Shown here one piece after another: positions 1 to 64,000 of a stretch of DNA of 64,000 nt. This DNA is from Fodinibius salinus (GTDB lineage: Bacteria > Bacteroidota > Rhodothermia > Balneolales > Balneolaceae). How positions within the stretch are numbered: position 1 is the stretch's first letter; every line of letters begins with the position of its first letter. The DNA is taken from positions 434,001-498,000 of the forward strand of contig NZ_VNHY01000001.1 of assembly GCF_008124865.1 (NCBI RefSeq), read 5' to 3'. Position numbers and translations under genes: made by a program. The notes under the pieces were generated by a model. The model saw only the letters and a list, made by a program, of their open reading frames with translations, made no database searches and was not told the origin of the DNA.

Positions 1-365
1 ATTTTGGTACTAATGTTGATGAGGTATTCATAAATGACCTCAGCGAAGGCACCTTCTTTGCCAAGATTTTGTACGAGGATAATGGTCAGCAGATGGAGCA
101 GGATGCACGGCCCAGCGATGCTATTGCACTGGCTGTTCGATTTGGAGCCTCTATTTTTGTGGATGCTGAAGTGCTTGAAGAAGCTGGCATTATCTCAGAA
201 GGAGATGAGCCTACTGATTTGACGTCTACTTCAGAAGCACAAGATCAGCCTAAAGAGCTGACCAAGCTGGAAAAGCTAGAAAATGAACTTCAAACTGCGA
301 TTGATACCGAAAATTATGAAAAGGCAGCCCGACTTAGAGATGAAATTCAAAAATTAAAAGGCTAG
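1..365 (+). CDS. Bifunctional nuclease family protein, C-terminal part (DUF151 + UVR motif), 5'-truncated
   Basis: Coding runs in from the window edge; the reading frame starts at base 3. The visible part carries the end of a bifunctional-nuclease (DUF151) domain, with the signature stretch around ARPSDAIALAVRFGASIF. An acidic linker follows, and the last ~35 residues form a UvrB/UvrC-type motif (KLENELQTAIDTENYEKAARLRDEI). The DUF151-plus-UVR arrangement is common in this family in Bacteroidota-like bacteria. The family is credited with RNase/DNase activity in plants; the bacterial role is unclear. It ends 5 bases before bshC, so the two are probably co-transcribed. Confidence 0.85.
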   Translation, partial: FGTNVDEVFINDLSEGTFFAKILYEDNGQQMEQDARPSDAIALAVRFGASIFVDAEVLEEAGIISEGDEPTDLTSTSEAQDQPKELTKLEKLENELQTAIDTENYEKAARLRDEIQKLKG

Positions 366-370
366 GGGCA

Positions 371-1993
371 TTGCGATTATCAAATTATTCGTTTGAGAAA
401 CTTCCATTTTCCGATCTTTTTAAAACGTATGTTAGCAATTTTGATGCACTGAGTGCTTATTTTGAAACGAACCCTTTCGACGAGGAGGCTATTGCTCAAA
501 AAGCCGAACAGTTTACATTTTCGGGTAACCGGGCCAAAACTGTTGAGTTACTTAAGGACTTTAATCAAGATTTTGAGCTGGAACAGGCTGCAATTGATAA
601 CCTTGATCGATTAAAAGCTTCAGATTCACTGGCTGTAGTAACTGGACAACAGTTGGGGATCTACGGTGGGCCGCTTTATACGATTCTTAAAATTATAAGT
701 ACTATTTGGCGGGCACGGCAGCTAGAAGATACGTTAGATCGACCGGTTATTCCCATCTTTTGGCTTGCGGATGAAGATCACGATTACGAAGAAGTGCGAA
801 AGCTATCGGTATTGAACAATCACAGCCATGAGGTCGAAGAGTTTGCCTTACCGCCTAAAGATGGAGATTTGCCTACCGTGGCAGAGCTTACCATTCCTTC
901 GGAGATATCTGACTTTAGAGAAGGTCTCAAAGAAACTCTTTATAATACTGATTTTTCAGATGATCTTTGGCAGTTACTGGATGGAAATTTTCAATCGGGG
1001 ATTACCTTTCGACAGGCATTTGGTAATTTTATAAGTGCTCTTTTTTCGAAACACGGGTTGGTATTAGCGGGTAGCAACCATTCGGATATTAAGGATTATA
1101 GCCGACAGTGTCTTACCCAATCTGTTAGTAAATCTGAGAAAATTCGAGCGTCGCTGAATACTCAAACAGCTGCCGTAGCTGATACATACCATCAGCAAGT
1201 AACGCTTTACGATTCAAATCTGTTTTATTTAGATGATGCCTCTGGCCGAACTAAGGTTATGCATAATGGAGAAGGTTGGGAAACCGACTCCGGAAAAGAA
1301 TGGAGCAGCGAACAGTTGGTAAATGCAATTAATGATGATCCGGAGCATTTTTCCCCCAATGTTTTTTTGCGCCCCATTTTACAGGATACTTTACTGCCAA
1401 CCATCGGATATGTGGCAGGACCCGGTGAAATAGCGTATTACGCTCAAATGAAAGAGATGTATTCTTGTTTTGGTTTAGAGATGCCTGTTATCTTTCCTCG
1501 TTTAAGTGCTACATTTGTAGAACCCGCTATTGATCGTATTTGCAAGGAGTTGCCATTTGAGTTGCACGAATATGCCGAGCGTATCGAAGATCTGGAATCA
1601 AATTTTGTTGATCATACTGAAGATCATGACCTTGAAACATTCTTTACCGATTGGAAAGAAAAGGTCCAGCAGCTTGTCAATCCCAAGAAAAGAGACATCG
1701 CTGACATTGATCCTACATTAGAAGGAGCAGTGGGAAAGGCTAACGCTGCATATTTTAATGAATTGGATAAGCTAAAAGGCAAAGTATATAGGGCAGTTAA
1801 ACAGCAGGAAAATACCCAGTTGAAGCGCATTCGGCGAATAAAGGCCAACCTTTTCCCTGACAACGAATTGCAGGAGCGGCTGGTGGCAGCAATGTTCTAT
1901 ATGAATAAGTACGGCATTGATATATGGGATGATCTGCTGGAATCATTGGATGAGGATGAAGAATTTAATCGGCATAAACTGATTTATCTGTAA
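371..1993 (+). CDS. bshC: Bacillithiol biosynthesis cysteine-adding enzyme BshC
   Basis: This 540-residue protein has the length and hallmarks of BshC, the putative ligase that adds cysteine to glucosaminyl-malate in the last step of bacillithiol synthesis. TGQQLGIYGGP lies near residues 91-101 and FWLADEDHD near 130-138, both typical of the nucleotide-binding core. A coiled region follows toward the C-terminus (about 395-490). The start is a TTG just after the previous stop; no better ATG gives the conserved N-terminus RLSNYSFEKLPF. The bshA and bshB genes are not in this window. The downstream gene begins one base after the stop. Confidence 0.93.
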   Translation: MRLSNYSFEKLPFSDLFKTYVSNFDALSAYFETNPFDEEAIAQKAEQFTFSGNRAKTVELLKDFNQDFELEQAAIDNLDRLKASDSLAVVTGQQLGIYGGPLYTILKIISTIWRARQLEDTLDRPVIPIFWLADEDHDYEEVRKLSVLNNHSHEVEEFALPPKDGDLPTVAELTIPSEISDFREGLKETLYNTDFSDDLWQLLDGNFQSGITFRQAFGNFISALFSKHGLVLAGSNHSDIKDYSRQCLTQSVSKSEKIRASLNTQTAAVADTYHQQVTLYDSNLFYLDDASGRTKVMHNGEGWETDSGKEWSSEQLVNAINDDPEHFSPNVFLRPILQDTLLPTIGYVAGPGEIAYYAQMKEMYSCFGLEMPVIFPRLSATFVEPAIDRICKELPFELHEYAERIEDLESNFVDHTEDHDLETFFTDWKEKVQQLVNPKKRDIADIDPTLEGAVGKANAAYFNELDKLKGKVYRAVKQQENTQLKRIRRIKANLFPDNELQERLVAAMFYMNKYGIDIWDDLLESLDEDEEFNRHKLIYL

Positions 1994-1994
1994 A

Positions 1995-2570
1995 GTGGGA
2001 GACCAAGAGCGTAAAAATGAGCTTCGCAGCAAAATGTTGCAGCAGCGGGAGGCTATTGCGGCCGATCAATTTTATACCGTTTCTAATGTGATCATTAATC
2101 GGTTGATCCGGCAACCCGAATATACAGATGCCCAAACTGTACATTGTTATGTATCGATGAATGATCGTCGGGAGGTTAATACTCATAAGCTTCTCAAACA
2201 GATGCTGAGGCAGGGGAAAAAGGTGGTGGTGCCGATCACTAATTTTCACGATAGCACGCTTACCCATATTCAATTATCCTCATTTGAGGATTTAATGCCT
2301 AACAAATGGGGTGTGTTGGAGCCTGACAGCGGTGAAGAAGTTTCGATATCTGAAGTGGAGCTGGTTATTGTGCCGATGGTGGCAGCTGATGAACAGGGCA
2401 ATAGAATAGGATATGGCAAGGGATTTTATGATCGTTTTTTAGCTGAAATAGATTGCCCGACCGTGGGACTTATTTTTGAACAAAATATTGTTCCACATGT
2501 GCCTACAGAAGATTTTGATATCCCGTTGGATGTAATTCTTACAGAAGAACGGGTGATACATACTGATTAA
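1995..2570 (+). CDS. 5-formyltetrahydrofolate cyclo-ligase
   Basis: This 191-residue member of the 5-FTHF cyclo-ligase family converts 5-formyl-THF to 5,10-methenyl-THF using ATP. The family signature GYGKGFYDRFL is present at about residues 139-149, and the basic N-terminal substrate-binding helix (RKNELRSKMLQQREAI) is intact. The GTG start sits one base after the bshC stop, so translation is probably coupled to bshC. Length is normal for the family. Confidence 0.92.
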   Translation: MGDQERKNELRSKMLQQREAIAADQFYTVSNVIINRLIRQPEYTDAQTVHCYVSMNDRREVNTHKLLKQMLRQGKKVVVPITNFHDSTLTHIQLSSFEDLMPNKWGVLEPDSGEEVSISEVELVIVPMVAADEQGNRIGYGKGFYDRFLAEIDCPTVGLIFEQNIVPHVPTEDFDIPLDVILTEERVIHTD

Positions 2571-2650
2571 AATTACGGTACAATTGTAACAAAATTGTTA
2601 TATACTCGTAACAGAAGTTGTTGTAAATATCTCCCCAAAAAGACCTGATT

Positions 2651-3334
2651 ATGAGTAGTAAATCAAAGCAGCAAAATCTGGATTCCCTGATGGATTTTGA
2701 AGACAGTGAACTTCGAAATACCATGCAGGATTTTTTAAAGCAAGAAAAAGAAAGTGATCGAAACGTCTGGAACTTTGCCACTATTTCGGGCATAGCAATG
2801 GTTTTCGTAGGTATGCTTTTTTTGGTTCAGATGCTTGGGCTGGGAATTGGAGCTAACTTTTCGGGACTGATTGAAGTAATGCCATATGTTGGTGGAGTTT
2901 TAGTCACGCTAGTAGGATTTGGATTTTTAGTGGGTGACCGGAAAAAGCAAAAACAGCAACCTGAAAGAGGTGCTACAAATACTGAAAATTTTAATTTCGA
3001 CGATCATTTTAAAGATACTGAAGGTACTGAAGATTACACTATAAATGATGACCTCGGATCTAGGAAAGAAGCAAAATCCAAATCTGACAGTTCTGCCTTT
3101 GACAATTTTGCTTTCAGTCAGTCAAAGAAACTGTATAAGTCACGAACAGATAAAAAGATATCAGGTGTCTGCGGAGGTCTGGCGCGGTATTTTGGAATTA
3201 GTTCTACTGTAATCCGATTCTTATTTTTCTTTGCTCTTATTGCAGGATGGGGAGCGCCATTTCTTATATACATTGCATTAGCAATTGTCCTTGACAAAGA
3301 ACCCCCGGAACTGATGGACGATTTTAGCTATTGA
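2651..3334 (+). CDS. PspC domain membrane protein
   Basis: This 227-residue protein has two hydrophobic segments at about residues 48-68 and 74-95, then a polar, low-complexity linker to about residue 155. A C-terminal PspC domain follows: KKISGVCGGLARYFGIS near 167-183 and a membrane helix at about 190-215. PspC domains occur in membrane-stress sensors that work with PspA. No pspA or pspB is adjacent, so the role here is unknown. The order (two TM helices first, PspC last) differs from the classical stand-alone PspC. Confidence 0.8.
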   Translation: MSSKSKQQNLDSLMDFEDSELRNTMQDFLKQEKESDRNVWNFATISGIAMVFVGMLFLVQMLGLGIGANFSGLIEVMPYVGGVLVTLVGFGFLVGDRKKQKQQPERGATNTENFNFDDHFKDTEGTEDYTINDDLGSRKEAKSKSDSSAFDNFAFSQSKKLYKSRTDKKISGVCGGLARYFGISSTVIRFLFFFALIAGWGAPFLIYIALAIVLDKEPPELMDDFSY

Positions 3335-3437
3335 TTTTTTGCGATAGCTTTTTGCTGTGACTTTATATTTCAATTCATTGGTAGCAGGATGATTGTTATA
3401 TTTCCGCAAACAGAATTATAAATAGATAAGGGATCTG

Positions 3438-4037
3438 GTGTTTATAACGTTCGAAGGCATTGACGGGAGCGGGAAGTCCACACAAATTAAAAACCTTGTA
3501 CAAAAGCTTCGTCAAACAGGGGCAGAGGTACAAACCTTTCGTGATCCGGGTGGACCTGAAGTCTCAGAGAGAGTACGAGATCTACTGTTAAGCCCTGATT
3601 TTGAGATCGATCCCGTGACAGAATTATTGCTTTTTTCCTCGGCTCGGTCCCAGCTTGTAGCCGAATGCGTTTTGCCTAATCTGGAGCAAGGTTCTGTTGT
3701 AATTCTTGATCGGTTTTATGATTCAACAACAGCATACCAGGGGTACGGCCGAAAATCAGTTTCGCTGAATGAAATCCAAAAGCTCAATAATATAGCCAGC
3801 CATGGGCGTAAGCCTGACATTACAATATACATGAAGCTGTCACTGGCCGAAGCCAAAGAGCGATTGCCCGAAAAAAAAGACCGGATGGAACAGGCAGGGG
3901 ATTCGTTTTTTGGAAAAGTAATCGAGGGATTTAATAAACTTGCTGAAGCTGAGGATCGCTTTTTTACTGTAGATGCCACAGAACCTGCAGAGAGAGTTCA
4001 TAAAGAAATATGGAAGCACGTGCAGGCTCATCTTTAA
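3438..4037 (+). CDS. tmk: Thymidylate kinase (dTMP kinase)
   Basis: This 199-residue P-loop kinase phosphorylates dTMP to dTDP. The Walker A GIDGSGKST is at residues 6-14, the nucleotide-binding DR of DRFYDSTTAYQG at about 93, and a lid region follows with KKDRMEQ. The length is typical of bacterial Tmk. The GTG start gives the conserved N-terminus MFITFEGIDGSGKS; no upstream ATG fits. The gene stands alone after a ~100-base gap, so it probably has its own promoter. Confidence 0.95.
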   Translation: MFITFEGIDGSGKSTQIKNLVQKLRQTGAEVQTFRDPGGPEVSERVRDLLLSPDFEIDPVTELLLFSSARSQLVAECVLPNLEQGSVVILDRFYDSTTAYQGYGRKSVSLNEIQKLNNIASHGRKPDITIYMKLSLAEAKERLPEKKDRMEQAGDSFFGKVIEGFNKLAEAEDRFFTVDATEPAERVHKEIWKHVQAHL

Positions 4038-4202
4038 TCTGCTGTAGTTGGTTATTGGGAGAGAATAAATATAAGTGGTGCTTAAAATCGTTTTAAGCCT
4101 GTCTTAATTTATTTTCAGAAAAAATAAATCTGCTCTGGAAGAACAGTCGTATGTATGGATGAAGCGATAAGGTTTTAATCCTAAATAAACATACAAACTG
4201 TT

Positions 4203-4862
4203 ATGAACTTAAAGAAAATACTTTTAATTAGCGGTTCTATTTTAGTTATAGCGGCCGTTGGAATTTTTGCTGCAGACCATATCGATGCGCCTGCAGTAGA
4301 AGGAACAACCAGCGATATTACGGATCTTTATGCCTTCCAGGCTCCAGATAATAATAGCAACTTGGTGTTTAACGTAAATACGCAAGGGCTTCTGTCGCCA
4401 TCGGCTACACAGAATGCTTCATTTGATCCCAGTCAAATGATCGAAATTAATATCGATAATAACGGGGATCTGGTAGAAGATTTGGTCATCCAGTGTGTTT
4501 TTACCGAAAATGAAGTATTCGCTTACGGGCCTACGGCACCACCATCAACCGGTACAACCTCGGGAGTAAATCTGGATGCACAGCAGGTAAGTACCGAAAT
4601 CACCCAGTCTGGAGAAAGTCCTGTGGTAGGTACCAGCAATGGCATCAGCCTCTTTGCCGGTCCGCGTGATGATCCCTTCTTCTTCGATTTTGAGCGTTAC
4701 ACAGCCATTATCAATGGAAATGAGTCTAGCTTTCGCGATCCCGGTGTAGATACTTTTGCTGGCACAAATGTGATGTCGCTTGTAGTTGAAGTCCCCAAAA
4801 ATATGTTGGGCAATGCCGAAACGCTGAATGTTTGGGCTACAACTAATTCACGAACAAATTAA
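4203..4862 (+). CDS. DUF4331-type secreted protein, N-terminal-half homologue
   Basis: This 219-residue protein has a Sec signal peptide (about residues 1-23, ending near IFAADH). The N-terminal hallmark of DUF4331 follows: ADHIDAP and SDITDLYAFQAP, then a beta-rich body with DRY-like FDFERY and a VVEVPKNMLG stretch. DUF4331 proteins are usually single polypeptides of about 400-500 residues and their function is unknown. Here the family looks divided between this gene and the next, 26 bases downstream, which carries the C-terminal hallmarks. The two probably form one operon and may act together outside the inner membrane. Confidence 0.78.
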   Translation: MNLKKILLISGSILVIAAVGIFAADHIDAPAVEGTTSDITDLYAFQAPDNNSNLVFNVNTQGLLSPSATQNASFDPSQMIEINIDNNGDLVEDLVIQCVFTENEVFAYGPTAPPSTGTTSGVNLDAQQVSTEITQSGESPVVGTSNGISLFAGPRDDPFFFDFERYTAIINGNESSFRDPGVDTFAGTNVMSLVVEVPKNMLGNAETLNVWATTNSRTN

Positions 4863-4888
4863 TTACAAAACTATAGCAGGTATTATTT

Positions 4889-5428
4889 ATGAAGTCTTTT
4901 AAACTTTTATCACTCTTATTTTTAGCAGCAACCTTAACGTTACTTGGCTGCGGTGACGACAATGGTCCCGAACCGCCGGTTCCCCAAGATGCGATGTTTT
5001 CGCAATCTGATCAGGTAGGCCGCCCGGCTATAAACACGGTGTTTGTTTCTTCAGGCAGCAAAGATGCGTTCAACACGACTGTACCCTCTAATATGAAGGG
5101 GCAGTACCAGCAACCCTTTGAAAATAAGCTGATGGCGTTGAATCCTAATTATAGCAAAAATGCCCTGGGACAAAATGCAGCTACTTTTACCACATTACTT
5201 TCTAATGATGTGCTGAATGTAGCTACCAGCGGTAAGACCACCTTTTTTGATGGGCAAAATGTGTTGACGGGGCGTTCGCTCAGTGATGATGTCATTGATA
5301 CAGAACTATTGCTGATTTTTGGCGGTCCCGATGGTTCAGAAAATCCGGGTCTTACATCCGATAATGTGGACAGTAACGACAAGAACTTCCTAGACTCGTT
5401 CCCATATCTTGCTGCTCCGCATCAATAA
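4889..5428 (+). CDS. DUF4331-like lipoprotein, C-terminal-half homologue
   Basis: This 179-residue lipoprotein has signal peptide residues 1-20 and lipobox LLGC with Cys at about 21. After a Pro-rich linker it shows motifs found in the C-terminal half of DUF4331 proteins: GRPAINTVFV, a KDAFN segment and GRSLSDDVIDTELLLIFGG. It immediately follows the N-terminal-half homologue and ends before a strong terminator, so the pair is likely a two-gene transcription unit. The function is unknown; the assignment rests on motif resemblance. Confidence 0.65.
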   Translation: MKSFKLLSLLFLAATLTLLGCGDDNGPEPPVPQDAMFSQSDQVGRPAINTVFVSSGSKDAFNTTVPSNMKGQYQQPFENKLMALNPNYSKNALGQNAATFTTLLSNDVLNVATSGKTTFFDGQNVLTGRSLSDDVIDTELLLIFGGPDGSENPGLTSDNVDSNDKNFLDSFPYLAAPHQ

Positions 5429-5460
5429 AGTTTAGAAACACTTAATTTTTAGTCTTTATT

Positions 5461-5504
5461 CCGCACAGCCGGAGTATTATAGCTCCCGTTGTGCGGGATT
5501 TTAA
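5461..5504 (+). terminator. Rho-independent terminator after the DUF4331 pair
   Basis: The inverted repeat CCGCACAGCCGGAG / CTCCCGTTGTGCGG forms a 14-position stem with one mismatch and one G-T pair around an 8-base loop. It is followed by a short T-rich run (ATTTTAAT). It lies 32 bases after the stop codon of the DUF4331-like lipoprotein. Confidence 0.8.
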
Positions 5505-5540
5505 TATTAGCTAACAATGAATTACAGACGAAATTTGATA

Positions 5541-6866
5541 ATGAAAACGATTAAGTCACTTATTGCTTGCGTATTAGGAATATTTGTAATTGGAGCCTGC
5601 AGTTCTCAGTCAACTCAGAAAAAGATTGTAGATGAGGCACAGATTAAAAAGTATTTATCCGAACAGCAGTTTACAGAAAATTCCGGATTAACAGATGTTC
5701 AAAAGAATATTTCGTTTTGGAAGGACCAGTTATCTGATGATCCTGGGAGCATGACCAATCGCGGCAAGTTGGCTGCAGCCTATTCCAGCCGATTTGGAAT
5801 CACAAAAGACATCAATGACTTACACCGGGCTGACAGTTTATATAATATAGTTATTGAGCAAGCCGGAGGACGTACACCCGGGAATCTGCAGGCACTAGCT
5901 CAGACCGCTATTACAAAGCATGATTTTAAGTCTGCGCTCAAATACAGTCAACAGGCATTAGAGATCGGTGATGAAAAGGAAGCTTCTTTGTTACTGCTAT
6001 TTGACAGTATGATGGAAACCGGAGATTACGAGTTGGCGAAGAAGAACTTACATCGCCTGAAGAACGAGCACAATTTTGGCTACATGATTCGTAAATCAAA
6101 ATACAAAGACTACGAGGGACAGCTAGACTCTGCAATTACTTATATGGAAAAGGCAAGTAAATTGGTTGATCATGATAATAACGTTTTTGCCTGGTCGCTT
6201 AGTAATCTCGGGGATATGTATGGGCATGCCGGAAATGTTCAAAAATCCTACAATACCTATCTAGAAGTATTGAAAGCAGAGAACTCAAGGGCATCTTATC
6301 TTCATGTGCTTAAGGGTATTGCATGGATAGCCTATGCCCACGATCGCAATTTAGATTTTGCCCGAGAGGTTTTACGCTTTGTAAAGGAACAAAGCATGTC
6401 GCCGGATGTACACCTTACCCTTGCTGAGATAGCAGAGTTCAACGGTAATCAGGAGAAGAAAACAATGCATCTTCAAACATTTACCGAAGAAGCTCAAAAA
6501 GCTGCTTATCTTGGGATGTACAATTCGTACCTTATCGATCTTGCAATAACAGAATCTGAGGATTTTGATCGGGCACAAAAGCTTATTTCAAAAGAGCTTA
6601 ACAACCGTTCAACGCCCCAAATTTACGATCTGAAAGCATGGATGCATTTTCATCAGGGGAATCACCAGAAAGCACTAAAGATTGTACAAGAAAGAGTAGA
6701 GGGACAAGCCCATGAACCGGTGCCTGCCTATCACATGGCCAAAATTTATCAGGCCAATGGGATGAAGGATAAAGCCCGAAAAAATTATGAACAGCTGTTG
6801 GAAGGTAGTTTTGAGTTAGGACCCGTTACCACAAATGATATAAATCAGCAGCTTTCGAAGCTTTGA
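5541..6866 (+). CDS. TPR-repeat lipoprotein
   Basis: The protein has a lipoprotein signal (MKTIKSLIACVLGIFVIGAC) and then about 410 residues of helical repeats. Several fit tetratricopeptide repeats, for example the stretches around ALKYSQQALEIGD, YGHAGNVQKSYNTYLEVLKAE and MKDKARKNYEQLLEGS. It is probably anchored in an envelope membrane as a protein-interaction scaffold. An in-frame ATG 24 bases upstream (5517) would add MNYRRNLI; 5541 gives the more normal signal peptide. The gene stands alone between two intergenic regions. Confidence 0.75.
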   Translation: MKTIKSLIACVLGIFVIGACSSQSTQKKIVDEAQIKKYLSEQQFTENSGLTDVQKNISFWKDQLSDDPGSMTNRGKLAAAYSSRFGITKDINDLHRADSLYNIVIEQAGGRTPGNLQALAQTAITKHDFKSALKYSQQALEIGDEKEASLLLLFDSMMETGDYELAKKNLHRLKNEHNFGYMIRKSKYKDYEGQLDSAITYMEKASKLVDHDNNVFAWSLSNLGDMYGHAGNVQKSYNTYLEVLKAENSRASYLHVLKGIAWIAYAHDRNLDFAREVLRFVKEQSMSPDVHLTLAEIAEFNGNQEKKTMHLQTFTEEAQKAAYLGMYNSYLIDLAITESEDFDRAQKLISKELNNRSTPQIYDLKAWMHFHQGNHQKALKIVQERVEGQAHEPVPAYHMAKIYQANGMKDKARKNYEQLLEGSFELGPVTTNDINQQLSKL

Positions 6867-6881
6867 TTGAAGAAGTAAAAA

Positions 6882-6897
6882 TCAGTAATATTACTGA
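6882..6897. repeat. Perfect 16-bp palindrome TCAGTAATATTACTGA
   Basis: This exact inverted repeat without a spacer lies 16 bases after the TPR lipoprotein stop. It could be an operator, a weak hairpin or a chance AT-rich palindrome; nothing in the sequence decides between these. Confidence 0.5.
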
Positions 6898-7055
6898 CTG
6901 ATAAAAAGGGGGCAACCGCAAAAACAAAATTAATTGTTGATTAGGCAAAAAATGGTTATTTTTATCTCATTGTGGGAAAATCCTAATTGAAAATTGAAAA
7001 CCTGCTTTTCAACACATTCAATTACTAATCATAACCAATCTCGAAGTAACAAATT

Positions 7056-7559
7056 ATGGCGCACGAAAGAATTGAAGTTGACCTGCCTCTAGCCAAAGTT
7101 TATGAATACTTAAGCGACCCTGCTTACTTTCCTCACTTTTTTGAGCGTATTGAAAGAGTTAATAAAATTAACTCCCAAACTTTTGAATTGTCCACCACAT
7201 TGGCCGGTGAGCCTTTTGAGTGGACAACTAATATCATTGATGATCTGCGGAATACACGGTTCGCCTGGATTACTATTAATGGTAATCTAAACCAAACCGG
7301 TACTATCCGATTTACTCCGCTCGATAATGGAGAGCGTACACGTGTCGATTTTAGCCTTGATTACCGTACATTTTACGGTGAGCCGGGCGAAGAGCTGGCT
7401 GAATTTATTCAGGGCTTGCCGGCACAGATGAAAAAAGATCTTCAACGTTTCAAGGAGGAAGCTGAAGACGGTATGTTTAAGCAAAATGCCGACGATACGC
7501 TTTCCGCTATTGAGGAAGAAGAAAAGGAAGCTGAGGCAGAAGAAGAGGCTGCTGCCTAA
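7056..7559 (+). CDS. SRPBCC/START-like domain protein with acidic tail
   Basis: Residues 1-140 of this 167-residue protein resemble the SRPBCC helix-grip fold (polyketide cyclase/dehydrase-like). The N-terminus ERIEVDLPLAKVYEYLSDP and the strand pattern TRFAWITI, GTIRFTPL and TRVDFSLDY fit that fold, and a long C-terminal helix follows. The last ~30 residues are almost entirely Glu/Ala. The family binds hydrophobic ligands; no specific substrate can be read here. The start is ATG, and a strong terminator follows the stop. Confidence 0.72.
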   Translation: MAHERIEVDLPLAKVYEYLSDPAYFPHFFERIERVNKINSQTFELSTTLAGEPFEWTTNIIDDLRNTRFAWITINGNLNQTGTIRFTPLDNGERTRVDFSLDYRTFYGEPGEELAEFIQGLPAQMKKDLQRFKEEAEDGMFKQNADDTLSAIEEEEKEAEAEEEAAA

Positions 7560-7587
7560 TAAGCTTTTAAATCAATTCTAGGTATAA

Positions 7588-7617
7588 AATGCGCACTTCA
7601 AGGTGCGCATTTTTTTT
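7588..7617 (+). terminator. Rho-independent terminator after the SRPBCC gene
   Basis: A stem AATGCGCAC / GTGCGCATT around a short CTTCAAG-type loop, directly followed by seven T residues. It lies about 30 bases after the stop codon. Confidence 0.9.
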
Positions 7618-7651
7618 ATCTATACTTTTTAGTGTTTTAAGTCTTTATGTT

Positions 7652-7720
7652 ATCCTGAACCAACTAATGAGTTGGATCAGGATTTATTTCAAGATTTCCT
7701 AAAGCGATTCATTCTGTAAT
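7652..7720. repeat. Degenerate intergenic inverted repeat (ATCCTGAACCAAC type)
   Basis: ATCCTGAACCAAC is followed six bases later by GTTGGATCAGGAT, a long imperfect inverted repeat at 7652-7683. T-rich sequence ending in ATTCATTCTG continues it. The same ten bases ATCCTGAACC recur between trpF and trpB (20899). This suggests a decayed dispersed intergenic element. Confidence 0.5.
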
Positions 7721-7840
7721 TGATTAATACTCCCTGACTTTAGGAGATCTTGGATTAGGATTTGAGATAACAGAGAATAGCTTCAGCATTATAATACACA
7801 ATATTATATCCCAACTGCTAACGAGTACTTTTTGGTGTCT

Positions 7841-8701
7841 ATGAACCTGACAAACTTTCTACAAAGTGATCGTGCTGATAACCCGCACTATCTATTATTA
7901 GGTCATCCGGTGGAACACAGTTGGTCACCGTTGATGCATAATACTGCATTGAAGTTTTATGATATGAGTGCTCGTTACTTTGCGGTAGATCTACAAAATA
8001 ATGAATTTAGCAGACTCAGTTCATACTTGAACTCTCCAACTTTTCTGGGAGCTAATGTTACCATTCCTTATAAGCAGATGATCAGTGATTATTTGGATGA
8101 TACCGATACTATTGCAAAGGATATTGGTGCGGTTAATACCATTGTGAAAGAGAGTGGAAGGCTATGGGGGGCAAACACAGACTGCGTGGGATTTACGGCT
8201 CCGCTGGAAAGCCTTGAGCACCAGCTGAAGGATGGCAGCGCAATTGTTTTTGGAACAGGTGGTGCAGCAAAGGCAGTTGTTGCAGGACTTGAAAAAAAAG
8301 GTATCGAAGAAATTTATCTTATTTCCAGAAATCCACATAGCCAAACATTTTTTAATGATTATAGTTATGTAAATATTGAGTCTTATCACAGTTGGACAAC
8401 ATTCGCTGATGAGACGGCTATTATCGTTAATACTACTCCGTTGGGTATGCATCCCAAGGTTAATGAGTCGCCGGTCCGTGAATCAGAAAAAGAAAGTCTA
8501 GCTAATTCAATATGTTATGATCTTGTCTATAATCCACTTGAAACCACATTTTTACAGCAAGCCCAGTCAGTAGGAGCCGAAACCATCAGCGGATTGGAGA
8601 TGTTAATTCATCAGGGTAGTAGATCATTTGAATATTGGACTGGTCGCCCGTTTCCCATAGGAACCGTAAGAGAAAAACTTTATGAGCAACTCAAAAACTG
8701 A
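7841..8701 (+). CDS. aroE: Shikimate dehydrogenase
   Basis: AroE reduces 3-dehydroshikimate to shikimate with NADPH, in the pathway that feeds tryptophan synthesis further along the window. The substrate-binding lysine motif GANVTIPYK, the NTDCVGF motif, the nucleotide-binding loop VFGTGGAAKAV and the C-terminal GLEMLIHQG are all present. The ATG at 7841 is preferred; a TTG at 7832 and a GTG at 7835 in frame would add only three or two residues. The 3' end overlaps the next gene by 20 bases. Confidence 0.95.
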   Translation: MNLTNFLQSDRADNPHYLLLGHPVEHSWSPLMHNTALKFYDMSARYFAVDLQNNEFSRLSSYLNSPTFLGANVTIPYKQMISDYLDDTDTIAKDIGAVNTIVKESGRLWGANTDCVGFTAPLESLEHQLKDGSAIVFGTGGAAKAVVAGLEKKGIEEIYLISRNPHSQTFFNDYSYVNIESYHSWTTFADETAIIVNTTPLGMHPKVNESPVRESEKESLANSICYDLVYNPLETTFLQQAQSVGAETISGLEMLIHQGSRSFEYWTGRPFPIGTVREKLYEQLKN

Positions 8702-9452
8702 GCTGTCCGTCATTTCACCTAAAATATTAGACGAGCAAGCGGAGGTCAGGGCATGGTTTACACTTAAAAATCCTCAATATAAGGTTGATGACCAGCTTGC
8801 TTCTGGGTTAAACCTTGGCCGCAATACCCCCGAGCACAAAAATGTGATCAATCGAAACCGAACCACTTTATATGAGACACTAGATATTAATCCACAGTGG
8901 GTAGCAACGGCTGATCAAGTCCACAGCAATAAAATAGAAGAAATAACTGAAGGAGGAACATTTAAGGCAACAGATGGACTGATTACCCGGATACCGGGTC
9001 TTACATTAGCGATACAAGTTGCTGATTGTGCTGCTATATTGCTATGGGATGAACACAACAAGATAGTAGCTGCCCTGCATGCCGGATGGCGTGGGGCTGT
9101 GGCAGATATTGTGCCCATGAGTATTGAGCATATGACCGCACTAGGCGGGGATCCTCAAAAGACAAAAGCATTTGTAAGCCCATGTATTTCAGTTGCCAAT
9201 TTTGAAGTGGGTCACGAGGTGGCCGAACAGTTTCCTGATCAGTTTGTAGATTATGAGAGTTATAAGAAACCACACGTAGATTTAAAAAGATTTTTGGAAC
9301 AGCAGCTTCGAGAAGGGGGATTACTGGAATCTAATATTGAAATCCGTTCGGAGTGTACTATTGCTAACGCCGAGCAGTTTTATTCTTATCGCCGCGAAGG
9401 AGATCAAAGTGGGCGGATGATGGCACTTATCCAAATAAGCGAGCATTCATAA
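8682..9452 (+). CDS. pgeF: Peptidoglycan editing factor PgeF / laccase-domain protein (YfiH family)
   Basis: This 256-residue protein belongs to the multicopper-oxidase-like YfiH/PgeF family. The metal-site motifs are visible: the His in QVHS, VADCAAI and HAGWRGA. In E. coli PgeF removes L-Ser mis-incorporated in peptidoglycan precursors; other members act as purine nucleosidases or phosphorylases. The start ATG lies inside the end of aroE (20-base overlap), implying translational coupling. Length and motif order are normal. Confidence 0.88.
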   Translation: MSNSKTELSVISPKILDEQAEVRAWFTLKNPQYKVDDQLASGLNLGRNTPEHKNVINRNRTTLYETLDINPQWVATADQVHSNKIEEITEGGTFKATDGLITRIPGLTLAIQVADCAAILLWDEHNKIVAALHAGWRGAVADIVPMSIEHMTALGGDPQKTKAFVSPCISVANFEVGHEVAEQFPDQFVDYESYKKPHVDLKRFLEQQLREGGLLESNIEIRSECTIANAEQFYSYRREGDQSGRMMALIQISEHS

Positions 9453-9686
9453 CAGAACATGATGTTTTTGATCCGTGAAGGCGGATTATCTTGGTTGGCT
9501 TTTGTTCTCAATACAAGGTCTGCAACTTCGAGACGAAATCGATATTTAGTAGCCCACCACGATCTTCTGCTGATACTTTTATTGTTAGGCTGTTATAAGC
9601 CAATCTATATAGTGTTACTGCATAATCTATTCTGACTTCTACTTGATTTTATCTATCTTCATGTTCTTTTGAATTGAGAGAAACGA

Positions 9687-10835
9687 ATGGTGAAGCAGAA
9701 AAATCTCGTCATATTAGGTTCTACCGGATCTATCGGTCAACAGGCGCTGGAGGTTGTTGGGGAGCATCCCAAAGAGTTTAGCATTACAGCGCTGACCTGT
9801 AACACCAGCTGGCAAAAGATCGTAGAGCAGGCCAAGTTGTTCCAGCCCGACTATGTTTGGGTACAAAACAAATATATAGATGAGACTACGGAAGCTCTTT
9901 CTCAAAGTGATACCGAGGTGATAAGTGGACATCAGCATTTGCTTGATTTGGCTACTTTAGATGAGGCCGACGTTATCTTGAACAGCTTAGTTGGTTATGC
10001 AGGATTTGAACCAACTATTGAGGCCATAAAAGCTGATAAAACAGTAGCGCTTGCCAATAAAGAGTCTTTGGTTGTAGGGGGCGAACTGATTAATGATTTG
10101 TTGGGGAATAACAATGCCCGGCTGATACCTGTAGATTCTGAACACAGTGCTATTTTACAGTGTTTGGAAGGAGAAGACAGAGATACGATGGACAAGCTGA
10201 TTATAACCGCAAGCGGCGGTCCTTTTCGTACGTGGACTAAACAGCAGATGCAGGATATTACTGTTGAGGATGCGCTTGATCATCCGAACTGGTCTATGGG
10301 CGCTAAAATTACCATTGATTCAGCGACAATGATGAATAAGGGATTGGAAATTATTGAAGCGTATCAGTTGTTCGATTTGCCGCTTTCAAAGATTGAAGCT
10401 GTGGTACATCCACAAAGTGTTATTCATTCTATTGTTACTTTTACCGATGGTTCGAGCAAAGCACAGCTTGGGCCGCCGACCATGAAGGTGCCCATTTTAT
10501 ATGCGCTTAGTTATCCTGATCGGTTGGCATGCGAGGCTCCACTGCTGGATTGGAGCCAAGCCTTTGATTTAACATTTGAACCGGCTGATACAGATCGATT
10601 TCCGTGTTTGAAACTAGCGATAGATGCGGCTAAAGAGGGCGGTTTGGCTCCGGCTATCCTTAATGCCGCAAATGAAATTGCTGTGCATCGTTTTTTGAAT
10701 GAAGAAATTGCCTATATTAAAATTCCGACAATTATTGAAAACTGTTTAAATGAAATATCCTGTGCTACTGAAATTTCGCTGGATACGTTAAGAAACATAG
10801 ATCAACAGACCAGAGAATTAGCTTTAACATTATAA
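9687..10835 (+). CDS. dxr: 1-deoxy-D-xylulose 5-phosphate reductoisomerase
   Basis: Dxr makes 2-C-methyl-D-erythritol 4-phosphate, the committed step of the MEP isoprenoid pathway. This 382-residue protein has the NADPH loop GSTGSIGQQAL (about residues 10-20). It also has ALANKESLVVGG, the metal-site segment VDSEHSAI, TASGGPFRTW and VHPQSVIHSIV. The ATG is preceded by a purine-rich stretch. It starts a run dxr-rseP-psd-pssA with gaps of 18, 21 and 1 bases, most likely one operon. Confidence 0.96.
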   Translation: MVKQKNLVILGSTGSIGQQALEVVGEHPKEFSITALTCNTSWQKIVEQAKLFQPDYVWVQNKYIDETTEALSQSDTEVISGHQHLLDLATLDEADVILNSLVGYAGFEPTIEAIKADKTVALANKESLVVGGELINDLLGNNNARLIPVDSEHSAILQCLEGEDRDTMDKLIITASGGPFRTWTKQQMQDITVEDALDHPNWSMGAKITIDSATMMNKGLEIIEAYQLFDLPLSKIEAVVHPQSVIHSIVTFTDGSSKAQLGPPTMKVPILYALSYPDRLACEAPLLDWSQAFDLTFEPADTDRFPCLKLAIDAAKEGGLAPAILNAANEIAVHRFLNEEIAYIKIPTIIENCLNEISCATEISLDTLRNIDQQTRELALTL

Positions 10836-10853
10836 ATTGTATCGTTACGCTTC

Positions 10854-12188
10854 ATGGAATGGATTGTAAGTTTACTTTCAACGCTGGGTATTTTTGCTGC
10901 TGCACTACTTATTTTGGTATTCGTTCACGAGCTGGGTCACTTTTTAGCGGCTAAGCTTTTTGGAATGCGTGTAGAGCGGTTTTCACTGGGATTTCCACCG
11001 CGTATATTTGGAATTCAGAAGGGAGAAACTGATTACTGTCTTGGTGCTACACCGCTTGGCGGGTATGTAAAAATTACGGGGATGATGGATGAAGCTATGG
11101 AAACCGACCATCTGGATGAAGAGCCCAAACCCTGGGAGTTTCGAAGTAAGCCGGTTTGGCAGCGTATTATCGTAATTACGGCGGGTGTTATTTTCAATAT
11201 GATATTAGCCTTCTTTATTTTTGGCGGATTGGCATATACATCCGGCAAAACAAAAGTTGAGTTGGATAGCGTAGATGGTATTTATGTAGCGGAAAAATCA
11301 TTGCCGGCACGTGCGGGTTTCCAAACAGGTGACAAACTTATTGGCGTCAATGGTAAGGAGGTTCCCTATTTTAATGATCTTTTTGCTCCTGATAAGATGC
11401 TGTCGTCTTCCCTAAGCTTTATGGTGATGCGTGATGGATCCCGAACTACAGTAAATGTTGCCGATAGCCTTATTGATGATATTGGCAATCAGGGATTTAT
11501 CAGCATTGCAGATGCACTCCCAAGCCGAATAAGCCGTACAGTAGAGGGGAGTCCCGCCGATAAAGTGGGTATTAAGGGCGGGGATATAATAACAGCGATT
11601 AATGGTAACGAAATTCGTTATTGGAAACAGCTGGTAGACAAAATTAATACTGCTACCGATCCCATGGAAATTACCGTCAACAGGGCAGGCAAGCAGATGA
11701 AGTTTGTAGTTAGTCCCAATGAAAATAACAAGCTGGGAATTTATGCTCCTACCGACGACGTATTTGATATCGTTCAGTTTGAATATGACTTGGTAGAATC
11801 TGCCCGCGTGGGAGTAGAGGAAACATATTCAACGGTATCGGGCATTATAGGTGGGTTTAGCAAAATGTTTTCGGGAGATATTTCTGTTCGCAAAAATTTA
11901 GGTGGACCAGTAGCCATAGCAAATGTTACAAAACAGGCAACGGAGTCGGGGGGCTTTGCAGGATTTTGGAATATTACGGCCTTTTTGAGTATAACACTGG
12001 CGATTATGAATATTTTGCCTATCCCTGTTCTTGATGGCGGTCATCTTATGTTTTTAATTTACGAAGGTGTTACGCGTCGTGAACCATCCCCAAAGGTGAA
12101 AATGGCGCTGCAGCAAATTGGCTTTCTGCTTCTTATTGCGCTTATGATTTTTGTTACCTTTAATGACATTCTTCGACAGTTCGGCTAA
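10854..12188 (+). CDS. rseP: RIP metalloprotease RseP (site-2 protease, M50)
   Basis: This 444-residue intramembrane zinc protease has HELGH at about residues 25-29 in the first membrane helix. Two PDZ-like regions follow (about 125-200 and 205-290, the second around GSPADKVGIKGGDIITAING). The second metal-ligand motif LPIPVLDGGH is near residue 395, with a final membrane helix after it. RseP-type proteases cleave anti-sigma factors and signal-peptide remnants. The dxr-rseP neighbourhood is widespread in bacteria. Confidence 0.95.
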   Translation: MEWIVSLLSTLGIFAAALLILVFVHELGHFLAAKLFGMRVERFSLGFPPRIFGIQKGETDYCLGATPLGGYVKITGMMDEAMETDHLDEEPKPWEFRSKPVWQRIIVITAGVIFNMILAFFIFGGLAYTSGKTKVELDSVDGIYVAEKSLPARAGFQTGDKLIGVNGKEVPYFNDLFAPDKMLSSSLSFMVMRDGSRTTVNVADSLIDDIGNQGFISIADALPSRISRTVEGSPADKVGIKGGDIITAINGNEIRYWKQLVDKINTATDPMEITVNRAGKQMKFVVSPNENNKLGIYAPTDDVFDIVQFEYDLVESARVGVEETYSTVSGIIGGFSKMFSGDISVRKNLGGPVAIANVTKQATESGGFAGFWNITAFLSITLAIMNILPIPVLDGGHLMFLIYEGVTRREPSPKVKMALQQIGFLLLIALMIFVTFNDILRQFG

Positions 12189-12209
12189 TCTGGAATTAAT
12201 AACTCATTT

Positions 12210-12860
12210 ATGTTTGCACGAGACGGTTATACAACAATTATTGTAACTACGCTTTTTGCGATCATGGTCTGTGGGCTCGGGTATTATATGGGACACTGGA
12301 CATCTTACGTCCTATATACATCAATGGTACTGCTGGTCGCTTTTATCTTGTTCTTTTTCCGGGATCCCGATCGTGAAATTACCGAAGGTGATAACCTGAT
12401 TTTATCTCCGGCCGATGGAAATATTGTACAAATCAAAGAAGTACAAGAAGATAAATATATCAAAGGGAAGGCCCTGCAGATTAGTATTTTCTTATCCCCG
12501 ATGGATGTACACGTCAACCGTGTGCCGGTAAAAGGGGAGTTGGAGTATTTGGAGTATGAGCCGGGCATTTTTCTGGTTGCTTATGATCACCGCGCCTCCG
12601 ACTTGAATGAGCGTGCAGATTTTGGAGTTCGTCATCCCTCGGGAACAAAAATATTTTTCCGGCAGATTACTGGTTTTCTTGCCCGGCGTATTGTTTATCA
12701 TATTACCAAAGGAGATGAATTAAGAACAGGCGACCGTTTTGGGATGATGAAGTTTGGTTCTAGAATGGATATACTTGTTCCTCCAGAAGTGGATGTAAAC
12801 GTTTCGGAAGGCGAAAAAGCAGTAGCAGGACAAACAATTTTAGCGACTATCAACGCATAG
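12210..12860 (+). CDS. psd: Phosphatidylserine decarboxylase (short type)
   Basis: This 216-residue proenzyme of the short class has two membrane helices in the first 50 residues. SPADG lies near 66-70, MDVHVNR near 98-104, and the self-cleavage site FGSR is at residues 182-185, where Ser184 would become the pyruvoyl group. It makes phosphatidylethanolamine from phosphatidylserine. The next gene, pssA, one base downstream, makes the substrate. Confidence 0.94.
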   Translation: MFARDGYTTIIVTTLFAIMVCGLGYYMGHWTSYVLYTSMVLLVAFILFFFRDPDREITEGDNLILSPADGNIVQIKEVQEDKYIKGKALQISIFLSPMDVHVNRVPVKGELEYLEYEPGIFLVAYDHRASDLNERADFGVRHPSGTKIFFRQITGFLARRIVYHITKGDELRTGDRFGMMKFGSRMDILVPPEVDVNVSEGEKAVAGQTILATINA

Positions 12861-12861
12861 C

Positions 12862-13680
12862 ATGAAATATCCCATACAAAAGTGGAAGCGGTTTAGGCGC
12901 AAGCGTAAAAAAAAGAAGGGCGATAAGTCTGACAAGCAAATTCCCCGTACGGTTATTCCCAGTTTTTTTACACTGATGAATTTGTTTTGTGGATTTCTGG
13001 CAATTATCAGTGTTGCCGAAGGCCGATTATTTTTTGGAGCCTGGCTTATTGTTTTTGCCGGTTTGTTTGACGCTCTTGATGGTTTTATGGCCCGCCTCTC
13101 TAATGCTACCAGTCAGTTTGGTATTGAATTGGACTCCATCAGTGATGTAGTCTCTTTTGGTGTAGCCCCCGGATTTTTGCTCTATAAGTTTGGGCTTGAT
13201 GAAATGCTGTTTGCCGGCATTATTTTAAGTGCGCTTACTCCCATTTGTGGTGCTGTACGCCTTGCTCGCTATAATGTAGATGTACAGGAAAGCCGCGACG
13301 ATTTTTTTAAAGGTTTACCAACACCGGGACAGGCTATTATGATTGCATCTTTTTATCTGACCTTTTACGACCGGCTAGAAATGTTTGAAATATTTGAATA
13401 CGGACTGAATACCGTATTGGTGCCGCTTATTATTTTGTTATCATTTCTGATGGTTAGTACCATTCCATTTGATAAAATTCCCAGCTTTGAAAAAGAAGCC
13501 ATTAAAAAGCATAAAGGTAAGTTTACGCTGTTTATTTTTTATGGGATACTCATCGTTATCTTCCAGGAGGTAGGTTTGATGATTGTGTTTTCAGCCTTTA
13601 TTCTAAAAGCGATTATCCTGGGTGCTTATTTTTTCTGGAAAGAAATTTTTGATGATGATTTTCTGGAAGAATCTCACTAG
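12862..13680 (+). CDS. pssA: CDP-diacylglycerol--serine O-phosphatidyltransferase
   Basis: This 272-residue membrane enzyme makes phosphatidylserine. The CDP-alcohol phosphotransferase signature D-x2-DG-x2-AR-x8-G-x3-D-x3-D is complete (Asp70, Asp73-Gly74, Ala77-Arg78, Gly87, Asp91, Asp95). A very basic N-terminal stretch (about residues 9-26) precedes the first membrane helix, and about seven hydrophobic helices follow. The start ATG is one base after the psd stop, so the pair is coupled. Confidence 0.94.
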   Translation: MKYPIQKWKRFRRKRKKKKGDKSDKQIPRTVIPSFFTLMNLFCGFLAIISVAEGRLFFGAWLIVFAGLFDALDGFMARLSNATSQFGIELDSISDVVSFGVAPGFLLYKFGLDEMLFAGIILSALTPICGAVRLARYNVDVQESRDDFFKGLPTPGQAIMIASFYLTFYDRLEMFEIFEYGLNTVLVPLIILLSFLMVSTIPFDKIPSFEKEAIKKHKGKFTLFIFYGILIVIFQEVGLMIVFSAFILKAIILGAYFFWKEIFDDDFLEESH

Positions 13681-13827
13681 CGTGATTGTTTTTATTTAAA
13701 ACAATTCCTGCCATTCTGTTTCAAGACCAAGACAATTTAATATCCCATTTTAAGTCTTTCCTTGAAGAATAGGCAAAATATTAATCTGTTGTATCACTTC
13801 AGATTGAAAAAGGACAGAGGCGAAAGG

Positions 13828-14772
13828 TCAAAATTGATAGTTTATCCCTAATGAATGTGCAGTGCCAAATCCTGTTTCAAAGGGGGAAAGACTGTAGTTG
13901 GCACGTACGGATCCAATAGTAAATTCTGCCCCGGCACTCCAGCGGCGAACGGTATCACCGGCATTATAGCCGGATTGCAAGGTAATAGTCTCTGCAACTT
14001 CAAGTTGAACGGCCATGGTAGTGTAGGGAGTGGCCCGCGTGGTTGACTGTGTAGTATTTTGTATCTGATTAGTTGGTATCACCCAGTCGTTTAGCAGTTG
14101 CATCGTAATTGGAAAATTATTTTGTGGAGCTGTAAAAGTAATAACCTCAATATTTATCCCTGCTTTAAAACGAGTAGGCAATGTACTTGCTTCTGACCGA
14201 AGCTCATTCATTTGTCCAAGATTAAGAAAGCTTGTTCCCAAATGGATACGATCATTCCACAATTTTGTGGCAGCACCAAAGCTAGCTGAATATCCCGATG
14301 CACTGTAGATATAATATTCCTCCCACAAATACTGAAGCGTAGCTCCCAATGTTATCGGACCAACCTGATGAGCATATGCGCCACTGAGTGATAAAAAGCT
14401 TATCGAGAAGGTACCATTTGCCGGACCGGCTTGGTTACCCCGAAGTGCAATATTATCAGTTTGAGCTCCAAGAAATCCAAAGGCCAGTGCCCGTGGCCCT
14501 TTTTTAAAATTGACAGCCGCATGAGCAATTGACAGACCTGCAATCCAAGAGCTGTAGTCGGCATTAAGGTTAGAACTGGGTTCCAATGCTAAATTAGCGG
14601 GATTGGCATAAATGTCAGATCCTCCCAGTAAGCTAGCTGTTACTGTTTCATTGAGTGCCAATGCTTTGGTACCGGGACCAATAGTGAGCAGCTCTAGACC
14701 GTTACTCTGGGCAAAACTACAACAGCTTATTCCAAGCAATAAAATACAAAAACTTATTTTTTTGATACGCAT
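13828..14772 (-). CDS. PorV/PorQ-like outer-membrane beta-barrel protein
   Basis: This 314-residue protein has a signal peptide (about residues 1-21, ending FAQ). The PorV/PorQ-family opening follows: GPGTKALALNETVTA, then the DIYANPANLAL motif. Alternating beta-strand sequence runs to a C-terminal aromatic (NYQF). Such proteins are FadL-like barrels; PorV shuttles type IX secretion substrates, but no type IX genes are nearby, so only the fold is claimed. It is transcribed away from the trp operon and shares its upstream region. Confidence 0.72.
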   Translation of the reverse strand: MRIKKISFCILLLGISCCSFAQSNGLELLTIGPGTKALALNETVTASLLGGSDIYANPANLALEPSSNLNADYSSWIAGLSIAHAAVNFKKGPRALAFGFLGAQTDNIALRGNQAGPANGTFSISFLSLSGAYAHQVGPITLGATLQYLWEEYYIYSASGYSASFGAATKLWNDRIHLGTSFLNLGQMNELRSEASTLPTRFKAGINIEVITFTAPQNNFPITMQLLNDWVIPTNQIQNTTQSTTRATPYTTMAVQLEVAETITLQSGYNAGDTVRRWSAGAEFTIGSVRANYSLSPFETGFGTAHSLGINYQF

Positions 14773-14867
14773 GCTCCTAACTGAAATCTGAATACGATCT
14801 ATTTTCTGGGAAAAACTTATAATTGTATCTGTTCTAATATAGGTTTTATTTATAGCAAATAAACGTG

Positions 14868-14896
14868 TTGATTTTCGAGTGCCCGCCCATTATCTT
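14868..14896 (+). promoter_or_regulatory. Putative promoter of the trp operon
   Basis: TTGATT (14868-14873) and TATCTT (14891-14896) are separated by 17 bases, which fits a sigma-70 promoter. Read in Bacteroidota style the same site is TTG-N20-TATCTTCA, close to the -33/-7 consensus. Either way transcription would start at about 14902-14905, almost at the leader-peptide ATG (14906), giving a nearly leaderless transcript. Confidence 0.5.
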
Positions 14897-14905
14897 CAGG
14901 TCGTT

Positions 14906-14953
14906 ATGGAAAAATCTACTCATAAAAATGTCAGTTGGTGGTGGCTCCGATAA
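14906..14953 (+). CDS. trpL: trp operon leader peptide with three consecutive Trp codons
   Basis: This 15-residue open reading frame reads MEKSTHKNVSWWWLR and stops at TAA. Three tandem TGG codons occupy 14936-14944. It sits just upstream of a hairpin set and terminator, and 166 bases before trpE. That is the arrangement of a ribosome-mediated trp attenuator: a ribosome short of Trp-tRNA stalls on the TGG run. A peptide this short with WWW is hard to explain otherwise. No strong Shine-Dalgarno is visible (CAGG about 6 bases upstream). Confidence 0.88.
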   Translation: MEKSTHKNVSWWWLR

Positions 14954-15043
14954 ATTGGAGCAGTGGCATTCTTATGAGTTAGATTTATACATCGATCTTA
15001 GCAAGCCCACTGCAGTCAAGCTGGAGTGGGCTTTTTTGTTTTT
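14919..15043 (+). promoter_or_regulatory. trp transcription attenuator (mutually exclusive hairpins)
   Basis: Three competing pairings can be laid out. 1:2 is 14919-14933 with 14964-14978 (CTCATAA/TTATGAG, then AATGTCA/TGGCATT), plus an inner GCTCC/GGAGC (14944-14948 with 14957-14961). 2:3, the antiterminator, is GCAGTGG at 14960-14966 with CCACTGC at 15007-15013. 3:4, the terminator, is AAGCCCACT (15003-15011) with AGTGGGCTT (15025-15033), followed by T-rich sequence. A ribosome stalled on the Trp codons covers strand 1, frees strand 2 to pair with 3, and blocks termination. This is the classical enterobacterial logic read from sequence alone. Confidence 0.88.
15003..15043 (+). terminator. 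trp attenuator terminator (3:4 hairpin)
   Basis: A perfect 9-bp stem AAGCCCACT / AGTGGGCTT with an additional CAG/CTG inner pairing. It is followed by TTTTGTTTTT. It lies between trpL and trpE and acts as the conditional stop. Confidence 0.92.
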
Positions 15044-15119
15044 AAAAGGTTGGCATTACAACTAAAGTAGTTAAAAATAATTTTCTTAAGACCCCGTGTC
15101 CTAGCGGCAGAAAAAAATT

Positions 15120-16583
15120 ATGGAACTAGAAAAATTTAAACAACTAGCAGACAATTATACTGCTATTCCGGTATATCGCCGATTAATGGCCGATGTACTG
15201 ACTCCGGTTTCACTGTTTTTATCTTTGCGAAAAGACAGTAAATATCCCTTTTTGCTGGAATCTGTGGAAGGGGGAGAACAGGTAGCTCGGTATTCTTTTT
15301 TAGGCCGAAATCCGTACCAGATACTGCAATATGATGGCCAAAATGTAGAGTTGAAAAAAAATAATAGCACCCAGCAGCTTGACCAATCTTACTTTGAAGC
15401 GTTGAGAACATTAACGACCCAGCATCGCGAACCTGATATTCCCGAATTGCCTCGGCTGTCGGGTGGGGCGGTAGGGTTTTCATCCTACGATACCGTTCGG
15501 GAGATCGAAGAGCTCGGAAATGTCCCAGAAGATGATACTGATATCCCCGAAGCTATCTGGGCGTTTTATGATGAAGTATTTGCCTTTGACCATGTAAAGC
15601 AGCAGGTCATCATTATAAATACGGTGTTTGTAGATGATGAAACTACGGATGTTGAGAATTTATATACCAAGGCACAGGATCGACTCGATGAGCTAGAGGA
15701 ATTGGTCTATCAGCCGGAGCATGCATCGGATTCATTTTCCATAAACCCCGATGCATTGACCAGTAATGTGGAGCAGCACGAATTTGAAGAGATGGTACAG
15801 CAGGCCCAGCAGTATATTTATGAAGGGGATATCTTTCAGGTAGTACTTTCGCAGCGGTTTGAAACAGACTTTAATGGGGATCGTTTTATGTTGTATCGCG
15901 CGTTGCGGATGGTGAACCCATCACCGTACTTATTTTTTCTGGACTTTGAAGATTTTGCACTGGTGGGATCATCACCTGAGGTGTTGGTACGCGTACAGGA
16001 TGATACAGCCCAGCTGTTACCCATCGCAGGTACACGTCCGCGCGGACAGACGCCTGAAGAAGATTTAGAGTTGGAACAAGATCTCAAAAACGATCCCAAA
16101 GAAATTGCAGAGCACGTTATGCTGGTGGATTTAGGAAGAAATGATTTATCTCGGGTTTGCAAGCCGTCCACTGTACGTCCTGTCCGTGAGCAGGTAATTG
16201 AGCGTTACTCCCATGTGATGCATATTGTTTCAGATATAAAAGGCGAGCTGGCTGAAGATCAGACCTCGGTAGATGCGTTGATGCGTTGTTTCCCCGCAGG
16301 AACAGTTAGTGGAGCACCTAAAATTCGGGCTATGGAAATTATTGACGAGCTGGAACCAACTAAGCGCGGTCCCTATGCCGGGGCAGTGGGCTACTTTGAT
16401 TTCTCCGGTAATATGGATACTTGCATTGTCATCCGTACCATGATGGTTACCGGATCAAAAGTCTATATACAGGCCGGGGCTGGTATTGTGGCTGACAGTG
16501 ATCCCAAGAAAGAATATCTTGAAACAAAAAATAAGGCCGATGCACTGGTAGAAGCACTCAGCGTAGCGTTGGAAATTGAATAG
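15120..16583 (+). CDS. trpE: Anthranilate synthase component I
   Basis: This 487-residue chorismate-binding enzyme makes anthranilate with TrpG. The N-terminal Trp feedback site LLES is near residues 45-48. The catalytic core carries PIAGTRPRG, ELVDLGRNDL-type MLVDLGRNDLSR, HIVSDIKGEL and the signature FPAGTVSGAPKIRAMEII. The length is normal. As the first structural gene behind the attenuator it is controlled both by termination and, probably, by Trp binding. Its ATG follows a purine-rich stretch (GGCAGAAAAAAATT). Confidence 0.97.
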   Translation: MELEKFKQLADNYTAIPVYRRLMADVLTPVSLFLSLRKDSKYPFLLESVEGGEQVARYSFLGRNPYQILQYDGQNVELKKNNSTQQLDQSYFEALRTLTTQHREPDIPELPRLSGGAVGFSSYDTVREIEELGNVPEDDTDIPEAIWAFYDEVFAFDHVKQQVIIINTVFVDDETTDVENLYTKAQDRLDELEELVYQPEHASDSFSINPDALTSNVEQHEFEEMVQQAQQYIYEGDIFQVVLSQRFETDFNGDRFMLYRALRMVNPSPYLFFLDFEDFALVGSSPEVLVRVQDDTAQLLPIAGTRPRGQTPEEDLELEQDLKNDPKEIAEHVMLVDLGRNDLSRVCKPSTVRPVREQVIERYSHVMHIVSDIKGELAEDQTSVDALMRCFPAGTVSGAPKIRAMEIIDELEPTKRGPYAGAVGYFDFSGNMDTCIVIRTMMVTGSKVYIQAGAGIVADSDPKKEYLETKNKADALVEALSVALEIE

Positions 16584-16585
16584 GA

Positions 16586-16652
16586 ATTAAACCACAGAGT
16601 AATGCAGAGAATGACATCGAGATAATCAAACCTCTGTTGACTCTATAGTTAA
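16586..16652. repeat. Degenerate inverted repeat between trpE and trpS
   Basis: AATTAAACCACAGAGT at the left and ACTCTATAGTTAAC at the right are imperfect reverse complements with about 40 bases between them. Inside, CAGAG/CTCTG motifs recur. It looks like a decayed copy of a dispersed CCACAGAG-type palindromic element; it might fold in the trp mRNA. Confidence 0.4.
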
Positions 16653-16684
16653 CACAATAACATTATTGAAAAAATAGACGAACA

Positions 16685-17671
16685 ATGAACACGATTTTAT
16701 CAGGTATTCAGTCATCAGGTAAATTGCACCTTGGCAATTATTTCGGTGCGTTGCGTCAGCACATACAGATGCAGGAAGAAGGTGATGCCTTTTACTTTAT
16801 TGCTAATTACCATTCTCTTACGTCTATAAATGACGGTGAAGAGATTAGGCAAAATACTATTGACGTTGCCCTCGATTATTTAGCCTTGGGCTTAGATCCC
16901 GACAAAGCTACGTTTTTTGTACAGAGTGATGTACCCCAACATGCCGAGCTGGCGTGGATTTTAGGTACTTTTTGTCCCGTTAGCCTGATGGAAAAGGGCG
17001 TTGCTTATAAGGATAAAATACAGCAGGGGCTAAAGCCAAACATTGGCTTGTTTACCTATCCTATTTTACAAGCAGCAGATATCTTGATGTATGATGCCGA
17101 CCTTGTGCCTGTGGGCAAAGATCAAAAGCAAAATATTGAAATCTGTCGCGATCTGGCTGGTAAGTTTAATCATAATTATGGGGAAGAGCTGCTAAAGCTT
17201 CCTGAACCACATATTTTGGAATCTGTAGCCGTTGTTCCCGGCATTGACGGGCAAAAGATGAGTAAATCATACGATAATACCATTGGAATTTTTGATGAGG
17301 GCAAAACACTTGAGAAACAAGTGATGTCTATCCAAACGGATTCTACACCATTGGATGAACCTAAAGATCCTGAAAGTTGCAATGTTTTTGCACTTATCAA
17401 GTTATTTGCTGATGAGGAAAAACAAAATGAGATTGCCCAAAAATATCGGGATGGTGGTTATGGCTACGGTCATGCCAAAAAGGAATTGCTGGCAATGATC
17501 GAAGACTATTTTGCGGAAGCACGTGCCAAGCGCAAAGAGTTGGCTCAAGATCTGGACACCGTCCGAGATATTCTGAGTGAAGGCGGAAAAAAAGCTCGTG
17601 CACGAGCAGAAAAGGTCATGGAGCCAGTACGTGAGGCTACAGGACTGCTAAAAAGTTATGATTTTAAGTAA
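16685..17671 (+). CDS. trpS: Tryptophanyl-tRNA synthetase
   Basis: This 328-residue class I aminoacyl-tRNA synthetase charges tRNA-Trp. The HIGH-type motif is KLHLGNYFGAL near residues 14-24 and the KMSKS motif is in DGQKMSKSYDN near 190-200. The length is typical of bacterial TrpRS. It lies inside the trp operon between trpE and trpG, behind the attenuator that senses charged tRNA-Trp, so its own product would feed back on its expression. Gaps are 101 bases upstream and 64 downstream. Confidence 0.96.
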   Translation: MNTILSGIQSSGKLHLGNYFGALRQHIQMQEEGDAFYFIANYHSLTSINDGEEIRQNTIDVALDYLALGLDPDKATFFVQSDVPQHAELAWILGTFCPVSLMEKGVAYKDKIQQGLKPNIGLFTYPILQAADILMYDADLVPVGKDQKQNIEICRDLAGKFNHNYGEELLKLPEPHILESVAVVPGIDGQKMSKSYDNTIGIFDEGKTLEKQVMSIQTDSTPLDEPKDPESCNVFALIKLFADEEKQNEIAQKYRDGGYGYGHAKKELLAMIEDYFAEARAKRKELAQDLDTVRDILSEGGKKARARAEKVMEPVREATGLLKSYDFK

Positions 17672-17735
17672 AACTATATGCTTTAAAATCCTCTTGGAAG
17701 AATATTGAAGAGGATAATATTAAAATGTAAGAACA

Positions 17736-18323
17736 ATGATTTTAATCATAGACAATTACGATTCATTTACTTATAACCTCGTTCACATTGTAGCTGAGCA
17801 TACTGATAACTACCGGGTCATCCGTAATGATGATCTTTCTCTGGATGAGGTGGCAGAGCTTGACTTGGAAGGTATTCTTATTTCTCCCGGACCCGGCCGT
17901 CCGGAAGAGGCGGGCATAACCAAGCCGGTGGTTAAAGAATTAGGAAGAACCGTCCCCATTCTTGGTGTTTGTCTGGGACATCAGGCTATTGGAGAAGTTT
18001 TTGGCGGCAAAATTGTGCAGGCCCCGACATTAATGCACGGTAAAACATCGAATATCAGTCATGACAATAAGTCTATATTCAACGATATTCCCCAAGAATT
18101 TACGGCAACACGTTATCATTCGCTGGTGTTGGATCCCGCCCAAATTCCAGATCAGTTGGAGGTTACCGCACGCAGCGAGGATGAAGTGATTATGGGGATA
18201 CGGCATCATCAGCATCCTATAGAAGGAATCCAGTTTCATCCGGAAAGCTTGTTAACTAAAGCCGGACCAAAGCTGATAACAAACTGGTTACAGCAAATTA
18301 AAACTGAACCTAAATTGACGTAA
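17736..18323 (+). CDS. trpG: Anthranilate synthase component II (glutamine amidotransferase)
   Basis: This 195-residue class I amidotransferase supplies ammonia from glutamine to TrpE. The catalytic cysteine is in GVCLGHQ (about residue 79), and the His-Glu pair in QFHPESLLT near the C-terminus. The N-terminus IIDNYDSFTYNLV and ISPGPGRP are family hallmarks. Some relatives also serve as PabA; no pabB is nearby and the position between trpE/S and trpD makes TrpG the main role. Confidence 0.95.
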   Translation: MILIIDNYDSFTYNLVHIVAEHTDNYRVIRNDDLSLDEVAELDLEGILISPGPGRPEEAGITKPVVKELGRTVPILGVCLGHQAIGEVFGGKIVQAPTLMHGKTSNISHDNKSIFNDIPQEFTATRYHSLVLDPAQIPDQLEVTARSEDEVIMGIRHHQHPIEGIQFHPESLLTKAGPKLITNWLQQIKTEPKLT

Positions 18324-18330
18324 AACAGAG

Positions 18331-19368
18331 ATGGATTTTAAACAAATATTAGAAAAGTTAGCAGAACGACAGGACTTAACGCAAAGCGAAGCTAAGAATG
18401 CCTTACAGAGTATTATTGAAGGTGAAGTTGGTGTAGAACGAACCACTGCTTTTTTACTGGGTATGCGCTCAAAGGGAGAAACAATAGAAGAACTAACATC
18501 TTTTGTGCAGGTGATGCGCGATGCAGCTATTTCTCCGGATGTACCGGTTGAAGGAGCAGTTGACTTGTGTGGTACCGGAGGTGATAACTCGGGAACGTTT
18601 AATATTTCAACGGCCGCTATGTTTGTGGTGGCAGGGGCAGGAGTACCCGTTTTGAAGCACGGAAATCGCAGTGTGTCAAGCCAAAGCGGCAGTGCAGATG
18701 TTTTAGAGGCACTTGATATTGTGGCCACTCTGCAGAAAGAACAAATTGAGCATGTATTTGATGAAATTAATGCCTGCTTTATGATGGCTCCAAATTTCCA
18801 TCCGGCTATGAAGCACGTGATGCCGGCACGGCAGGTGCTGGGTATTCGTTCATTTTTTAACACTATGGGGCCATTACTTAATCCGGCAGGAGTTCGCCGG
18901 CAGGTCGTTGGGGCTTTTGATAAACGTACCGCAGGCCAAATTGCGGATATCTTATCTAATTTAGATTCGGAGCGCGTATATAGTGTTCATGCTCGTGATG
19001 GTCTGGATGAGTTTAGCCTCAGTGCGCCCACCTTTGTATATGAAATTGAAGATAATGAGCTTAAAACGGAACGAGAATTTGATGCGGCTTCACTCAGATT
19101 TGATCCGGTAAGCCTGCAAGATCTCCAGGGTGGTGATCGATTCTTCAATGCAAATATTATCCGTTCTGTGCTAGAAGGTAATGCCAAGCCGGCACATCGT
19201 AACATTGTACTGCTAAATGCTACGTTTGGTATTCATGTATCTGGCAAAGCCGATTCACTAGAGCAGGCTAAGAAAATGGCTATTGAGAGTATTGATTCGG
19301 GAGCAGCACTACAATTGTTGCACCGGATGAGTGAAGCAACAAATGATATCATGGAGGTAAGTGAATAA
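18331..19368 (+). CDS. trpD: Anthranilate phosphoribosyltransferase
   Basis: TrpD transfers phosphoribose from PRPP to anthranilate. This 345-residue protein has the PRPP-binding CGTGGDNSGTFNIST (about residues 80-94), KHGNRSVSSQSGSAD, and the second signature MGPLLNPAGVRRQVVG. The start ATG is 7 bases after trpG. Length and motifs are complete, with no odd features. Confidence 0.97.
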   Translation: MDFKQILEKLAERQDLTQSEAKNALQSIIEGEVGVERTTAFLLGMRSKGETIEELTSFVQVMRDAAISPDVPVEGAVDLCGTGGDNSGTFNISTAAMFVVAGAGVPVLKHGNRSVSSQSGSADVLEALDIVATLQKEQIEHVFDEINACFMMAPNFHPAMKHVMPARQVLGIRSFFNTMGPLLNPAGVRRQVVGAFDKRTAGQIADILSNLDSERVYSVHARDGLDEFSLSAPTFVYEIEDNELKTEREFDAASLRFDPVSLQDLQGGDRFFNANIIRSVLEGNAKPAHRNIVLLNATFGIHVSGKADSLEQAKKMAIESIDSGAALQLLHRMSEATNDIMEVSE

Positions 19369-19371
19369 TTT

Positions 19372-20181
19372 ATGGCTAATATTTTAGATGAGATTGTAGA
19401 GCAAACGGTTGCTGATCTTAAAAAACGAAAGCGTAAAGTCACCTATAACGACTTGGGCAATATGGATTTATTTGAGAAACCCTCGAAAAATTTTAAGGGT
19501 GCACTACAGCTTGATAATGATGTGGCCATTATTGCAGAAATTAAAAAAGCATCGCCTTCAAAAGGACTCATCCGCCCGGATTTTTATCCAAAACAGATCG
19601 CTCGACAGTATCAGGACGGGGGAGCAGCTGCAATATCTGTACTTACTGATGCTCCTGCCTTTAAAGGTAGTTTAGAATATTTAGAAATTGCATCTAAGGA
19701 AGTCGATATACCATTGCTGCGCAAAGATTTCATTGTAGATCCATACCAGGTGAAAGAAGCCAAAGCTTACGGTGCTGATGCTGTGTTATTAATTGCCACA
19801 ATTACGGATGGTCATCAGCTGCAGGAATTATTGCACGCTGCAAAGGAATTTGAGCTACAAGCTCTGGTAGAATGCTATTCGGAAGACGATACTGAATATA
19901 TTAATTTTGACCATATGGATATACTTGGCGTTAATAATCGTGATCTTCGTACCTTTGGGGTTGACTTGCACCGCGGCGTAGAATTACTGCAAAATGCACC
20001 AGAAGATATGGTGTTGGTTTCAGAAAGTGGACTCAGTAATGCCGAAGATCTACAGTTTTTGTTTGATAATGATATTGATGCTGCGCTGATTGGAGAATAC
20101 TTTATGCGACAGGATAACCCAGGGCAGGCAGTGGCAGAGCTAAAATCAGAATTTAAGAATTTAATTACTCAAGAAACGTAA
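19372..20181 (+). CDS. trpC: Indole-3-glycerol phosphate synthase
   Basis: This 269-residue TIM-barrel enzyme closes the indole ring. Visible motifs are IAEIKKASPSKGLI (catalytic lysine segment), the LLRKDFIVDPYQ strand, NNRDLRTF and VSESGL. The ATG is 3 bases after the trpD stop, so it is translationally coupled. TrpC and TrpF are separate proteins here, unlike the fusion in E. coli. Confidence 0.97.
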   Translation: MANILDEIVEQTVADLKKRKRKVTYNDLGNMDLFEKPSKNFKGALQLDNDVAIIAEIKKASPSKGLIRPDFYPKQIARQYQDGGAAAISVLTDAPAFKGSLEYLEIASKEVDIPLLRKDFIVDPYQVKEAKAYGADAVLLIATITDGHQLQELLHAAKEFELQALVECYSEDDTEYINFDHMDILGVNNRDLRTFGVDLHRGVELLQNAPEDMVLVSESGLSNAEDLQFLFDNDIDAALIGEYFMRQDNPGQAVAELKSEFKNLITQET

Positions 20182-20187
20182 AGATAG

Positions 20188-20862
20188 ATGTTTGCAGATC
20201 CTGAAGAACGAACAAAAGTAAAAATTTGTGGAATTACATCACTTGAAGATGCGCGCTTTGTATCTGGTGCGTTGGCTCATTATATGGGGTTTATCTTTTA
20301 TGAAGACAGCTCGCGCCATATTACCCCGGCAAAGGCGGGCGCCATTATCAATTGGCTGCACGGCCCAGACTGTGTAGGTGTATTTGTTAATCAGCCGCTG
20401 GATGATGTGAACATGATAGGTCGGCAGACTGGCATCGATTATGTGCAGCTGCATGGCAACGAAAATCCGGATTACTGTTCGCTGGTGGACAAACCGATCA
20501 TAAAGGCCATTCACGTAGAGGAAGATGATACCACATCAGATTTAAAGAGTCGCATTGAGCCGTATCTCGACCACGTGGAATACCTTTTGTTTGATACCAA
20601 GATCGAAGGCGAATGGGGCGGGACCGGCCAGTCGTTTGAATGGTCAATATTGGATGACGTAGCGGATGGCGTACCATACTTTTTGGCCGGTGGATTAAAT
20701 CGCGATAACATTAGGACAGCCTGCAAGCAGGTACATCCTTATGCTGTTGATGTTTCCAGTGGATTAGAAGCCAAGCCGGGTGTTAAAGACTTTGACAAGG
20801 TGGAAAAATTCATGGAAGAAATGCGAGATATTTGGGATCAACAAGAGATTGGCGAATTATAG
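20188..20862 (+). CDS. trpF: Phosphoribosylanthranilate isomerase
   Basis: This 224-residue TIM barrel has the catalytic cysteine in KICGIT near residue 13, GFIFYEDSSRHI, the VQLHGNE strand and the phosphate-binding end YFLAGGLNRDNI / AVDVSSGLE. It carries out the Amadori rearrangement before TrpC in the pathway. The start is 6 bases after trpC. The C-terminus is slightly extended with an acidic helix. Confidence 0.95.
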   Translation: MFADPEERTKVKICGITSLEDARFVSGALAHYMGFIFYEDSSRHITPAKAGAIINWLHGPDCVGVFVNQPLDDVNMIGRQTGIDYVQLHGNENPDYCSLVDKPIIKAIHVEEDDTTSDLKSRIEPYLDHVEYLLFDTKIEGEWGGTGQSFEWSILDDVADGVPYFLAGGLNRDNIRTACKQVHPYAVDVSSGLEAKPGVKDFDKVEKFMEEMRDIWDQQEIGEL

Positions 20863-20898
20863 TTTTGAGTATAAATATTGAGTAGAAAAGCTTATATC

Positions 20899-20945
20899 AT
20901 CCTGAACCGAAGCTCTGAGCGTGTTTCAGTAATTCCTTTCAGGAG
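20899..20945. repeat. Degenerate inverted repeat between trpF and trpB
   Basis: ATCCTGAACC (20899-20908) and CTTTCAGGAG (about 20937-20946) are partial reverse complements flanking GAAGCTCTGAGCGTGTTTCAG. The left arm is identical to ten bases of the element at 7652. It is probably a remnant of a dispersed intergenic palindrome. Confidence 0.45.
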
Positions 20946-20971
20946 CTAACTTAAAATACAAGAATTTTGAA

Positions 20972-22159
20972 ATGACATATAATCTACCAACAAAAGAAGG
21001 ATATTACGGTAATTTTGGAGGCAAGTTTGTCCCCGAAATACTTATTCCGGTACTCGAGGAGCTGGAAGAAGCCTATGAAGAGGCTTGGAATGATAATTCC
21101 TTTCGTAAAGAATACCACCAATTGCTGGATGAATATGTTGGCCGGCCGACAAAGCTAACTTACGCTAACCGACTGACTGACCACTATGGTAAGGCCAGAA
21201 TTTATCTTAAACGCGAGGATTTATGTCATACCGGTGCACATAAAATTAATAACGCTGTTGGACAGATTTTACTGGCGCAGCGTATGGGCAAAGATCGGAT
21301 TATTGCTGAGACGGGTGCCGGTCAGCATGGTGTGGCAACTGCTACGGCCTGCGCAAAGTTTGGCGTTGATTGTATTGTTTATATGGGCGCTGAAGATATG
21401 GAACGTCAGAAACTAAATGTAGAACGTATGCGGTTGCTTGGTACCGAAGTACGGCCCGTAACCAGTGGTTCTGAGACCCTGAAAGATGCGACCAACGAGG
21501 CTATTCGCGACTGGGTGACCAACGTAGAAGATACGTTTTACATTATCGGTTCGGTGGTAGGCCCCCATCCGTATCCCAAGATGGTGCGCAATTTTCATCA
21601 GGTAATTGGAGACGAAACGAGACAACAGCTGCAAAAAGCCGAGGATACAGAAGTCCCTGATTATCTATTGGCCTGTGTAGGCGGGGGATCTAATGCAATG
21701 GGGATATTCTATCCCTTTATTGATGATGAATCCGTCGAGATGTATGGACTGGAAGCCGCCGGACATGGTGCCAATACAGATCAAACAGCTGCGACACTTA
21801 CTATCGGTCAACCCGGTGTGCTGCATGGATCTATGAGCTATCTCTTACATAATTCTGAAGGCCAAATTCAGTTAGCACACTCTATATCTGCCGGACTCGA
21901 TTATCCGGGTATCGGGCCCGAGCATTCGTATTTACATGACAGTGGGCGCGTAACGTACAAAGGTATCACAGATGAAAAGGCCATGGAGGGGGTGAAGCTG
22001 CTTTCCGAGACAGAAGGAATTATTCCTGCTTTGGAGACTGCTCACGCCGTATCCTACCTCGATGAACTAATGCCTAGGACATCCAAAGATGAAATTGTAG
22101 TACTGAATTGTTCCGGCCGCGGAGATAAGGATATGGGCACAATCTCAAAAAATTTATAA
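20972..22159 (+). CDS. trpB: Tryptophan synthase beta chain
   Basis: This 395-residue PLP enzyme condenses indole with serine. The PLP lysine is in [10 protein letters not shown] (about residues 84-93), and the phosphate-binding glycine loop is [10 protein letters not shown] near 230-239. The N-terminus [14 protein letters not shown] and [12 protein letters not shown] are standard TrpB1 features. The 109-base gap before it holds a degenerate repeat. Confidence 0.98.
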
Positions 22160-22277
22160 TTATTGAAATTAAATGCAGTTTATTTGGGCTAAATAGATTA
22201 CCGCAGAAAGTTAGAAATTTTCTAATTGCGAAAATTTGCTTGACCTCTGTAAACTGTGTTCTATCAAATGACTCATA

Positions 22278-23090
22278 ATGATTAAAACAGATAATAGAAT
22301 AACGCAGCTTTTTGAACGTAACGAAGGTTCAGAAAAAATAATGAGCCTGTTTCTTACGGCGGGCTATCCCGATCTGGAGGCCACGGTGGACCTTATACTT
22401 GGCTTTGAGAAAAACGGTGCTGAAATGATAGAACTGGGCATGCCATTCAGCGATCCGCTAGCCGATGGTCCCACCATTCAGTATTCGAGTAATGTGGCTA
22501 TAGAGCAAGGTATAACCATGAAAAAAATACTGCACATCGTAGAACAGGTACGGGAGGAGTCGAATATCCCCATTATTTTAATGGGTTACATCAATCCCGT
22601 ATTGCGGTATGGAACTGAAGAATTTTGTAAAGATGCTGCTGAAGCGGGAGTAGATGGATTGATTATTCCGGATATTCCCGTTGAAGAATCGAAGGTCTTA
22701 ACTGATAAAGTGGCAAAATATGACTTGCCGATGATTTATCTGGTAGCACCCAACACTTCTGATGAACGCATGCGTAAGATTGATCAACAGTCGCAAGGCT
22801 TTGTATATTGCGTGTCGGTAACGGGGGTAACCGGTGCACGAGAGGGTGATGAGATAGCCCAATCTGTACAGCGATTTATAGGTCGTGTAAAAGAAAATGT
22901 GACTAAAAATCCCCAAATGGTGGGTTTTGGTATTAAATCCCACGAAGACGCCCAGCGCATTGCTGCTGATATGGATGGGTTCATTGTAGGGAGTGCAGTT
23001 ATTGATACGATTAGAGAACATTATCTGGAAGAAGGATGGAAGGACGAAGTATTTGCTTTTGTTCGGTCGTTAAAGTATGGTAAAGAGTAA
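22278..23090 (+). CDS. trpA: Tryptophan synthase alpha chain
   Basis: This 270-residue TIM barrel cleaves indole-3-glycerol phosphate. ELGMPFSDPLADGPTIQ holds the catalytic glutamate, GVDGLIIPDIPVEE the catalytic aspartate loop, and GFGIKSHEDAQ plus FIVGSAVI the phosphate site. The length is normal. The 118-base gap after trpB holds a 15-base AT-rich inverted repeat (22211-22225). It is the last biosynthetic gene of the trp operon. Confidence 0.97.
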   Translation: MIKTDNRITQLFERNEGSEKIMSLFLTAGYPDLEATVDLILGFEKNGAEMIELGMPFSDPLADGPTIQYSSNVAIEQGITMKKILHIVEQVREESNIPIILMGYINPVLRYGTEEFCKDAAEAGVDGLIIPDIPVEESKVLTDKVAKYDLPMIYLVAPNTSDERMRKIDQQSQGFVYCVSVTGVTGAREGDEIAQSVQRFIGRVKENVTKNPQMVGFGIKSHEDAQRIAADMDGFIVGSAVIDTIREHYLEEGWKDEVFAFVRSLKYGKE

Positions 23091-23114
23091 TTTGAAAATG
23101 AGATTATCAAATTT

Positions 23115-24227
23115 ATGAAATTATCGATTAAAGTATTTATTGTTCTTCTTTCAGCTCTGTGGATAGGATGTGAGGGAGACTATCGCCAAAAGGCCACTGG
23201 CAGCTTTGGGCAAGTTATAGTGGTAATGGATTCCAGCCAGTTTCAAAGCCAAACAGCGGAGGCTTTGCGTCAAACGTATGGTGAATGGACACAGACGATT
23301 CCTGGCAAACCGCCTCGTTTTGATCTTACATTTCGTGATTTTAATACCAATGACCAATTAGAGCAGCTTAAGCGTTATCGCAATCTCATTATTGCAGCTC
23401 CTATTACGGATAGTACGAATACGGCTGATTTTATGCGTGCACTTTTGAGCGAAGATGTAGAGCAACAAGTTCGCAGTGGAGAATCTTTTGCATTTCCAAT
23501 TAAAGATCAGTGGTATCGCGATCAGTGGGTGATGTTGTTGTCGGCAACCAGTGATTCGGCTTTGGCAAAACAGATTCATAATTCACAGCAAACATTGACT
23601 GAAAATTTAGTTCAAAAAGAACTACAGCGCTGGAAGGCAGAAATTTATGACCAAGGGGAGAAGATTGCACTTGAGGACAGTGTCTGGGATAATCACGGAT
23701 GGAAGATTCGTATCCAGCATGACTGGGTTAAACATCTTGACACAACGTACACACACAAAGGCGAAGAAAATAACTTTCTAACGATACGTCGCAAATTGCC
23801 AAACAACGACCGATGGTTTTGGGCATGGTGGAAGAAAGTTGACAATATTAATCAGGTGGACAATGACTGGATTAATGCTAAGCGCGATTCACTGATGAAA
23901 AAGTGGATTCGAGGCTCCAGAGATAGCTCGTATGTTACAACCGAGTACCGGCGTGAGGTAAATACAAAATCGTTTACATTAAATGATGATATTGCCTATG
24001 AAACACTCGGTACCTGGCGGATGACCAACGATGCTATGGGCGGACCATTTGCGAATTTAACGATCTTTGATGACGAATCGGGGCGATTATTCATGCTCGA
24101 ATTTGGACAATTTGCTCCCAAATACAACAAGCGACGTTTTGTTCGGCAATTCCGGGCTATGCTACGCACCTTTGAAAGTGATTCAACCTGGAAATCACCG
24201 AATCAAGATTCAATGCAAGAGCAATAG
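23115..24227 (+). CDS. DUF4837-family lipoprotein, unusually rich in tryptophan
   Basis: This 370-residue lipoprotein has signal MKLSIKVFIVLLSALWIGC with Cys at about 19. The body matches the DUF4837 pattern: a GSFGQVIVVMDSSQ opening, then NLIIAAPITD, then NAMGGPFANLTIFD near the end. The function is unknown. Trp is strikingly frequent: 16 in 370 residues, including FWAWW. It starts 24 bases after trpA, and bioF begins 4 bases after it, so it may bridge the trp and biotin genes on one transcript. Confidence 0.8.
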   Translation: MKLSIKVFIVLLSALWIGCEGDYRQKATGSFGQVIVVMDSSQFQSQTAEALRQTYGEWTQTIPGKPPRFDLTFRDFNTNDQLEQLKRYRNLIIAAPITDSTNTADFMRALLSEDVEQQVRSGESFAFPIKDQWYRDQWVMLLSATSDSALAKQIHNSQQTLTENLVQKELQRWKAEIYDQGEKIALEDSVWDNHGWKIRIQHDWVKHLDTTYTHKGEENNFLTIRRKLPNNDRWFWAWWKKVDNINQVDNDWINAKRDSLMKKWIRGSRDSSYVTTEYRREVNTKSFTLNDDIAYETLGTWRMTNDAMGGPFANLTIFDDESGRLFMLEFGQFAPKYNKRRFVRQFRAMLRTFESDSTWKSPNQDSMQEQ

Positions 24228-24230
24228 AGC

Positions 24231-25400
24231 GTGAGTACCACTCCCAAAGATCATTTTATCGACGAAGCACTCAGAAAACGCAAAGATCAACATCGTTTTC
24301 GTGAACTAACCAGCTACCAGCCCAAAGGTACAACAGAGGTGCTAGATGACAGAGAAGAGCTGGTCAATTTTAGTGGCAACGATTATTTAGGGCTTTCAAA
24401 GCATCCCAAAGTAATAAATCGTGCTCAGGACTTTACTGAACAGTATGGCAGTGGGGCCACAGCCTCCCGTTTAATTAGTGGTACCTATACTATCCACAAT
24501 AAACTGGAACAGAAAATAGCTCATACCTTTGGATGGGAGGCAGCACTTGTCTTTAACAGTGGTTTTCAGGCGAATAGCACCATCATTAGTACGCTGGCCA
24601 ACCGGCATTCGTTAATTTTAGCCGATAAGTTGAGTCACAATAGCCTTCTGAATGGATCCCTGTCCAGCCGAGCCAGTTTTCGACGTTTTGCCCATAACGA
24701 TACTGCTGACTTGGAAAGTCAGCTGAGTAGGGCAGTAGACAAAGATTATGATCGTATTATCGTCATAACAGAATCGCTATTTAGCATGGATGGGGATCGC
24801 AGTGATCTGGAAGCCATTGCTAAGCTATGTAAGAAATATGATGCCTGGCTGTTTGTGGATGATGCTCATGCTGTTGGTGTTTGGGGCACTAATGGATTGG
24901 GCCTTACGCACGGTGTTTCGGGTATTGATTTAGTGCTGGGTACTTGTGGCAAAGCTTTTGGTGCCTTTGGCGCTTTTCTCCTTTGCTCTTCTAAGATGAG
25001 GGATTATCTTATCAATTTTTGTGATGGATTTATTTATACGACGGCACTGCCGCCGGCAGTGATTGGTGCTGTTGAGGCCGGCCTGGATTTAATTCCTGAT
25101 CTGTCGGAGCGCCGTAATAGGCTTTATACAAATATTAAAAGGATGAAAAAGGGCATAAGGCGGGCCGGTTTTCAAGTAGGCAATACAGAATCACAAATCA
25201 TACCCATTATGGTAGGTGGGGAGGAACAGACGCTGGAGTTAGCTACTGCACTTGAAGATGCTGGTTTCCTAGCCACAGCTATTCGTCCGCCCACTGTGCC
25301 CAAGGGAAGTGCAAGGATTCGAATTACGCTTTCGTCAGCTCATACTAAAGAACAAATTGATCAATTTTTAACGACGCTAGATCAGCTAAACAATGAATAA
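24231..25400 (+). CDS. bioF: 8-amino-7-oxononanoate synthase
   Basis: This 389-residue PLP enzyme of the alpha-oxoamine synthase family condenses pimeloyl-ACP (or -CoA) with alanine. FSGNDYLGLSKHP is near residues 47-59, GSGATASRLISGT near 82, and the PLP lysine in GTCGKAFGAFGAF near 240. DDAHAVGVWG carries the PLP-contacting aspartate. The GTG start is 4 bases after the DUF4837 stop. Its end overlaps the next gene by 8 bases. Confidence 0.93.
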   Translation: MSTTPKDHFIDEALRKRKDQHRFRELTSYQPKGTTEVLDDREELVNFSGNDYLGLSKHPKVINRAQDFTEQYGSGATASRLISGTYTIHNKLEQKIAHTFGWEAALVFNSGFQANSTIISTLANRHSLILADKLSHNSLLNGSLSSRASFRRFAHNDTADLESQLSRAVDKDYDRIIVITESLFSMDGDRSDLEAIAKLCKKYDAWLFVDDAHAVGVWGTNGLGLTHGVSGIDLVLGTCGKAFGAFGAFLLCSSKMRDYLINFCDGFIYTTALPPAVIGAVEAGLDLIPDLSERRNRLYTNIKRMKKGIRRAGFQVGNTESQIIPIMVGGEEQTLELATALEDAGFLATAIRPPTVPKGSARIRITLSSAHTKEQIDQFLTTLDQLNNE

Positions 25401-26070
25401 TTGCCAAATTATTGCGTATCACGGTTGGGGATTTGGAGCGGACTTTTGGAACAGTTGGCGCCAGTCGTTATCAAAGGTCGGAACATTTCAAGCCGTTGAT
25501 CGAGGTTATTTTAATGCTCCCAATCAGGTAGGGGTTAATAAAAAAGATAATCCAGTGGTGTTTGTAGCGCATTCGCTTGGCCTTCATATGATAGATAAAG
25601 CGCTCTTTAAGGAAGTCGATTTATTGGTCGTTATTGGCGGATTTATGCACTTTCATCCGTATACGGCCCAGCATAAACGGCGATCGCGCTTTGTTTTGCA
25701 GGAGATGATTAACGATTTAGAAGTCCATCCCAAAGAAACATTACAGAAATTCTATGAAAACTGTTTCGCACCTCAAGATCCACCGGAAAATGAAATTCCT
25801 GACATAAATCATGAGCTGTTGATTGAGGACTTAAATGCACTGCAGATATCAGAACGCAAACCAGAAACACTGCATAAAGCCGACAGAATTTGTATTATAC
25901 ATGGGGCAGATGATCATATTGTTCCTAACAAAAAGGGTCGACAGATTTACAACCAGTGCCAGAAAAAAGCACAATACTTTGAGCTTAAAGATGCTGGGCA
26001 TGCATTGCCTATAACGAATCATAAGCAGTGTATAGAATTTGTTACTCCTTTAATCAGACAACTTTCGTAA
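25393..26070 (+). CDS. Alpha/beta hydrolase, probable pimeloyl-ACP methyl ester esterase (BioG/BioH role)
   Basis: This 225-residue alpha/beta hydrolase begins with the oxyanion segment YHGWGFGADFWNSW. The nucleophile Ser61 sits in VAHSLG, the acid in IIHGADDHIVP and the histidine in DAGHALP. It lies between bioF and bioC and overlaps bioF. That position fits the esterase that removes the methyl group from pimeloyl-ACP, ending the BioC-started cycle. Whether it is closer to BioG or BioH cannot be settled by eye. Confidence 0.82.
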   Translation: MNNCQIIAYHGWGFGADFWNSWRQSLSKVGTFQAVDRGYFNAPNQVGVNKKDNPVVFVAHSLGLHMIDKALFKEVDLLVVIGGFMHFHPYTAQHKRRSRFVLQEMINDLEVHPKETLQKFYENCFAPQDPPENEIPDINHELLIEDLNALQISERKPETLHKADRICIIHGADDHIVPNKKGRQIYNQCQKKAQYFELKDAGHALPITNHKQCIEFVTPLIRQLS

Positions 26071-26103
26071 CGAGCAAAAATTTATATTTAGTAGTATATC
26101 AGG

Positions 26104-26913
26104 ATGAACGAATTAGCCCATCTCGACGAAGATTTAAAAAATGATATTTCTTCTGCCTTTGGTAAATCAGCTGAATATTATCAACAACATGCCGAGCTGC
26201 AAAAGCAAGCGGCTAATCGATTAATAGCCTCGCTGGAGCCGTGGAGAGATATTTTACCATCCGGACCCATTATTGAGTTGGGCTGCGGCACGGGTTTTGT
26301 TACCGAAGGCTTGGCGGAGCTTTATACTGACAAAGAAATACAGGTAACCGATCTTTCGGATCAGATGGTGGAGTTTTGCCAACAAAGATTTGCTGATTCA
26401 TCGAACTTACAGTTTCGAGTTCAAGATGCCGAGGAAGTTTCTTATGATGATCCGCATTATGCTATGACGATCAGTGGATTTACGGCCCAATGGTTTGAGG
26501 ATGCGGCACAGACGCTGGGTAAGTGGTTGCAGGCTACAAAGCCCGGTGGATTACTGTTAGTTTCTTTCCCCGGTAATGAGAGTTTCCCTGAGTGGGAAGA
26601 GAAATGCCAAGAGCTGGGACTGCCTTTTACGGCCAACAAGCTTCCCGACGTTGAAGAAATGGTTGTTAAAATGTCGGTAGGCCCCGCACAGGTAGATTAT
26701 TATGAAGATACGGTAACACAATCGTTTGATAGTGCCGGACAGTTTTTTCGGCATTTAAAAAATGTTGGGGCAGCGACCCAAAAAGAAGGACGTGCTCTTT
26801 CCCCTAAAGAGCTTACAATGCTTATTAATCACTGGGATAATTCCACAGAAGGAAATATTGAGGTGAGTTATCATTTGGTCTTCTTGGCAGTAAAGAGAGA
26901 TTATGATTCCTAA
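26104..26913 (+). CDS. bioC: Malonyl-ACP O-methyltransferase
   Basis: This 269-residue SAM-dependent methyltransferase has the SAM-binding motif IIELGCGTGFVTEGL (about residues 57-71) and QVTDLSDQMVEF after it. The N-terminal segment SSAFGKSAEYYQQHAELQKQAA is characteristic of BioC. It methylates malonyl-ACP so that fatty-acid synthase can build the pimeloyl chain. It starts 33 bases after the esterase-like gene. Confidence 0.9.
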   Translation: MNELAHLDEDLKNDISSAFGKSAEYYQQHAELQKQAANRLIASLEPWRDILPSGPIIELGCGTGFVTEGLAELYTDKEIQVTDLSDQMVEFCQQRFADSSNLQFRVQDAEEVSYDDPHYAMTISGFTAQWFEDAAQTLGKWLQATKPGGLLLVSFPGNESFPEWEEKCQELGLPFTANKLPDVEEMVVKMSVGPAQVDYYEDTVTQSFDSAGQFFRHLKNVGAATQKEGRALSPKELTMLINHWDNSTEGNIEVSYHLVFLAVKRDYDS

Positions 26914-26952
26914 ATTATTTTAATTCTAATCGTTTTAATCTAAGGTCTTAAC

Positions 26953-27582
26953 ATGGATTTGAAAGATTGGCCATCTCATATTTTTGTGACGGGAACCGAT
27001 ACAGGTATTGGTAAAACGGTTGTTTCAGCAATGTTGACGAAGGCATTGAATGCAAGCTACTGGAAGCCGATACAAGCTGGACTCGAAGAAGAAACTGATA
27101 CTGAGTTTGTCCGCCGAACAACCGGCTTTTCTGAGGATCGCATTATTCCTGAGCGATATAGGTTGGAAACACCTATGTCGCCTCATGGAGCAGCTAAAAT
27201 TGATGACGTTTATATTGAGATGTCAGACTTTTCGCTGCCGAAGTATGATACTGATCATCTGGTCGTAGAAGGCGCTGGTGGACTGATGGTTCCCATCAAC
27301 GATGAGGACATGATTATTGATCTTATCAGTTATCTACAGTTACCAGTAGTGCTGGTTGCACGAAGCTCATTGGGTACGCTCAATCATACCTTCTTATCAC
27401 TTGAGGCCCTTTGGAGGCGTGATATACCTATTCTGGGAGTTGTCATGAATGGTCCGGAGCACCAGAGTAACAGAGAGGCAATTCAACACTACGGCAATAT
27501 TGATATTCTTGCCGAGATCGACACTATGCAGGATATTAATCCCAATGCATTGCAAGCCACTTTTGAAAAGAGTTTTCTATAG
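26953..27582 (+). CDS. bioD: Dethiobiotin synthase
   Basis: This 209-residue P-loop enzyme carboxylates 7,8-diaminononanoate. FVTGTDTGIGKTVVSAML is the Walker A region (about residues 11-28), followed by YWKPIQAGL, ETPMSPHGAA and VVEGAGGLMVP. All catalytic lysines of the family appear in place. It lies between bioC and bioA. Confidence 0.94.
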   Translation: MDLKDWPSHIFVTGTDTGIGKTVVSAMLTKALNASYWKPIQAGLEEETDTEFVRRTTGFSEDRIIPERYRLETPMSPHGAAKIDDVYIEMSDFSLPKYDTDHLVVEGAGGLMVPINDEDMIIDLISYLQLPVVLVARSSLGTLNHTFLSLEALWRRDIPILGVVMNGPEHQSNREAIQHYGNIDILAEIDTMQDINPNALQATFEKSFL

Positions 27583-27623
27583 TATTTAACTGTATTTTAA
27601 TTTTAAAGGATATATTATTTACC

Positions 27624-28904
27624 GTGCCTGAATTTCATCGAAACATTTGGTATCCATTTACCATCTTAAAAGAAGCACCCACGCCTGTCAAAATTGAAAG
27701 GGGCGACGGTCTTTGGCTTGAGCTTGAAGACGGTCGCCGCATCATGGATTGTATTTCCAGCTGGTGGGTTAACATTCATGGACATGCTCACCCCAAGATG
27801 GCCAAAGCTATTGCGGAACAAGCCGAAAAGCTGGAACAGGTTATTTTTGCCAATTTTACGCATGATCCTGCCGAGCAACTCGCTGAACAGGTTACCGAGC
27901 AGCTCCCCGGTGATCTTAATCGTGTATTTTTTTCTGATGATGGATCTACGGCCGTAGAAGTAGCTATGAAGATGGCCTATCAGTATTGGCACAATCGGGG
28001 CCAGGAGCGTAAAAAATTTATTTGTTTTGAGGGCGCCTATCATGGTGATACATTTGGAGCAATGTCGGCCGGAGAACGGTCGGTATTTACCGAAGTATTC
28101 GATGATTTGTTATTTGATGTAGATTTCTTGCCGTATCCCGATACGTGGATTGGTGACCAGACGGTCGCCGAACGTGAAGATGAGATTATTACTCGGTTAG
28201 AGCAGATGCTGGACGAGCACCCCGAAACCTATGCGGGCATTATGATTGAGCCGCTGATACAGGGAGCGGGGGGGATGCGTATGTGTCGCGAAGATTTTTT
28301 ACAGAAACTGCACTGGGTGAACCGACAGTTTGATACGTTACTTATTTTTGATGAAGTAATGACTGGTTTTGGCCGCACCGGAGATTGGTTTGCCAGCCGC
28401 CGTGCACAGGTTGAACCAGATTTGATTGCACTTGCGAAGGGACTTACTGGTGGTTTTTTACCGCTTTCTATTACTGTTGCTTCTGATAAGATTTTTGAGG
28501 CTTTCAACAGCTCAGATCCTATTAAAACATTTTGGCACGGACACAGCTATACGGCAAATCCCATAGGGTGTGCGGCAGGACTGGCATCAATGCAGCTGAT
28601 GCATGAAAATGAGCCTACCTTTACTGAGATGGAACGATGGCACAAAGAGGAATTACATCAGCTGAGAGATCATCCCAAGTTAAAGAAGCACCGTGTAAAA
28701 GGAACGATAGCAGCTGTAGAAATTGATAATGAAGGCGAAGACGGTTACCTAAACCCCGTAGCTAACCGCATAAAAGAAAATTGTGTGGATGAGGGATTGC
28801 TGCTGCGTCCGCTTGGTAATGTGCTGTACCTGATGCCCCCGTATTGCACCACCAGAGAACAGCTAAGTGAAATGTATGAAGGTATCAAACAGTTACTTGA
28901 GTAA
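27624..28904 (+). CDS. bioA: Adenosylmethionine--8-amino-7-oxononanoate aminotransferase
   Basis: This 426-residue class III aminotransferase makes 7,8-diaminononanoate, using SAM as amino donor. SSWWVNIHGHAHP near residues 42-54 is the BioA-specific substrate segment. LIFDEVMTGFGRTG and the PLP lysine in ALAKGLTGGFLPL are present. The GTG start gives the expected N-terminus (FHRNIWYPFT). It closes the biotin cluster; no bioB is found in the window. Confidence 0.95.
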   Translation: MPEFHRNIWYPFTILKEAPTPVKIERGDGLWLELEDGRRIMDCISSWWVNIHGHAHPKMAKAIAEQAEKLEQVIFANFTHDPAEQLAEQVTEQLPGDLNRVFFSDDGSTAVEVAMKMAYQYWHNRGQERKKFICFEGAYHGDTFGAMSAGERSVFTEVFDDLLFDVDFLPYPDTWIGDQTVAEREDEIITRLEQMLDEHPETYAGIMIEPLIQGAGGMRMCREDFLQKLHWVNRQFDTLLIFDEVMTGFGRTGDWFASRRAQVEPDLIALAKGLTGGFLPLSITVASDKIFEAFNSSDPIKTFWHGHSYTANPIGCAAGLASMQLMHENEPTFTEMERWHKEELHQLRDHPKLKKHRVKGTIAAVEIDNEGEDGYLNPVANRIKENCVDEGLLLRPLGNVLYLMPPYCTTREQLSEMYEGIKQLLE

Positions 28905-28970
28905 ACCCTTTGCAAAGCCCTGTTGAGTAATAATAGTATTAAGTTAGATTCCGAAAACTGAGCTTGCCAT

Positions 28971-28996
28971 CCATCTGCAAATTAATTCGCAGATGG
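28971..28996. terminator. Hairpin between converging bioA and the membrane-protein gene
   Basis: A perfect 8-bp stem CCATCTGC / GCAGATGG with a ten-base loop, about midway between the two stop codons. There is no T run on either side, so it may be a weak or Rho-assisted terminator for both directions. Confidence 0.5.
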
Positions 28997-29014
28997 GGGA
29001 CCATATGCCTTTAG

Positions 29015-29539
29015 TTATTCGCCGGAGCCTTGTTGGTTGTGAACATTGATATCGTGGTTTTGGAAAAAAGCTTTTATTTTTTCGAGCATTTGTTGTTCCA
29101 GAAACAACGGACGGCCTCCGAATTCAAAGACATATAAACGGTTTTCGGTGTCATTGAAAGCAACTTTCATTGTGGCCGAACGAGGTAAAAAGAATCGTTG
29201 TATAATATTTTGACCAGATTGGGTAAGAAATAAATAATCTATTGATGAGGCATCAAATTGTTCTTCATGTATTGTTCGGCTTCCCTGTTTATAGGTAACA
29301 AGCAACTTGTCATCAGAGAATGAGGCAATAATATTGAGTGCCCCATTCATAGTATTCAGATATCCCAGTACCGTCAGGGCAAAGAAGGCAAAGGAAAGCA
29401 GTCGGAAGATGCTTATCCAAAACGCATCAGAGAGATTCCAGAAAATGATAAACAGCACTAGGCAAAGGAGGCCCGAGAGATACGTACCCGCTTTCCAGTA
29501 TTTATGTGTTTGTTCTTCTACTTGAACGGATGGATCCAT
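29015..29539 (-). CDS. Membrane protein of unknown function (two TM helices + PH-like domain)
   Basis: This 174-residue protein has two hydrophobic helices at about residues 18-35 and 42-62. A mostly beta-stranded soluble part follows (about 70-165) that would fit a PH-like fold. No motif of a known enzyme is visible. It faces bioA and is transcribed away from the parA region. I do not recognise the family; the two-TM plus beta-domain layout is all that can be stated. Confidence 0.7.
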   Translation of the reverse strand: MDPSVQVEEQTHKYWKAGTYLSGLLCLVLFIIFWNLSDAFWISIFRLLSFAFFALTVLGYLNTMNGALNIIASFSDDKLLVTYKQGSRTIHEEQFDASSIDYLFLTQSGQNIIQRFFLPRSATMKVAFNDTENRLYVFEFGGRPLFLEQQMLEKIKAFFQNHDINVHNQQGSGE

Positions 29540-29666
29540 TATAATAATTTGACTTTATCAATAGTAAATGACTATAAAAACTGATAATAGGTTTTTTGAA
29601 AGTAAACTTGCAAATGGAAACACAACCGCATAGCTTACTTCAAAATCCAAATAAACAATAACTGTG

Positions 29667-29816
29667 ATGGCTGCCAAAAACAATAAACCTCCTTCCAAAA
29701 AAGAAATGTCAGAAGGTAAAGCCATAACAATTACCGTATTATTGATTGCAGCAGGGCTTATTGCGTTGATATATGGGGTTCAATTTATGATGGAATATTT
29801 CTTCCCAAATTTTTGA
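29667..29816 (+). CDS. Small single-pass membrane protein, 49 residues
   Basis: This short open reading frame has a polar, lysine-rich N-terminus (MAAKNNKPPSKKEMSEGK), one hydrophobic helix (about residues 19-37, TITVLLIAAGLIALIYGV), and an aromatic tail. The charge pattern predicts N-in orientation. A GTG directly before the ATG could be an alternative start. It lies alone in the 468-base space before parA; the 190 bases after it, up to parA, show no other gene. Function unknown. Confidence 0.6.
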   Translation: MAAKNNKPPSKKEMSEGKAITITVLLIAAGLIALIYGVQFMMEYFFPNF

Positions 29817-30007
29817 AATTTCTAATTTGGTTATCCTCTGTTAAATACAGAAGTTAGAGAGACTAGGAGAATGGCTTTAAGTAGTTAGAGTACGGCTTTT
29901 TAGGTACAAATTTGCCCATTTGGTTCTTCTTGACTATCAATTATGGCATTAATACATTATTAATTAATAATTACTGACCACTCAGTAAAACAAATAGTTT
30001 AGGAATT

Positions 30008-30766
30008 ATGAAGACAATTGCATTTACAAATCAAAAAGGCGGGGTAGGGAAAACTACTTCTACCATTAACGTTGGTGCTGGTTTGTCTAGAGAAGGATAT
30101 GATGTGTTACTGGTTGATTTAGATCCACAGGCCAATTTGACATATTCTTTGCGGTTAAGTTCTAATCGGCTTGATACCAGCATTTATGATGTTTTAAAGG
30201 GTAATGCAGATGCAGAAGAAACCCTTATTACCCATAATGACGGGTTTGATATTATGCCGTCTTCTATTGATCTGTCGGGTGCCGAAATGGAGTTTGCCAA
30301 CGAACCTGCTCGTGAACAGATTTTAAAGAATAAATTGCATCCATTTTATGACAGATATGATTATATGTTGGTAGATTGCCCTCCGAACCTGGGCTTATTG
30401 ACTCTGAATGCTTTTACTGCGGTTAATGAGATTTTTATTGTTCTGCAGTCAGAATATTTGGCTCTGCATGGACTTTCTAAGCTTATGGATGTGGTGCAGG
30501 TTGTAAAAGATCGGCTAAATCCGGCGATCGAAATTACTGGTATTATTTGTACATTATATGATGGTCGTAAGAATCTAAACCGAGAAGTAGTTGATCATAT
30601 ACAGGACTATTTTGGTGATAAGGTTTTTGATACGCTTATCAGAGATAATGTAGCTCTGGCAGAAGCTCCTAGCCACCATAAAACAATTTTTGAATATGAT
30701 CCGTCCAGTAATGGTGCCAAAGACTATGCCGCTTTGGCGAAGGAAATTAGAAATGGTCAAAGCTAA
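30008..30766 (+). CDS. ParA-family ATPase (Soj/ParA-like)
   Basis: This 252-residue ATPase has the deviant Walker A KGGVGKTT at residues 10-17 with the signature lysine, switch I DLDPQANLTYSL and switch II VDCPPNLGLLTLNA. Such proteins position chromosomes, plasmids or large protein assemblies. No parB follows. The next gene instead encodes a small protein with a predicted ribbon-helix-helix, suggesting a ParA/ParG-like or cargo-positioning pair. It may be a second ParA of the chromosome. Confidence 0.88.
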   Translation: MKTIAFTNQKGGVGKTTSTINVGAGLSREGYDVLLVDLDPQANLTYSLRLSSNRLDTSIYDVLKGNADAEETLITHNDGFDIMPSSIDLSGAEMEFANEPAREQILKNKLHPFYDRYDYMLVDCPPNLGLLTLNAFTAVNEIFIVLQSEYLALHGLSKLMDVVQVVKDRLNPAIEITGIICTLYDGRKNLNREVVDHIQDYFGDKVFDTLIRDNVALAEAPSHHKTIFEYDPSSNGAKDYAALAKEIRNGQS

Positions 30767-30780
30767 AAGAGCTTTTTATT

Positions 30781-31194
30781 ATGTCGAAAAATAGTAGTTT
30801 AGGTAGTAGTCCGATAGGGGGATCGTCTAAGAAATCGGAACGTTCATCTCAGAAAGATACAGAATCAAAAAAATCTGATGATGAAAAGAATACGGGCCGA
30901 AGCTTAGGCAGCAGTCCTGTTGATATTAAACCTGATAATAGCCCCAAGTACGACTTTATTCCTGATTTGGGAGTTTCCAAATCACAGCAAAGCACATCTA
31001 AAAAGAGTTCTGGCGAAAAGAGTACCTCAAAAAGCAGCGACAGTTCGTCTGATTCATCAAAAAAGCGAATTGTAAGTTATAACTTAGAAGTTGATTTAAT
31101 TACCAGAGTTAAAAAAGCTGCCAAAAGAGAAGAGATGTACTATTCAAGCCTCGTAAGCAAGGCGTTAAAACAGTGGCTCGTCGAAAATCAGTAA
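30781..31194 (+). CDS. Disordered protein with C-terminal ribbon-helix-helix-like domain, ParA partner candidate
   Basis: This 137-residue protein has a first ~95 residues rich in Ser, Lys and Asp and surely disordered. Within it the motif SLGSSP occurs twice (about residues 5-10 and 41-46). The last ~42 residues read RIVSYNLEVDLITRVKKAAKR followed by a second helix, a strand-helix-helix layout typical of ribbon-helix-helix DNA binders. It starts 14 bases after parA, with a small AAAGCT/AGCTTT hairpin overlapping the parA stop. A ParA-adaptor role is inferred from position. Confidence 0.72.
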   Translation: MSKNSSLGSSPIGGSSKKSERSSQKDTESKKSDDEKNTGRSLGSSPVDIKPDNSPKYDFIPDLGVSKSQQSTSKKSSGEKSTSKSSDSSSDSSKKRIVSYNLEVDLITRVKKAAKREEMYYSSLVSKALKQWLVENQ

Positions 31195-31309
31195 TAGTAT
31201 GTTCAAATACTGCCTGTGATTAAGAATTACATTTTACTAATAGTTTCTTTATTTCCTTTCAAAAATATTTCCTTACTTTAAACCTGTTTGTTTAATTAAA
31301 TAGTTATGT

Positions 31310-32077
31310 ATGTCTGTACCGAACAGGTTTTCAAAACAATTACCTTCTACAAATAAATATCTGGTTCGTATTGCCGAAACAGATAAAGAGCTTAGGCAGG
31401 CCCAGTCTCTGCGATATAATGTATTTAACGTGGAATTGGGAGAAGGCCTTGATAAGTCTCATCAAAATGAGCTGGATAAAGATAAATACGATCGCCAGTG
31501 TCATCACCTGTTGGTAATTGTACGTTCAACAAATGAGATTATTGGTACGTATCGTATGCAAACCTATGAGGAGGCCCAAAAGCATGAAGGGTTTTATTCT
31601 GCTAACGAGTTTAAGCTTTCCATGCTCCCCGATGATGTGTTAAAAAACGCAGTTGAGGTTGGTCGTGCCTGTATTGCTAAAGAACATCGCAACGGGCGGG
31701 TATTATTCTTGCTTTGGAGAGGAATTGCAGAGTATATGAAAGCAACAGACAGCCGATATCTTTTTGGCTGCTGTTCCTTTACTGGTACTGATGCACAATT
31801 AGCTCGAAATGCTGAACGATATTTAACTGATCAGGGATATCTACATGAGGAGCATGTTATTGATACAACTTCAGATTTTGAATGTCCTGAGGTTTCAGTT
31901 GATGAAAATGAAGCTGAAAATACTGAGATCCCGCAATTATTTCGCCTCTATCTTAACGTGGGGGCTAAGGTGATTTCAAAACCAGCTATTGACCAATCAT
32001 TCCAGACTATAGATTTTTTGATACTCGTGGATGTACAAGAACTTGATTCTAAGAGTAGAGCCCTCTTTCTACGATAA
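31310..32077 (+). CDS. GNAT-type N-acyltransferase, OlsB-like
   Basis: This 255-residue protein resembles OlsB-type (ornithine-acyl) and related autoinducer-synthase-fold acyltransferases. GTYRMQTYEEA is followed by FYSANEFKL, VEVGRACIAKEHRNG and FGCCSFTGTD. OlsB attaches a 3-hydroxyacyl chain to the alpha-amine of ornithine, giving a lyso-lipid. The next gene is a PlsC-type acyltransferase 14 bases downstream, the same pairing as olsB-olsA. The amino acid used cannot be read from sequence. Confidence 0.8.
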   Translation: MSVPNRFSKQLPSTNKYLVRIAETDKELRQAQSLRYNVFNVELGEGLDKSHQNELDKDKYDRQCHHLLVIVRSTNEIIGTYRMQTYEEAQKHEGFYSANEFKLSMLPDDVLKNAVEVGRACIAKEHRNGRVLFLLWRGIAEYMKATDSRYLFGCCSFTGTDAQLARNAERYLTDQGYLHEEHVIDTTSDFECPEVSVDENEAENTEIPQLFRLYLNVGAKVISKPAIDQSFQTIDFLILVDVQELDSKSRALFLR

Positions 32078-32091
32078 GTTTTATCTATCAA

Positions 32092-32886
32092 ATGATTCCA
32101 ACCCTGCGTGCATCAGTGCGGATGACATTGTTTATGATGGTATCTCTGGTAACCGTTCTGTTGGTTGCAGCGGGAAATGCAGTGTTATATTTCTTTAAGG
32201 ATGAGTGGAGGATATACTGGAAAAATAGTGTTACCAGCGCTTGGGCAAAAATAACGGCCTTTGTTTTGGGCTTGCAGGTTGAGGTTAAAGGACAGCCTCC
32301 CAGCCCACCTTTCTTTCTGGTATCAAATCATCTTAGTTATATTGATATTGTATTGTTGTGGCAAAATATAGACGCAACCTTTGTGGCTAAGGGTGAAATT
32401 AAGTCGTGGCCTTTTTTTGGATGGGCGACTCAAACACTGGGTGTATTGTTTATTAACCGGTTATTAAGACGCGATGTATATAGAGTCAATGAAAAGATAT
32501 CAGAGGCCATAAGTTCTGTTCAGGGCATCATTCTTTTCCCCGAGGGGACAACAAGCCCCGGAGCTGAGGTTTTATCTTTCAACGCACCACTTTTGGAGTA
32601 TCCGGCTACAAAAGCAATGCCGGTACATTATGCAACAATATCATATACAACCAATGATGTTGAGAAACCGGCATCCAGACACATTTGCTGGTGGGGGGAT
32701 ATGGAATTTATACCGCACCTTTGGAAGCTATTGCAATTGAAAAATTTTCGGGGTACAATCACCTTTGGAGAACATACGGTGAAGGAAAATAGCCGAAAAG
32801 AGCTGGCAAATAAATTACATGCTGCAGTACAACGACAGTTTATTCCAACAGCAGAAGAGGATAAACCTATAACGGGACAGGAGTGA
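32092..32886 (+). CDS. 1-acyl-sn-glycerol-3-phosphate / lyso-lipid acyltransferase (PlsC family, OlsA-like)
   Basis: This 264-residue membrane acyltransferase has an N-terminal helix at about residues 12-34. The HX4D motif NHLSYID is at 79-85 (His80, Asp85), the glycine-containing FINRLLRRD near 119-127, and the substrate motif FPEGTTS near 147-153. It may acylate lysophosphatidate or, given its upstream neighbour, the lyso-aminolipid made by the OlsB-like enzyme. It starts 14 bases after that gene and ends 14 bases before the fusion gene. Confidence 0.85.
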   Translation: MIPTLRASVRMTLFMMVSLVTVLLVAAGNAVLYFFKDEWRIYWKNSVTSAWAKITAFVLGLQVEVKGQPPSPPFFLVSNHLSYIDIVLLWQNIDATFVAKGEIKSWPFFGWATQTLGVLFINRLLRRDVYRVNEKISEAISSVQGIILFPEGTTSPGAEVLSFNAPLLEYPATKAMPVHYATISYTTNDVEKPASRHICWWGDMEFIPHLWKLLQLKNFRGTITFGEHTVKENSRKELANKLHAAVQRQFIPTAEEDKPITGQE

Positions 32887-32900
32887 AGGAATAAGTAATT

Positions 32901-35483
32901 ATGTTGGGATTAACGGGGTGGAAAAAATATTTAGGGATTTATCTTATCCTTTTGGTGGCTTCCCATCTGACGATTTCTCTCTTTGGTGGAGCAATGGATC
33001 AGCAAAAAGCATCCGGCCAGTCTATATCTTTGCAAGTCGTTACCTCCGATTCATCTCAGTCCGACCAAACCTTTAATTTATTTTATGAGGACCGGTACAA
33101 AGGCAATGAAGAAAATCCAACAGTGTTATTTCTTTTGCCCGGTGGGCCGGAAGGACCTGAAGTTTTTGATAGTCTTGCTGCAGATCTTTCTAGTCAATTT
33201 CGAGTTATAATACCCCATCTAACTAGTGGTAAGGAGGGCACGAATGAACTACCTGACTATTCGTTCCAAACCAGAGCTGAATACGCTCATCAATTGCAAA
33301 AAGAGTTGGGATTTCAAAACGCCCACGTTGTTGGATATGGCCTGGGTGGAGCCAGCGCCATCAATTTAGCTCACAGCTATCCTTCGGATATCCAGTCACT
33401 AAGCCTTATCTCATCTATTGGTGTGCAAGAGCTGGAATTGCTGGGGAGTTATCGATTGAATCATGCCGTGCATGGTGTACAACTTGCTGCGGTATGGCTG
33501 TTGCACAATGCTGTACCTCATTTTGGTTTGTTAGACAGCGTGGGTTTTAATGTATCATACGCCAAAAGTCATTATGAGTCAGACCAGCGTCCGATTCGGT
33601 CATATCTGAAACAATACCAGAAGCCCCTGTTGATTCTTCATGGGCGGGATGACCCGTTTGTACCTGTTGCAGCTGCACAAGAACATTACCGAATTGTTCC
33701 CCAGAGCAGTATTCAACTTTTTGATGCCGATCATGATTTGATAAAAACACACAGTGATTCGGTCAGTCAATCCTTGGTGCAGTTTGTTTTAGACGTTGAA
33801 AATGACAAAGCTCTAGCAGCGGATGATGCGTCAGCCCAACGTGTGGAGCAAGCACAAGAATCATTCTCAAATGTGGATTTCCAGAAGTTTAAGGGAGTTT
33901 CGCTGGCTATTATTATGCTTATTATTATTTTTAGTACGCTAATAAGTGAAGATTTGACCTGTATCGGTGCGGGATTGTTGGCCGCTCGGGGACTTATTGG
34001 TTTTTGGCCCGCGGTCATTGCCTGCTTTATTGGCATTGTAGTAGGAGATGTAGCTCTTTATTTGGCCGGCCGATTCTTGGGACGACCCGCTACGAAAAAA
34101 GCTCCATTCAAGTGGTTTATTTCCGATAAAGATCTTATACAAAGTGCCGAGTGGTTTGAGTCAAAAGGCGGAACAATAATCATTGCCACCCGATTTTTAC
34201 CAGGTAGCCGGTTGCCCACTTATTTTAGTGCCGGCGTTATTGGTGCAGGTTTTTGGATGTTTATCTCATACTTTTTGCTCGCAGCCGCAATTTGGACTCC
34301 CATTCTTGTAGGTATTTCTGAACTGCTGGGTAATAAACTGTTGGGATACTTTTCCCTCTACAAAGATTATGCACTTTGGGTCGTACTGGGAGCCTTATTT
34401 TTGTTTGTAATAGTGATTAAAGTGGTTGTGCCGGTCTTCACCCATAAGGGAAGGCGCATCCTGCTCTCTCGGTATCGCAGGCTTACACGTTGGGAGTATT
34501 GGCCTCCTTACGTGCTTTATGCACCCGTTTTTTGCTACATACTTTTCTTAGGGATTAAATATCGCTGCATGACGCTCTTCACAGCGGCGAACCCGGCTAT
34601 TCCTGAAGGTGGATTTGTAGGAGAGTCGAAAACAGCTATTCTTGATTCATTTAGTCGGCAGGATGTAGCCACATACGCTCGAATATCATCCGTATGGAAT
34701 GCCCAGAAGAAATATGAACATGTACAACAGTTTATGCAGCAACATCAGCTTGATTACCCCATTGTCCTTAAACCGGATGTGGGCCAGCGGGGAACAGGCG
34801 TTCAGGTGATCCGTCATGAAGAAAAATTACATAAATACCTGGAAGAAGCTGAAAAAGATATTATGGTGCAGGAATACTGTGGTGGAAGAGAGTTTGGTAT
34901 TTTCTATTATCAGTATCCTGATGATGAAACCGGCAACATTTTTTCAATCACCCAGAAGCATTTGCTATCAGTAACCGGAGATGGGAGGAAGACGGTTGAA
35001 GAGCTGATCCTTGATGACGATCAGGCCGTAGACCTTGCTAAATATCATCTCAGTGCTAATCGCTATCAGCTCTATGATATACCTGAAGATGGGGAAGAAA
35101 TACCGATTGTGGAGTTAGGCACTCACGCCCGCGGTGCGGTCTTTACTGATGGACAATCACTCATAACTAATGCACTTGTTGAGGAAATGGACCGTATCTG
35201 TAAGATGGCGTCGGGCTTTTGTTTTGGTCGTTTTGATGTAAAAGCCCCTTCGGCTGCCGAGTTGAAGGATGGAAAGAATATTACCATAATTGAAGCGAAT
35301 GGCGTAACGTCTGAATCAACGAATATTTATGATTCTAAGTTTTCTTTTTGGGACGCTCAAAAAACGCTCATGAATCAATGGAAGCTAGCTTTTGAAATTG
35401 GCCAACAAAACCGAAGTCATGGAGCAGCTGTTACTTCATTGAGAGAATTCTTCCAGCGGTTGGGGACATATATCGTAAAGTAA
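32901..35483 (+). CDS. Three-domain fusion: alpha/beta-hydrolase fold + DedA (VTT) + ATP-grasp ligase
   Basis: This is an 860-residue membrane protein. Residues 10-28 form a membrane anchor. Residues 55-300 form an alpha/beta-hydrolase fold whose nucleophile elbow reads G-Y-G-L-G (145-149), with Gly147 where the catalytic Ser should be; ILHGRDDPFVP (acid) and DADHD (His) remain. Residues 333-515 are a DedA/VTT domain (ISEDLTCIGAGLLAARG, GDVALYLAGRFLGR, RFLPGSRLPTYFSAG). Another TM (about 535-552) leads into an ATP-grasp domain (about 600-850: LKPDVGQRGTGV, VQEYCGGREFGIFY, FGRFDV, IIEANG). DedA proteins are lipid scramblases/flippases or carriers; ATP-grasp enzymes join amines to carboxylates. 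It probably handles an aminolipid made with the two upstream acyltransferases. Codon use looks like the neighbours. Confidence 0.85.
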   Translation: MLGLTGWKKYLGIYLILLVASHLTISLFGGAMDQQKASGQSISLQVVTSDSSQSDQTFNLFYEDRYKGNEENPTVLFLLPGGPEGPEVFDSLAADLSSQFRVIIPHLTSGKEGTNELPDYSFQTRAEYAHQLQKELGFQNAHVVGYGLGGASAINLAHSYPSDIQSLSLISSIGVQELELLGSYRLNHAVHGVQLAAVWLLHNAVPHFGLLDSVGFNVSYAKSHYESDQRPIRSYLKQYQKPLLILHGRDDPFVPVAAAQEHYRIVPQSSIQLFDADHDLIKTHSDSVSQSLVQFVLDVENDKALAADDASAQRVEQAQESFSNVDFQKFKGVSLAIIMLIIIFSTLISEDLTCIGAGLLAARGLIGFWPAVIACFIGIVVGDVALYLAGRFLGRPATKKAPFKWFISDKDLIQSAEWFESKGGTIIIATRFLPGSRLPTYFSAGVIGAGFWMFISYFLLAAAIWTPILVGISELLGNKLLGYFSLYKDYALWVVLGALFLFVIVIKVVVPVFTHKGRRILLSRYRRLTRWEYWPPYVLYAPVFCYILFLGIKYRCMTLFTAANPAIPEGGFVGESKTAILDSFSRQDVATYARISSVWNAQKKYEHVQQFMQQHQLDYPIVLKPDVGQRGTGVQVIRHEEKLHKYLEEAEKDIMVQEYCGGREFGIFYYQYPDDETGNIFSITQKHLLSVTGDGRKTVEELILDDDQAVDLAKYHLSANRYQLYDIPEDGEEIPIVELGTHARGAVFTDGQSLITNALVEEMDRICKMASGFCFGRFDVKAPSAAELKDGKNITIIEANGVTSESTNIYDSKFSFWDAQKTLMNQWKLAFEIGQQNRSHGAAVTSLREFFQRLGTYIVK

Positions 35484-35490
35484 TATAAAA

Positions 35491-36051
35491 TTAACTTTCA
35501 AAGTATTGGCTAACCATTTGCTGTGCCTGATCATAGCCCATTTTATCTGCTTTCCTTAAATCTTTTTCTGCCAGCTCAAACTGATTCAAAATAAGGTAGC
35601 TGCACCCTCGGTTAAAGTAGGTAGCAGCATTATCTTTGGTCAGTGCTATAGATTTGCTGAAGTGGGTAATAGCTTGTTCATGATCATCTAGATACTGAGC
35701 ACTAATTATTCCCATAGAGGTATGTGCCGGCGCATTATCATTATTCAGTGCTATTGCTTTTTGTAATTGGTTCAGCGCCTTCTCGTATTCATCTTGTTGG
35801 TGGTAAAAGTTACCCAGGATTTGGCGTAATATATCATCTTCAGGTTGCTGCTCAACCGCAAATAAGAGAAAATCCTTTATGTCGGTGGCATCATCTTCTT
35901 CAATTTTTATCAATGCTTTATTTTGTAAGGCTCTGGCATGGCTAGGTTCTCGGTTTAATACTTGGTTGAAAAGGCGAAGTGCTTGTTCGCGATTATCATT
36001 ATCGAGATACCTTTCTGCCCGGTCGCAAATTTTTTCAGTTCTTTTACCCAT
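35491..36051 (-). CDS. Cytoplasmic TPR protein
   Basis: This 186-residue protein is made almost entirely of tetratricopeptide repeats. Clear units start near ALRLFNQVLNREPSHARAL, EKALNQLQKAIALNNDNAPA, EQAITHFSKSIALTKDNAAT and ELAEKDLRKADKMGYDQA. No signal peptide is seen, so it is predicted to be cytoplasmic. It is a protein-interaction scaffold of unknown partners. It converges on the fusion gene with only seven bases between the stop codons. Confidence 0.8.
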   Translation of the reverse strand: MGKRTEKICDRAERYLDNDNREQALRLFNQVLNREPSHARALQNKALIKIEEDDATDIKDFLLFAVEQQPEDDILRQILGNFYHQQDEYEKALNQLQKAIALNNDNAPAHTSMGIISAQYLDDHEQAITHFSKSIALTKDNAATYFNRGCSYLILNQFELAEKDLRKADKMGYDQAQQMVSQYFES

Positions 36052-36088
36052 TAGTATTATAATACCTATTAAAAATTATGATAATTAA

Positions 36089-36547
36089 TTAGTCAGCTAG
36101 CAAGTACAGTGTTGCTAGCCGTGCATTTTCTTTGATACTACAACCAGATTTAGGAACCTTAAATGTAATTTCAATTCGCTTATTGGCTGAGTTATTTTTA
36201 ATAATAGATGTGTTGGCAATCAATCCCGCTTTTCGAGCATGAGGATGAAGACTCAGCAGGGGAGCAGCCTGTTTAGACGTGTTAAGTTCTTCGTTCATTA
36301 CTGCATTATACATTCCTTCGGATAATTCCCACCATCCATAGTCGTCATCGTCATTTCTTTTTTGAGGAATGATAGTTTCTTCCTGAGCCGCTTCAAACTC
36401 ACTGCCTCCAAAGTCCAGTGCTCCCTTTTGGGTGAGTACAGAAATGCTGGAAACTGTTAAATCAAAGTGATCCTCATGTTGTTGCGTGTCTTGGTGGATG
36501 AAAGAGTCTATGTATTTGGTCAGTTCATCGGATGTAATAAAATGCAT
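36089..36547 (-). CDS. Divergent dUTPase/dCTP-deaminase-fold-like protein
   Basis: This 152-residue protein has a pattern that recalls the dCTP deaminase/dUTPase superfamily. DLTVSSISVL...GALDFGG comes early, then WWELSEGMYNAVMNEEL (the 'PG-F-L-T-E' strand), then LHPHARKAGLIANTSII (the position of GRSSLAR-G), and ENARLATLYLL at the end (the RIAQL strand). The usual catalytic GRSS is replaced, so enzymatic activity is doubtful. Resemblance is by eye only; it could be an unrelated beta protein. Confidence 0.5.
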   Translation of the reverse strand: MHFITSDELTKYIDSFIHQDTQQHEDHFDLTVSSISVLTQKGALDFGGSEFEAAQEETIIPQKRNDDDDYGWWELSEGMYNAVMNEELNTSKQAAPLLSLHPHARKAGLIANTSIIKNNSANKRIEITFKVPKSGCSIKENARLATLYLLAD

Positions 36548-36623
36548 AGTCGGTTACCCAGAGGTTATTTAATTTTACGTAATAATATAACAAAGCATGC
36601 GCGGCATGATGAATCTATTATCC

Positions 36624-37202
36624 CTAATAAGGGGTATCATGCTCCCGTTCCTTTTTTAAAGCTCGCAGATACCATTCAAACTCATCTAAAAATTGGGCAG
36701 ATCGTTTATAGTAGGCGTCATCGTTGGGGATCCCATCTTTGGTGAATGCTTCCGTAATTTTGGGGATAGGGAGTATAGATGGGATACTACTCATTCCCAT
36801 CTCAGCGAGCATACTTCGTAGCTGCATAGCTGCCCGCACGCCACCGAAATGTCCTTTTGAATAACAAACTATGCCCGAAGGTTTAAAGAAATATTCTTCT
36901 AAAAAGTGATCCAGCAAATTAGAAAGAGCGGGAGGGATGCTATGATTATATTCCGCAGAAACGATAATGTAACCATCAGCCTTCCTGATAATTTGCGCTA
37001 GCTGCTCAAGCTTATCAGGAGCCTCTCCATCCTCAAACTCTTTGTACATTTTATCCAATAATGGCAAATCAAAGTCGGTGGGATCCACCAGCGTAGCATC
37101 ATGATCGCGATTGATACATTGTTCAGTGATGAACCGAGCTGCCCGCATACCTTTTCTATGGTGACGTACTGATCCGTAAATTACTGCAATATTATAATCC
37201 AT
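36624..37202 (-). CDS. NADPH-dependent FMN reductase
   Basis: This 192-residue flavodoxin-fold reductase has the FMN phosphate loop IYGSVRHHRKGMRAA near residues 9-23. IIVSAEYNHSIPPALSNLLDH near 79-99 is the second hallmark of the NADPH-dependent FMN reductase family. It probably reduces FMN, quinones or azo compounds. It lies 52 bases upstream (in its own direction) of a nitrilase-family gene on the other side, all on the minus strand. Confidence 0.88.
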   Translation of the reverse strand: MDYNIAVIYGSVRHHRKGMRAARFITEQCINRDHDATLVDPTDFDLPLLDKMYKEFEDGEAPDKLEQLAQIIRKADGYIIVSAEYNHSIPPALSNLLDHFLEEYFFKPSGIVCYSKGHFGGVRAAMQLRSMLAEMGMSSIPSILPIPKITEAFTKDGIPNDDAYYKRSAQFLDEFEWYLRALKKEREHDTPY

Positions 37203-37254
37203 GATATTTACCTGAGGTTAATTGGTACAGTTTTAAAAAATGGAGAAGCTAAAT

Positions 37255-38079
37255 TTACTTCCTATTTAACCAGCTTCCATACAGTTCGGGACGCCTATCG
37301 CCTAAAAACAGTTTTTTGGCGTGAGACTGAGATACCTCATCCAGGTCTATTGAACAGTAAAGGATTTCTTCGGTACCTCCTTTAGCTTCAGCAATAACTT
37401 CTCCCGATGGATTACAAACGAAGGATTCTCCCGCGAAAGTAAGTTTAGGTTCGTTCCCCACACGATTGCAGAGTGCAGTAAAATATCCGTTTTGAAAAGC
37501 TGCTGTGCGTAACTCCGACTGGTAGAGTCCTTCCGGCCATTCACCCACAGCGCCGGCCTGTGGCACAAACACGATATCAGCACCGGCCAAAGCCAGGGCA
37601 CGCATGTACTCGGGATAATGCCGATCATAACAGATAGCTACGCCGATATTGCCAAATGGAGTTTCATAAACCGGAGCTCCGGAATCCCCCGGGGTATAAT
37701 ACTGCTGTTCGTGGAAGCAGGCATAATCGGTAATATGCACCATGCGAGTTGTACCCAGTATAGATCCGTCAGTATTAATGACCGGAGAACTGTCATAAGC
37801 CTTGTCTCCGGCTTTTTCGTAAAGATTTAATATGAGGACCACGCCAAACTCTTTGGCCAATTCAGAAAAGGCCTGTGTGGTAGAGCCCGGAATCGGTTCG
37901 GCATTTGAGATGGGGTTCTCAGGATTATTGAACTGTGGGTAGAAGGGTTCAAATGCAAGTTCAGAGAAACAAATAATATCAGCACCGGATTTTGCTGCCT
38001 GCCGGGCATTTTGCAATCCCTTTTCTATATTTTGGGATTTATCTGTTGAGCAACTTTGCTGGATGAGTGCAATTTGCAT
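37255..38079 (-). CDS. Carbon-nitrogen hydrolase (nitrilase superfamily) with altered catalytic triad
   Basis: This 274-residue protein has the overall nitrilase-superfamily layout. Glu40 is in FSELAF, and Cys150 in AICYDRHYPEYMRAL, typical of amidases such as N-carbamoylputrescine amidase. The usual catalytic lysine lies in a Y-R-K-x-H motif; here the aligned stretch reads T-T-R-M-V-H, with Met113 in that place. FHEQQYYTPGD follows as expected. Either a neighbouring residue substitutes or the protein has a changed function. Substrate unknown. Confidence 0.82.
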   Translation of the reverse strand: MQIALIQQSCSTDKSQNIEKGLQNARQAAKSGADIICFSELAFEPFYPQFNNPENPISNAEPIPGSTTQAFSELAKEFGVVLILNLYEKAGDKAYDSSPVINTDGSILGTTRMVHITDYACFHEQQYYTPGDSGAPVYETPFGNIGVAICYDRHYPEYMRALALAGADIVFVPQAGAVGEWPEGLYQSELRTAAFQNGYFTALCNRVGNEPKLTFAGESFVCNPSGEVIAEAKGGTEEILYCSIDLDEVSQSHAKKLFLGDRRPELYGSWLNRK

Positions 38080-38129
38080 GGGTAGAGACTTAATCTAATT
38101 ATTGAGAATAGAATATTGATATAAATATA

Positions 38130-38163
38130 AAAAGCTGCCCACCGTCAATGATGAGCAGCTTTT
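38130..38163 (-). terminator. Bidirectional-looking terminator after the DUF1508 gene
   Basis: A perfect 9-bp stem AAAAGCTGC / GCAGCTTTT around a 16-base loop. Read on the minus strand it lies 20 bases after the DUF1508 stop and ends in a T run. Confidence 0.85.
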
Positions 38164-38182
38164 CGTTTTACTATCACAAAAA

Positions 38183-38359
38183 TTAGTAAGAATTACTGCG
38201 GGTATAGCTTGTGCAGCTTCCGTTTTCTTTTCCGTCTTTCTTTGCATCTTCTTTTGTTTCAAATCCGCCGTTGGAGTAGGCTTCAATATCACCGTTTTTT
38301 GCAGTTTGTCGCCATCTCCATTCTCCGTGGGCGTCCTGATATAATTCACATCGTGGCAT
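38183..38359 (-). CDS. DUF1508 (YegP-like) small protein
   Basis: This short gene encodes 58 residues beginning MPRCELYQDAHGEWRWRQ. It shows the DUF1508 pattern: a WRWR strand, AKNGDIEAYSNGGFETKEDA, and a basic/acidic helix. The family (E. coli YegP) is small, cytoplasmic and of unknown function. The normal domain is about 50 residues, so this is a single-copy version. The antisense-frame 84-residue reading over the same bases is a shadow. A strong terminator follows. Confidence 0.88.
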   Translation of the reverse strand: MPRCELYQDAHGEWRWRQTAKNGDIEAYSNGGFETKEDAKKDGKENGSCTSYTRSNSY

Positions 38360-38514
38360 AAAAAATATCTACCTTATTAGTATTCTTATGATCTGTTTAG
38401 CACCCAAAATAGTTTTGGGAGCTTTAGTAAAGGTGCAAAAAAAATCGCAGATTTCGAAGTAAAATTGCGGTTTCTTTTCGTGTCTAACGATTCCAAATAT
38501 ACAATATAAATGCG

Positions 38515-38721
38515 TTAATTATTCTCCGGAAGCAGTTTAAAGTCATAATCCACATTATCCTTCACTTCTAATCTCGGCAGATCGATAGGCACGTCATGTT
38601 CTTCGGCTTCCTTTTCAAGCGCTGTATAGTAGGTTCTTGAAACCAGCAGCCGTTTATATTCTACTCCTTTATCGTAAATATAATCTGTAATTGCATCACG
38701 CAGGCGATCCATCTTTTCCAT
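38515..38721 (-). CDS. Small hypothetical protein, 68 residues
   Basis: The protein is MEKMDRLRDAITDYIYDKG followed by a short strand and helix and an acidic C-terminus (VDYDFKLLPENN). It is charged, without signal peptide or membrane segment, and its codon use is like its neighbours. I do not recognise the family. It lies alone between the DUF1508 gene and the following intergenic space. Confidence 0.6.
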   Translation of the reverse strand: MEKMDRLRDAITDYIYDKGVEYKRLLVSRTYYTALEKEAEEHDVPIDLPRLEVKDNVDYDFKLLPENN

Positions 38722-39074
38722 GGTAAATAGGTGATCTATAGATTATTATTCTTTGTTTAAAAGCATAACTTAACATTATTTACGAGCGGTTCAAGATAAA
38801 AATCTGTTGTGTATAAAAGGTTTAAGCAGTAGATTAAAATATTGAATGTATAGCTTGTGATATTTCATAAGGTCCAAAAAGAAATAGGATACTTGATATG
38901 GAACTGAGTAAAATATTTTTAGCTCTTATCACAGATACACTTATAATCTTTGCAGTAGGAACGGTAGCCTCACTGTAAGGACACTCATTAGCGGGGCCTG
39001 AAAGTAGGTATAGCTTGCTTTGGAGTATACCAAAAGTATGGTATCATAAATATATCTTTGAATCTAACTAAATT
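38722..39074. other. 353-base intergenic region with one possible 26-residue ORF
   Basis: Between the small minus-strand protein and the plus-strand lipoprotein there is AT-rich sequence. A short ORF (38898-38978, listed separately) and a TATCTTTG motif at 39053-39060 are the only structures seen. The motif resembles a Bacteroidota -7 element for the lipoprotein gene, but no -33 element was found at the usual distance. No RNA gene was recognised. Confidence 0.5.
38898..38978 (+). CDS. Possible hydrophobic mini-protein, 26 residues
   Basis: An ATG preceded by AGGATA at a plausible distance opens a 26-codon frame that reads MELSKIFLALITDTLIIFAV and then GTVASL. It is one short hydrophobic helix, of the size of type I toxin peptides or small membrane regulators. 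There is no conserved family I can name, and a frame this short can arise by chance. Confidence 0.25.
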   Translation: MELSKIFLALITDTLIIFAVGTVASL

Positions 39075-39851
39075 ATGATGGCTAAATTAACTAAAAATCT
39101 TCGTATTGTACTTCCAATACTATTAGCTGGAGTCTTATTGATTGGTTGTGAAGCCAGACAAGAAAATAATGCTCAAAAAAATACTGTATCTACTGATAAG
39201 GCAAATAAAGTTGTGCAGAATTCTGATCCTAAGGCATTGGCTATAGCTGATAGCGTAATTGAAGCAATGGGAGGTGCACAGGCGTGGGAGGAGACGAAAG
39301 TTATTCGCTGGAATTTCTTTGGCCGGCGAACACATACCTGGGATAAAGAACAAGGCCGTGACCGTATATCAATACCCGGGCAAAATATGGAGATAACCCT
39401 TGATCTGAAATCCAAAGAGGGAACGGTTGTTAAAAATGGCGAACCACTCACACAACCTGATTCAGTGCAAAAATATCTCGAAACAGGATATAGTATGTGG
39501 GTTAATGATTCATATTGGCTGGTGATGCCGTTCAAACTTAAAGATCCGGGCGTTTCATTGGGGTACATGGGGTTGGATACCACTCGGGTCGGAACACCAG
39601 CGCACAAGCTTAAACTCACCTTTGGCGATGTGGGGATGACACCCGAGAATAAATATCATGTTTATGTGGATACAACAGATCACCTGATCAAGCAGTGGGC
39701 ATATTTTTCTAAGGCATCAGATGATACTGCTCGATTTGTTTTGCCGTGGAAAGATTATAACCGATATGGTAATATTTTACTAAGTGGAAATCGCGGCTCA
39801 AATACACTTTCGGATATTGAGGTGTTGGAGGAATGGCCTTACAAACAGTAG
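39075..39851 (+). CDS. Outer-membrane-type lipoprotein (LolA-like / DUF6503-like)
   Basis: This 258-residue lipoprotein has signal MAKLTKNLRIVLPILLAGVLLIGC with Cys at about 25. A helix ALAIADSVIEAMGGAQAWEE follows, then many beta strands with the rhythm of LolA/LolB-like folds (for example ETKVIRWNFFGRRTHTW and DKEQGRDRISI). Proteins with this opening (MGGxxAW...) are common in Bacteroidota and are annotated as DUF6503-type; function unknown. ATG occurs twice at the start (39075 and 39078). Confidence 0.7.
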   Translation: MMAKLTKNLRIVLPILLAGVLLIGCEARQENNAQKNTVSTDKANKVVQNSDPKALAIADSVIEAMGGAQAWEETKVIRWNFFGRRTHTWDKEQGRDRISIPGQNMEITLDLKSKEGTVVKNGEPLTQPDSVQKYLETGYSMWVNDSYWLVMPFKLKDPGVSLGYMGLDTTRVGTPAHKLKLTFGDVGMTPENKYHVYVDTTDHLIKQWAYFSKASDDTARFVLPWKDYNRYGNILLSGNRGSNTLSDIEVLEEWPYKQ

Positions 39852-40017
39852 GGGGATTTGCAAAACGAAAGATTTGGTCACTTCGATTTTAAGTATCCGG
39901 CGGGGAATGCTCTGGTTTAGGTATTGCTCAAGCTGTTAGATACAGGTTGAGAATAAAGATGATCTTCATTTCAACTATTCACCTTCTTGGGGTGATGCAG
40001 TAATAATTGGAAAAGTA

Positions 40018-40758
40018 CTATTCATTAATCTGTCCCAGTCGAAGAAATATGGGGAATTGGACTTCAAAATTCTGCGGATTGGTAATTTTTGCTTCTAACT
40101 TTTTAATGGTTTTGTTTATGGGATTATAATCCTGCTCGGTTTTTATCTTTTGAATGGCTGACCAAGAATTAAAATACCCTTCCAGCTGATTGAGTGTCCA
40201 CTGGTACGTATTTATGATGTGCGGTGTGGCAATTTCATCAAACGGAAAGGGAATAGTTTTATATTCTTCATCGAGATAGGTGCGGTTTTTGTCGTAATAA
40301 GTTCCAAACGCTTCTTCATATAGCTCATCAATAATAGGGTTAGCTGCCGCATTGACCCGTACCATGCCGTAACCAATTACTGCTAACAGCGCATCGTGTT
40401 TGGCTACGCGTCGAACCTCTTGATAAAACTGATCAACATTAAACCAGTGGATGGCCTGTGCTACTGTTATTAAATCAAATTTATTTTCAGCTAACTCTGA
40501 ATCTTCGGCACGGGCTATTTGGTATTGAATGTTATCCTTTTTGGGAGCATGTGACAGCTGTTCTTTACTAATATCGGTAGCTAAGACTTCATCAAAATGG
40601 TTGGAAAGGTATTTTGCTACTTGCCCCGAACCGGTGGCACAATCCCATGCGGACTTATTTGAAGCAATATGATTAAAAATAATGTCATACATGTCCTCGG
40701 GATAATCGGGACGGTACTTGGCATAAAGGTCGGCTTGTTTTGAGAATCGAGAAGCCAT
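40018..40758 (-). CDS. Class I SAM-dependent methyltransferase
   Basis: This 246-residue protein begins ASRFSKQADLYAKYRPDYP, typical of the YcgJ/trans-aconitate-type group. The SAM motif is AWDCATGSGQVAKYL (about residues 38-52), and AVAQAIHWFNVDQF-like VAQAIHWFNVDQF near 96-108 is the post-motif. Substrate unknown. It starts 9 bases after the DUF1684 gene, so the two probably share a transcript. Confidence 0.85.
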   Translation of the reverse strand: MASRFSKQADLYAKYRPDYPEDMYDIIFNHIASNKSAWDCATGSGQVAKYLSNHFDEVLATDISKEQLSHAPKKDNIQYQIARAEDSELAENKFDLITVAQAIHWFNVDQFYQEVRRVAKHDALLAVIGYGMVRVNAAANPIIDELYEEAFGTYYDKNRTYLDEEYKTIPFPFDEIATPHIINTYQWTLNQLEGYFNSWSAIQKIKTEQDYNPINKTIKKLEAKITNPQNFEVQFPIFLRLGQINE

Positions 40759-40767
40759 AAGCGCTCT

Positions 40768-41688
40768 TTATTTGTTGTTATACATTTTTTCGCCAGCGGT
40801 AATTTTTACATCCAGACGGTTTTGCGTGGGCGGCAGTGGACAAGTGGCAAAGTTGGTAAATACGCAGGGTGGATTGTAGGCTTTATTAAAATCGATGTGG
40901 GTGATGTTGTTTTCGTCTGGAGTCGAAACATACATATATCGTCCTCCGCTGTAGGTGCTTTCACCGTTGGTTTGATCCCCGAAAATGATAAAAAACTCCT
41001 CATCGTTTTCCGGGTGTCCCAGTGGGGAAATCGAATAGTCTTGTCCATTGATATTAAACTCAAGCATACCGTATAAACTATCCTGATAGACTTCTCCCAT
41101 TACATCGGGGATAGAAATAACTTTGGGCTTATCAAAGGGAATAAACTGTGCTTTTTTGCGCCAGCGCTTTGTTACGGGAAAATGCTTTATCCCGCTAAAC
41201 GAAGTCAGGTTTGGGTGGTCGGTATCCTTAAGTCGCAGATAATAGGTGCCGCGTCGCTCAATGATATACCATAGCAGATCATTATGCCGAAGGGTAGTGG
41301 GTTCATCCTTTAAGTCGGTTTGCAATTGCATGGATGAAATGCGGCTGGTGTCATGCATAACGGTGATACCTTGTTTGATCTGAACACCAAATGAGCTGTC
41401 CTTTTTGGTAATGGTACCTATTTGTGCCGCAGCTTTGGCTGGAAATATGATATCATTGGATGAGTCGGCTCCAAAGGTATGAGTTCCGTCCGGTAGAGTA
41501 TATAAACCGGCAAGTGTAAGCCAGCTGTCCTCTTCAGTTAATGAGCTGGCACGCTGCTGATGCCATTTTCGAATCTCTTGTTGATACTGTTGGTCGGTTT
41601 GTTGATCGGGGTTGTTACTGCAAAAGGTAGTGACAAACAAGAGAGGCAGAGAAATAAGGAGCAAAGATGGAAATTTGATCTTATTCAT
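40768..41688 (-). CDS. DUF1684-family lipoprotein-like protein
   Basis: This 306-residue protein has signal MNKIKFPSLLLISLPLLFVTTFC, likely a lipoprotein (Cys at about 23). The DUF1684 pattern is clear: a W-H-Q-Q-R-A start near 43, SWLTLAGLYTL near 56-66, RWRKKAQFIPFD, GMLEFNINGQ, and near the end the run FNKAYNPPCVFT then FATCPLPPTQNRL. DUF1684 proteins are widespread and of unknown function. Upstream of the methyltransferase gene in the same direction. Confidence 0.88.
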   Translation of the reverse strand: MNKIKFPSLLLISLPLLFVTTFCSNNPDQQTDQQYQQEIRKWHQQRASSLTEEDSWLTLAGLYTLPDGTHTFGADSSNDIIFPAKAAAQIGTITKKDSSFGVQIKQGITVMHDTSRISSMQLQTDLKDEPTTLRHNDLLWYIIERRGTYYLRLKDTDHPNLTSFSGIKHFPVTKRWRKKAQFIPFDKPKVISIPDVMGEVYQDSLYGMLEFNINGQDYSISPLGHPENDEEFFIIFGDQTNGESTYSGGRYMYVSTPDENNITHIDFNKAYNPPCVFTNFATCPLPPTQNRLDVKITAGEKMYNNK

Positions 41689-41857
41689 TTTTTAATAATG
41701 TATTTATAAAAGTTAAAAGAATATTTTTTTTAACTCGATTCCCTAATCTCTCTTCCCAAAGGAGGGAAAGTCTTGGCAATTATCCTACCTACTGAAAGCG
41801 GAGATTAAGAAAGGTTAAGAATCATATGCCAGCTCTTAATGCTAGCTTCGCAACTAA

Positions 41858-42472
41858 TTACTGATCTACATCCAACTCAATGGCTACTTCTTCGTATTGT
41901 TTATGGAATATGGGTACTAGCATACTCCAAAGATAGCAAATAATACCTATGATCATGAATATCACGCCAAAGGTGATGTCATGTTCCAAGGCACCCATTT
42001 GAGTAAGCAGGTTATGCCAGTCATGAGATTCTTGGCCGAGCCCGCCAATAAGGGGCAGTTGGGCGGCTCCACCATCAGCGGCATAGGCAGCTATATCCAT
42101 CCAGCTGTATCCCAATAGCACCAGTGAAAATTGCATACCAATATTTTTTTGATTAACCCAGCAAAAGAATACGATAGCGGATGGGAGTAGTATTTGAAAC
42201 AGAGATCCTCCTAAAATTGTGATAAAACGAATACCGAAAATACTAAAGAAGGTATGTCCGGCTTCATGGGTAATCAGTAAAAAGGTATGTACACATAAGT
42301 GAATGATGTTTAAAGGGAAGGGATAGTCGTAGTTGTAAGAGTAAAAAATATTGTACTCCAGGGCCCAGTAATAGTGGTGGATGGAGTAGATAATGAAGGG
42401 TAACAGGAGTAGCACTCCCCACCAATTCTTTAAAAAATAGATGCCCCAGCTTTTAAGTTTTTCGGTATTCAT
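41858..42472 (-). CDS. Integral membrane protein with HEAGH motif (possible metalloprotease-like)
   Basis: This 204-residue protein has about five hydrophobic helices (near residues 18-40, 55-80, 82-105, 115-130 and 168-190). The motif HEAGH is at 69-73 inside the second helix, as in M50-type site-2 proteases and their inactive relatives. No NPDG-like second ligand motif is visible, although GYSWMDIAAYAADGG near 121-135 could contribute an Asp. It may be a degenerate membrane metalloprotease. It follows the GT2 gene by 9 bases. Confidence 0.65.
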   Translation of the reverse strand: MNTEKLKSWGIYFLKNWWGVLLLLPFIIYSIHHYYWALEYNIFYSYNYDYPFPLNIIHLCVHTFLLITHEAGHTFFSIFGIRFITILGGSLFQILLPSAIVFFCWVNQKNIGMQFSLVLLGYSWMDIAAYAADGGAAQLPLIGGLGQESHDWHNLLTQMGALEHDITFGVIFMIIGIICYLWSMLVPIFHKQYEEVAIELDVDQ

Positions 42473-42481
42473 TACATTAAA

Positions 42482-43501
42482 TCACCTAAGGTTACAGAAT
42501 GTTTTTATACCTTTGACAAAGTATTGAAAAATGATGCTAACTTGTTGTATTGTAGGGGGATCGGAGTGGGTGGTACGACTATTTTGTAAGGTTGACCGCT
42601 TTTGACTTGTGGCCGAAAACGATCGCCAAAAATCCAGATGTGCACGGGCAATTGCTTTGTATTCTTCCCAGTTGCCGGTTACTAAAGATCGCAGAGCGGC
42701 GATAAAGTCGAGCAGGTAGCGACCTCCGAATCGCCAAATCAAGCTTTTACTGCTGCAGTTTTTCCACAGCATGCGCAGATTATTTCGATAGTTATAATAT
42801 ACTTTTCGTGGAGATCCCATAGCCATTGATCCGCCACCCAGATGGTAAACGGTACTTTTAGGGGTGTATTTGATGTTGTAACCGGTATTCCAGAGTCGCC
42901 AGCAGAGGTCAATTTCTTCCATATGGAACTCAAAATCCTCATCAAAACCGCCCAGGCTTTGAAATTGTTGCTTTCGAACTGCAAGTGCCGCACCGCTGGC
43001 CCAGAAAATGTCTGTTTCATTGTCGTATTGTCCCTGGTCTTTTTCAATGGTCTCAAACAAACGTCCTCGGCAAAAGGGGTAACCAAAACGATCGATGAAT
43101 CCGCCTGCAGCACCGGCATACTCAAAATGATCAGGCTGTTTATCTGCAAGCAGTTTAGGTTGTACGGCTGCAGTCTGTTCATTTCGTTGGAAACAGTCGG
43201 CTATACCATCTAGCCAGTCAGGCTCTACACGAACGTCATTATTTAGGAACAGCAGGATTTCGCCATTGGCATAGGGTACAGCCCGGTTATTGCCTCCGCA
43301 GTATCCGTAATTTTCATCCAGGGCTGCAATCTTCACTTCTGGAAAATGTTCTTGTACCCATGCTTTGGATCCATCATCAGAGGCATTATCAGCCAGTATT
43401 ATTTCGTAGTTGGGATAGCTGGTGGCTGCCACGCTGGGCAAATAGTTTTTAAGGTGGCCTAGCGCATTCCACGAAACAATGATGATACTAAAAAAGGGCA
43501 T
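42482..43501 (-). CDS. Family 2 glycosyltransferase (rhamnosyltransferase-like)
   Basis: This 339-residue GT-A enzyme begins FFSIIIVSWNALGHLKNYLPS. The nucleotide-binding and DxD-like region is LADNASDDGSKAWV and EILLFLNNDVRVEPDWL, followed by WASGAALAVRKQQF and FEFHMEEIDLCWRLWNTGY. This is the WbbL/rhamnosyltransferase-like GT2 pattern. It probably adds a sugar to a surface glycan or lipid-linked precursor. The C-terminal ~40 residues are hydrophilic and variable. Confidence 0.88.
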   Translation of the reverse strand: MPFFSIIIVSWNALGHLKNYLPSVAATSYPNYEIILADNASDDGSKAWVQEHFPEVKIAALDENYGYCGGNNRAVPYANGEILLFLNNDVRVEPDWLDGIADCFQRNEQTAAVQPKLLADKQPDHFEYAGAAGGFIDRFGYPFCRGRLFETIEKDQGQYDNETDIFWASGAALAVRKQQFQSLGGFDEDFEFHMEEIDLCWRLWNTGYNIKYTPKSTVYHLGGGSMAMGSPRKVYYNYRNNLRMLWKNCSSKSLIWRFGGRYLLDFIAALRSLVTGNWEEYKAIARAHLDFWRSFSATSQKRSTLQNSRTTHSDPPTIQQVSIIFQYFVKGIKTFCNLR

Positions 43502-43610
43502 ATTTTGTTTTTAATGACGAAGAATTTGTGTTGTTTGATGTGCGATTTGCTTTTACCTTGTACAAGCAAATCACGTTGATACTCGAGCTGAAAATCGTAA
43601 AGAATTATCT

Positions 43611-44114
43611 ATGATCAAAGTTGGACTTATTTCGGATACACACAGCTATTTTGATCCCCAGATACGGGATTTTTTTGATGGCCGTGATGAAATTTGGCAT
43701 GCCGGAGATTTTGGCACCTTAGAGGTTGTTGATCAGCTAAACGAGATTGCCCCGGTAAAGGGGGTTCACGGTAATATTGACGGACAAGCAATCCGAAGGG
43801 AGTTCCCAGCACATCAACGATTTGAGATTGATGGTATTAATTTTTGGATGACGCATATCGGGGGCACATTGGGACGCTATTGTCTGCCAATAAGAGAGGA
43901 GATTGCAGAAAGTCCACCGGATGTATTTATTTGCGGACATTCGCATATTCTGAAAATTGGCCGTGACCAGGACCACGATAAAATGCTTTTTATAAATCCA
44001 GGTGCTGCTGGCCGACACGGTGTTCAGATATACCGCACTTGTGTACGCTTTACGATCCAAGACGGAACAATTGAGAATGTGGAGGTTATTAATTTGGGGA
44101 AACGAGGGGAATAA
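43611..44114 (+). CDS. Metallophosphoesterase (YfcE/MJ0936 type)
   Basis: This 167-residue calcineurin-like phosphodiesterase has all metal motifs: ISDTHSY (GDxH-type, about residues 7-13), WHAGDFG, VHGNIDG, CGHSHILK and INPGAAGRHG. The family hydrolyses small phosphodiesters. It stands alone on the plus strand between two minus-strand groups. A hairpin at 44222 may end its transcript. Confidence 0.92.
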   Translation: MIKVGLISDTHSYFDPQIRDFFDGRDEIWHAGDFGTLEVVDQLNEIAPVKGVHGNIDGQAIRREFPAHQRFEIDGINFWMTHIGGTLGRYCLPIREEIAESPPDVFICGHSHILKIGRDQDHDKMLFINPGAAGRHGVQIYRTCVRFTIQDGTIENVEVINLGKRGE

Positions 44115-44221
44115 TCTGTAGATTGTATTAAGTATCAAGTAAATAGTATAAGATACTGAGCAACAATAAATTATAGGATGCAAAAGAAATATAAATAGTA
44201 TAAAGAGGGGCATATTCTGAA

Positions 44222-44249
44222 GACGTGATCTTTTGGAGTATCACGTTTC
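44222..44249. terminator. Hairpin between converging metallophosphoesterase and CrtI-like genes
   Basis: ACGTGAT (44223-44229) and ATCACGT (44240-44246) form a 7-bp stem with a ten-base loop, followed by TTTCT on the plus strand. It is likely a weak terminator for one or both genes. Confidence 0.5.
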
Positions 44250-44283
44250 TAGCATCCAGAGTCTAGTGACTAACAGTCTGAAA

Positions 44284-45762
44284 TTAGGTTTCATACCTGT
44301 CAATAAGATTTACGGCATGAAAAGCAGAAAGGGTAACAAGTGGAATTCCGCCTCCGGGATGTGTACTTCCGCCAACGAGATAAAGTCCATCTATGGCTCG
44401 GGATTTATTACGGGGCCGCATAAATGCTGCGAATTTACTATTCGAAGAAGTACCGTAAATACTGCCGCTGTTGCTCCGATACATCTTGTAAAAATCGCGG
44501 GGGGTAATGGTTTGGGAATATACAATATGGTCTTCTAAATCTGTTAATCCACGTTCTTGCAACGTGCGAATAATATGATCTTGATACTGTTGGGTTTGTT
44601 GGTTATCCCATCGATAATTATCGGTTAAGTAAGGGGCGTTGACTAATACAAAGAGGTTAGAACCTCCATCCGGGGCATGGTCAGGATTTGTCTGTGAAGT
44701 GTTGGCAATGTAGATTGTCGGGTCGTCGGGCATCACCTTCTGGTCAAAAATATCCTGAAATTCTTGCCGGTAGTCTTGTGAAAAGAATATATTGTGGTGG
44801 GTAAGCCCATTATATTGTTTGTCGGTTCCCAAGAGCAGTACAAAGCCGGAACAGGAGGGCTCAAGAGTATCCATTTTGTTCTTTTTGCGGGATGAAAGTT
44901 CATCCTCGTCAAGTAAGTGCCGATAGGTCTCATAGGCATCGGCATTTGAGACAACTAAATCAGCAGGGTAGCGATGTCCCGATGTATCAACCAGCTCCCT
45001 GACGCTGTCGTTTTGTGTAGTAATGTGAGAAATATCTACATTGTACTTCAGTTGCACGTCAAATTTATTGGCAAGTTCGATCAGTGCTTCAACAAGGGCG
45101 TACATACCACCGTTGATATAGTATCCTCCCATGGTTAATTCTACATAGGGGATGATATTGAGAGTAGCCGGAGCCTGAAAGGGAGAGGAGCCATTGTAAG
45201 TGGTAAATCGTTTAAAGAATTTTCGTAGTTCAGGGGATTTAAATTTTTGATCAATACTTTCTGCAACCGTGTTAAAGGCATCAATTTTAAAGAAATCTAT
45301 GGGATTAAGTGATAATAGATCGGATAGTTCATAAAGCGGATTAAAAAGAAAAGCGTCTTTAGTGTGTTCATAAATTTGTTCAGAATAGGATAAAAATTCT
45401 TTGTAGGATTGGACATCATCAGGTGCAAAATCTTGAACTTGGGCTATATTTAAGCTTGTATCTCGATAACAGTCGAATTTGACTCCCTGTGGATAAAAAT
45501 ACCGGCAAATGGGATCGGTAGTTTGGATGTCTAAGAAATCATCCATATCCGCATCACACTGGTTAAACAGTCTCTCGAGGATAAAGGGCATTGTAAGTAG
45601 CGAGGGACCAATATCAAATCGGAAATCCTGCGCGTGGATTTCGTTTATTTTACCGCCGGGAGTGCTGTTTTTTTCTAAGACAGTAACAGTATGTCCTTGT
45701 TTGCCCAGCAGACAAGCAGTAGCCAAGCCCCCGAGTCCAGCACCAATGATTTTGATATTCAT
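44284..45762 (-). CDS. Phytoene desaturase-family oxidoreductase (CrtI/CrtD-like)
   Basis: This 492-residue FAD-dependent enzyme has the dinucleotide motif IIGAGLGGLATACLLGKQGH at about residues 4-23. FDIGPSLLTMP is near 53-63, and the C-terminal carotenoid-oxidoreductase signature reads YLVGGSTHPGGGIPLV. It acts in carotenoid formation; CrtI, CrtD and related desaturases share these motifs, so the step cannot be fixed. No crtB is next to it. Confidence 0.88.
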   Translation of the reverse strand: MNIKIIGAGLGGLATACLLGKQGHTVTVLEKNSTPGGKINEIHAQDFRFDIGPSLLTMPFILERLFNQCDADMDDFLDIQTTDPICRYFYPQGVKFDCYRDTSLNIAQVQDFAPDDVQSYKEFLSYSEQIYEHTKDAFLFNPLYELSDLLSLNPIDFFKIDAFNTVAESIDQKFKSPELRKFFKRFTTYNGSSPFQAPATLNIIPYVELTMGGYYINGGMYALVEALIELANKFDVQLKYNVDISHITTQNDSVRELVDTSGHRYPADLVVSNADAYETYRHLLDEDELSSRKKNKMDTLEPSCSGFVLLLGTDKQYNGLTHHNIFFSQDYRQEFQDIFDQKVMPDDPTIYIANTSQTNPDHAPDGGSNLFVLVNAPYLTDNYRWDNQQTQQYQDHIIRTLQERGLTDLEDHIVYSQTITPRDFYKMYRSNSGSIYGTSSNSKFAAFMRPRNKSRAIDGLYLVGGSTHPGGGIPLVTLSAFHAVNLIDRYET

Positions 45763-45886
45763 GCGTTATGTAATAATAAACTTTGCCTGGGCATTAAAGA
45801 TCCCCAAAGTGGCAAAATTTAGATTTAGTTGCCTGTAGCGTTGTATTGGGACGCAGGGGATGGGTTTGAAATTACGGATTTGATTC

Positions 45887-46426
45887 TTATTCATCTTCTC
45901 CGGTAATGTAGGTCCCAAACTGTAGAGCAAAAGCATGTTCAGGAGTACTTACTTCTTTAAGCTCATTTGTTACAATTTCCAGTTGTTTCATTGCAATCAT
46001 TGCCAGAGTCTCCATAAACTTAACAGCAATACTTGGATGTCTCTTTTTGAGGGTTTCAAAATCTGGTTTAAAGAATCCCATTAAGATACAGTCAGTCAAG
46101 CACTTAGCACTTGATATTCTGCGCAGTTCATATCCGATGGAGAGGGCTCCAAAACTTTCGGGAGCTGTAATGGTGCGGCTTTGTTTGCTGTCGTCACCGT
46201 CAGACTTATGTTCAACAATAAGTTCCACTTTACCGTCTTCAATAAAATACATGCCTGTACCGGGATCACCCTGATAATAAATATGATCGTTTTTTTTGTA
46301 CCGTCGTCGGTGGCAATACTGCAAAAATTCGGACCGTTCCAGAGTTGTTAAATTTTGAAGAAACCTGGAGTTAAAAATAATTTCGCTCTGATTTTTGAGC
46401 TTATTGAACTTTTCGGATCCCAGCAT
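45887..46426 (-). CDS. Cyclic-nucleotide-binding-domain protein without HTH
   Basis: Residues 20-145 of this 179-residue protein form a CRP-type cNMP-binding barrel (KKNDHIYYQGDPGTGMYFIEDG..., and the phosphate-cassette-like ESFGALSIGYELRRISSAKC). The C-terminal helix ends without a DNA-binding HTH, so it is not a classic Crp/Fnr regulator. The conserved Arg of the cassette is present in the RRISSA context. It may act as a sensor subunit or partner protein. Confidence 0.82.
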   Translation of the reverse strand: MLGSEKFNKLKNQSEIIFNSRFLQNLTTLERSEFLQYCHRRRYKKNDHIYYQGDPGTGMYFIEDGKVELIVEHKSDGDDSKQSRTITAPESFGALSIGYELRRISSAKCLTDCILMGFFKPDFETLKKRHPSIAVKFMETLAMIAMKQLEIVTNELKEVSTPEHAFALQFGTYITGEDE

Positions 46427-46498
46427 AGCAGATTGTTAGGTTATAAAGTTTGTTCCGTACGGTAATTAGATATGCAATATATTAACTGAAGGTGTTTT

Positions 46499-48913
46499 TC
46501 AAAACGAATGTCCAATTCCAAAGCTAAAATATAATTTTTTGTCCTCAAACCATCCCTGTTGCAGATCATGTATCCGAAATGCAAAGTCAAAACGAGCTAC
46601 TACATATTCCCAGTCGAGACGAATGCCTAATCCGGATCCAACTGCTATTTGTTTATAAAACTCATCAAAATGAAATTTACCGCGTTCGAGTAGTTGCTCA
46701 CGCTGTGATTGATTGGGGATGTTATTCATTTGGGATTGTCCGGATGGGAACTCCGTTTTCGGTCCATACCAAATATTGCCGGCATCTGTAAACCAAGCGG
46801 CAATCCAGTTGGCCGAAATAAAGTCTCGGATAAAACGCTGCCGCACTTCAGTTTGAGCTAGCAACTTTATCTCACCTCCGTTAATGGTAACATTGTCAAG
46901 GGCAATGCCACCAGGTCCCAGGCTATATATATCCCATCCGCGGATGTCATTACTACCTCCTGCGTAAAATCGCTGGTTGAGAGGGATAGAATTGCTGTTT
47001 CCATAAGGTATTGCGACCCCAAAAAATCCGCGATAGGCAAATACGCCGTTATTTGAAATGGGTATATATTCACGGTAATCGGCAGTTCCTTTTACAAACC
47101 TGCTGTATGCAAGACTGTTTTGACTGTTGGGAAATATTGGTGGCAAGTTTCCCTCAACGGTATCGGGAGTAATGATATACCGGTCACCCAAATAGGGCAG
47201 GTTGCCGCCTAGGGCAATAGAATATTCACTAAAGTAACCGTAATTTCGCTTGATGAGATTTGTGCGCTGGCTCCGGAATGTATACCGCAATATAGATGAA
47301 ACCTGGGGACGAAAATCTTCGAGGATCCGTTGGTATTCAAAGGAATTTTCGCCGAAGTCCTCGCGCAGTGACTGACGAAATTGTGGGGAGGGGTCGGTAT
47401 CTAATAAGTCAAGTTCAATAAGATCTAAATAGCTGGAAAAACGTTCATTATGGTCCACCTCATACCGCAGATTGAAACGAATATCGGAGTTGATATCAAA
47501 CAGCAGCTGATTAGATCGGCTAAATGATAGGCTATATCGGGTGCGACCATTCAGGAAGTTAAGGTTATCGTCCAGGGCGCGGAATGGAAAGGTTAAACGG
47601 GGTAGTGAGTATTCTAGACGAGACTCAAAATTTTGAAAAAAGCGTCCATTGAATGATTGAGTAGATGAGTCTGGTACAATATCGGCAATAGTATTGGAAC
47701 TAACGTACTCGAAGCTACCGTTAACACTTAGCTGAAGGTTCTCAGCCTTCCCAAATAAATTGTTATTAGTATATGTAAGCCCCGCACCGGATCCGAAGCC
47801 GTATCTTTTCATTCCAAAAATATTGAAGTTGATGGAATGCTTGGGCAATGTCTGAAGGGTAAAAGTTACCGGAATTTGCTCTTTGGAGTAGTCGGGCAGA
47901 GAACCATCTTCACTTAAACTAAACTGTTGAATAGTGAGCATCCTCAAATTCTGAAATTCGTTAACCGTTCGTATATATTGGGAGTTGTCGAACGTATCGC
48001 CCGGTTTAAATAAAATCTGGTCTGTTAATAAGCTAAACTTTGTTTGAGCTGAGCTTTCCTTCTGAAGAAATATTGCATTATCTCCAGCAGTAAGGGAAGA
48101 TTTTCGTACTGTATCTTGTTGATTATATGTCAGTGTATCGTCTGGGCCGGCCAGCGAAATGCGAAGGTCGCCAAAGGTATATTTTGGACCGGCATTTATC
48201 TTGAAAAGGCCATCTAGTGTAAACTGATCAGTTGAATCGTGCTTTATGAGTATCTTTACCGAATCTCTTTGTACCGAAGCGTGCCCATTATTTCTCAGAA
48301 AGGTGATAATACGATTTCGTTCCTTGGCAAGTTTTTTTTCGGAGTACTGCTTGTTGACCGCATATGTGGAATCGTTAATACGACCTTTAGTAAGGGGACT
48401 GTCTTTAAAAAATTTGCTTACTTTAGTGGTATCCTTAAAATCGGGAAGTCCCGAATAGGAGAGCGATTGGATAGAATAGGCGTTACCCTCATCAATTAAA
48501 AAAGAAACTTCAATCTTGTCTTTTTTGAATTCAACGACATTCGTATCTACTGTGGCGTCAAGATAGCCTACTGTCTTGTAATATCGTTTAATTCGTTTGA
48601 TATCGTTGCCTGTGGTAGATCGGTTGAACAGAGCAGGACGTTCGCCAAATTTACCGGTAAGCTTGAAGATGAAATACCAGGGCGTAAAACGGGGAATGCC
48701 GAGAAATTCTCTGTTGGTCTTAGTACGTATTAATGTTTCCAGCGTGTTGTCCTTCACATTATCGTTCCCTACAAAACGTATAGCCCGAACGACGTTGTCA
48801 GTGGTGTCATTTTCTGTAGCATTTGTTTGGGCAATAGTAATAGCAGGAAGAGCTACCAGTATTATAGCTGATAGATACAGTATAGATTGTAAGGTCTTAG
48901 CACAATCCTTCAA
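46499..48913 (-). CDS. BamA/TamA-like outer-membrane protein (POTRA + beta-barrel)
   Basis: This 804-residue Omp85-family protein has a signal peptide at residues 1-28, then N-terminal POTRA-like segments. RAIRFVGNDNVKDNTLETLI starts the first; another begins near YSIQSLSYSGLPD. A long 16-stranded-barrel-type region follows, with the end of the barrel at FYAGGSNDIRGWDIYSLGPGG (the VRG(F/Y)-like loop) and a C-terminal aromatic GIGHSF. It may be BamA itself, TamA or a paralogue; no bam operon partners (skp, lpxD) adjoin, which favours a paralogue. Confidence 0.88.
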   Translation of the reverse strand: MKDCAKTLQSILYLSAIILVALPAITIAQTNATENDTTDNVVRAIRFVGNDNVKDNTLETLIRTKTNREFLGIPRFTPWYFIFKLTGKFGERPALFNRSTTGNDIKRIKRYYKTVGYLDATVDTNVVEFKKDKIEVSFLIDEGNAYSIQSLSYSGLPDFKDTTKVSKFFKDSPLTKGRINDSTYAVNKQYSEKKLAKERNRIITFLRNNGHASVQRDSVKILIKHDSTDQFTLDGLFKINAGPKYTFGDLRISLAGPDDTLTYNQQDTVRKSSLTAGDNAIFLQKESSAQTKFSLLTDQILFKPGDTFDNSQYIRTVNEFQNLRMLTIQQFSLSEDGSLPDYSKEQIPVTFTLQTLPKHSINFNIFGMKRYGFGSGAGLTYTNNNLFGKAENLQLSVNGSFEYVSSNTIADIVPDSSTQSFNGRFFQNFESRLEYSLPRLTFPFRALDDNLNFLNGRTRYSLSFSRSNQLLFDINSDIRFNLRYEVDHNERFSSYLDLIELDLLDTDPSPQFRQSLREDFGENSFEYQRILEDFRPQVSSILRYTFRSQRTNLIKRNYGYFSEYSIALGGNLPYLGDRYIITPDTVEGNLPPIFPNSQNSLAYSRFVKGTADYREYIPISNNGVFAYRGFFGVAIPYGNSNSIPLNQRFYAGGSNDIRGWDIYSLGPGGIALDNVTINGGEIKLLAQTEVRQRFIRDFISANWIAAWFTDAGNIWYGPKTEFPSGQSQMNNIPNQSQREQLLERGKFHFDEFYKQIAVGSGLGIRLDWEYVVARFDFAFRIHDLQQGWFEDKKLYFSFGIGHSF

Positions 48914-48935
48914 GGGGGCAAAGATATTATAAATT

Positions 48936-48973
48936 CAAAAAAAACGGTTGCATGCTATAATAACATGCAACCG
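48936..48973 (-). terminator. Terminator after the DUF2795-like gene (minus strand)
   Basis: A perfect 10-bp stem CGGTTGCATG / CATGCAACCG (48945-48954 with 48964-48973). On the minus strand it is followed by a run of eight T residues. It lies about 30 bases after the DUF2795-like stop. Confidence 0.9.
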
Positions 48974-49001
48974 CCAGAAGATAATCTTATTACACTAATA
49001 T

Positions 49002-49256
49002 TTAAACGTCGTCGTAATTAAATCCTTCATCGTCTTCGTTGTGAAAGAAGTCCTCCTTACTGATATAGTCGGGCCAGATATCTTCTATACCTTCGTAAAC
49101 AACATCTTCTCCCTGTTCGATTATTTCGAGTTCATGTAAATTATCGAGTACTTGTTGGGGACTCCCATTTCGTTCTGCCCATTCGATAAGTTCATCTCGA
49201 GTAGCGGGAAATGGGGCTTCATCTAAAGCAGCCGCTAATTCAACGGTCCAAATCAT
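49002..49256 (-). CDS. DUF2795-like small protein
   Basis: This 84-residue acidic protein reads IWTVELAAALDEAPFPATRDEL near the start and continues with LIEWAERNGSPQQVLDNLHEL, resembling the DUF2795 helical fold. The C-terminal tail is very acidic (SKEDFFHNEDDEGFNYDD). Function unknown; the family often lies near stress or DNA genes. Single gene with its own terminator. Confidence 0.7.
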   Translation of the reverse strand: MIWTVELAAALDEAPFPATRDELIEWAERNGSPQQVLDNLHELEIIEQGEDVVYEGIEDIWPDYISKEDFFHNEDDEGFNYDDV

Positions 49257-49402
49257 AAATAATGTTTCTTGTTTTTAGTTCAAGTTCAATTACATAACCA
49301 AGCACCTTAAGAAAAGGTTTCATACATTAAATGCAAGTCAATTTTTAGTGAAAATGCAATTATTTTTTCGATTGATTTACTCAAAGATCTACAAAATTAT
49401 TC

Positions 49403-49424
49403 TTATCTTCTGCTTTGAAGATAA
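49403..49424. repeat. Inverted repeat upstream of tatA
   Basis: TTATCTTC and GAAGATAA form a perfect 8-bp inverted repeat with a six-base loop, 24 bases before the tatA ATG. It could be an operator or an RNA hairpin in the 5' leader; there is no further evidence. Confidence 0.45.
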
Positions 49425-49447
49425 ATATTAATTAAATATCAGCAAAT

Positions 49448-49678
49448 ATGGGCGGTACATTTGGTGGCATGGAAATTCTAATTATCCTGTTGGTGGTCCT
49501 ACTCTTTTTTGGAGCAAAGCGCATTCCCGAGTTAGCTCGTGGTATTGGGCAGGGCATTAATGAATTCAGAAAAGCCTCAGACGAAATTAAAAAAGAGCTT
49601 AAGGAAGGAAAAAAGGAAGGTATTTCTTCGTCAGAAACTTCTGAAGAAGACAAATCAACAGAAAGTAAAGCTAATTAA
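49448..49678 (+). CDS. tatA: Sec-independent (Tat) translocase subunit TatA/E
   Basis: This 76-residue protein has the TatA layout: an N-terminal membrane helix (MEILIILLVVLLFFGAKRIP, about residues 8-27) with the FG hinge. An amphipathic helix (ELARGIGQGINEFRKAS) and a charged tail rich in Lys/Glu follow. It forms the pore-like part of the twin-arginine system. No tatC is adjacent in this window. It starts the plus-strand run tatA-gatA-SDR. Confidence 0.92.
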   Translation: MGGTFGGMEILIILLVVLLFFGAKRIPELARGIGQGINEFRKASDEIKKELKEGKKEGISSSETSEEDKSTESKAN

Positions 49679-49692
49679 ACCATACCAGATCG

Positions 49693-51228
49693 TTGCATTC
49701 TACAACTTTTACCCAGATCCGAGAATCGCTGTCATCAGGTGAGGAAACACTTTCGGATATCGTATCACAGTACATTGACAATATTGAAGATAAGAATGAT
49801 GAGATTAATGCCGTTATCAGCATTGACAAAGAACGGGCATTAGGGCGTGCAAATCAGATCCAACAGCGCATTGAAGACGGTTCGGCCGGCAGTCTTGCGG
49901 GTATGGTCGTCGGAGTTAAAGACTTGATATGTGAAAAGGATATACAAGCCACTTGCGCTTCTAATATTTTATCTGACTTTGAAAGCATCTATGATTCTAC
50001 CGTTATAAAACGTCTTCGAGATGAAGATGCTATTTTATTGGGACGCTTAAATATGGATGAATTTGCAATGGGTTCATCTACTGAAAATTCTATTTATGGC
50101 CCAACGCGAAATCCCTCTGACACATCCAAGGTAGCCGGTGGATCATCGGGTGGAAGTGCAGCGGCTGTAGCAGCTGATTTTTGCACTGCTTCTTTAGGGT
50201 CTGATACGGGTGGTTCCATTCGACAGCCGGCATCGTATTGCGGCGTTGTAGGATTGAAGCCAACATATGGACGCGTGTCACGTCACGGACTGATTGCTTT
50301 TGCTTCTTCTTTTGATTGTATTGGTCCATTAACGCATTCAGTAGAAGATGCGGCTATTTTGTTACAGACTATAGCCGGTTCTGACGAGCACGATAACACG
50401 TCCTCGAGCAGAGCGGTTCCTGATTATCAGCAATTTGTTAAAGATCCGGATGTGAATATAAAGATCGGAGTTCCGGAGGAGTACTTTGGAGAAGGACTTG
50501 ATGATGAAATTCGTGAGGGTATTGAACAAAAATTGGATTCACTTGAAGAGTCAGGAGCCGAGCTGGTACCTATCCATCTGCCACATATGAAATACAGTAT
50601 TGCGACTTACTACATTTTAGCTACCGCCGAGGCTTCGAGCAATCTGGCTCGGTACGATGGCATTCGATATGGGCATCGTGCTGATATTGAGGAGGTGGAG
50701 CAGGAGTTAAAAGAAGAGAAGCAGGCCCTTGAAAAAGAACTTAAAACGGCAACTGGAGAGGAGCAAGAAGAGGTCAGCTCCCAGATCCAAGATATTGACT
50801 CGTCACTAATCCGATTGTACAAAAAAAGTCGTACAGAGGGATTTGGACCGGAAGTAAAACGTCGAATTATGCTGGGCACATATGTGCTTAGTGCGGGTTA
50901 TTATGATGAATATTATGGCAAGGCCCAGAAAGTGCGCCGATTGATTAAGCAGGATTTTACGGAGGCCTTTGAAAAGGTTGATGTCATTGCGTCACCAACG
51001 GCACCTACTACTGCTTTTGAGCTTGGGTCGAAGAATGAAAATCCGATGCAAATGTATCTAAATGATATTTATACCACATCAGCGAATTTAGCGGGAATTT
51101 GTGGACTTAGCGTTCCTGCAGGTACTGATTCGGATGGTTTGCCGTATGGTCTACAGTTTATGGCTGATACTTTCGAAGAAGGTAAATTATTTAATGCAGG
51201 TCGGCTGATAGAACAGCTACCAGAATAG
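49693..51228 (+). CDS. gatA: Glutamyl/aspartyl-tRNA(Gln/Asn) amidotransferase subunit A
   Basis: This 511-residue amidase-signature enzyme supplies ammonia for converting Glu-tRNA(Gln) to Gln-tRNA(Gln). VGVKDLICEKDIQATCASNI is near residue 76, the Ser-cisSer-Lys triad region is GGSSGGSAAAVAADF, and GSDTGGSIRQPASYCG near 173. It is ~25-45 residues longer than usual: a charged coiled-coil insert (about 336-380) lies between RYGHRAD and the GFGPEVKRRI core. The start is TTG; it fits the conserved N-terminus. gatB and gatC are elsewhere. Confidence 0.95.
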   Translation: MHSTTFTQIRESLSSGEETLSDIVSQYIDNIEDKNDEINAVISIDKERALGRANQIQQRIEDGSAGSLAGMVVGVKDLICEKDIQATCASNILSDFESIYDSTVIKRLRDEDAILLGRLNMDEFAMGSSTENSIYGPTRNPSDTSKVAGGSSGGSAAAVAADFCTASLGSDTGGSIRQPASYCGVVGLKPTYGRVSRHGLIAFASSFDCIGPLTHSVEDAAILLQTIAGSDEHDNTSSSRAVPDYQQFVKDPDVNIKIGVPEEYFGEGLDDEIREGIEQKLDSLEESGAELVPIHLPHMKYSIATYYILATAEASSNLARYDGIRYGHRADIEEVEQELKEEKQALEKELKTATGEEQEEVSSQIQDIDSSLIRLYKKSRTEGFGPEVKRRIMLGTYVLSAGYYDEYYGKAQKVRRLIKQDFTEAFEKVDVIASPTAPTTAFELGSKNENPMQMYLNDIYTTSANLAGICGLSVPAGTDSDGLPYGLQFMADTFEEGKLFNAGRLIEQLPE

Positions 51229-51243
51229 AAAAGGTATTATACT

Positions 51244-52011
51244 ATGAGAAATCGTCTAGAAGAAAAGTGGGCATTCATCACCGGTGCAACAGCGGGTATT
51301 GGTAAAGCTACGGCTGAGCTTTTTGCACAGTCTCAATGTAATGTAGTTATCAATGGTCGCCGTAAAGAACGTCTGGAGAATTTAAAGAATCATTTACAAG
51401 AGGAGTATAAAGTAGCGGTAAGAATAGCTTGTTTTGACGTCCGTAACCGGGAGGCTATTTCTGATTGGTTATCTGCCTTTGATCAACCTATCGATATTTT
51501 AGTTAATAATGCCGGATTAGCTCGTGGGGTTGATGCGGTTTTTGATGCCCAGTTTGACGATTGGGATGATATGATAGATACGAATATCAAAGGGGTACTT
51601 AATATGACGCGGCTTATTGCACCGCAGATGAAAGAACGCAACAGCGGACACATCATTAATATTGGATCCATTGCGGGACATGAAAGCTATGACGGGGGAT
51701 CTGTTTATTGTGCAACCAAACATGCTGTTAAAGCTTTTACCGAATCTACCAAAAAAGATCTTCACGGTACTAAGGTTCGGGTCAGCATGGTATCACCGGG
51801 ACTGGTAGAGACTGAATTCAGTAATGTACGTTTTAAAGGCGATGATGATCGTGCTGACGAGGTTTATGATGATATGCAACCCCTTACTGGCCAGGATATT
51901 GCCGAAGTTGTACACTTTATTGCCAATCGTCCGCCTCATGTAAATATTATGGATTCCATCGTCTTTCCTGTTGACCAATCTTCTTCATCAATGGTTTATC
52001 GGGATGAGTAA
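51244..52011 (+). CDS. Short-chain dehydrogenase/reductase (YdfG-like)
   Basis: This 255-residue SDR has the NAD(P) loop FITGATAGIGKATAELF (about residues 11-27). The NNAGLA motif is near 88, and the catalytic Ser-Tyr-Lys set reads GSIAGHESYDGGSVYCATKHA. The YCATK arrangement and C-terminus resemble the serine/3-hydroxy acid dehydrogenase (YdfG) group. Its stop codon lies inside the start of the next gene (ATGAGTAA overlap). Confidence 0.9.
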   Translation: MRNRLEEKWAFITGATAGIGKATAELFAQSQCNVVINGRRKERLENLKNHLQEEYKVAVRIACFDVRNREAISDWLSAFDQPIDILVNNAGLARGVDAVFDAQFDDWDDMIDTNIKGVLNMTRLIAPQMKERNSGHIINIGSIAGHESYDGGSVYCATKHAVKAFTESTKKDLHGTKVRVSMVSPGLVETEFSNVRFKGDDDRADEVYDDMQPLTGQDIAEVVHFIANRPPHVNIMDSIVFPVDQSSSSMVYRDE

Positions 52012-52993
52012 ACTGCGCTATGCCATAGTCTTTCTTATTTATGGGTTGGTGATAGGCTGCGGTGCTGGTTGTGAATCTAAAAACCAACTCACTTTTGAGA
52101 AACAGGGCAGAAATGTACCTTCCTTTAATGCCGACAGTGCCTACCATTTTATTGAGCAACAAGTTACAATGGGGCCACGAGATCCCAATTCTAAGGGGCA
52201 TAAGCAGACCAAGCAATATTTATTGAACAAACTTCAATCCTATGCTTCAGATCAAACCGTTTATCCCCAGAACTTCTCTGCAGAGGGTTATGAGGGGGAA
52301 ACACTGGAGCTTACGAATATTATTGCTGCTTTTAATCCACAGGCCACAGACCGGATCATGCTTTGCGCGCATTGGGATACCCGTCCGCGAGCCGACAGGG
52401 ATACGATAAACACGCAAGAACCTATTTTAGGAGCTGATGACGGGGGTAGTGGCGTTGGAGTATTATTGGAGCTTGCCCGCCTTTTTGAGCGTCACAATCC
52501 GCCCATAGGCGTAGATATTGTGTTGTTTGACGGTGAGGACTATGGCAAGGAGGGAACTCTGTCAAAGTACTTTTTAGGATCCCGCTATTGGGTTAAAAAT
52601 CCACCGGTGCCGGGCTATAAACCTCGTTTTGGTATTTTGTTGGATATGGTAGGAGGAAAGGCTGCCCAATTCCCACGTGAGGAGTATTCCATGCAATATG
52701 CCCCAGGGCTGGTCAGTGAAATTTGGGGCATAGCAGACAACATGGGCTATAGCAATCTGTTTTTGGATAAATCAGGCAGTGCAGTTTCTGATGATCATGT
52801 GATTATTAATAGAGAATTAGGTATTCCCACTATCAACATCATCAATCATACGGTTACCTCTGATGGTGCTGAATTTGCTCCATATTGGCATACTCACAAT
52901 GATGATATGGATATCATCCAAAAAACTACATTGCAAAAAGTTGGCCGTGTAGTGGCCGAGTTGATTTATAATAGGATAGAAACCGATTCTTAG
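52004..52993 (+). CDS. M28 family / glutaminyl-peptide cyclotransferase-like lipoprotein
   Basis: This 329-residue zinc enzyme has a lipoprotein-type signal (LVIGC with Cys at about 19). HWDTRPRAD near residues 123-131 is typical of glutaminyl cyclases, then GADDGGSGVG (Asp145/146) and DGEDYG (Glu178). It either cyclises N-terminal glutamine or cleaves peptides; the HWDTRP form favours the cyclase. The ATG at 52004 overlaps the SDR stop; an upstream in-frame TTG at 51971 would spoil the signal peptide. Confidence 0.88.
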   Translation: MSKLRYAIVFLIYGLVIGCGAGCESKNQLTFEKQGRNVPSFNADSAYHFIEQQVTMGPRDPNSKGHKQTKQYLLNKLQSYASDQTVYPQNFSAEGYEGETLELTNIIAAFNPQATDRIMLCAHWDTRPRADRDTINTQEPILGADDGGSGVGVLLELARLFERHNPPIGVDIVLFDGEDYGKEGTLSKYFLGSRYWVKNPPVPGYKPRFGILLDMVGGKAAQFPREEYSMQYAPGLVSEIWGIADNMGYSNLFLDKSGSAVSDDHVIINRELGIPTINIINHTVTSDGAEFAPYWHTHNDDMDIIQKTTLQKVGRVVAELIYNRIETDS

Positions 52994-53242
52994 GAAGTTT
53001 TCTTCTGCTACGTTTTAAAATTTAAAGAGCAGGACTAAATCATTCTTTTCAACCTAATACCTGGGGCAGGTAATAGCTCATTAAAATCTTGTTTTAATTT
53101 TCAAATAGGTTTCTTTTGGGCAAATAGCTTGAACTGATAACTGGTGATAAATATAAAGAAAGATTAACCTGTTATTTTTATACATTCTAGTATATAAATG
53201 ATTGTATCAGGGCAAGCTACTCAGTATATCTATTGATACCTA

Positions 53243-54088
53243 ATGATGCAATATGTAAAGCTGGTTATTGAAATTTCAGAAATTCATCAGGAAAGCCTGA
53301 TTGCTGAGCTTTTTGAGATGGACTTTACCGGCTTTGAACAGCGCGGAGGACAAATCATCACTTATATTGAAGAAAAGAAGTACAACCACTCCCAGAAAAA
53401 GCGTATTGAGCAGTTGTTGGCTACTTATCCCCAAGAAGGCTTCATCGAATCTGAAGAAATCATTGCGGATCGAAACTGGAATAGGCAGTGGGAACAAACG
53501 TTAAAGGCACAGACCATTGGGAAGTTCTTCGTTAAGCCTACATGGAGCAGGGAAAAATGTCCAAACAATAAGATATTACTTGAGATCGATCCCAAGATGT
53601 CCTTTGGCACCGGCTATCACGAAACTACACGCCTTATGTTAGAGGCATTACCATCTATTGTTACCAATGGTGATCATGTTATTGATGCAGGTACCGGTAC
53701 GGGCATTCTGGCTATTGCAGCCGTAAAATTGGGCGTATCTCGTGTATTTTCATTTGATGTTAGCGAGTGGAGTGTTAACAATGCCCGTGAAAATATTTTG
53801 CTTAATGATGTTGCTGATGCTGTGACGGTGAAACCTGGATCAACTGAGGAAATTCCTGATAATTGTAGTGCCGATGTACTGTTAGCAAATATAGAGCGTA
53901 ACGTGATTTTGTCAATGGTTCCTGACTTTAAAAAAGTTCTAAAACCCGAAGGTCAGTTATTACTATCAGGATTGTTACAAAAAGATCTAGACGTTATTTG
54001 TGATAGGCTGGGAGATGATTTTGAGGTCACAGATATAGCCCAGAAAAATGAATGGATCAGTATTCATGCAAATCGAATAGTTTTATGA
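53243..54088 (+). CDS. prmA: Ribosomal protein L11 methyltransferase
   Basis: This 281-residue protein has an N-terminal RRM-like substrate domain (about 1-85). The methyltransferase domain follows: IDPKMSFGTGYHETTRLMLEAL, then DAGTGTGILAIAAVKLG. Visible after it is ADVLLANIERNVI, the NPPY-like motif replaced by N-I-E-R in PrmA. It trimethylates L11. The 249 bases upstream hold no gene. It overlaps the following gene by 4 bases (ATGA). Confidence 0.92.
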   Translation: MMQYVKLVIEISEIHQESLIAELFEMDFTGFEQRGGQIITYIEEKKYNHSQKKRIEQLLATYPQEGFIESEEIIADRNWNRQWEQTLKAQTIGKFFVKPTWSREKCPNNKILLEIDPKMSFGTGYHETTRLMLEALPSIVTNGDHVIDAGTGTGILAIAAVKLGVSRVFSFDVSEWSVNNARENILLNDVADAVTVKPGSTEEIPDNCSADVLLANIERNVILSMVPDFKKVLKPEGQLLLSGLLQKDLDVICDRLGDDFEVTDIAQKNEWISIHANRIVL

Positions 54089-55002
54089 AAGCTTCTATTG
54101 ATATTGGTACAAATACCGTGTTGCTTTTGGTAGCTGAGGCCGAAGGTGACCGGCATATTCGAGTCGTTGAAGAGCAGGAACGCACGCCGCGACTGGGCAA
54201 AAATGTAGATGGTACTAATATTCTTGATGAGGATGCAATTGCCCGGACGATTGATGTGCTACTTGAATTTAAGTCGTTGCTCAATAAAGATTATTCTCAT
54301 ATAGAAGAGACTGTTGTTACAGCTACTAGTGCGGTGCGGGATGCTGGGAATCGTGCTTATTTTTTAGAACATGTTAAGAGTGAGACTGGATTTGAAGTGC
54401 AAGTATTGAGCGGGTCCGAGGAGGCTCAATATGCCTATTATGGAGCACAAAGTGTATTGTTAGGGGGCAACTTAAACCCCAGTAAAACCATTATTGATAT
54501 AGGCGGTGGCAGTACCGAGATAGCATTGGGTAGTGAAGGTACTATTTCAGATTATCATTCTTTTGACATGGGATGCGTACGATATACCGAGCGCTATTTG
54601 GTGGATGATCCTCCAACCAGTGGACAGATACAATCGTGTAAAACGGCCATTGCAGATATGCTGATTCATCATCCGTTTGAGATATCTGGAGATACTTCTC
54701 TCATGGGAATTGCCGGCACTGCAACTTCACTAGCCTTTATAGAACAATCTCTTAGTAAATATGATAGGAATGATATTAATGGCTACCGTATTTCTTTGAA
54801 TGATTTGGAGAGACGTATTTCGTTTTTACAAGAACTGTCGGCTAACGAGATTAGAAAAGAATACCAGTCCGTTATGGAGCACCGCGCAGATATTTTTCTT
54901 GCAGGATTACTGATCCTAGAAGGATTTATGAACAAATATGATTTGGAGGAGATAGTTGCTTCAACCGGTGGGGTAAGGCATGGAGCAATATTATTGGCTT
55001 AA
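54085..55002 (+). CDS. Ppx/GppA phosphatase family protein
   Basis: This 305-residue actin-like-ATPase-fold protein begins KASIDIGTNTVLLLVAE. It has the exopolyphosphatase/GppA signatures ATSAVRDAGN, LSGSEEAQYAYYGA and IIDIGGGSTEIALG. It hydrolyses polyphosphate or pppGpp. It is shorter than two-domain E. coli Ppx and lacks the HD region. The ATG at 54085 overlaps the prmA stop in ATGA; the in-frame ATG at 54052 would force a 37-base overlap. Confidence 0.9.
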   Translation: MKASIDIGTNTVLLLVAEAEGDRHIRVVEEQERTPRLGKNVDGTNILDEDAIARTIDVLLEFKSLLNKDYSHIEETVVTATSAVRDAGNRAYFLEHVKSETGFEVQVLSGSEEAQYAYYGAQSVLLGGNLNPSKTIIDIGGGSTEIALGSEGTISDYHSFDMGCVRYTERYLVDDPPTSGQIQSCKTAIADMLIHHPFEISGDTSLMGIAGTATSLAFIEQSLSKYDRNDINGYRISLNDLERRISFLQELSANEIRKEYQSVMEHRADIFLAGLLILEGFMNKYDLEEIVASTGGVRHGAILLA

Positions 55003-55005
55003 AAT

Positions 55006-55036
55006 AAAAAAGGTCCCGAAAATCGGGACCTTTTTT
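55006..55036. terminator. Bidirectional terminator between ppx/gppA and an outer-membrane gene
   Basis: GGTCCCGA / TCGGGACC forms an 8-bp stem flanked by A and T runs on both sides, with a three-base loop. It lies between converging genes and can end transcripts from both. Confidence 0.9.
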
Positions 55037-55055
55037 AAAGAAGTTGATTCGAAAA

Positions 55056-55529
55056 TTATAATCCGAATCGCAAACCAGCAGAAATGTCAAACTGATCGAA
55101 ATTGCTTACTGCATATTTTGCCTCAGTAAAGAAAGAACCAACGCCTATTCCAAATTCCGCACCGGCACCTAAGTTTAATCCGATTTCGGAATTACTAACA
55201 GTAACAAATTGGTTACTAACCGACTGTTTTGCATAGTTAAGTCCTGCTAAAGCATATACGCTTGTTGAAGCTTTAGAAACAAAAAGGTAATGAAGATTGG
55301 CATTTAACTCCCAGAAATCAGTATTGTCGGGGAAGAAAAATTTAAAATCAACAGCTCCTCTGAATTGATCCGAAAAGCCAGCGACTGCACCACCTTGGAT
55401 ACCGATAGCTTCAATTTGTGTACCATAAGTAGCACCCAAGCCGACTTTAAAGTCTTGCGCTTGTGCATTATTGTTAAAAAATAAACCGATCCCTACGATT
55501 AAAAGGGAAACTGTAAGTAGTTTTTTCAT
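55056..55529 (-). CDS. Small outer-membrane beta-barrel protein
   Basis: This 157-residue protein has a signal peptide (about residues 1-24, NNNAQAQD) and then eight likely amphipathic strands, ending SAGLRFGL. It resembles OmpX/OmpW-like or 'outer membrane beta-barrel' proteins of Bacteroidota. Function unknown. It is homologous in style to its neighbour on the minus strand, though the two are not clearly copies. Confidence 0.78.
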   Translation of the reverse strand: MKKLLTVSLLIVGIGLFFNNNAQAQDFKVGLGATYGTQIEAIGIQGGAVAGFSDQFRGAVDFKFFFPDNTDFWELNANLHYLFVSKASTSVYALAGLNYAKQSVSNQFVTVSNSEIGLNLGAGAEFGIGVGSFFTEAKYAVSNFDQFDISAGLRFGL

Positions 55530-55561
55530 AGTATTGTTGTTCTGTTTGATTTAGTTTTGAT

Positions 55562-55577
55562 AAGTTAAATTTAACTT
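55562..55577. repeat. Perfect 16-bp palindrome AAGTTAAATTTAACTT
   Basis: An exact AT-rich palindrome located 33-48 bases upstream of the outer-membrane barrel start codon on the minus strand, where an operator could sit. It may also arise by chance in this AT-rich gap. Confidence 0.4.
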
Positions 55578-55733
55578 TACTCAGAACACTAAGGATACCC
55601 CTACAACCCATTTTCCACAATGGTGTTAGTTCTCCCTTGGTTCTTGAGCTAATTGTAAAAAGAATTAATTTTATTCACAAATAAGAGTTCTTTTTAAAAG
55701 TAACCCTAATATTATTAGGATATCATACAATAG

Positions 55734-56282
55734 TTAAAGTTTAAAAGCTACACCAATATTTAACCAGCCCCAATTATTACCGAGTTCAGCATAAGCTCCT
55801 AATTGTTCAGAAAAATAATAACGGGCTCCTAAGTGAAAAGCAGCTACCATACCGCTACCTACATTACTCGAGACAAACGAATTAGAAAAACTGTAATTTC
55901 TGTAGTACAGTCCTAGCCCGCCATACAAGTCAAGGTTATCATTTCCCAGCTCCAGCAGCTCATTAAAGTGGTACGAGCCTTTACCACCTATATATAATAT
56001 GCTTACACCACTACCTGATATAAACCCAAAGTCACCGCCAACCCCAATGATTCCGGTTTCAAGATCGGCGACACCGTATTCGGCACCGGCTCCCAACGGC
56101 AGTCCCAATCCTCCGCCTCCAAAGGTTGAATAGGTTGCTCCCAAGCCAATGCCGGCATTAATAACTAAGTCGCCCTCTTGAAAGGGGTATGAGGTTGCCA
56201 TATTATCCTGGGCATTTGTGCTGTAAGCTGAAAAGAGTGTAAATCCTAATATTAACCATCCGTATGTAAGTAGCTTTTTCAT
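55734..56282 (-). CDS. Outer-membrane beta-barrel protein, glycine-rich
   Basis: This 182-residue protein has signal MKKLLTYGWLILGFTLFSAY and then strongly alternating, Gly-rich strands. Examples are GLGATYSTFGGGGLGLPLGAG and AAFHLGARYYFSEQLGAY. It ends in a short aromatic-containing strand (LNIGVAFKL). The pattern fits an eight-stranded outer-membrane barrel. Function unknown. Confidence 0.78.
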   Translation of the reverse strand: MKKLLTYGWLILGFTLFSAYSTNAQDNMATSYPFQEGDLVINAGIGLGATYSTFGGGGLGLPLGAGAEYGVADLETGIIGVGGDFGFISGSGVSILYIGGKGSYHFNELLELGNDNLDLYGGLGLYYRNYSFSNSFVSSNVGSGMVAAFHLGARYYFSEQLGAYAELGNNWGWLNIGVAFKL

Positions 56283-56462
56283 AGTTTGTATTTGTATGTT
56301 GGATTAAAAAGAATAAATAGTTCGTTAAACATATAATATGCGTAAAAATAAATTAAATTGGGTCATATTTTATTAATATTTTTTATAAAGGCCAATGGGA
56401 ATAACGATAATGATTCACTATGTTTAGCATTTTAATGGAAGTTAATATTTGCCAGACACTTT

Positions 56463-57098
56463 ATGCCCGATCAGAGTACCGAAAAGTCTGAAAATTATTC
56501 ACCCAGAGAAAATGCCTCAGAAAGTAGCTTAGAGGACGATTCCTTAGTAAAAAAAGCTAAGGGAGGGGATGAGCAGGCATATAGTCAACTAGTAGAAAAG
56601 TATGAACGGGCCCTGTTTTATCATATCCTAAAAATGGTGAATGATCGAGAGCAGGTAGAGGATTTGGTACAAGAAACATTTGTAAAAGCTTTTGACAATC
56701 TTGATACGTACAGCACAAACTATGCCTTTTCGACTTGGCTGTATCGTATTGCTACCAACCACACTATCGACTACCTGCGCAAGAAAAAATTAAATACTCT
56801 TTCGATTGATAGTCCGGTTAAAACCAAAGAGGGCGAAATGGAGATGCAGCTACCGGATGAGTCTGCAAGTACTGATCGCAAAATTATACAGAAACAGCGG
56901 CAGAAGATTGTTCAACAGGCTATACAGGATTTACCCGAGAAATATCGCAAGGTGATTGAACTTCGTCACATGGAAGAAAAAAGTTATAAAGAAATTTCGG
57001 AAGTACTCGATTCGCCATTAGGAACAGTTAAAGCCCATATTTTTAGGGCACGTGAGCTGTTATATAAGGAACTAAAAGATAAGAAAGGGCGGTTTTAG
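56463..57098 (+). CDS. RNA polymerase sigma-70 factor, ECF subfamily
   Basis: In this 211-residue protein, region 2 spans about residues 40-110 (YSQLVEKYERALFYHILKMV, then VEDLVQETFVKAFDNL) and region 4 about 145-200 (LPEKYRKVIELRHMEEKSYKEI). A ~30-residue acidic N-terminal extension precedes region 2. The linker carries a KTKEGEMEMQLPDES segment. No anti-sigma gene is adjacent. Confidence 0.93.
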   Translation: MPDQSTEKSENYSPRENASESSLEDDSLVKKAKGGDEQAYSQLVEKYERALFYHILKMVNDREQVEDLVQETFVKAFDNLDTYSTNYAFSTWLYRIATNHTIDYLRKKKLNTLSIDSPVKTKEGEMEMQLPDESASTDRKIIQKQRQKIVQQAIQDLPEKYRKVIELRHMEEKSYKEISEVLDSPLGTVKAHIFRARELLYKELKDKKGRF

Positions 57099-57164
57099 TA
57101 ATCTGGGCTCAGATGTGAAGTATGAAACGCCTGTCATTTTTTAAATTTTACGTTTGTCTTATCA

Positions 57165-58112
57165 TTAGTCACCTTTAATATTTGCTGCTGCAGCTGCGAC
57201 GTTGTCTTTATATTTTTCAAATTTAGCCCGCCGTATTGCACTCCCCTCAAAAAGAGCATCATACTGCTTGATATCCAGTTCTTCCCAAAAATTAATGTCG
57301 TGATTAAGAATTTTGTCCCGTGGGGCCAAATCTTCCATTTGTCCGTATTGGGCATTCCGATTCCAGGGACATACATCCTGGCAAATATCACAGCCAAACA
57401 TCCAATTGCCGAGATCATCGCGATGTTCGTCGGGAATTTCCTCTTTAAGTTCAATAGTTAGGTATGATATACACTTTGTTGCATCTACGCGATAGGGCTC
57501 GTAGATGGCGTTAGTGGGACAAGATTCTATACAACGGGTGCAACTGCCACAGTGATCTGTAACAGGCGTATCATACTGAAATTTGGCATCCACGATCATT
57601 TCTCCGATAAAGAAAAATGATCCTAAATTTTTGTTTAGGATATTAGAGTTTTTGCCCATCCAGCCAAGTCCGGATCGTACCGCCCAGGCTTTGTCGAGTA
57701 CGGGGGCAGAATCTACAAAAACGCGTCCTTCTAGTCCGCCCAATAGTTCTTCAGTTTCGGCAAAAAGTGCTTTCAATTTCTTCTTATACACTTTGTGATA
57801 ATCACGGCCCTGGGCATACTTTGCAATTTTGGGACTATTTTCTTGTTCTTGCTGCTGTTCGTGTTTGGGATGGTAATAGCTGCCAATAACAGATACCACT
57901 GATTTTGCGCCCGGTACCAGCTTGGTAGGATCTACCCGCTTATCAAAATGGTTAGCCATCCAGCCCATTGTACCTTGGCGATCTTGGTTGAGCCACTCTC
58001 TGAGCCGGCGTTCCTCAGTTTCCAGCCGTCCGGCTTTTGCAAATCCACAGGCATTAAATCCGAGCCGAAGAGCGGCTTCACGTACCTTTTGTGTCCGTTT
58101 TCTTAAATTCAT
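57165..58112 (-). CDS. queG: Epoxyqueuosine reductase QueG
   Basis: This 315-residue cobalamin- and iron-sulfur-dependent enzyme carries out the last step of queuosine synthesis in tRNA. Two 4Fe-4S cluster motifs are clear: CGSCTRCIESCPTNAI and CDICQDVCPWN. The N-terminal GFNACGFAKAG and GTMGWMANHFDKRVDP are standard. Its own transcript begins near 58120. Confidence 0.95.
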   Translation of the reverse strand: MNLRKRTQKVREAALRLGFNACGFAKAGRLETEERRLREWLNQDRQGTMGWMANHFDKRVDPTKLVPGAKSVVSVIGSYYHPKHEQQQEQENSPKIAKYAQGRDYHKVYKKKLKALFAETEELLGGLEGRVFVDSAPVLDKAWAVRSGLGWMGKNSNILNKNLGSFFFIGEMIVDAKFQYDTPVTDHCGSCTRCIESCPTNAIYEPYRVDATKCISYLTIELKEEIPDEHRDDLGNWMFGCDICQDVCPWNRNAQYGQMEDLAPRDKILNHDINFWEELDIKQYDALFEGSAIRRAKFEKYKDNVAAAAANIKGD

Positions 58113-58170
58113 AGTATAGTTAAATGGCTATAGGATTGGTCTTATAAAGTCAAGCATACCAATAACTAAA

Positions 58171-58854
58171 TCATAAATTCTTTGGATCAACTTCTTTGGT
58201 TTTCCCATCCTGTAATTTTAGCGTACGCCGCGGATATTCCTTTACGGTATCGTAGTCGTGGGTGACCATGAGCACTGCCATACCGCGGTTATTGATTTGT
58301 TTGAGCAGCTCCATAATTTCGGCCGAAGCTCCGGGATCAAGGTTACCGGTAGGTTCATCAGCCAGCATAATACGTGGTTCGTTAGCTAAGGCTCTGGCAA
58401 TAACGACGCGCTGTTGCTCGCCGCCGGAGAGATCTTCGGGCATATTTTTACGCTTATGACTTAGTCCCACCATGCCCAGTACTTCTAGTACGCGTTGTTT
58501 GATATAGCTATTTTTTTCGCCAGTCACCTTTAAGGAAAAAGCTACATTTTCATAAACCGTGCGATCGGGCAACAATTGGAAATCCTGAAATACAATACCC
58601 AGCCGGCGCCGAAGGTGCGGTACTTTTTTATCTTTCAGGGAAGTGACTTCAAGTCCTGCTACCTTTACAGAGCCACTGTCAGGCAACAAGTCGCGATAAA
58701 TAAGCCGCAAAAAAGAACTTTTACCGGCACCAGTTTCACCAATAAGATAGGTAAAATCACCGTTTTCAAGATTAAAATCGAGATCATCGAGTACTGTTCG
58801 ATGACTGTATGAGACACTTACATTTTGAAATTCTATTACTGAGTGTTGGGACAT
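58171..58854 (-). CDS. ftsE: Cell division ATP-binding protein FtsE
   Basis: This 227-residue ABC ATPase has Walker A GETGAGKSS near residue 38, the ABC signature LSGGEQQR and Walker B IMLADEP near 160. The pattern LIGETGAGKSSFLRLIYR, EDLSGGEQQRVVIARALA and ADEPTGNLDP is typical of FtsE. FtsE works with FtsX to control peptidoglycan hydrolases; no ftsX is adjacent here. It overlaps the methyltransferase by 19 bases. Confidence 0.9.
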   Translation of the reverse strand: MSQHSVIEFQNVSVSYSHRTVLDDLDFNLENGDFTYLIGETGAGKSSFLRLIYRDLLPDSGSVKVAGLEVTSLKDKKVPHLRRRLGIVFQDFQLLPDRTVYENVAFSLKVTGEKNSYIKQRVLEVLGMVGLSHKRKNMPEDLSGGEQQRVVIARALANEPRIMLADEPTGNLDPGASAEIMELLKQINNRGMAVLMVTHDYDTVKEYPRRTLKLQDGKTKEVDPKNL

Positions 58855-59621
58855 TGCAGGACCATTGTGATTCGAAGACTCTGTTCATCGGCTTCCTCAA
58901 AATCAAAGCCGTCATATTTTGCACGTATGTTATACGTGCTTTCGTTGATAATATCAAGCATTTGTTGTAGGGTGTATGCCCGCTGTTGATGTGTTTCTCT
59001 ATATTGCTGGATTACCGTCTCTTGGTCATCTGCCAGTTCCTCAATCTTAAAACTGTTTGTATGGATTTGCTTATCGGGATTATAGCTGCTTTCTCTGATA
59101 AAGCGGTATCCATCATCTGTATATCCCTCTTCATCGTCAAGGTAGTCAATGGATTTAACTGAGTTTTTGGGAGTTGTAAAATCAAAAATAAGCAGGCTAT
59201 TGGGCGCAAGTACCTTTTGCGTTTGGGATAGAAATTGCTGCACTTCATCTGCGCTCTGTAGGTAATTAATGCTGTCAAATATTGAGACCACAACATCAAA
59301 TGTGCGGTTAATGTTGATGTCTAGAAAATCCATTACTTGGAATTGAATAGCATTATTGGATTTATCCTTCTTTTTGCGGGCTTTGGCAATCATTTCGTGA
59401 GATTTATCGGTGGCCAGAATTCGGTAATCATCAATTTGCCGCAGGGCATAAGAGAGGGAGCCGGTACCACAGGCCAGCTCGAGTACAGTTTGGGGATCAG
59501 GATGATGCTGAAGCATTAGTACATCAATAAAGTCGGCCCAGAGTCCGTAATCAACATCTTCCATGAGCGTGTCGTAAACATCTGCCAGCTTGGTATATTC
59601 ACTGCCTTGGGTGTTTGTCAT
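58836..59621 (-). CDS. Class I SAM-dependent methyltransferase
   Basis: This 261-residue protein has the SAM motif VLELACGTGSLSYALRQI (about residues 41-58), with VVSIFDSINYL as the later motif. The opening YTKLADVYDTLMEDVDYGLWADFI resembles the YqeM/CmoA-like group often located in the same conserved neighbourhood in Bacteroidota-like and Firmicutes genomes. Substrate unknown. Its ATG overlaps the pdxA stop by four bases. Confidence 0.85.
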   Translation of the reverse strand: MTNTQGSEYTKLADVYDTLMEDVDYGLWADFIDVLMLQHHPDPQTVLELACGTGSLSYALRQIDDYRILATDKSHEMIAKARKKKDKSNNAIQFQVMDFLDININRTFDVVVSIFDSINYLQSADEVQQFLSQTQKVLAPNSLLIFDFTTPKNSVKSIDYLDDEEGYTDDGYRFIRESSYNPDKQIHTNSFKIEELADDQETVIQQYRETHQQRAYTLQQMLDIINESTYNIRAKYDGFDFEEADEQSLRITMVLQCPNTQ

Positions 59622-60622
59622 AGAGATACGGTTTGCTTTGCACGATGTTTGGACAACATATCTGCCAGTTTATAAGCCTGCTTGAACGAAGATGGATTAG
59701 CTTTATGCTGACCGGCAATATCAAAGGCAGTACCGTGATCGGGTGAAGTTCGGATGATTGGCAGACCTGCCGTAAAATTGACTCCTGCACCAAACGAGAG
59801 TGTTTTAAAAGGGATTAAGCCTTGGTCATGGTACATTGCCAGAATGCCATCGTAATTCTCATATTTTCGATTACCGAAAAAGCCGTCTGCCGGATGAGGA
59901 CCGCTGGCATCGATATTTTGCTGACGAGCATTATTAATAGCCGGACTAATAATTTTGGTTTCTTCACTGCCTATAATACCGCCGTCACCTGCATGGGGAT
60001 TCAATCCCAACACCGCGATTTTGGGGCGGGCGATAGAAAAATCTTTTTGCAGACTCTGGTTCATAAGAGAAATCTGATGGGTAATATCATCTACGGAAAG
60101 AGAGCTTGCTACATCTTTTACTGGAATATGAACGGAGGAGAGCCCCACTCGCAAATCATTATTGACGAGCATCATCATAAATTCATCAGTATCGGTTTGT
60201 TCAGCTAAAAATTCGGTATGCCCGGGGATGTTATATCCTGCAATGTTTACAGCTTCTTTAGAAATAGGAGCAGTAACTATTGCATCAGTTGTACCGTTCA
60301 GGCAAAATTCAATAGCCTTTTCGACAGCCAGCATAGCACATTTGCCGGATTGTTTGGTAAATGCTCCTGGTTCGATGACGGGACTTTCATCTTTATAGGG
60401 ATTTAGGACATTAATTGCGTCATCTCTAATATCTTTTGCTGTCTGGGCCAGATGATATTTGATTTTAGAATCTAAATCCGATTGATAAAAATCAATAACA
60501 CTTGGCGAGCTTAGGATAACAGGGGTTGTATTGCTATCTTGTTGGTCAGAAAGTGTTTTTAAGATGACCTCCGGACCAATGCCGTTAAAATCACCTCCGG
60601 TTATGGCTATACAGTTATTCAT
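59618..60622 (-). CDS. pdxA: 4-hydroxythreonine-4-phosphate dehydrogenase
   Basis: PdxA oxidises 4-phosphohydroxy-L-threonine in pyridoxal phosphate synthesis. This 334-residue protein begins NNCIAITGGDFNGIGPEVILK. It has VTAPISKEAVN, GHTEFLAEQT, LGLNPHAGDGGIIG and the metal-site segment MYHDQGLIPFK. The ATG at 60622 gives the conserved start; extending to 60769 would run back through the stop codon area of the preceding gene and add 49 unrelated residues. Four-base overlap with the methyltransferase. Confidence 0.95.
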   Translation of the reverse strand: MNNCIAITGGDFNGIGPEVILKTLSDQQDSNTTPVILSSPSVIDFYQSDLDSKIKYHLAQTAKDIRDDAINVLNPYKDESPVIEPGAFTKQSGKCAMLAVEKAIEFCLNGTTDAIVTAPISKEAVNIAGYNIPGHTEFLAEQTDTDEFMMMLVNNDLRVGLSSVHIPVKDVASSLSVDDITHQISLMNQSLQKDFSIARPKIAVLGLNPHAGDGGIIGSEETKIISPAINNARQQNIDASGPHPADGFFGNRKYENYDGILAMYHDQGLIPFKTLSFGAGVNFTAGLPIIRTSPDHGTAFDIAGQHKANPSSFKQAYKLADMLSKHRAKQTVSL

Positions 60623-60638
60623 CAAAAATATCCGATCT

Positions 60639-62051
60639 TTATTTTCTAGTTTGTTCAACCAAGCGAAAATCTCCGAATCCGCTAGTGGCTTTAAAGATAA
60701 ATTCTCGAGAAGGGTATGACCATATTTCTGTGGTGGCTCCCTTCGTTGGGAATTTTCGTTCAATATCATTGGGTGGCCCGTATTTTATATACACCTTACC
60801 CTGATCGGTGTTGTAGCCAAGTTTTTGTTTGGATGAGTATTTTTCAAAGGCGTAATCAATACGATTGTAATATTCGGTCATAAGCTCATTGAATTCGGTC
60901 TTGGGAGAAGGATCCCGTTTCTTCCAGTAATCTCTGAATTTTTGCTCTCGCTCTTTTTTAGTACCGCTTGAAAGCCGATTGATTGTTTTGTCATCGGCAA
61001 TAAACCGGAGCATATCCACCGCTACATCCAGACTTAGCAGGCTATTGGGTATATCAGGCCAAACGGTTTGAAAAACAGTTTGTGCCACTGGTTTTGTTGA
61101 GCTTTGAGTGTCAACCGTAAGGCGATAAACCGCGTTGGGAAGTTTGGTGCCCGGTATTTTTATCAATGCGTAAGTATATCCATCTGATACTTGTTGCAAA
61201 TCTACTCGTACACGTTCATTGTTTGTAGCTACCAGCGAGGGTTTGATACCCTTGTTGATATGTTTTTTTGCAAGCTTTTTGGAATAGACACTCTTAGCCT
61301 TACTGGTGTCTTTGTCCTGAATATTTAAATTTGTTACGGTAAGGCTGTAATTAGATTCTGTGTTAAAATCAGGTAAATAGACAAGGGCATAAAAATCAGT
61401 AGCGTATTTTACGTTTTTGCCGAACCGAGACAGCACTAATTGTGATAATTCCTGACCTTCGATGAAATTTTCGCCGAGAATAACATTCCCCACTTCTATT
61501 GTGTTATACCTAGAGATAGACAAGGTTTTTGCCCGTGATCTTCTTGATTCCGTTTCTTGTCCTTGTTTCATCTGAAGAACATAGCTGTAAACTCCGGGTG
61601 TAAGTGAAGTTTTAACATATCCACTCACAAATTTATCAGTAGATTGACTTTGTTGGTAATCGGCAGCAAAAGCAGTGTCAGACCACATGGTACGTCCCAC
61701 CGAAGGCAAACCTTCAACCGAGACGTCCTTCCGTTTACCCAGTTTTGATTTATTAGATTTAAAAACTTCCATGTTGAGTTGTATCGCACTGTAAAACTCT
61801 TTTCCGGAAGGCCCGCTATTGTTCTTTTTAAACGACAAATAGCTATAGGGCATATTAAAAACCGTGGCGAGAGTAACTGTAGAATCTGTGTCACCGGGTA
61901 AGATGATTTGATCAAAAGAGGCAGGTTCTTGTTTATTACTCCGTGCAAGCTGCACATATTCGGGAAGACGTTGCGCGAAAAGATCGGTTCCATTGAAGGG
62001 GAGCAACAGGACAACAAAAATAGCTGAGTAAAGAAGCTTGGATAAGTTCAC
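60639..62051 (-). CDS. GWxTD-domain secreted protein
   Basis: This 470-residue protein has a signal peptide at about residues 1-26 (GTDLFAQ). Beta-rich repeats make up the N-terminal two thirds. The C-terminal GWxTD-domain pattern is RDYWKKRDPSPKTEFNELM, then LGYNTDQGKVYIKYGPPNDIE. The naming Trp is Tyr here (GYNTD). Such proteins are found mainly in Bacteroidota/Chlorobi-type bacteria; function unknown. It lies 16 bases before pdxA. Confidence 0.82.
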   Translation of the reverse strand: MNLSKLLYSAIFVVLLLPFNGTDLFAQRLPEYVQLARSNKQEPASFDQIILPGDTDSTVTLATVFNMPYSYLSFKKNNSGPSGKEFYSAIQLNMEVFKSNKSKLGKRKDVSVEGLPSVGRTMWSDTAFAADYQQSQSTDKFVSGYVKTSLTPGVYSYVLQMKQGQETESRRSRAKTLSISRYNTIEVGNVILGENFIEGQELSQLVLSRFGKNVKYATDFYALVYLPDFNTESNYSLTVTNLNIQDKDTSKAKSVYSKKLAKKHINKGIKPSLVATNNERVRVDLQQVSDGYTYALIKIPGTKLPNAVYRLTVDTQSSTKPVAQTVFQTVWPDIPNSLLSLDVAVDMLRFIADDKTINRLSSGTKKEREQKFRDYWKKRDPSPKTEFNELMTEYYNRIDYAFEKYSSKQKLGYNTDQGKVYIKYGPPNDIERKFPTKGATTEIWSYPSREFIFKATSGFGDFRLVEQTRK

Positions 62052-62211
62052 GATTCCAAAATTTAATTAAGAATGTTAATAAGTACTACAGCAATCTAAA
62101 TTAATGAAGATAATCCGAAATACATATATTCATTACTTTCGGGATTGCTAAAAATCGTTATTTTAAACGCTCGAAATTGCAATCTATTACCTACAAAACG
62201 TAATTCACTCT

Positions 62212-63846
62212 ATGAGTTCCAGCAATTCCGGTTCAACTTCTGCACAGGATCTACAATCACTTATTAAGGAAATCAATAAAACTGAGGCCGAGATCAAAAA
62301 GGGAGGAGGAGAGAAGCGAATTAAGAAGCATCATGATAAAGGCAAACTCACCGCCCGCGAACGTATTGATATGCTGATTGATGAAGACAGTCGACTTTAT
62401 GAGCTGGGGCTCTGGGCCGGATACGAAATGTATGAGGATGAGGGCGGATGTCCCTCGGGCGGTGTGGTCACAGGAATTGGCAGCGTATCTGGACGCGACT
62501 GTGTGATTGTAGCTAATGACGCCACTGTAAAAGCCGGAGCGTGGTTCCCTATTACAGCCAAGAAAAATTTGCGGGCTCAGGAGATTGCTCTCGAAAATCG
62601 GTTGCCAATTTTGTATTTGGTAGATTCTGCCGGCGTTTATCTGCCGATGCAGGATGAAATTTTTCCCGACAAAGAACACTTTGGACGTATTTTTCGCAAC
62701 AACGCACGGCTTAGTGCCGAAGGCATCCCACAGATTGCCGCCATTATGGGCAGTTGTGTAGCCGGCGGCGCCTATTTGCCGATTATGAGCGACGAGGCTC
62801 TTATTGTAGATGGAACCGGCAGTGTATTTTTGGCCGGCAGTTACTTGGTGAAAGCGGCCATTGGTGAAGAGGTGGATAATGAAACATTGGGTGGTGCCAC
62901 CACACATACCGAAATTAGCGGTGTAACCGACTACAAAGTAGAAGATGATGAAGAATGCTTAAGTACAGTTCGGGATTTGGTAGATAAATTGGGTCCTTTT
63001 GATACTGCAGGATTCAATCGTAAAGATCCGGTAGCCCCCGCCCGTGATGTGACCGAAATATTTGATGTTTTCCCTGATGATAGAACCAAGCCATATGATA
63101 TGCATAACATCTTAGAATGTGTTGTAGATGAGGATTCATTTACTGAGTTCAAAAAAGGTTATGGGCAGACACTCATCACTGGTTTTGCACGCGTGGATGG
63201 CTGGAGCGTAGGCATTGTTGCTAACCAGCGGAAGATTACGCGCACCAAAGAGGGCGAAATGCAGGTTGGAGGGGTCATTTATTCCGATTCCTCCGACAAA
63301 GCGGCCCGGTTTATTATGAACTGTAATCAGAAGAATATTCCTATTGTATTTTTGCAGGATGTGACCGGATTTATGATCGGCAAGCGTAGCGAGCACGGGG
63401 GAATCATCAAAGATGGGGCCAAGATGGTCAATGCAGTATCAAACAGTACGGTGCCCAAGGTTACGATTGTGATAGGTAACAGCTATGGTGCTGGTAATTA
63501 TGCGATGTGTGGACGTGCTTACGATCCTCGATTTATGTATGCTTGGCCATCAGCTCAAATTGCAGTGATGGGTGGTACACAGGCGGCAAAAGTATTGACT
63601 CAAATCCGGGTTTCATCACTTGAGAAAAAGGGAAAAGAAATTACCGAGGAGGAGGAAGAAGAAATTATGAAAGAGATTAGTGAACGGTATGAGCATCAGA
63701 CGGATGTACGTTATGCGGCGGCACGCTTGTGGGTAGATGGAATCATCAATCCTGTTGAAACGCGTGATCGTATTTCACATTCCATTAAATGCGCGAACTA
63801 TAATCCCGATATTCCAGAGTTTAAAACTGGCGTGATGCAAACCTAA
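62212..63846 (+). CDS. Acyl-CoA carboxylase beta subunit (methylcrotonyl/propionyl-CoA type)
   Basis: This 544-residue carboxyltransferase has an N-terminal domain with ARERIDMLIDEDSRLYELG and GIGSVSGRDCVIVANDATVKAG. Later come IMGSCVAGGAYLPIMSDEA and the C-terminal GNSYGAGNYAMCGRAYDPRF. The length and motifs fit the methylcrotonyl-CoA carboxylase beta group, but propionyl/acetyl substrates cannot be excluded. The biotin-carrying subunit is not seen in the window. Biotin synthesis genes are 33 kb away. Confidence 0.88.
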   Translation: MSSSNSGSTSAQDLQSLIKEINKTEAEIKKGGGEKRIKKHHDKGKLTARERIDMLIDEDSRLYELGLWAGYEMYEDEGGCPSGGVVTGIGSVSGRDCVIVANDATVKAGAWFPITAKKNLRAQEIALENRLPILYLVDSAGVYLPMQDEIFPDKEHFGRIFRNNARLSAEGIPQIAAIMGSCVAGGAYLPIMSDEALIVDGTGSVFLAGSYLVKAAIGEEVDNETLGGATTHTEISGVTDYKVEDDEECLSTVRDLVDKLGPFDTAGFNRKDPVAPARDVTEIFDVFPDDRTKPYDMHNILECVVDEDSFTEFKKGYGQTLITGFARVDGWSVGIVANQRKITRTKEGEMQVGGVIYSDSSDKAARFIMNCNQKNIPIVFLQDVTGFMIGKRSEHGGIIKDGAKMVNAVSNSTVPKVTIVIGNSYGAGNYAMCGRAYDPRFMYAWPSAQIAVMGGTQAAKVLTQIRVSSLEKKGKEITEEEEEEIMKEISERYEHQTDVRYAAARLWVDGIINPVETRDRISHSIKCANYNPDIPEFKTGVMQT

Positions 63847-63954
63847 TACAATAAACAGTAGTCAGTTAGCAGTATATTTTTTATTACATTTTTTTAATTA
63901 AGTATATCTCTTATCACATTTTTCAATTGTAAATTATAACCTAATACCAATCTT

Positions 63955-64000
63955 ATGAAGTTAGTGCGTACTTTTGTTCTTTGTTTCGCCTTTCTGATGG
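63955..64000 (+). CDS. Start of an exported protein, cut by the window edge
   Basis: The ATG at 63955 opens a frame that reads MKLVRTFVLCFAFLM at the window end, a Sec signal peptide start. Only 15 codons are visible, so no product can be named. It begins 108 bases after the carboxylase. Confidence 0.5.
   Translation, partial: MKLVRTFVLCFAFLM

Follow-up and report, generated by a model that had tools for sequence, protein, structure and literature searches.

The window, that is, the whole stretch of 64,000 nt analysed here, contains a complete tryptophan biosynthesis cluster in the order trpE-trpS-trpG-trpD-trpC-trpF-trpB-trpA at positions 15120-23090, and upstream of trpE it contains a short leader with tandem tryptophan codons (Table 1). 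The nearest named relatives of its TrpE, 68-71% identical, belong to Rhodohalobacter, Gracilimonas and other Balneolaceae, MAGs among them, in agreement with the sequence-only reading of this DNA, which had taken the genome to be of the Balneolota type. As in the window, trpE is followed by a trpS motif in all 12 g1 loci, in 2 of the 18 other G loci and in 4 of the 23 named Balneolales loci. The upstream neighbour diverges from the leader, so the terminator that follows the leader belongs to the trp transcript, and the idea that it ends the upstream gene was rejected for this reason. The genome, which is 98.5% complete, gives no match to TrpR and none to TRAP, and control by either was rejected on these grounds.

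Table 1. Features of the trp locus (window positions) and, in the last row, a second leader elsewhere in the same genome.
Feature	Position	Strand	Details
Upstream neighbour ORF	13828-14772	-	divergent from leader
-35-like hexamer TTGATT	14868-14873	+	17 nt from -10
-10/-7-like element TATCTT (TAnnTT)	14891-14896	+	ends 9 nt before leader ATG
Leader peptide ORF MEKSTHKNVSWWWLR*	14906-14953	+	ATG 14906, TAA 14951-14953
Segment 1	14912-14933	+	partner 14964-14986 (MFE)
Three tandem Trp codons	14936-14944	+	within leader ORF
Inner hairpin GCUCCGA/UUGGAGC	14944-14961	+	7 bp, 14944-14950/14955-14961, end of Trp run
Segment 2 GCAGTGG	14960-14966	+	
3:4 intrinsic terminator	15003-15037	+	9-bp stem AAGCCCACT 15003-15011 / AGTGGGCTT 15025-15033, T6 15032-15037
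Segment 3 CCACTGC	15007-15013	+	antiterminator partner
trpE, anthranilate synthase component I	15120-16583	+	TIGR00564 560.6 bits, cut-off 517.7
trpS, tryptophan--tRNA ligase	16685-17671	+	TIGR00233 298.9 bits; within trp cluster
trpG	17736-18323	+	above an NCBIfam cut-off
trpD	18331-19368	+	above an NCBIfam cut-off
trpC	19372-20181	+	above an NCBIfam cut-off
trpF	20188-20862	+	210.9 bits, below NCBIfam cut-off 215
trpB	20972-22159	+	above an NCBIfam cut-off
trpA	22278-23090	+	above an NCBIfam cut-off
Cys/Met-run leader, window's own genome	L361:1225-1415 (G000:C2, upstream of 533252)		MNFLNYISNLFANMSMPMCMCCMCCMCTAEGSGCNFPT, 1:2 hairpin

The leader has the parts of an attenuator: a short ORF with tandem Trp codons ahead of a tryptophan biosynthesis gene, a 2:3 antiterminator and a 3:4 terminator that exclude each other, and a 1:2 anti-antiterminator that overlaps the ORF and is strong in the window, weaker in part of the order. 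The WWW frame before trpE, the antiterminator GCAGTGG/CCACTGC and the perfect 9-bp terminator stem with its T run had all been proposed from the letters alone, and each was located as described. The 1:2 pairing exists too, but it had been drawn too small, as 7 + 7 bp with an inner 5 bp, where we find three 7-bp blocks and an inner hairpin of 7 bp. Folding 14890-15045, which had been proposed as a check, bears the structure out: the MFE is -59 kcal/mol against -34.2 +/- 3.2 for 200 shuffles, none of which folds as well (z -7.74). This fold leaves eight of the nine Trp-codon bases unpaired, within an internal loop between the outer helix of 1:2 and the inner hairpin, whose 3' arm overlaps segment 2. 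A simple scan of the window lists neither the terminator (it permits loops of 3-8 nt, and the loop here has 13) nor the leader promoter (8 of 12 matches, 9 being required).

The helices have energies of -14.4 (1:2 outer), -9.6 (inner), -11.1 (2:3) and -14.3 kcal/mol (3:4). In staged folds, a ribosome on the first Trp codon together with RNA made to 15020 yields the 2:3 helix, and a ribosome that has reached the stop codon yields 3:4. At equilibrium, with the RNA made to 15039, the terminator is favoured in all four states computed, and 3:4 still wins (-26.8 kcal/mol) with a ribosome on the Trp codons. Since the terminator is thus the more stable structure once segment 4 is present, the switch must be kinetic.

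A TAnnTT element ends 5-10 nt upstream of the leader ATG in 97 of 99 Balneolales leaders (one with less than 200 nt upstream was dropped), and the same search window, when moved up- or downstream, finds it in only 1-9 of the 99. All 97 leaders with the -10-like element have a TTG at a fitting distance upstream, with a 17-nt spacer possible in 91, and none of the 99 has a Shine-Dalgarno-like motif. The usual distance from -10 to start would put the first transcribed base at most a few positions from the leader ATG. The leader mRNA is therefore probably leaderless or nearly so, because the -10-like element lies so close to the ATG.

Conservation was followed through the order Balneolales, in which 117 of 128 genomes have a TrpE at E <= 1e-110; seven were excluded for cut-off or broken genes or for want of upstream DNA, and the sample comprised 110 upstream regions (30 whole loci and 80 stretches). 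The leader is present in 100 of the 110, with adjacent Trp codons in 97 and W-x-W in three. A script detects the WW leader with a T run in 96, and reading the 14 regions that it misses added L168 (WWW) and the W-x-W leaders L088, L129 and L096. The pairing counts refer to 97 leaders: three of the 100, in g8 and g20, were set aside for their different layout and divergent TrpE. In 93 of the 97 the Trp run lies either 27 or 30 nt past the ATG, and no part of the peptide is better conserved than the Trp codons; elsewhere it varies in sequence and length. In 24 of the 97 the ORF stops before the segment 2 core; in the other 73 it extends past the core, so that a translating ribosome would itself cover segment 2. 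The window's leader is the sole exception among 12 g1 leaders in having an in-frame TAA before segment 2. Past this TAA the frame reads IGAVAFL up to the stop of the sisters, several of which have AVAFL at their C-terminus.

The ten regions without the leader are all nine from the genus g19 and L177 from genome G102. The expectation that trpE homologues would keep the Trp codons thus holds for 100 of 110 regions and fails for these. In g19 (L149, L150, L152, L154, L157, L158, L160, L161 and L163; alignment A2) the trpE terminator is kept, the Trp codons are absent, and a block CTCYAAAG...CTAGYGTTYACCC is conserved, with no ORF common to all seen, which suggests some other form of control. L177 has a trpE leader ORF, MDKSYYPLTEATN, without Trp codons and then a weak terminator; like g19, G102 retains a terminator without them.

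Covariation was counted by cells, one pair in one sequence, in the 69-sequence family alignment (A1) for the 2:3 and 3:4 helices. The former is paired in 99.6% of 483 cells (slid controls 23.0-78.9%) and the latter in 96.1% of 621 (slid controls 28.7-63.6%). Changes on both sides occur in 15 cells of each helix, a number reached by none of 500 shuffles, and for either helix no shuffle matches the paired share or the covariation score; these shuffle controls ignore relatedness, so that the figures are not probabilities. Two further measures, the number of pairs with double changes and that of pair types, do not rise above the shuffles (297 of 500 match them for 2:3 and 291 of 500 for 3:4). One base common to segments 2, 3 and 4 covaries three ways across the 97 leaders: it reads TAT in 57 (11 genera) and CGC in 22 (11 genera), wobble states account for CGT 8, TGC 6 and TGT 3, and AGC is the one misfit. 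Partners taken from other genera often equal the cognate one in pairing (a median of 22% of them for 2:3 and 24% for 3:4), which a conserved core would lead one to expect; the best segment-2 match to the core is below 6 bp in 7 of the 97.

The inner hairpin also covaries: it has at least 4 bp in 83 of the 97 leaders, and 63% reach a score of at least 10, compared with 20% of shuffled controls. Segment 1 pairs with its cognate segment 2 region at a mean duplex energy of -12.4 kcal/mol, compared with -8.3 kcal/mol for partners from other genera (97 leaders). Parts of the order nevertheless have a weak 1:2 pairing: measured against a shuffled segment 1, z falls below -1 in 71 of the 97 leaders and below -2 in 43 of them. 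Covariation of the stems, which had been named as a check, is thus found for 2:3 and 3:4, whereas for 1:2 it is weaker.

A chance origin of the leader was rejected on the rate at which a filter finds it. This filter, applied to the last 500-560 nt of each region, takes a short ORF with W-x(0-2)-W and a terminator at the right distance, and it passes 149 of 170 real regions, but only one of 850 Markov sequences and no reverse strand out of 170. Beyond the order it passes 49 of 60 hand-picked regions (23 of the 30 that represent other orders of the class and 26 of the 30 that represent other classes), at least L219 being doubtful; the 60 were chosen from 94 non-order genomes with a TrpE match, and 241 of 392 genomes have no match that strong. 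It also passes 27 of 30 hand-picked regions from 30 further genomes of the phylum with a more distant TrpE, which are probably Bacteroidia. By contrast with these, none of 20 regions from eight families, chosen to probe unsampled groups, passes; three of these families are represented in the 60 as well, f22 with one pass, f33 and f40 with none. Of 80 named TrpE loci, 28 were inspected and 26 have a WW frame (L013 and L015 do not), including five labelled Ignavibacteriales, Melioribacter(aceae) or Bacteroidetes (L026, L027, L028, L034 and L037). We take the Trp leader to be common across the phylum, although several families have lost it or lack it. Searched alone, the pattern TGGTGGTGG is uninformative (40 genome sites, control 23); a four-His-codon pattern has 19 genome sites (control 6).

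With a probability of about 95%, we take the leader to control the trp operon by ribosome-mediated transcription attenuation. RNA polymerase would start at or a few bases from the leader ATG, and a ribosome would load on the near-leaderless mRNA. When charged Trp-tRNA is ample, the ribosome would pass the three Trp codons and either allow the 1:2 hairpin to form or itself cover segment 2, whereupon the 3:4 terminator would fold and transcription stop near 15037. When Trp-tRNA is scarce, the ribosome would stall on the Trp codons, which lie inside the internal loop of the 1:2 hairpin, and open both the outer helix and the inner hairpin, leaving segment 2 to pair with segment 3; the terminator would not form in time, and trpE-trpS-trpGDCFBA would be transcribed, presumably as one transcript.

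One alternative is that the Trp codons do no sensing. A protein that binds Trp, as TRAP does, or an RNA aptamer acting directly, could govern the terminator and leave the codons incidental, and g19, in which terminator and conserved block remain without Trp codons, indicates that another sensor may occupy this position in relatives. We regard this as very unlikely for the window, where no Rfam family reaches its gathering score: neither TRAP nor TrpR has a match in the genome, and incidental codons would hardly be found in 100 of 110 regions or keep their distance of 27 or 30 nt to the ATG in 93 of 97. That nearly fixed position also speaks against a constitutive partial terminator, or a structure at the mRNA 5' end, that does not respond to the amino acid. 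The equilibrium folds, which end in the terminator in all four states with the RNA made to 15039, are what such a device would give, yet a constant terminator needs no antiterminator and segments 2 and 3 covary, so that we give this account almost no credence.

The conservation of the Trp codons, the best kept part of the peptide, would also be expected if the ORF encoded a functional small Trp-rich peptide that acts in trans, with the terminator serving to make a small mRNA. There is a precedent in Sinorhizobium, where peTrpL is reported to act in trans and comes from a leaderless trp attenuator RNA (PMC7298713). Outside the Trp run, however, the peptide varies in sequence and length, and its stop falls past the segment 2 core in some relatives and before it in others (73 and 24 of 97); as the sole function this is highly improbable to us, although the peptide may have a second role besides attenuation.

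The same layout also stands before sulfur genes. When the genomes of the order are searched with a covariance model built on the leader (R1), 110 of 128 give a match at E <= 0.001; three of these are g19 genomes, with weak matches. Twenty further R1 matches were examined, hand-chosen among the matches listed, and 11 are Cys- or Cys/Met-rich leaders (L336-L339, L341-L343, L345, L346, L350 and L353) with a core of the GGTAGTGG / CCCACTACC type. Eight others (L340, L344, L347, L348, L349, L352, L354 and L355) resemble ordinary terminators and were rejected. The last, L351, has a Met-rich leader, MCIMPFGMLMSMCSMMMTYTGWDDSGSMKAT, and a terminator before a gene that by eye looks like a TonB-dependent receptor, and it is possibly a Met attenuator.

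Behind the 11 leaders lie a 280-aa rhodanese-like protein (five; best model 141.9 bits, below the cut-off of 250), a DASS-like anion transporter (four: L338, L342, L345 and L346, of which L338 alone was tested, at 51.9 bits and below cut-off, the others looking alike) and uroporphyrinogen-III methyltransferase (two, L341 and L350, above cut-off). The window's own genome has such a leader at L361, with a strong terminator AGCCCACTACCTG/CAGGTGGTGGGCT, a fold z of -5.28 and no Rfam family at cut-off; it is followed by the rhodanese-like gene (78% identical) and then by an assimilatory sulfite reductase (699.2 bits, cut-off 457). A script for a Cys leader plus terminator passes 19 of 28 rhodanese loci from 27 genomes, and among the other nine a looser look, in which the terminator was not part of the criterion, finds a Cys-run leader at L366 and L376, giving 21 of 28: 19 with a terminator and two by the Cys run alone. 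Poly-Cys leader ORFs exist in mycobacteria. The Cys/Met leaders suggest that the same device may control sulfur assimilation.

On balance we lean slightly towards a wider proposal, namely that ribosome-mediated attenuation would be the default control of amino-acid genes in much of the phylum. Balneolales would build it on (near-)leaderless ORFs, reusing a single architecture in which Trp codons precede trpE and Cys/Met runs precede the rhodanese-sulfite reductase, anion transporter and siroheme methyltransferase genes. The ORF would usually run through segment 2, so that the ribosome blocks the antiterminator, and the covarying inner hairpin would couple the stall site to segment 2. Leader-peptide attenuation is told mostly from Proteobacteria; a 2010 survey was aware of no demonstrated case beyond Proteobacteria and Actinobacteria that preceded its own in Firmicutes (PMC2965389). 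The densely conserved Balneolales leader would be a good test bed for attenuation on leaderless mRNA, and g19 one for a lineage that drops the Trp codons while the terminator stays. A literature search, whose coverage leaves out most subscription papers and whose result may depend on wording, found no trp attenuator for Balneolota and, within the same coverage, no Cys leader attenuator for Bacteroidota.

Among known RNA families, none reaches its gathering score anywhere in the window. The best Rfam family for it by E-value and by bits is RF00513 Trp_leader (27.1 bits, E 0.0013, below the gathering score of 41), which it resembles in being a trp operon leader with a 1:2 helix and in that the terminator of the model aligns over its own. 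RF01692 (gathering score 49) gives no match at E <= 10 for 14800-15130 and none at E <= 1 in 18 loci from the order, class and phylum; of 30 phylum loci scanned in two sets, nine score at or above its threshold (5 of 14 and 4 of 16), the match at L318 lying about 1.3 kb upstream of the trpE match. Vitreschak and colleagues are said to have predicted attenuators in Bacteroidetes/Chlorobi in 2004. RF01692, or Bacteroid-trp, is the 'Bacteroidete tryptophan peptide leader RNA' of Weinberg et al. (2010), who list it for Bacteroidetes with 'y' for RNA, 'y' for cis-regulation and 'n' for switch (PMC2864571). Like the leader in the window, it is a tryptophan peptide leader of the same phylum, but its model finds no match in the window's leader region.

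The claim of an enterobacterial mechanism new to the phylum was therefore rejected, since RF01692 already names a Trp leader of Bacteroidetes: the attenuator stands, but it is not isolated, many of the phylum members sampled having Trp leaders, and it departs from the enterobacterial form. The Balneolales leader is of a kind of attenuator already known, while this leader itself is new, lying beyond the present Rfam models. For the enterobacterial trp leader, the leader peptide and the 2:3 pairing are established. Compared with it, the leader in the window has a promoter-like element 9 nt from the ATG and no Shine-Dalgarno-like motif, and is probably leaderless; it holds eight of nine Trp-codon bases in an internal loop, its family has a covarying inner hairpin after the Trp codons, and the ORF reads through segment 2 in 73 of 97 relatives. 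Its genome has no TrpR match and has trpS in the cluster. A precedent is trpL-trpE(G) of Sinorhizobium meliloti, with an mRNA that begins at the leader ATG and with attenuation but no repression (PMC7298713), though in an alphaproteobacterium with three trp operons, of which only trpE(G) is attenuated.
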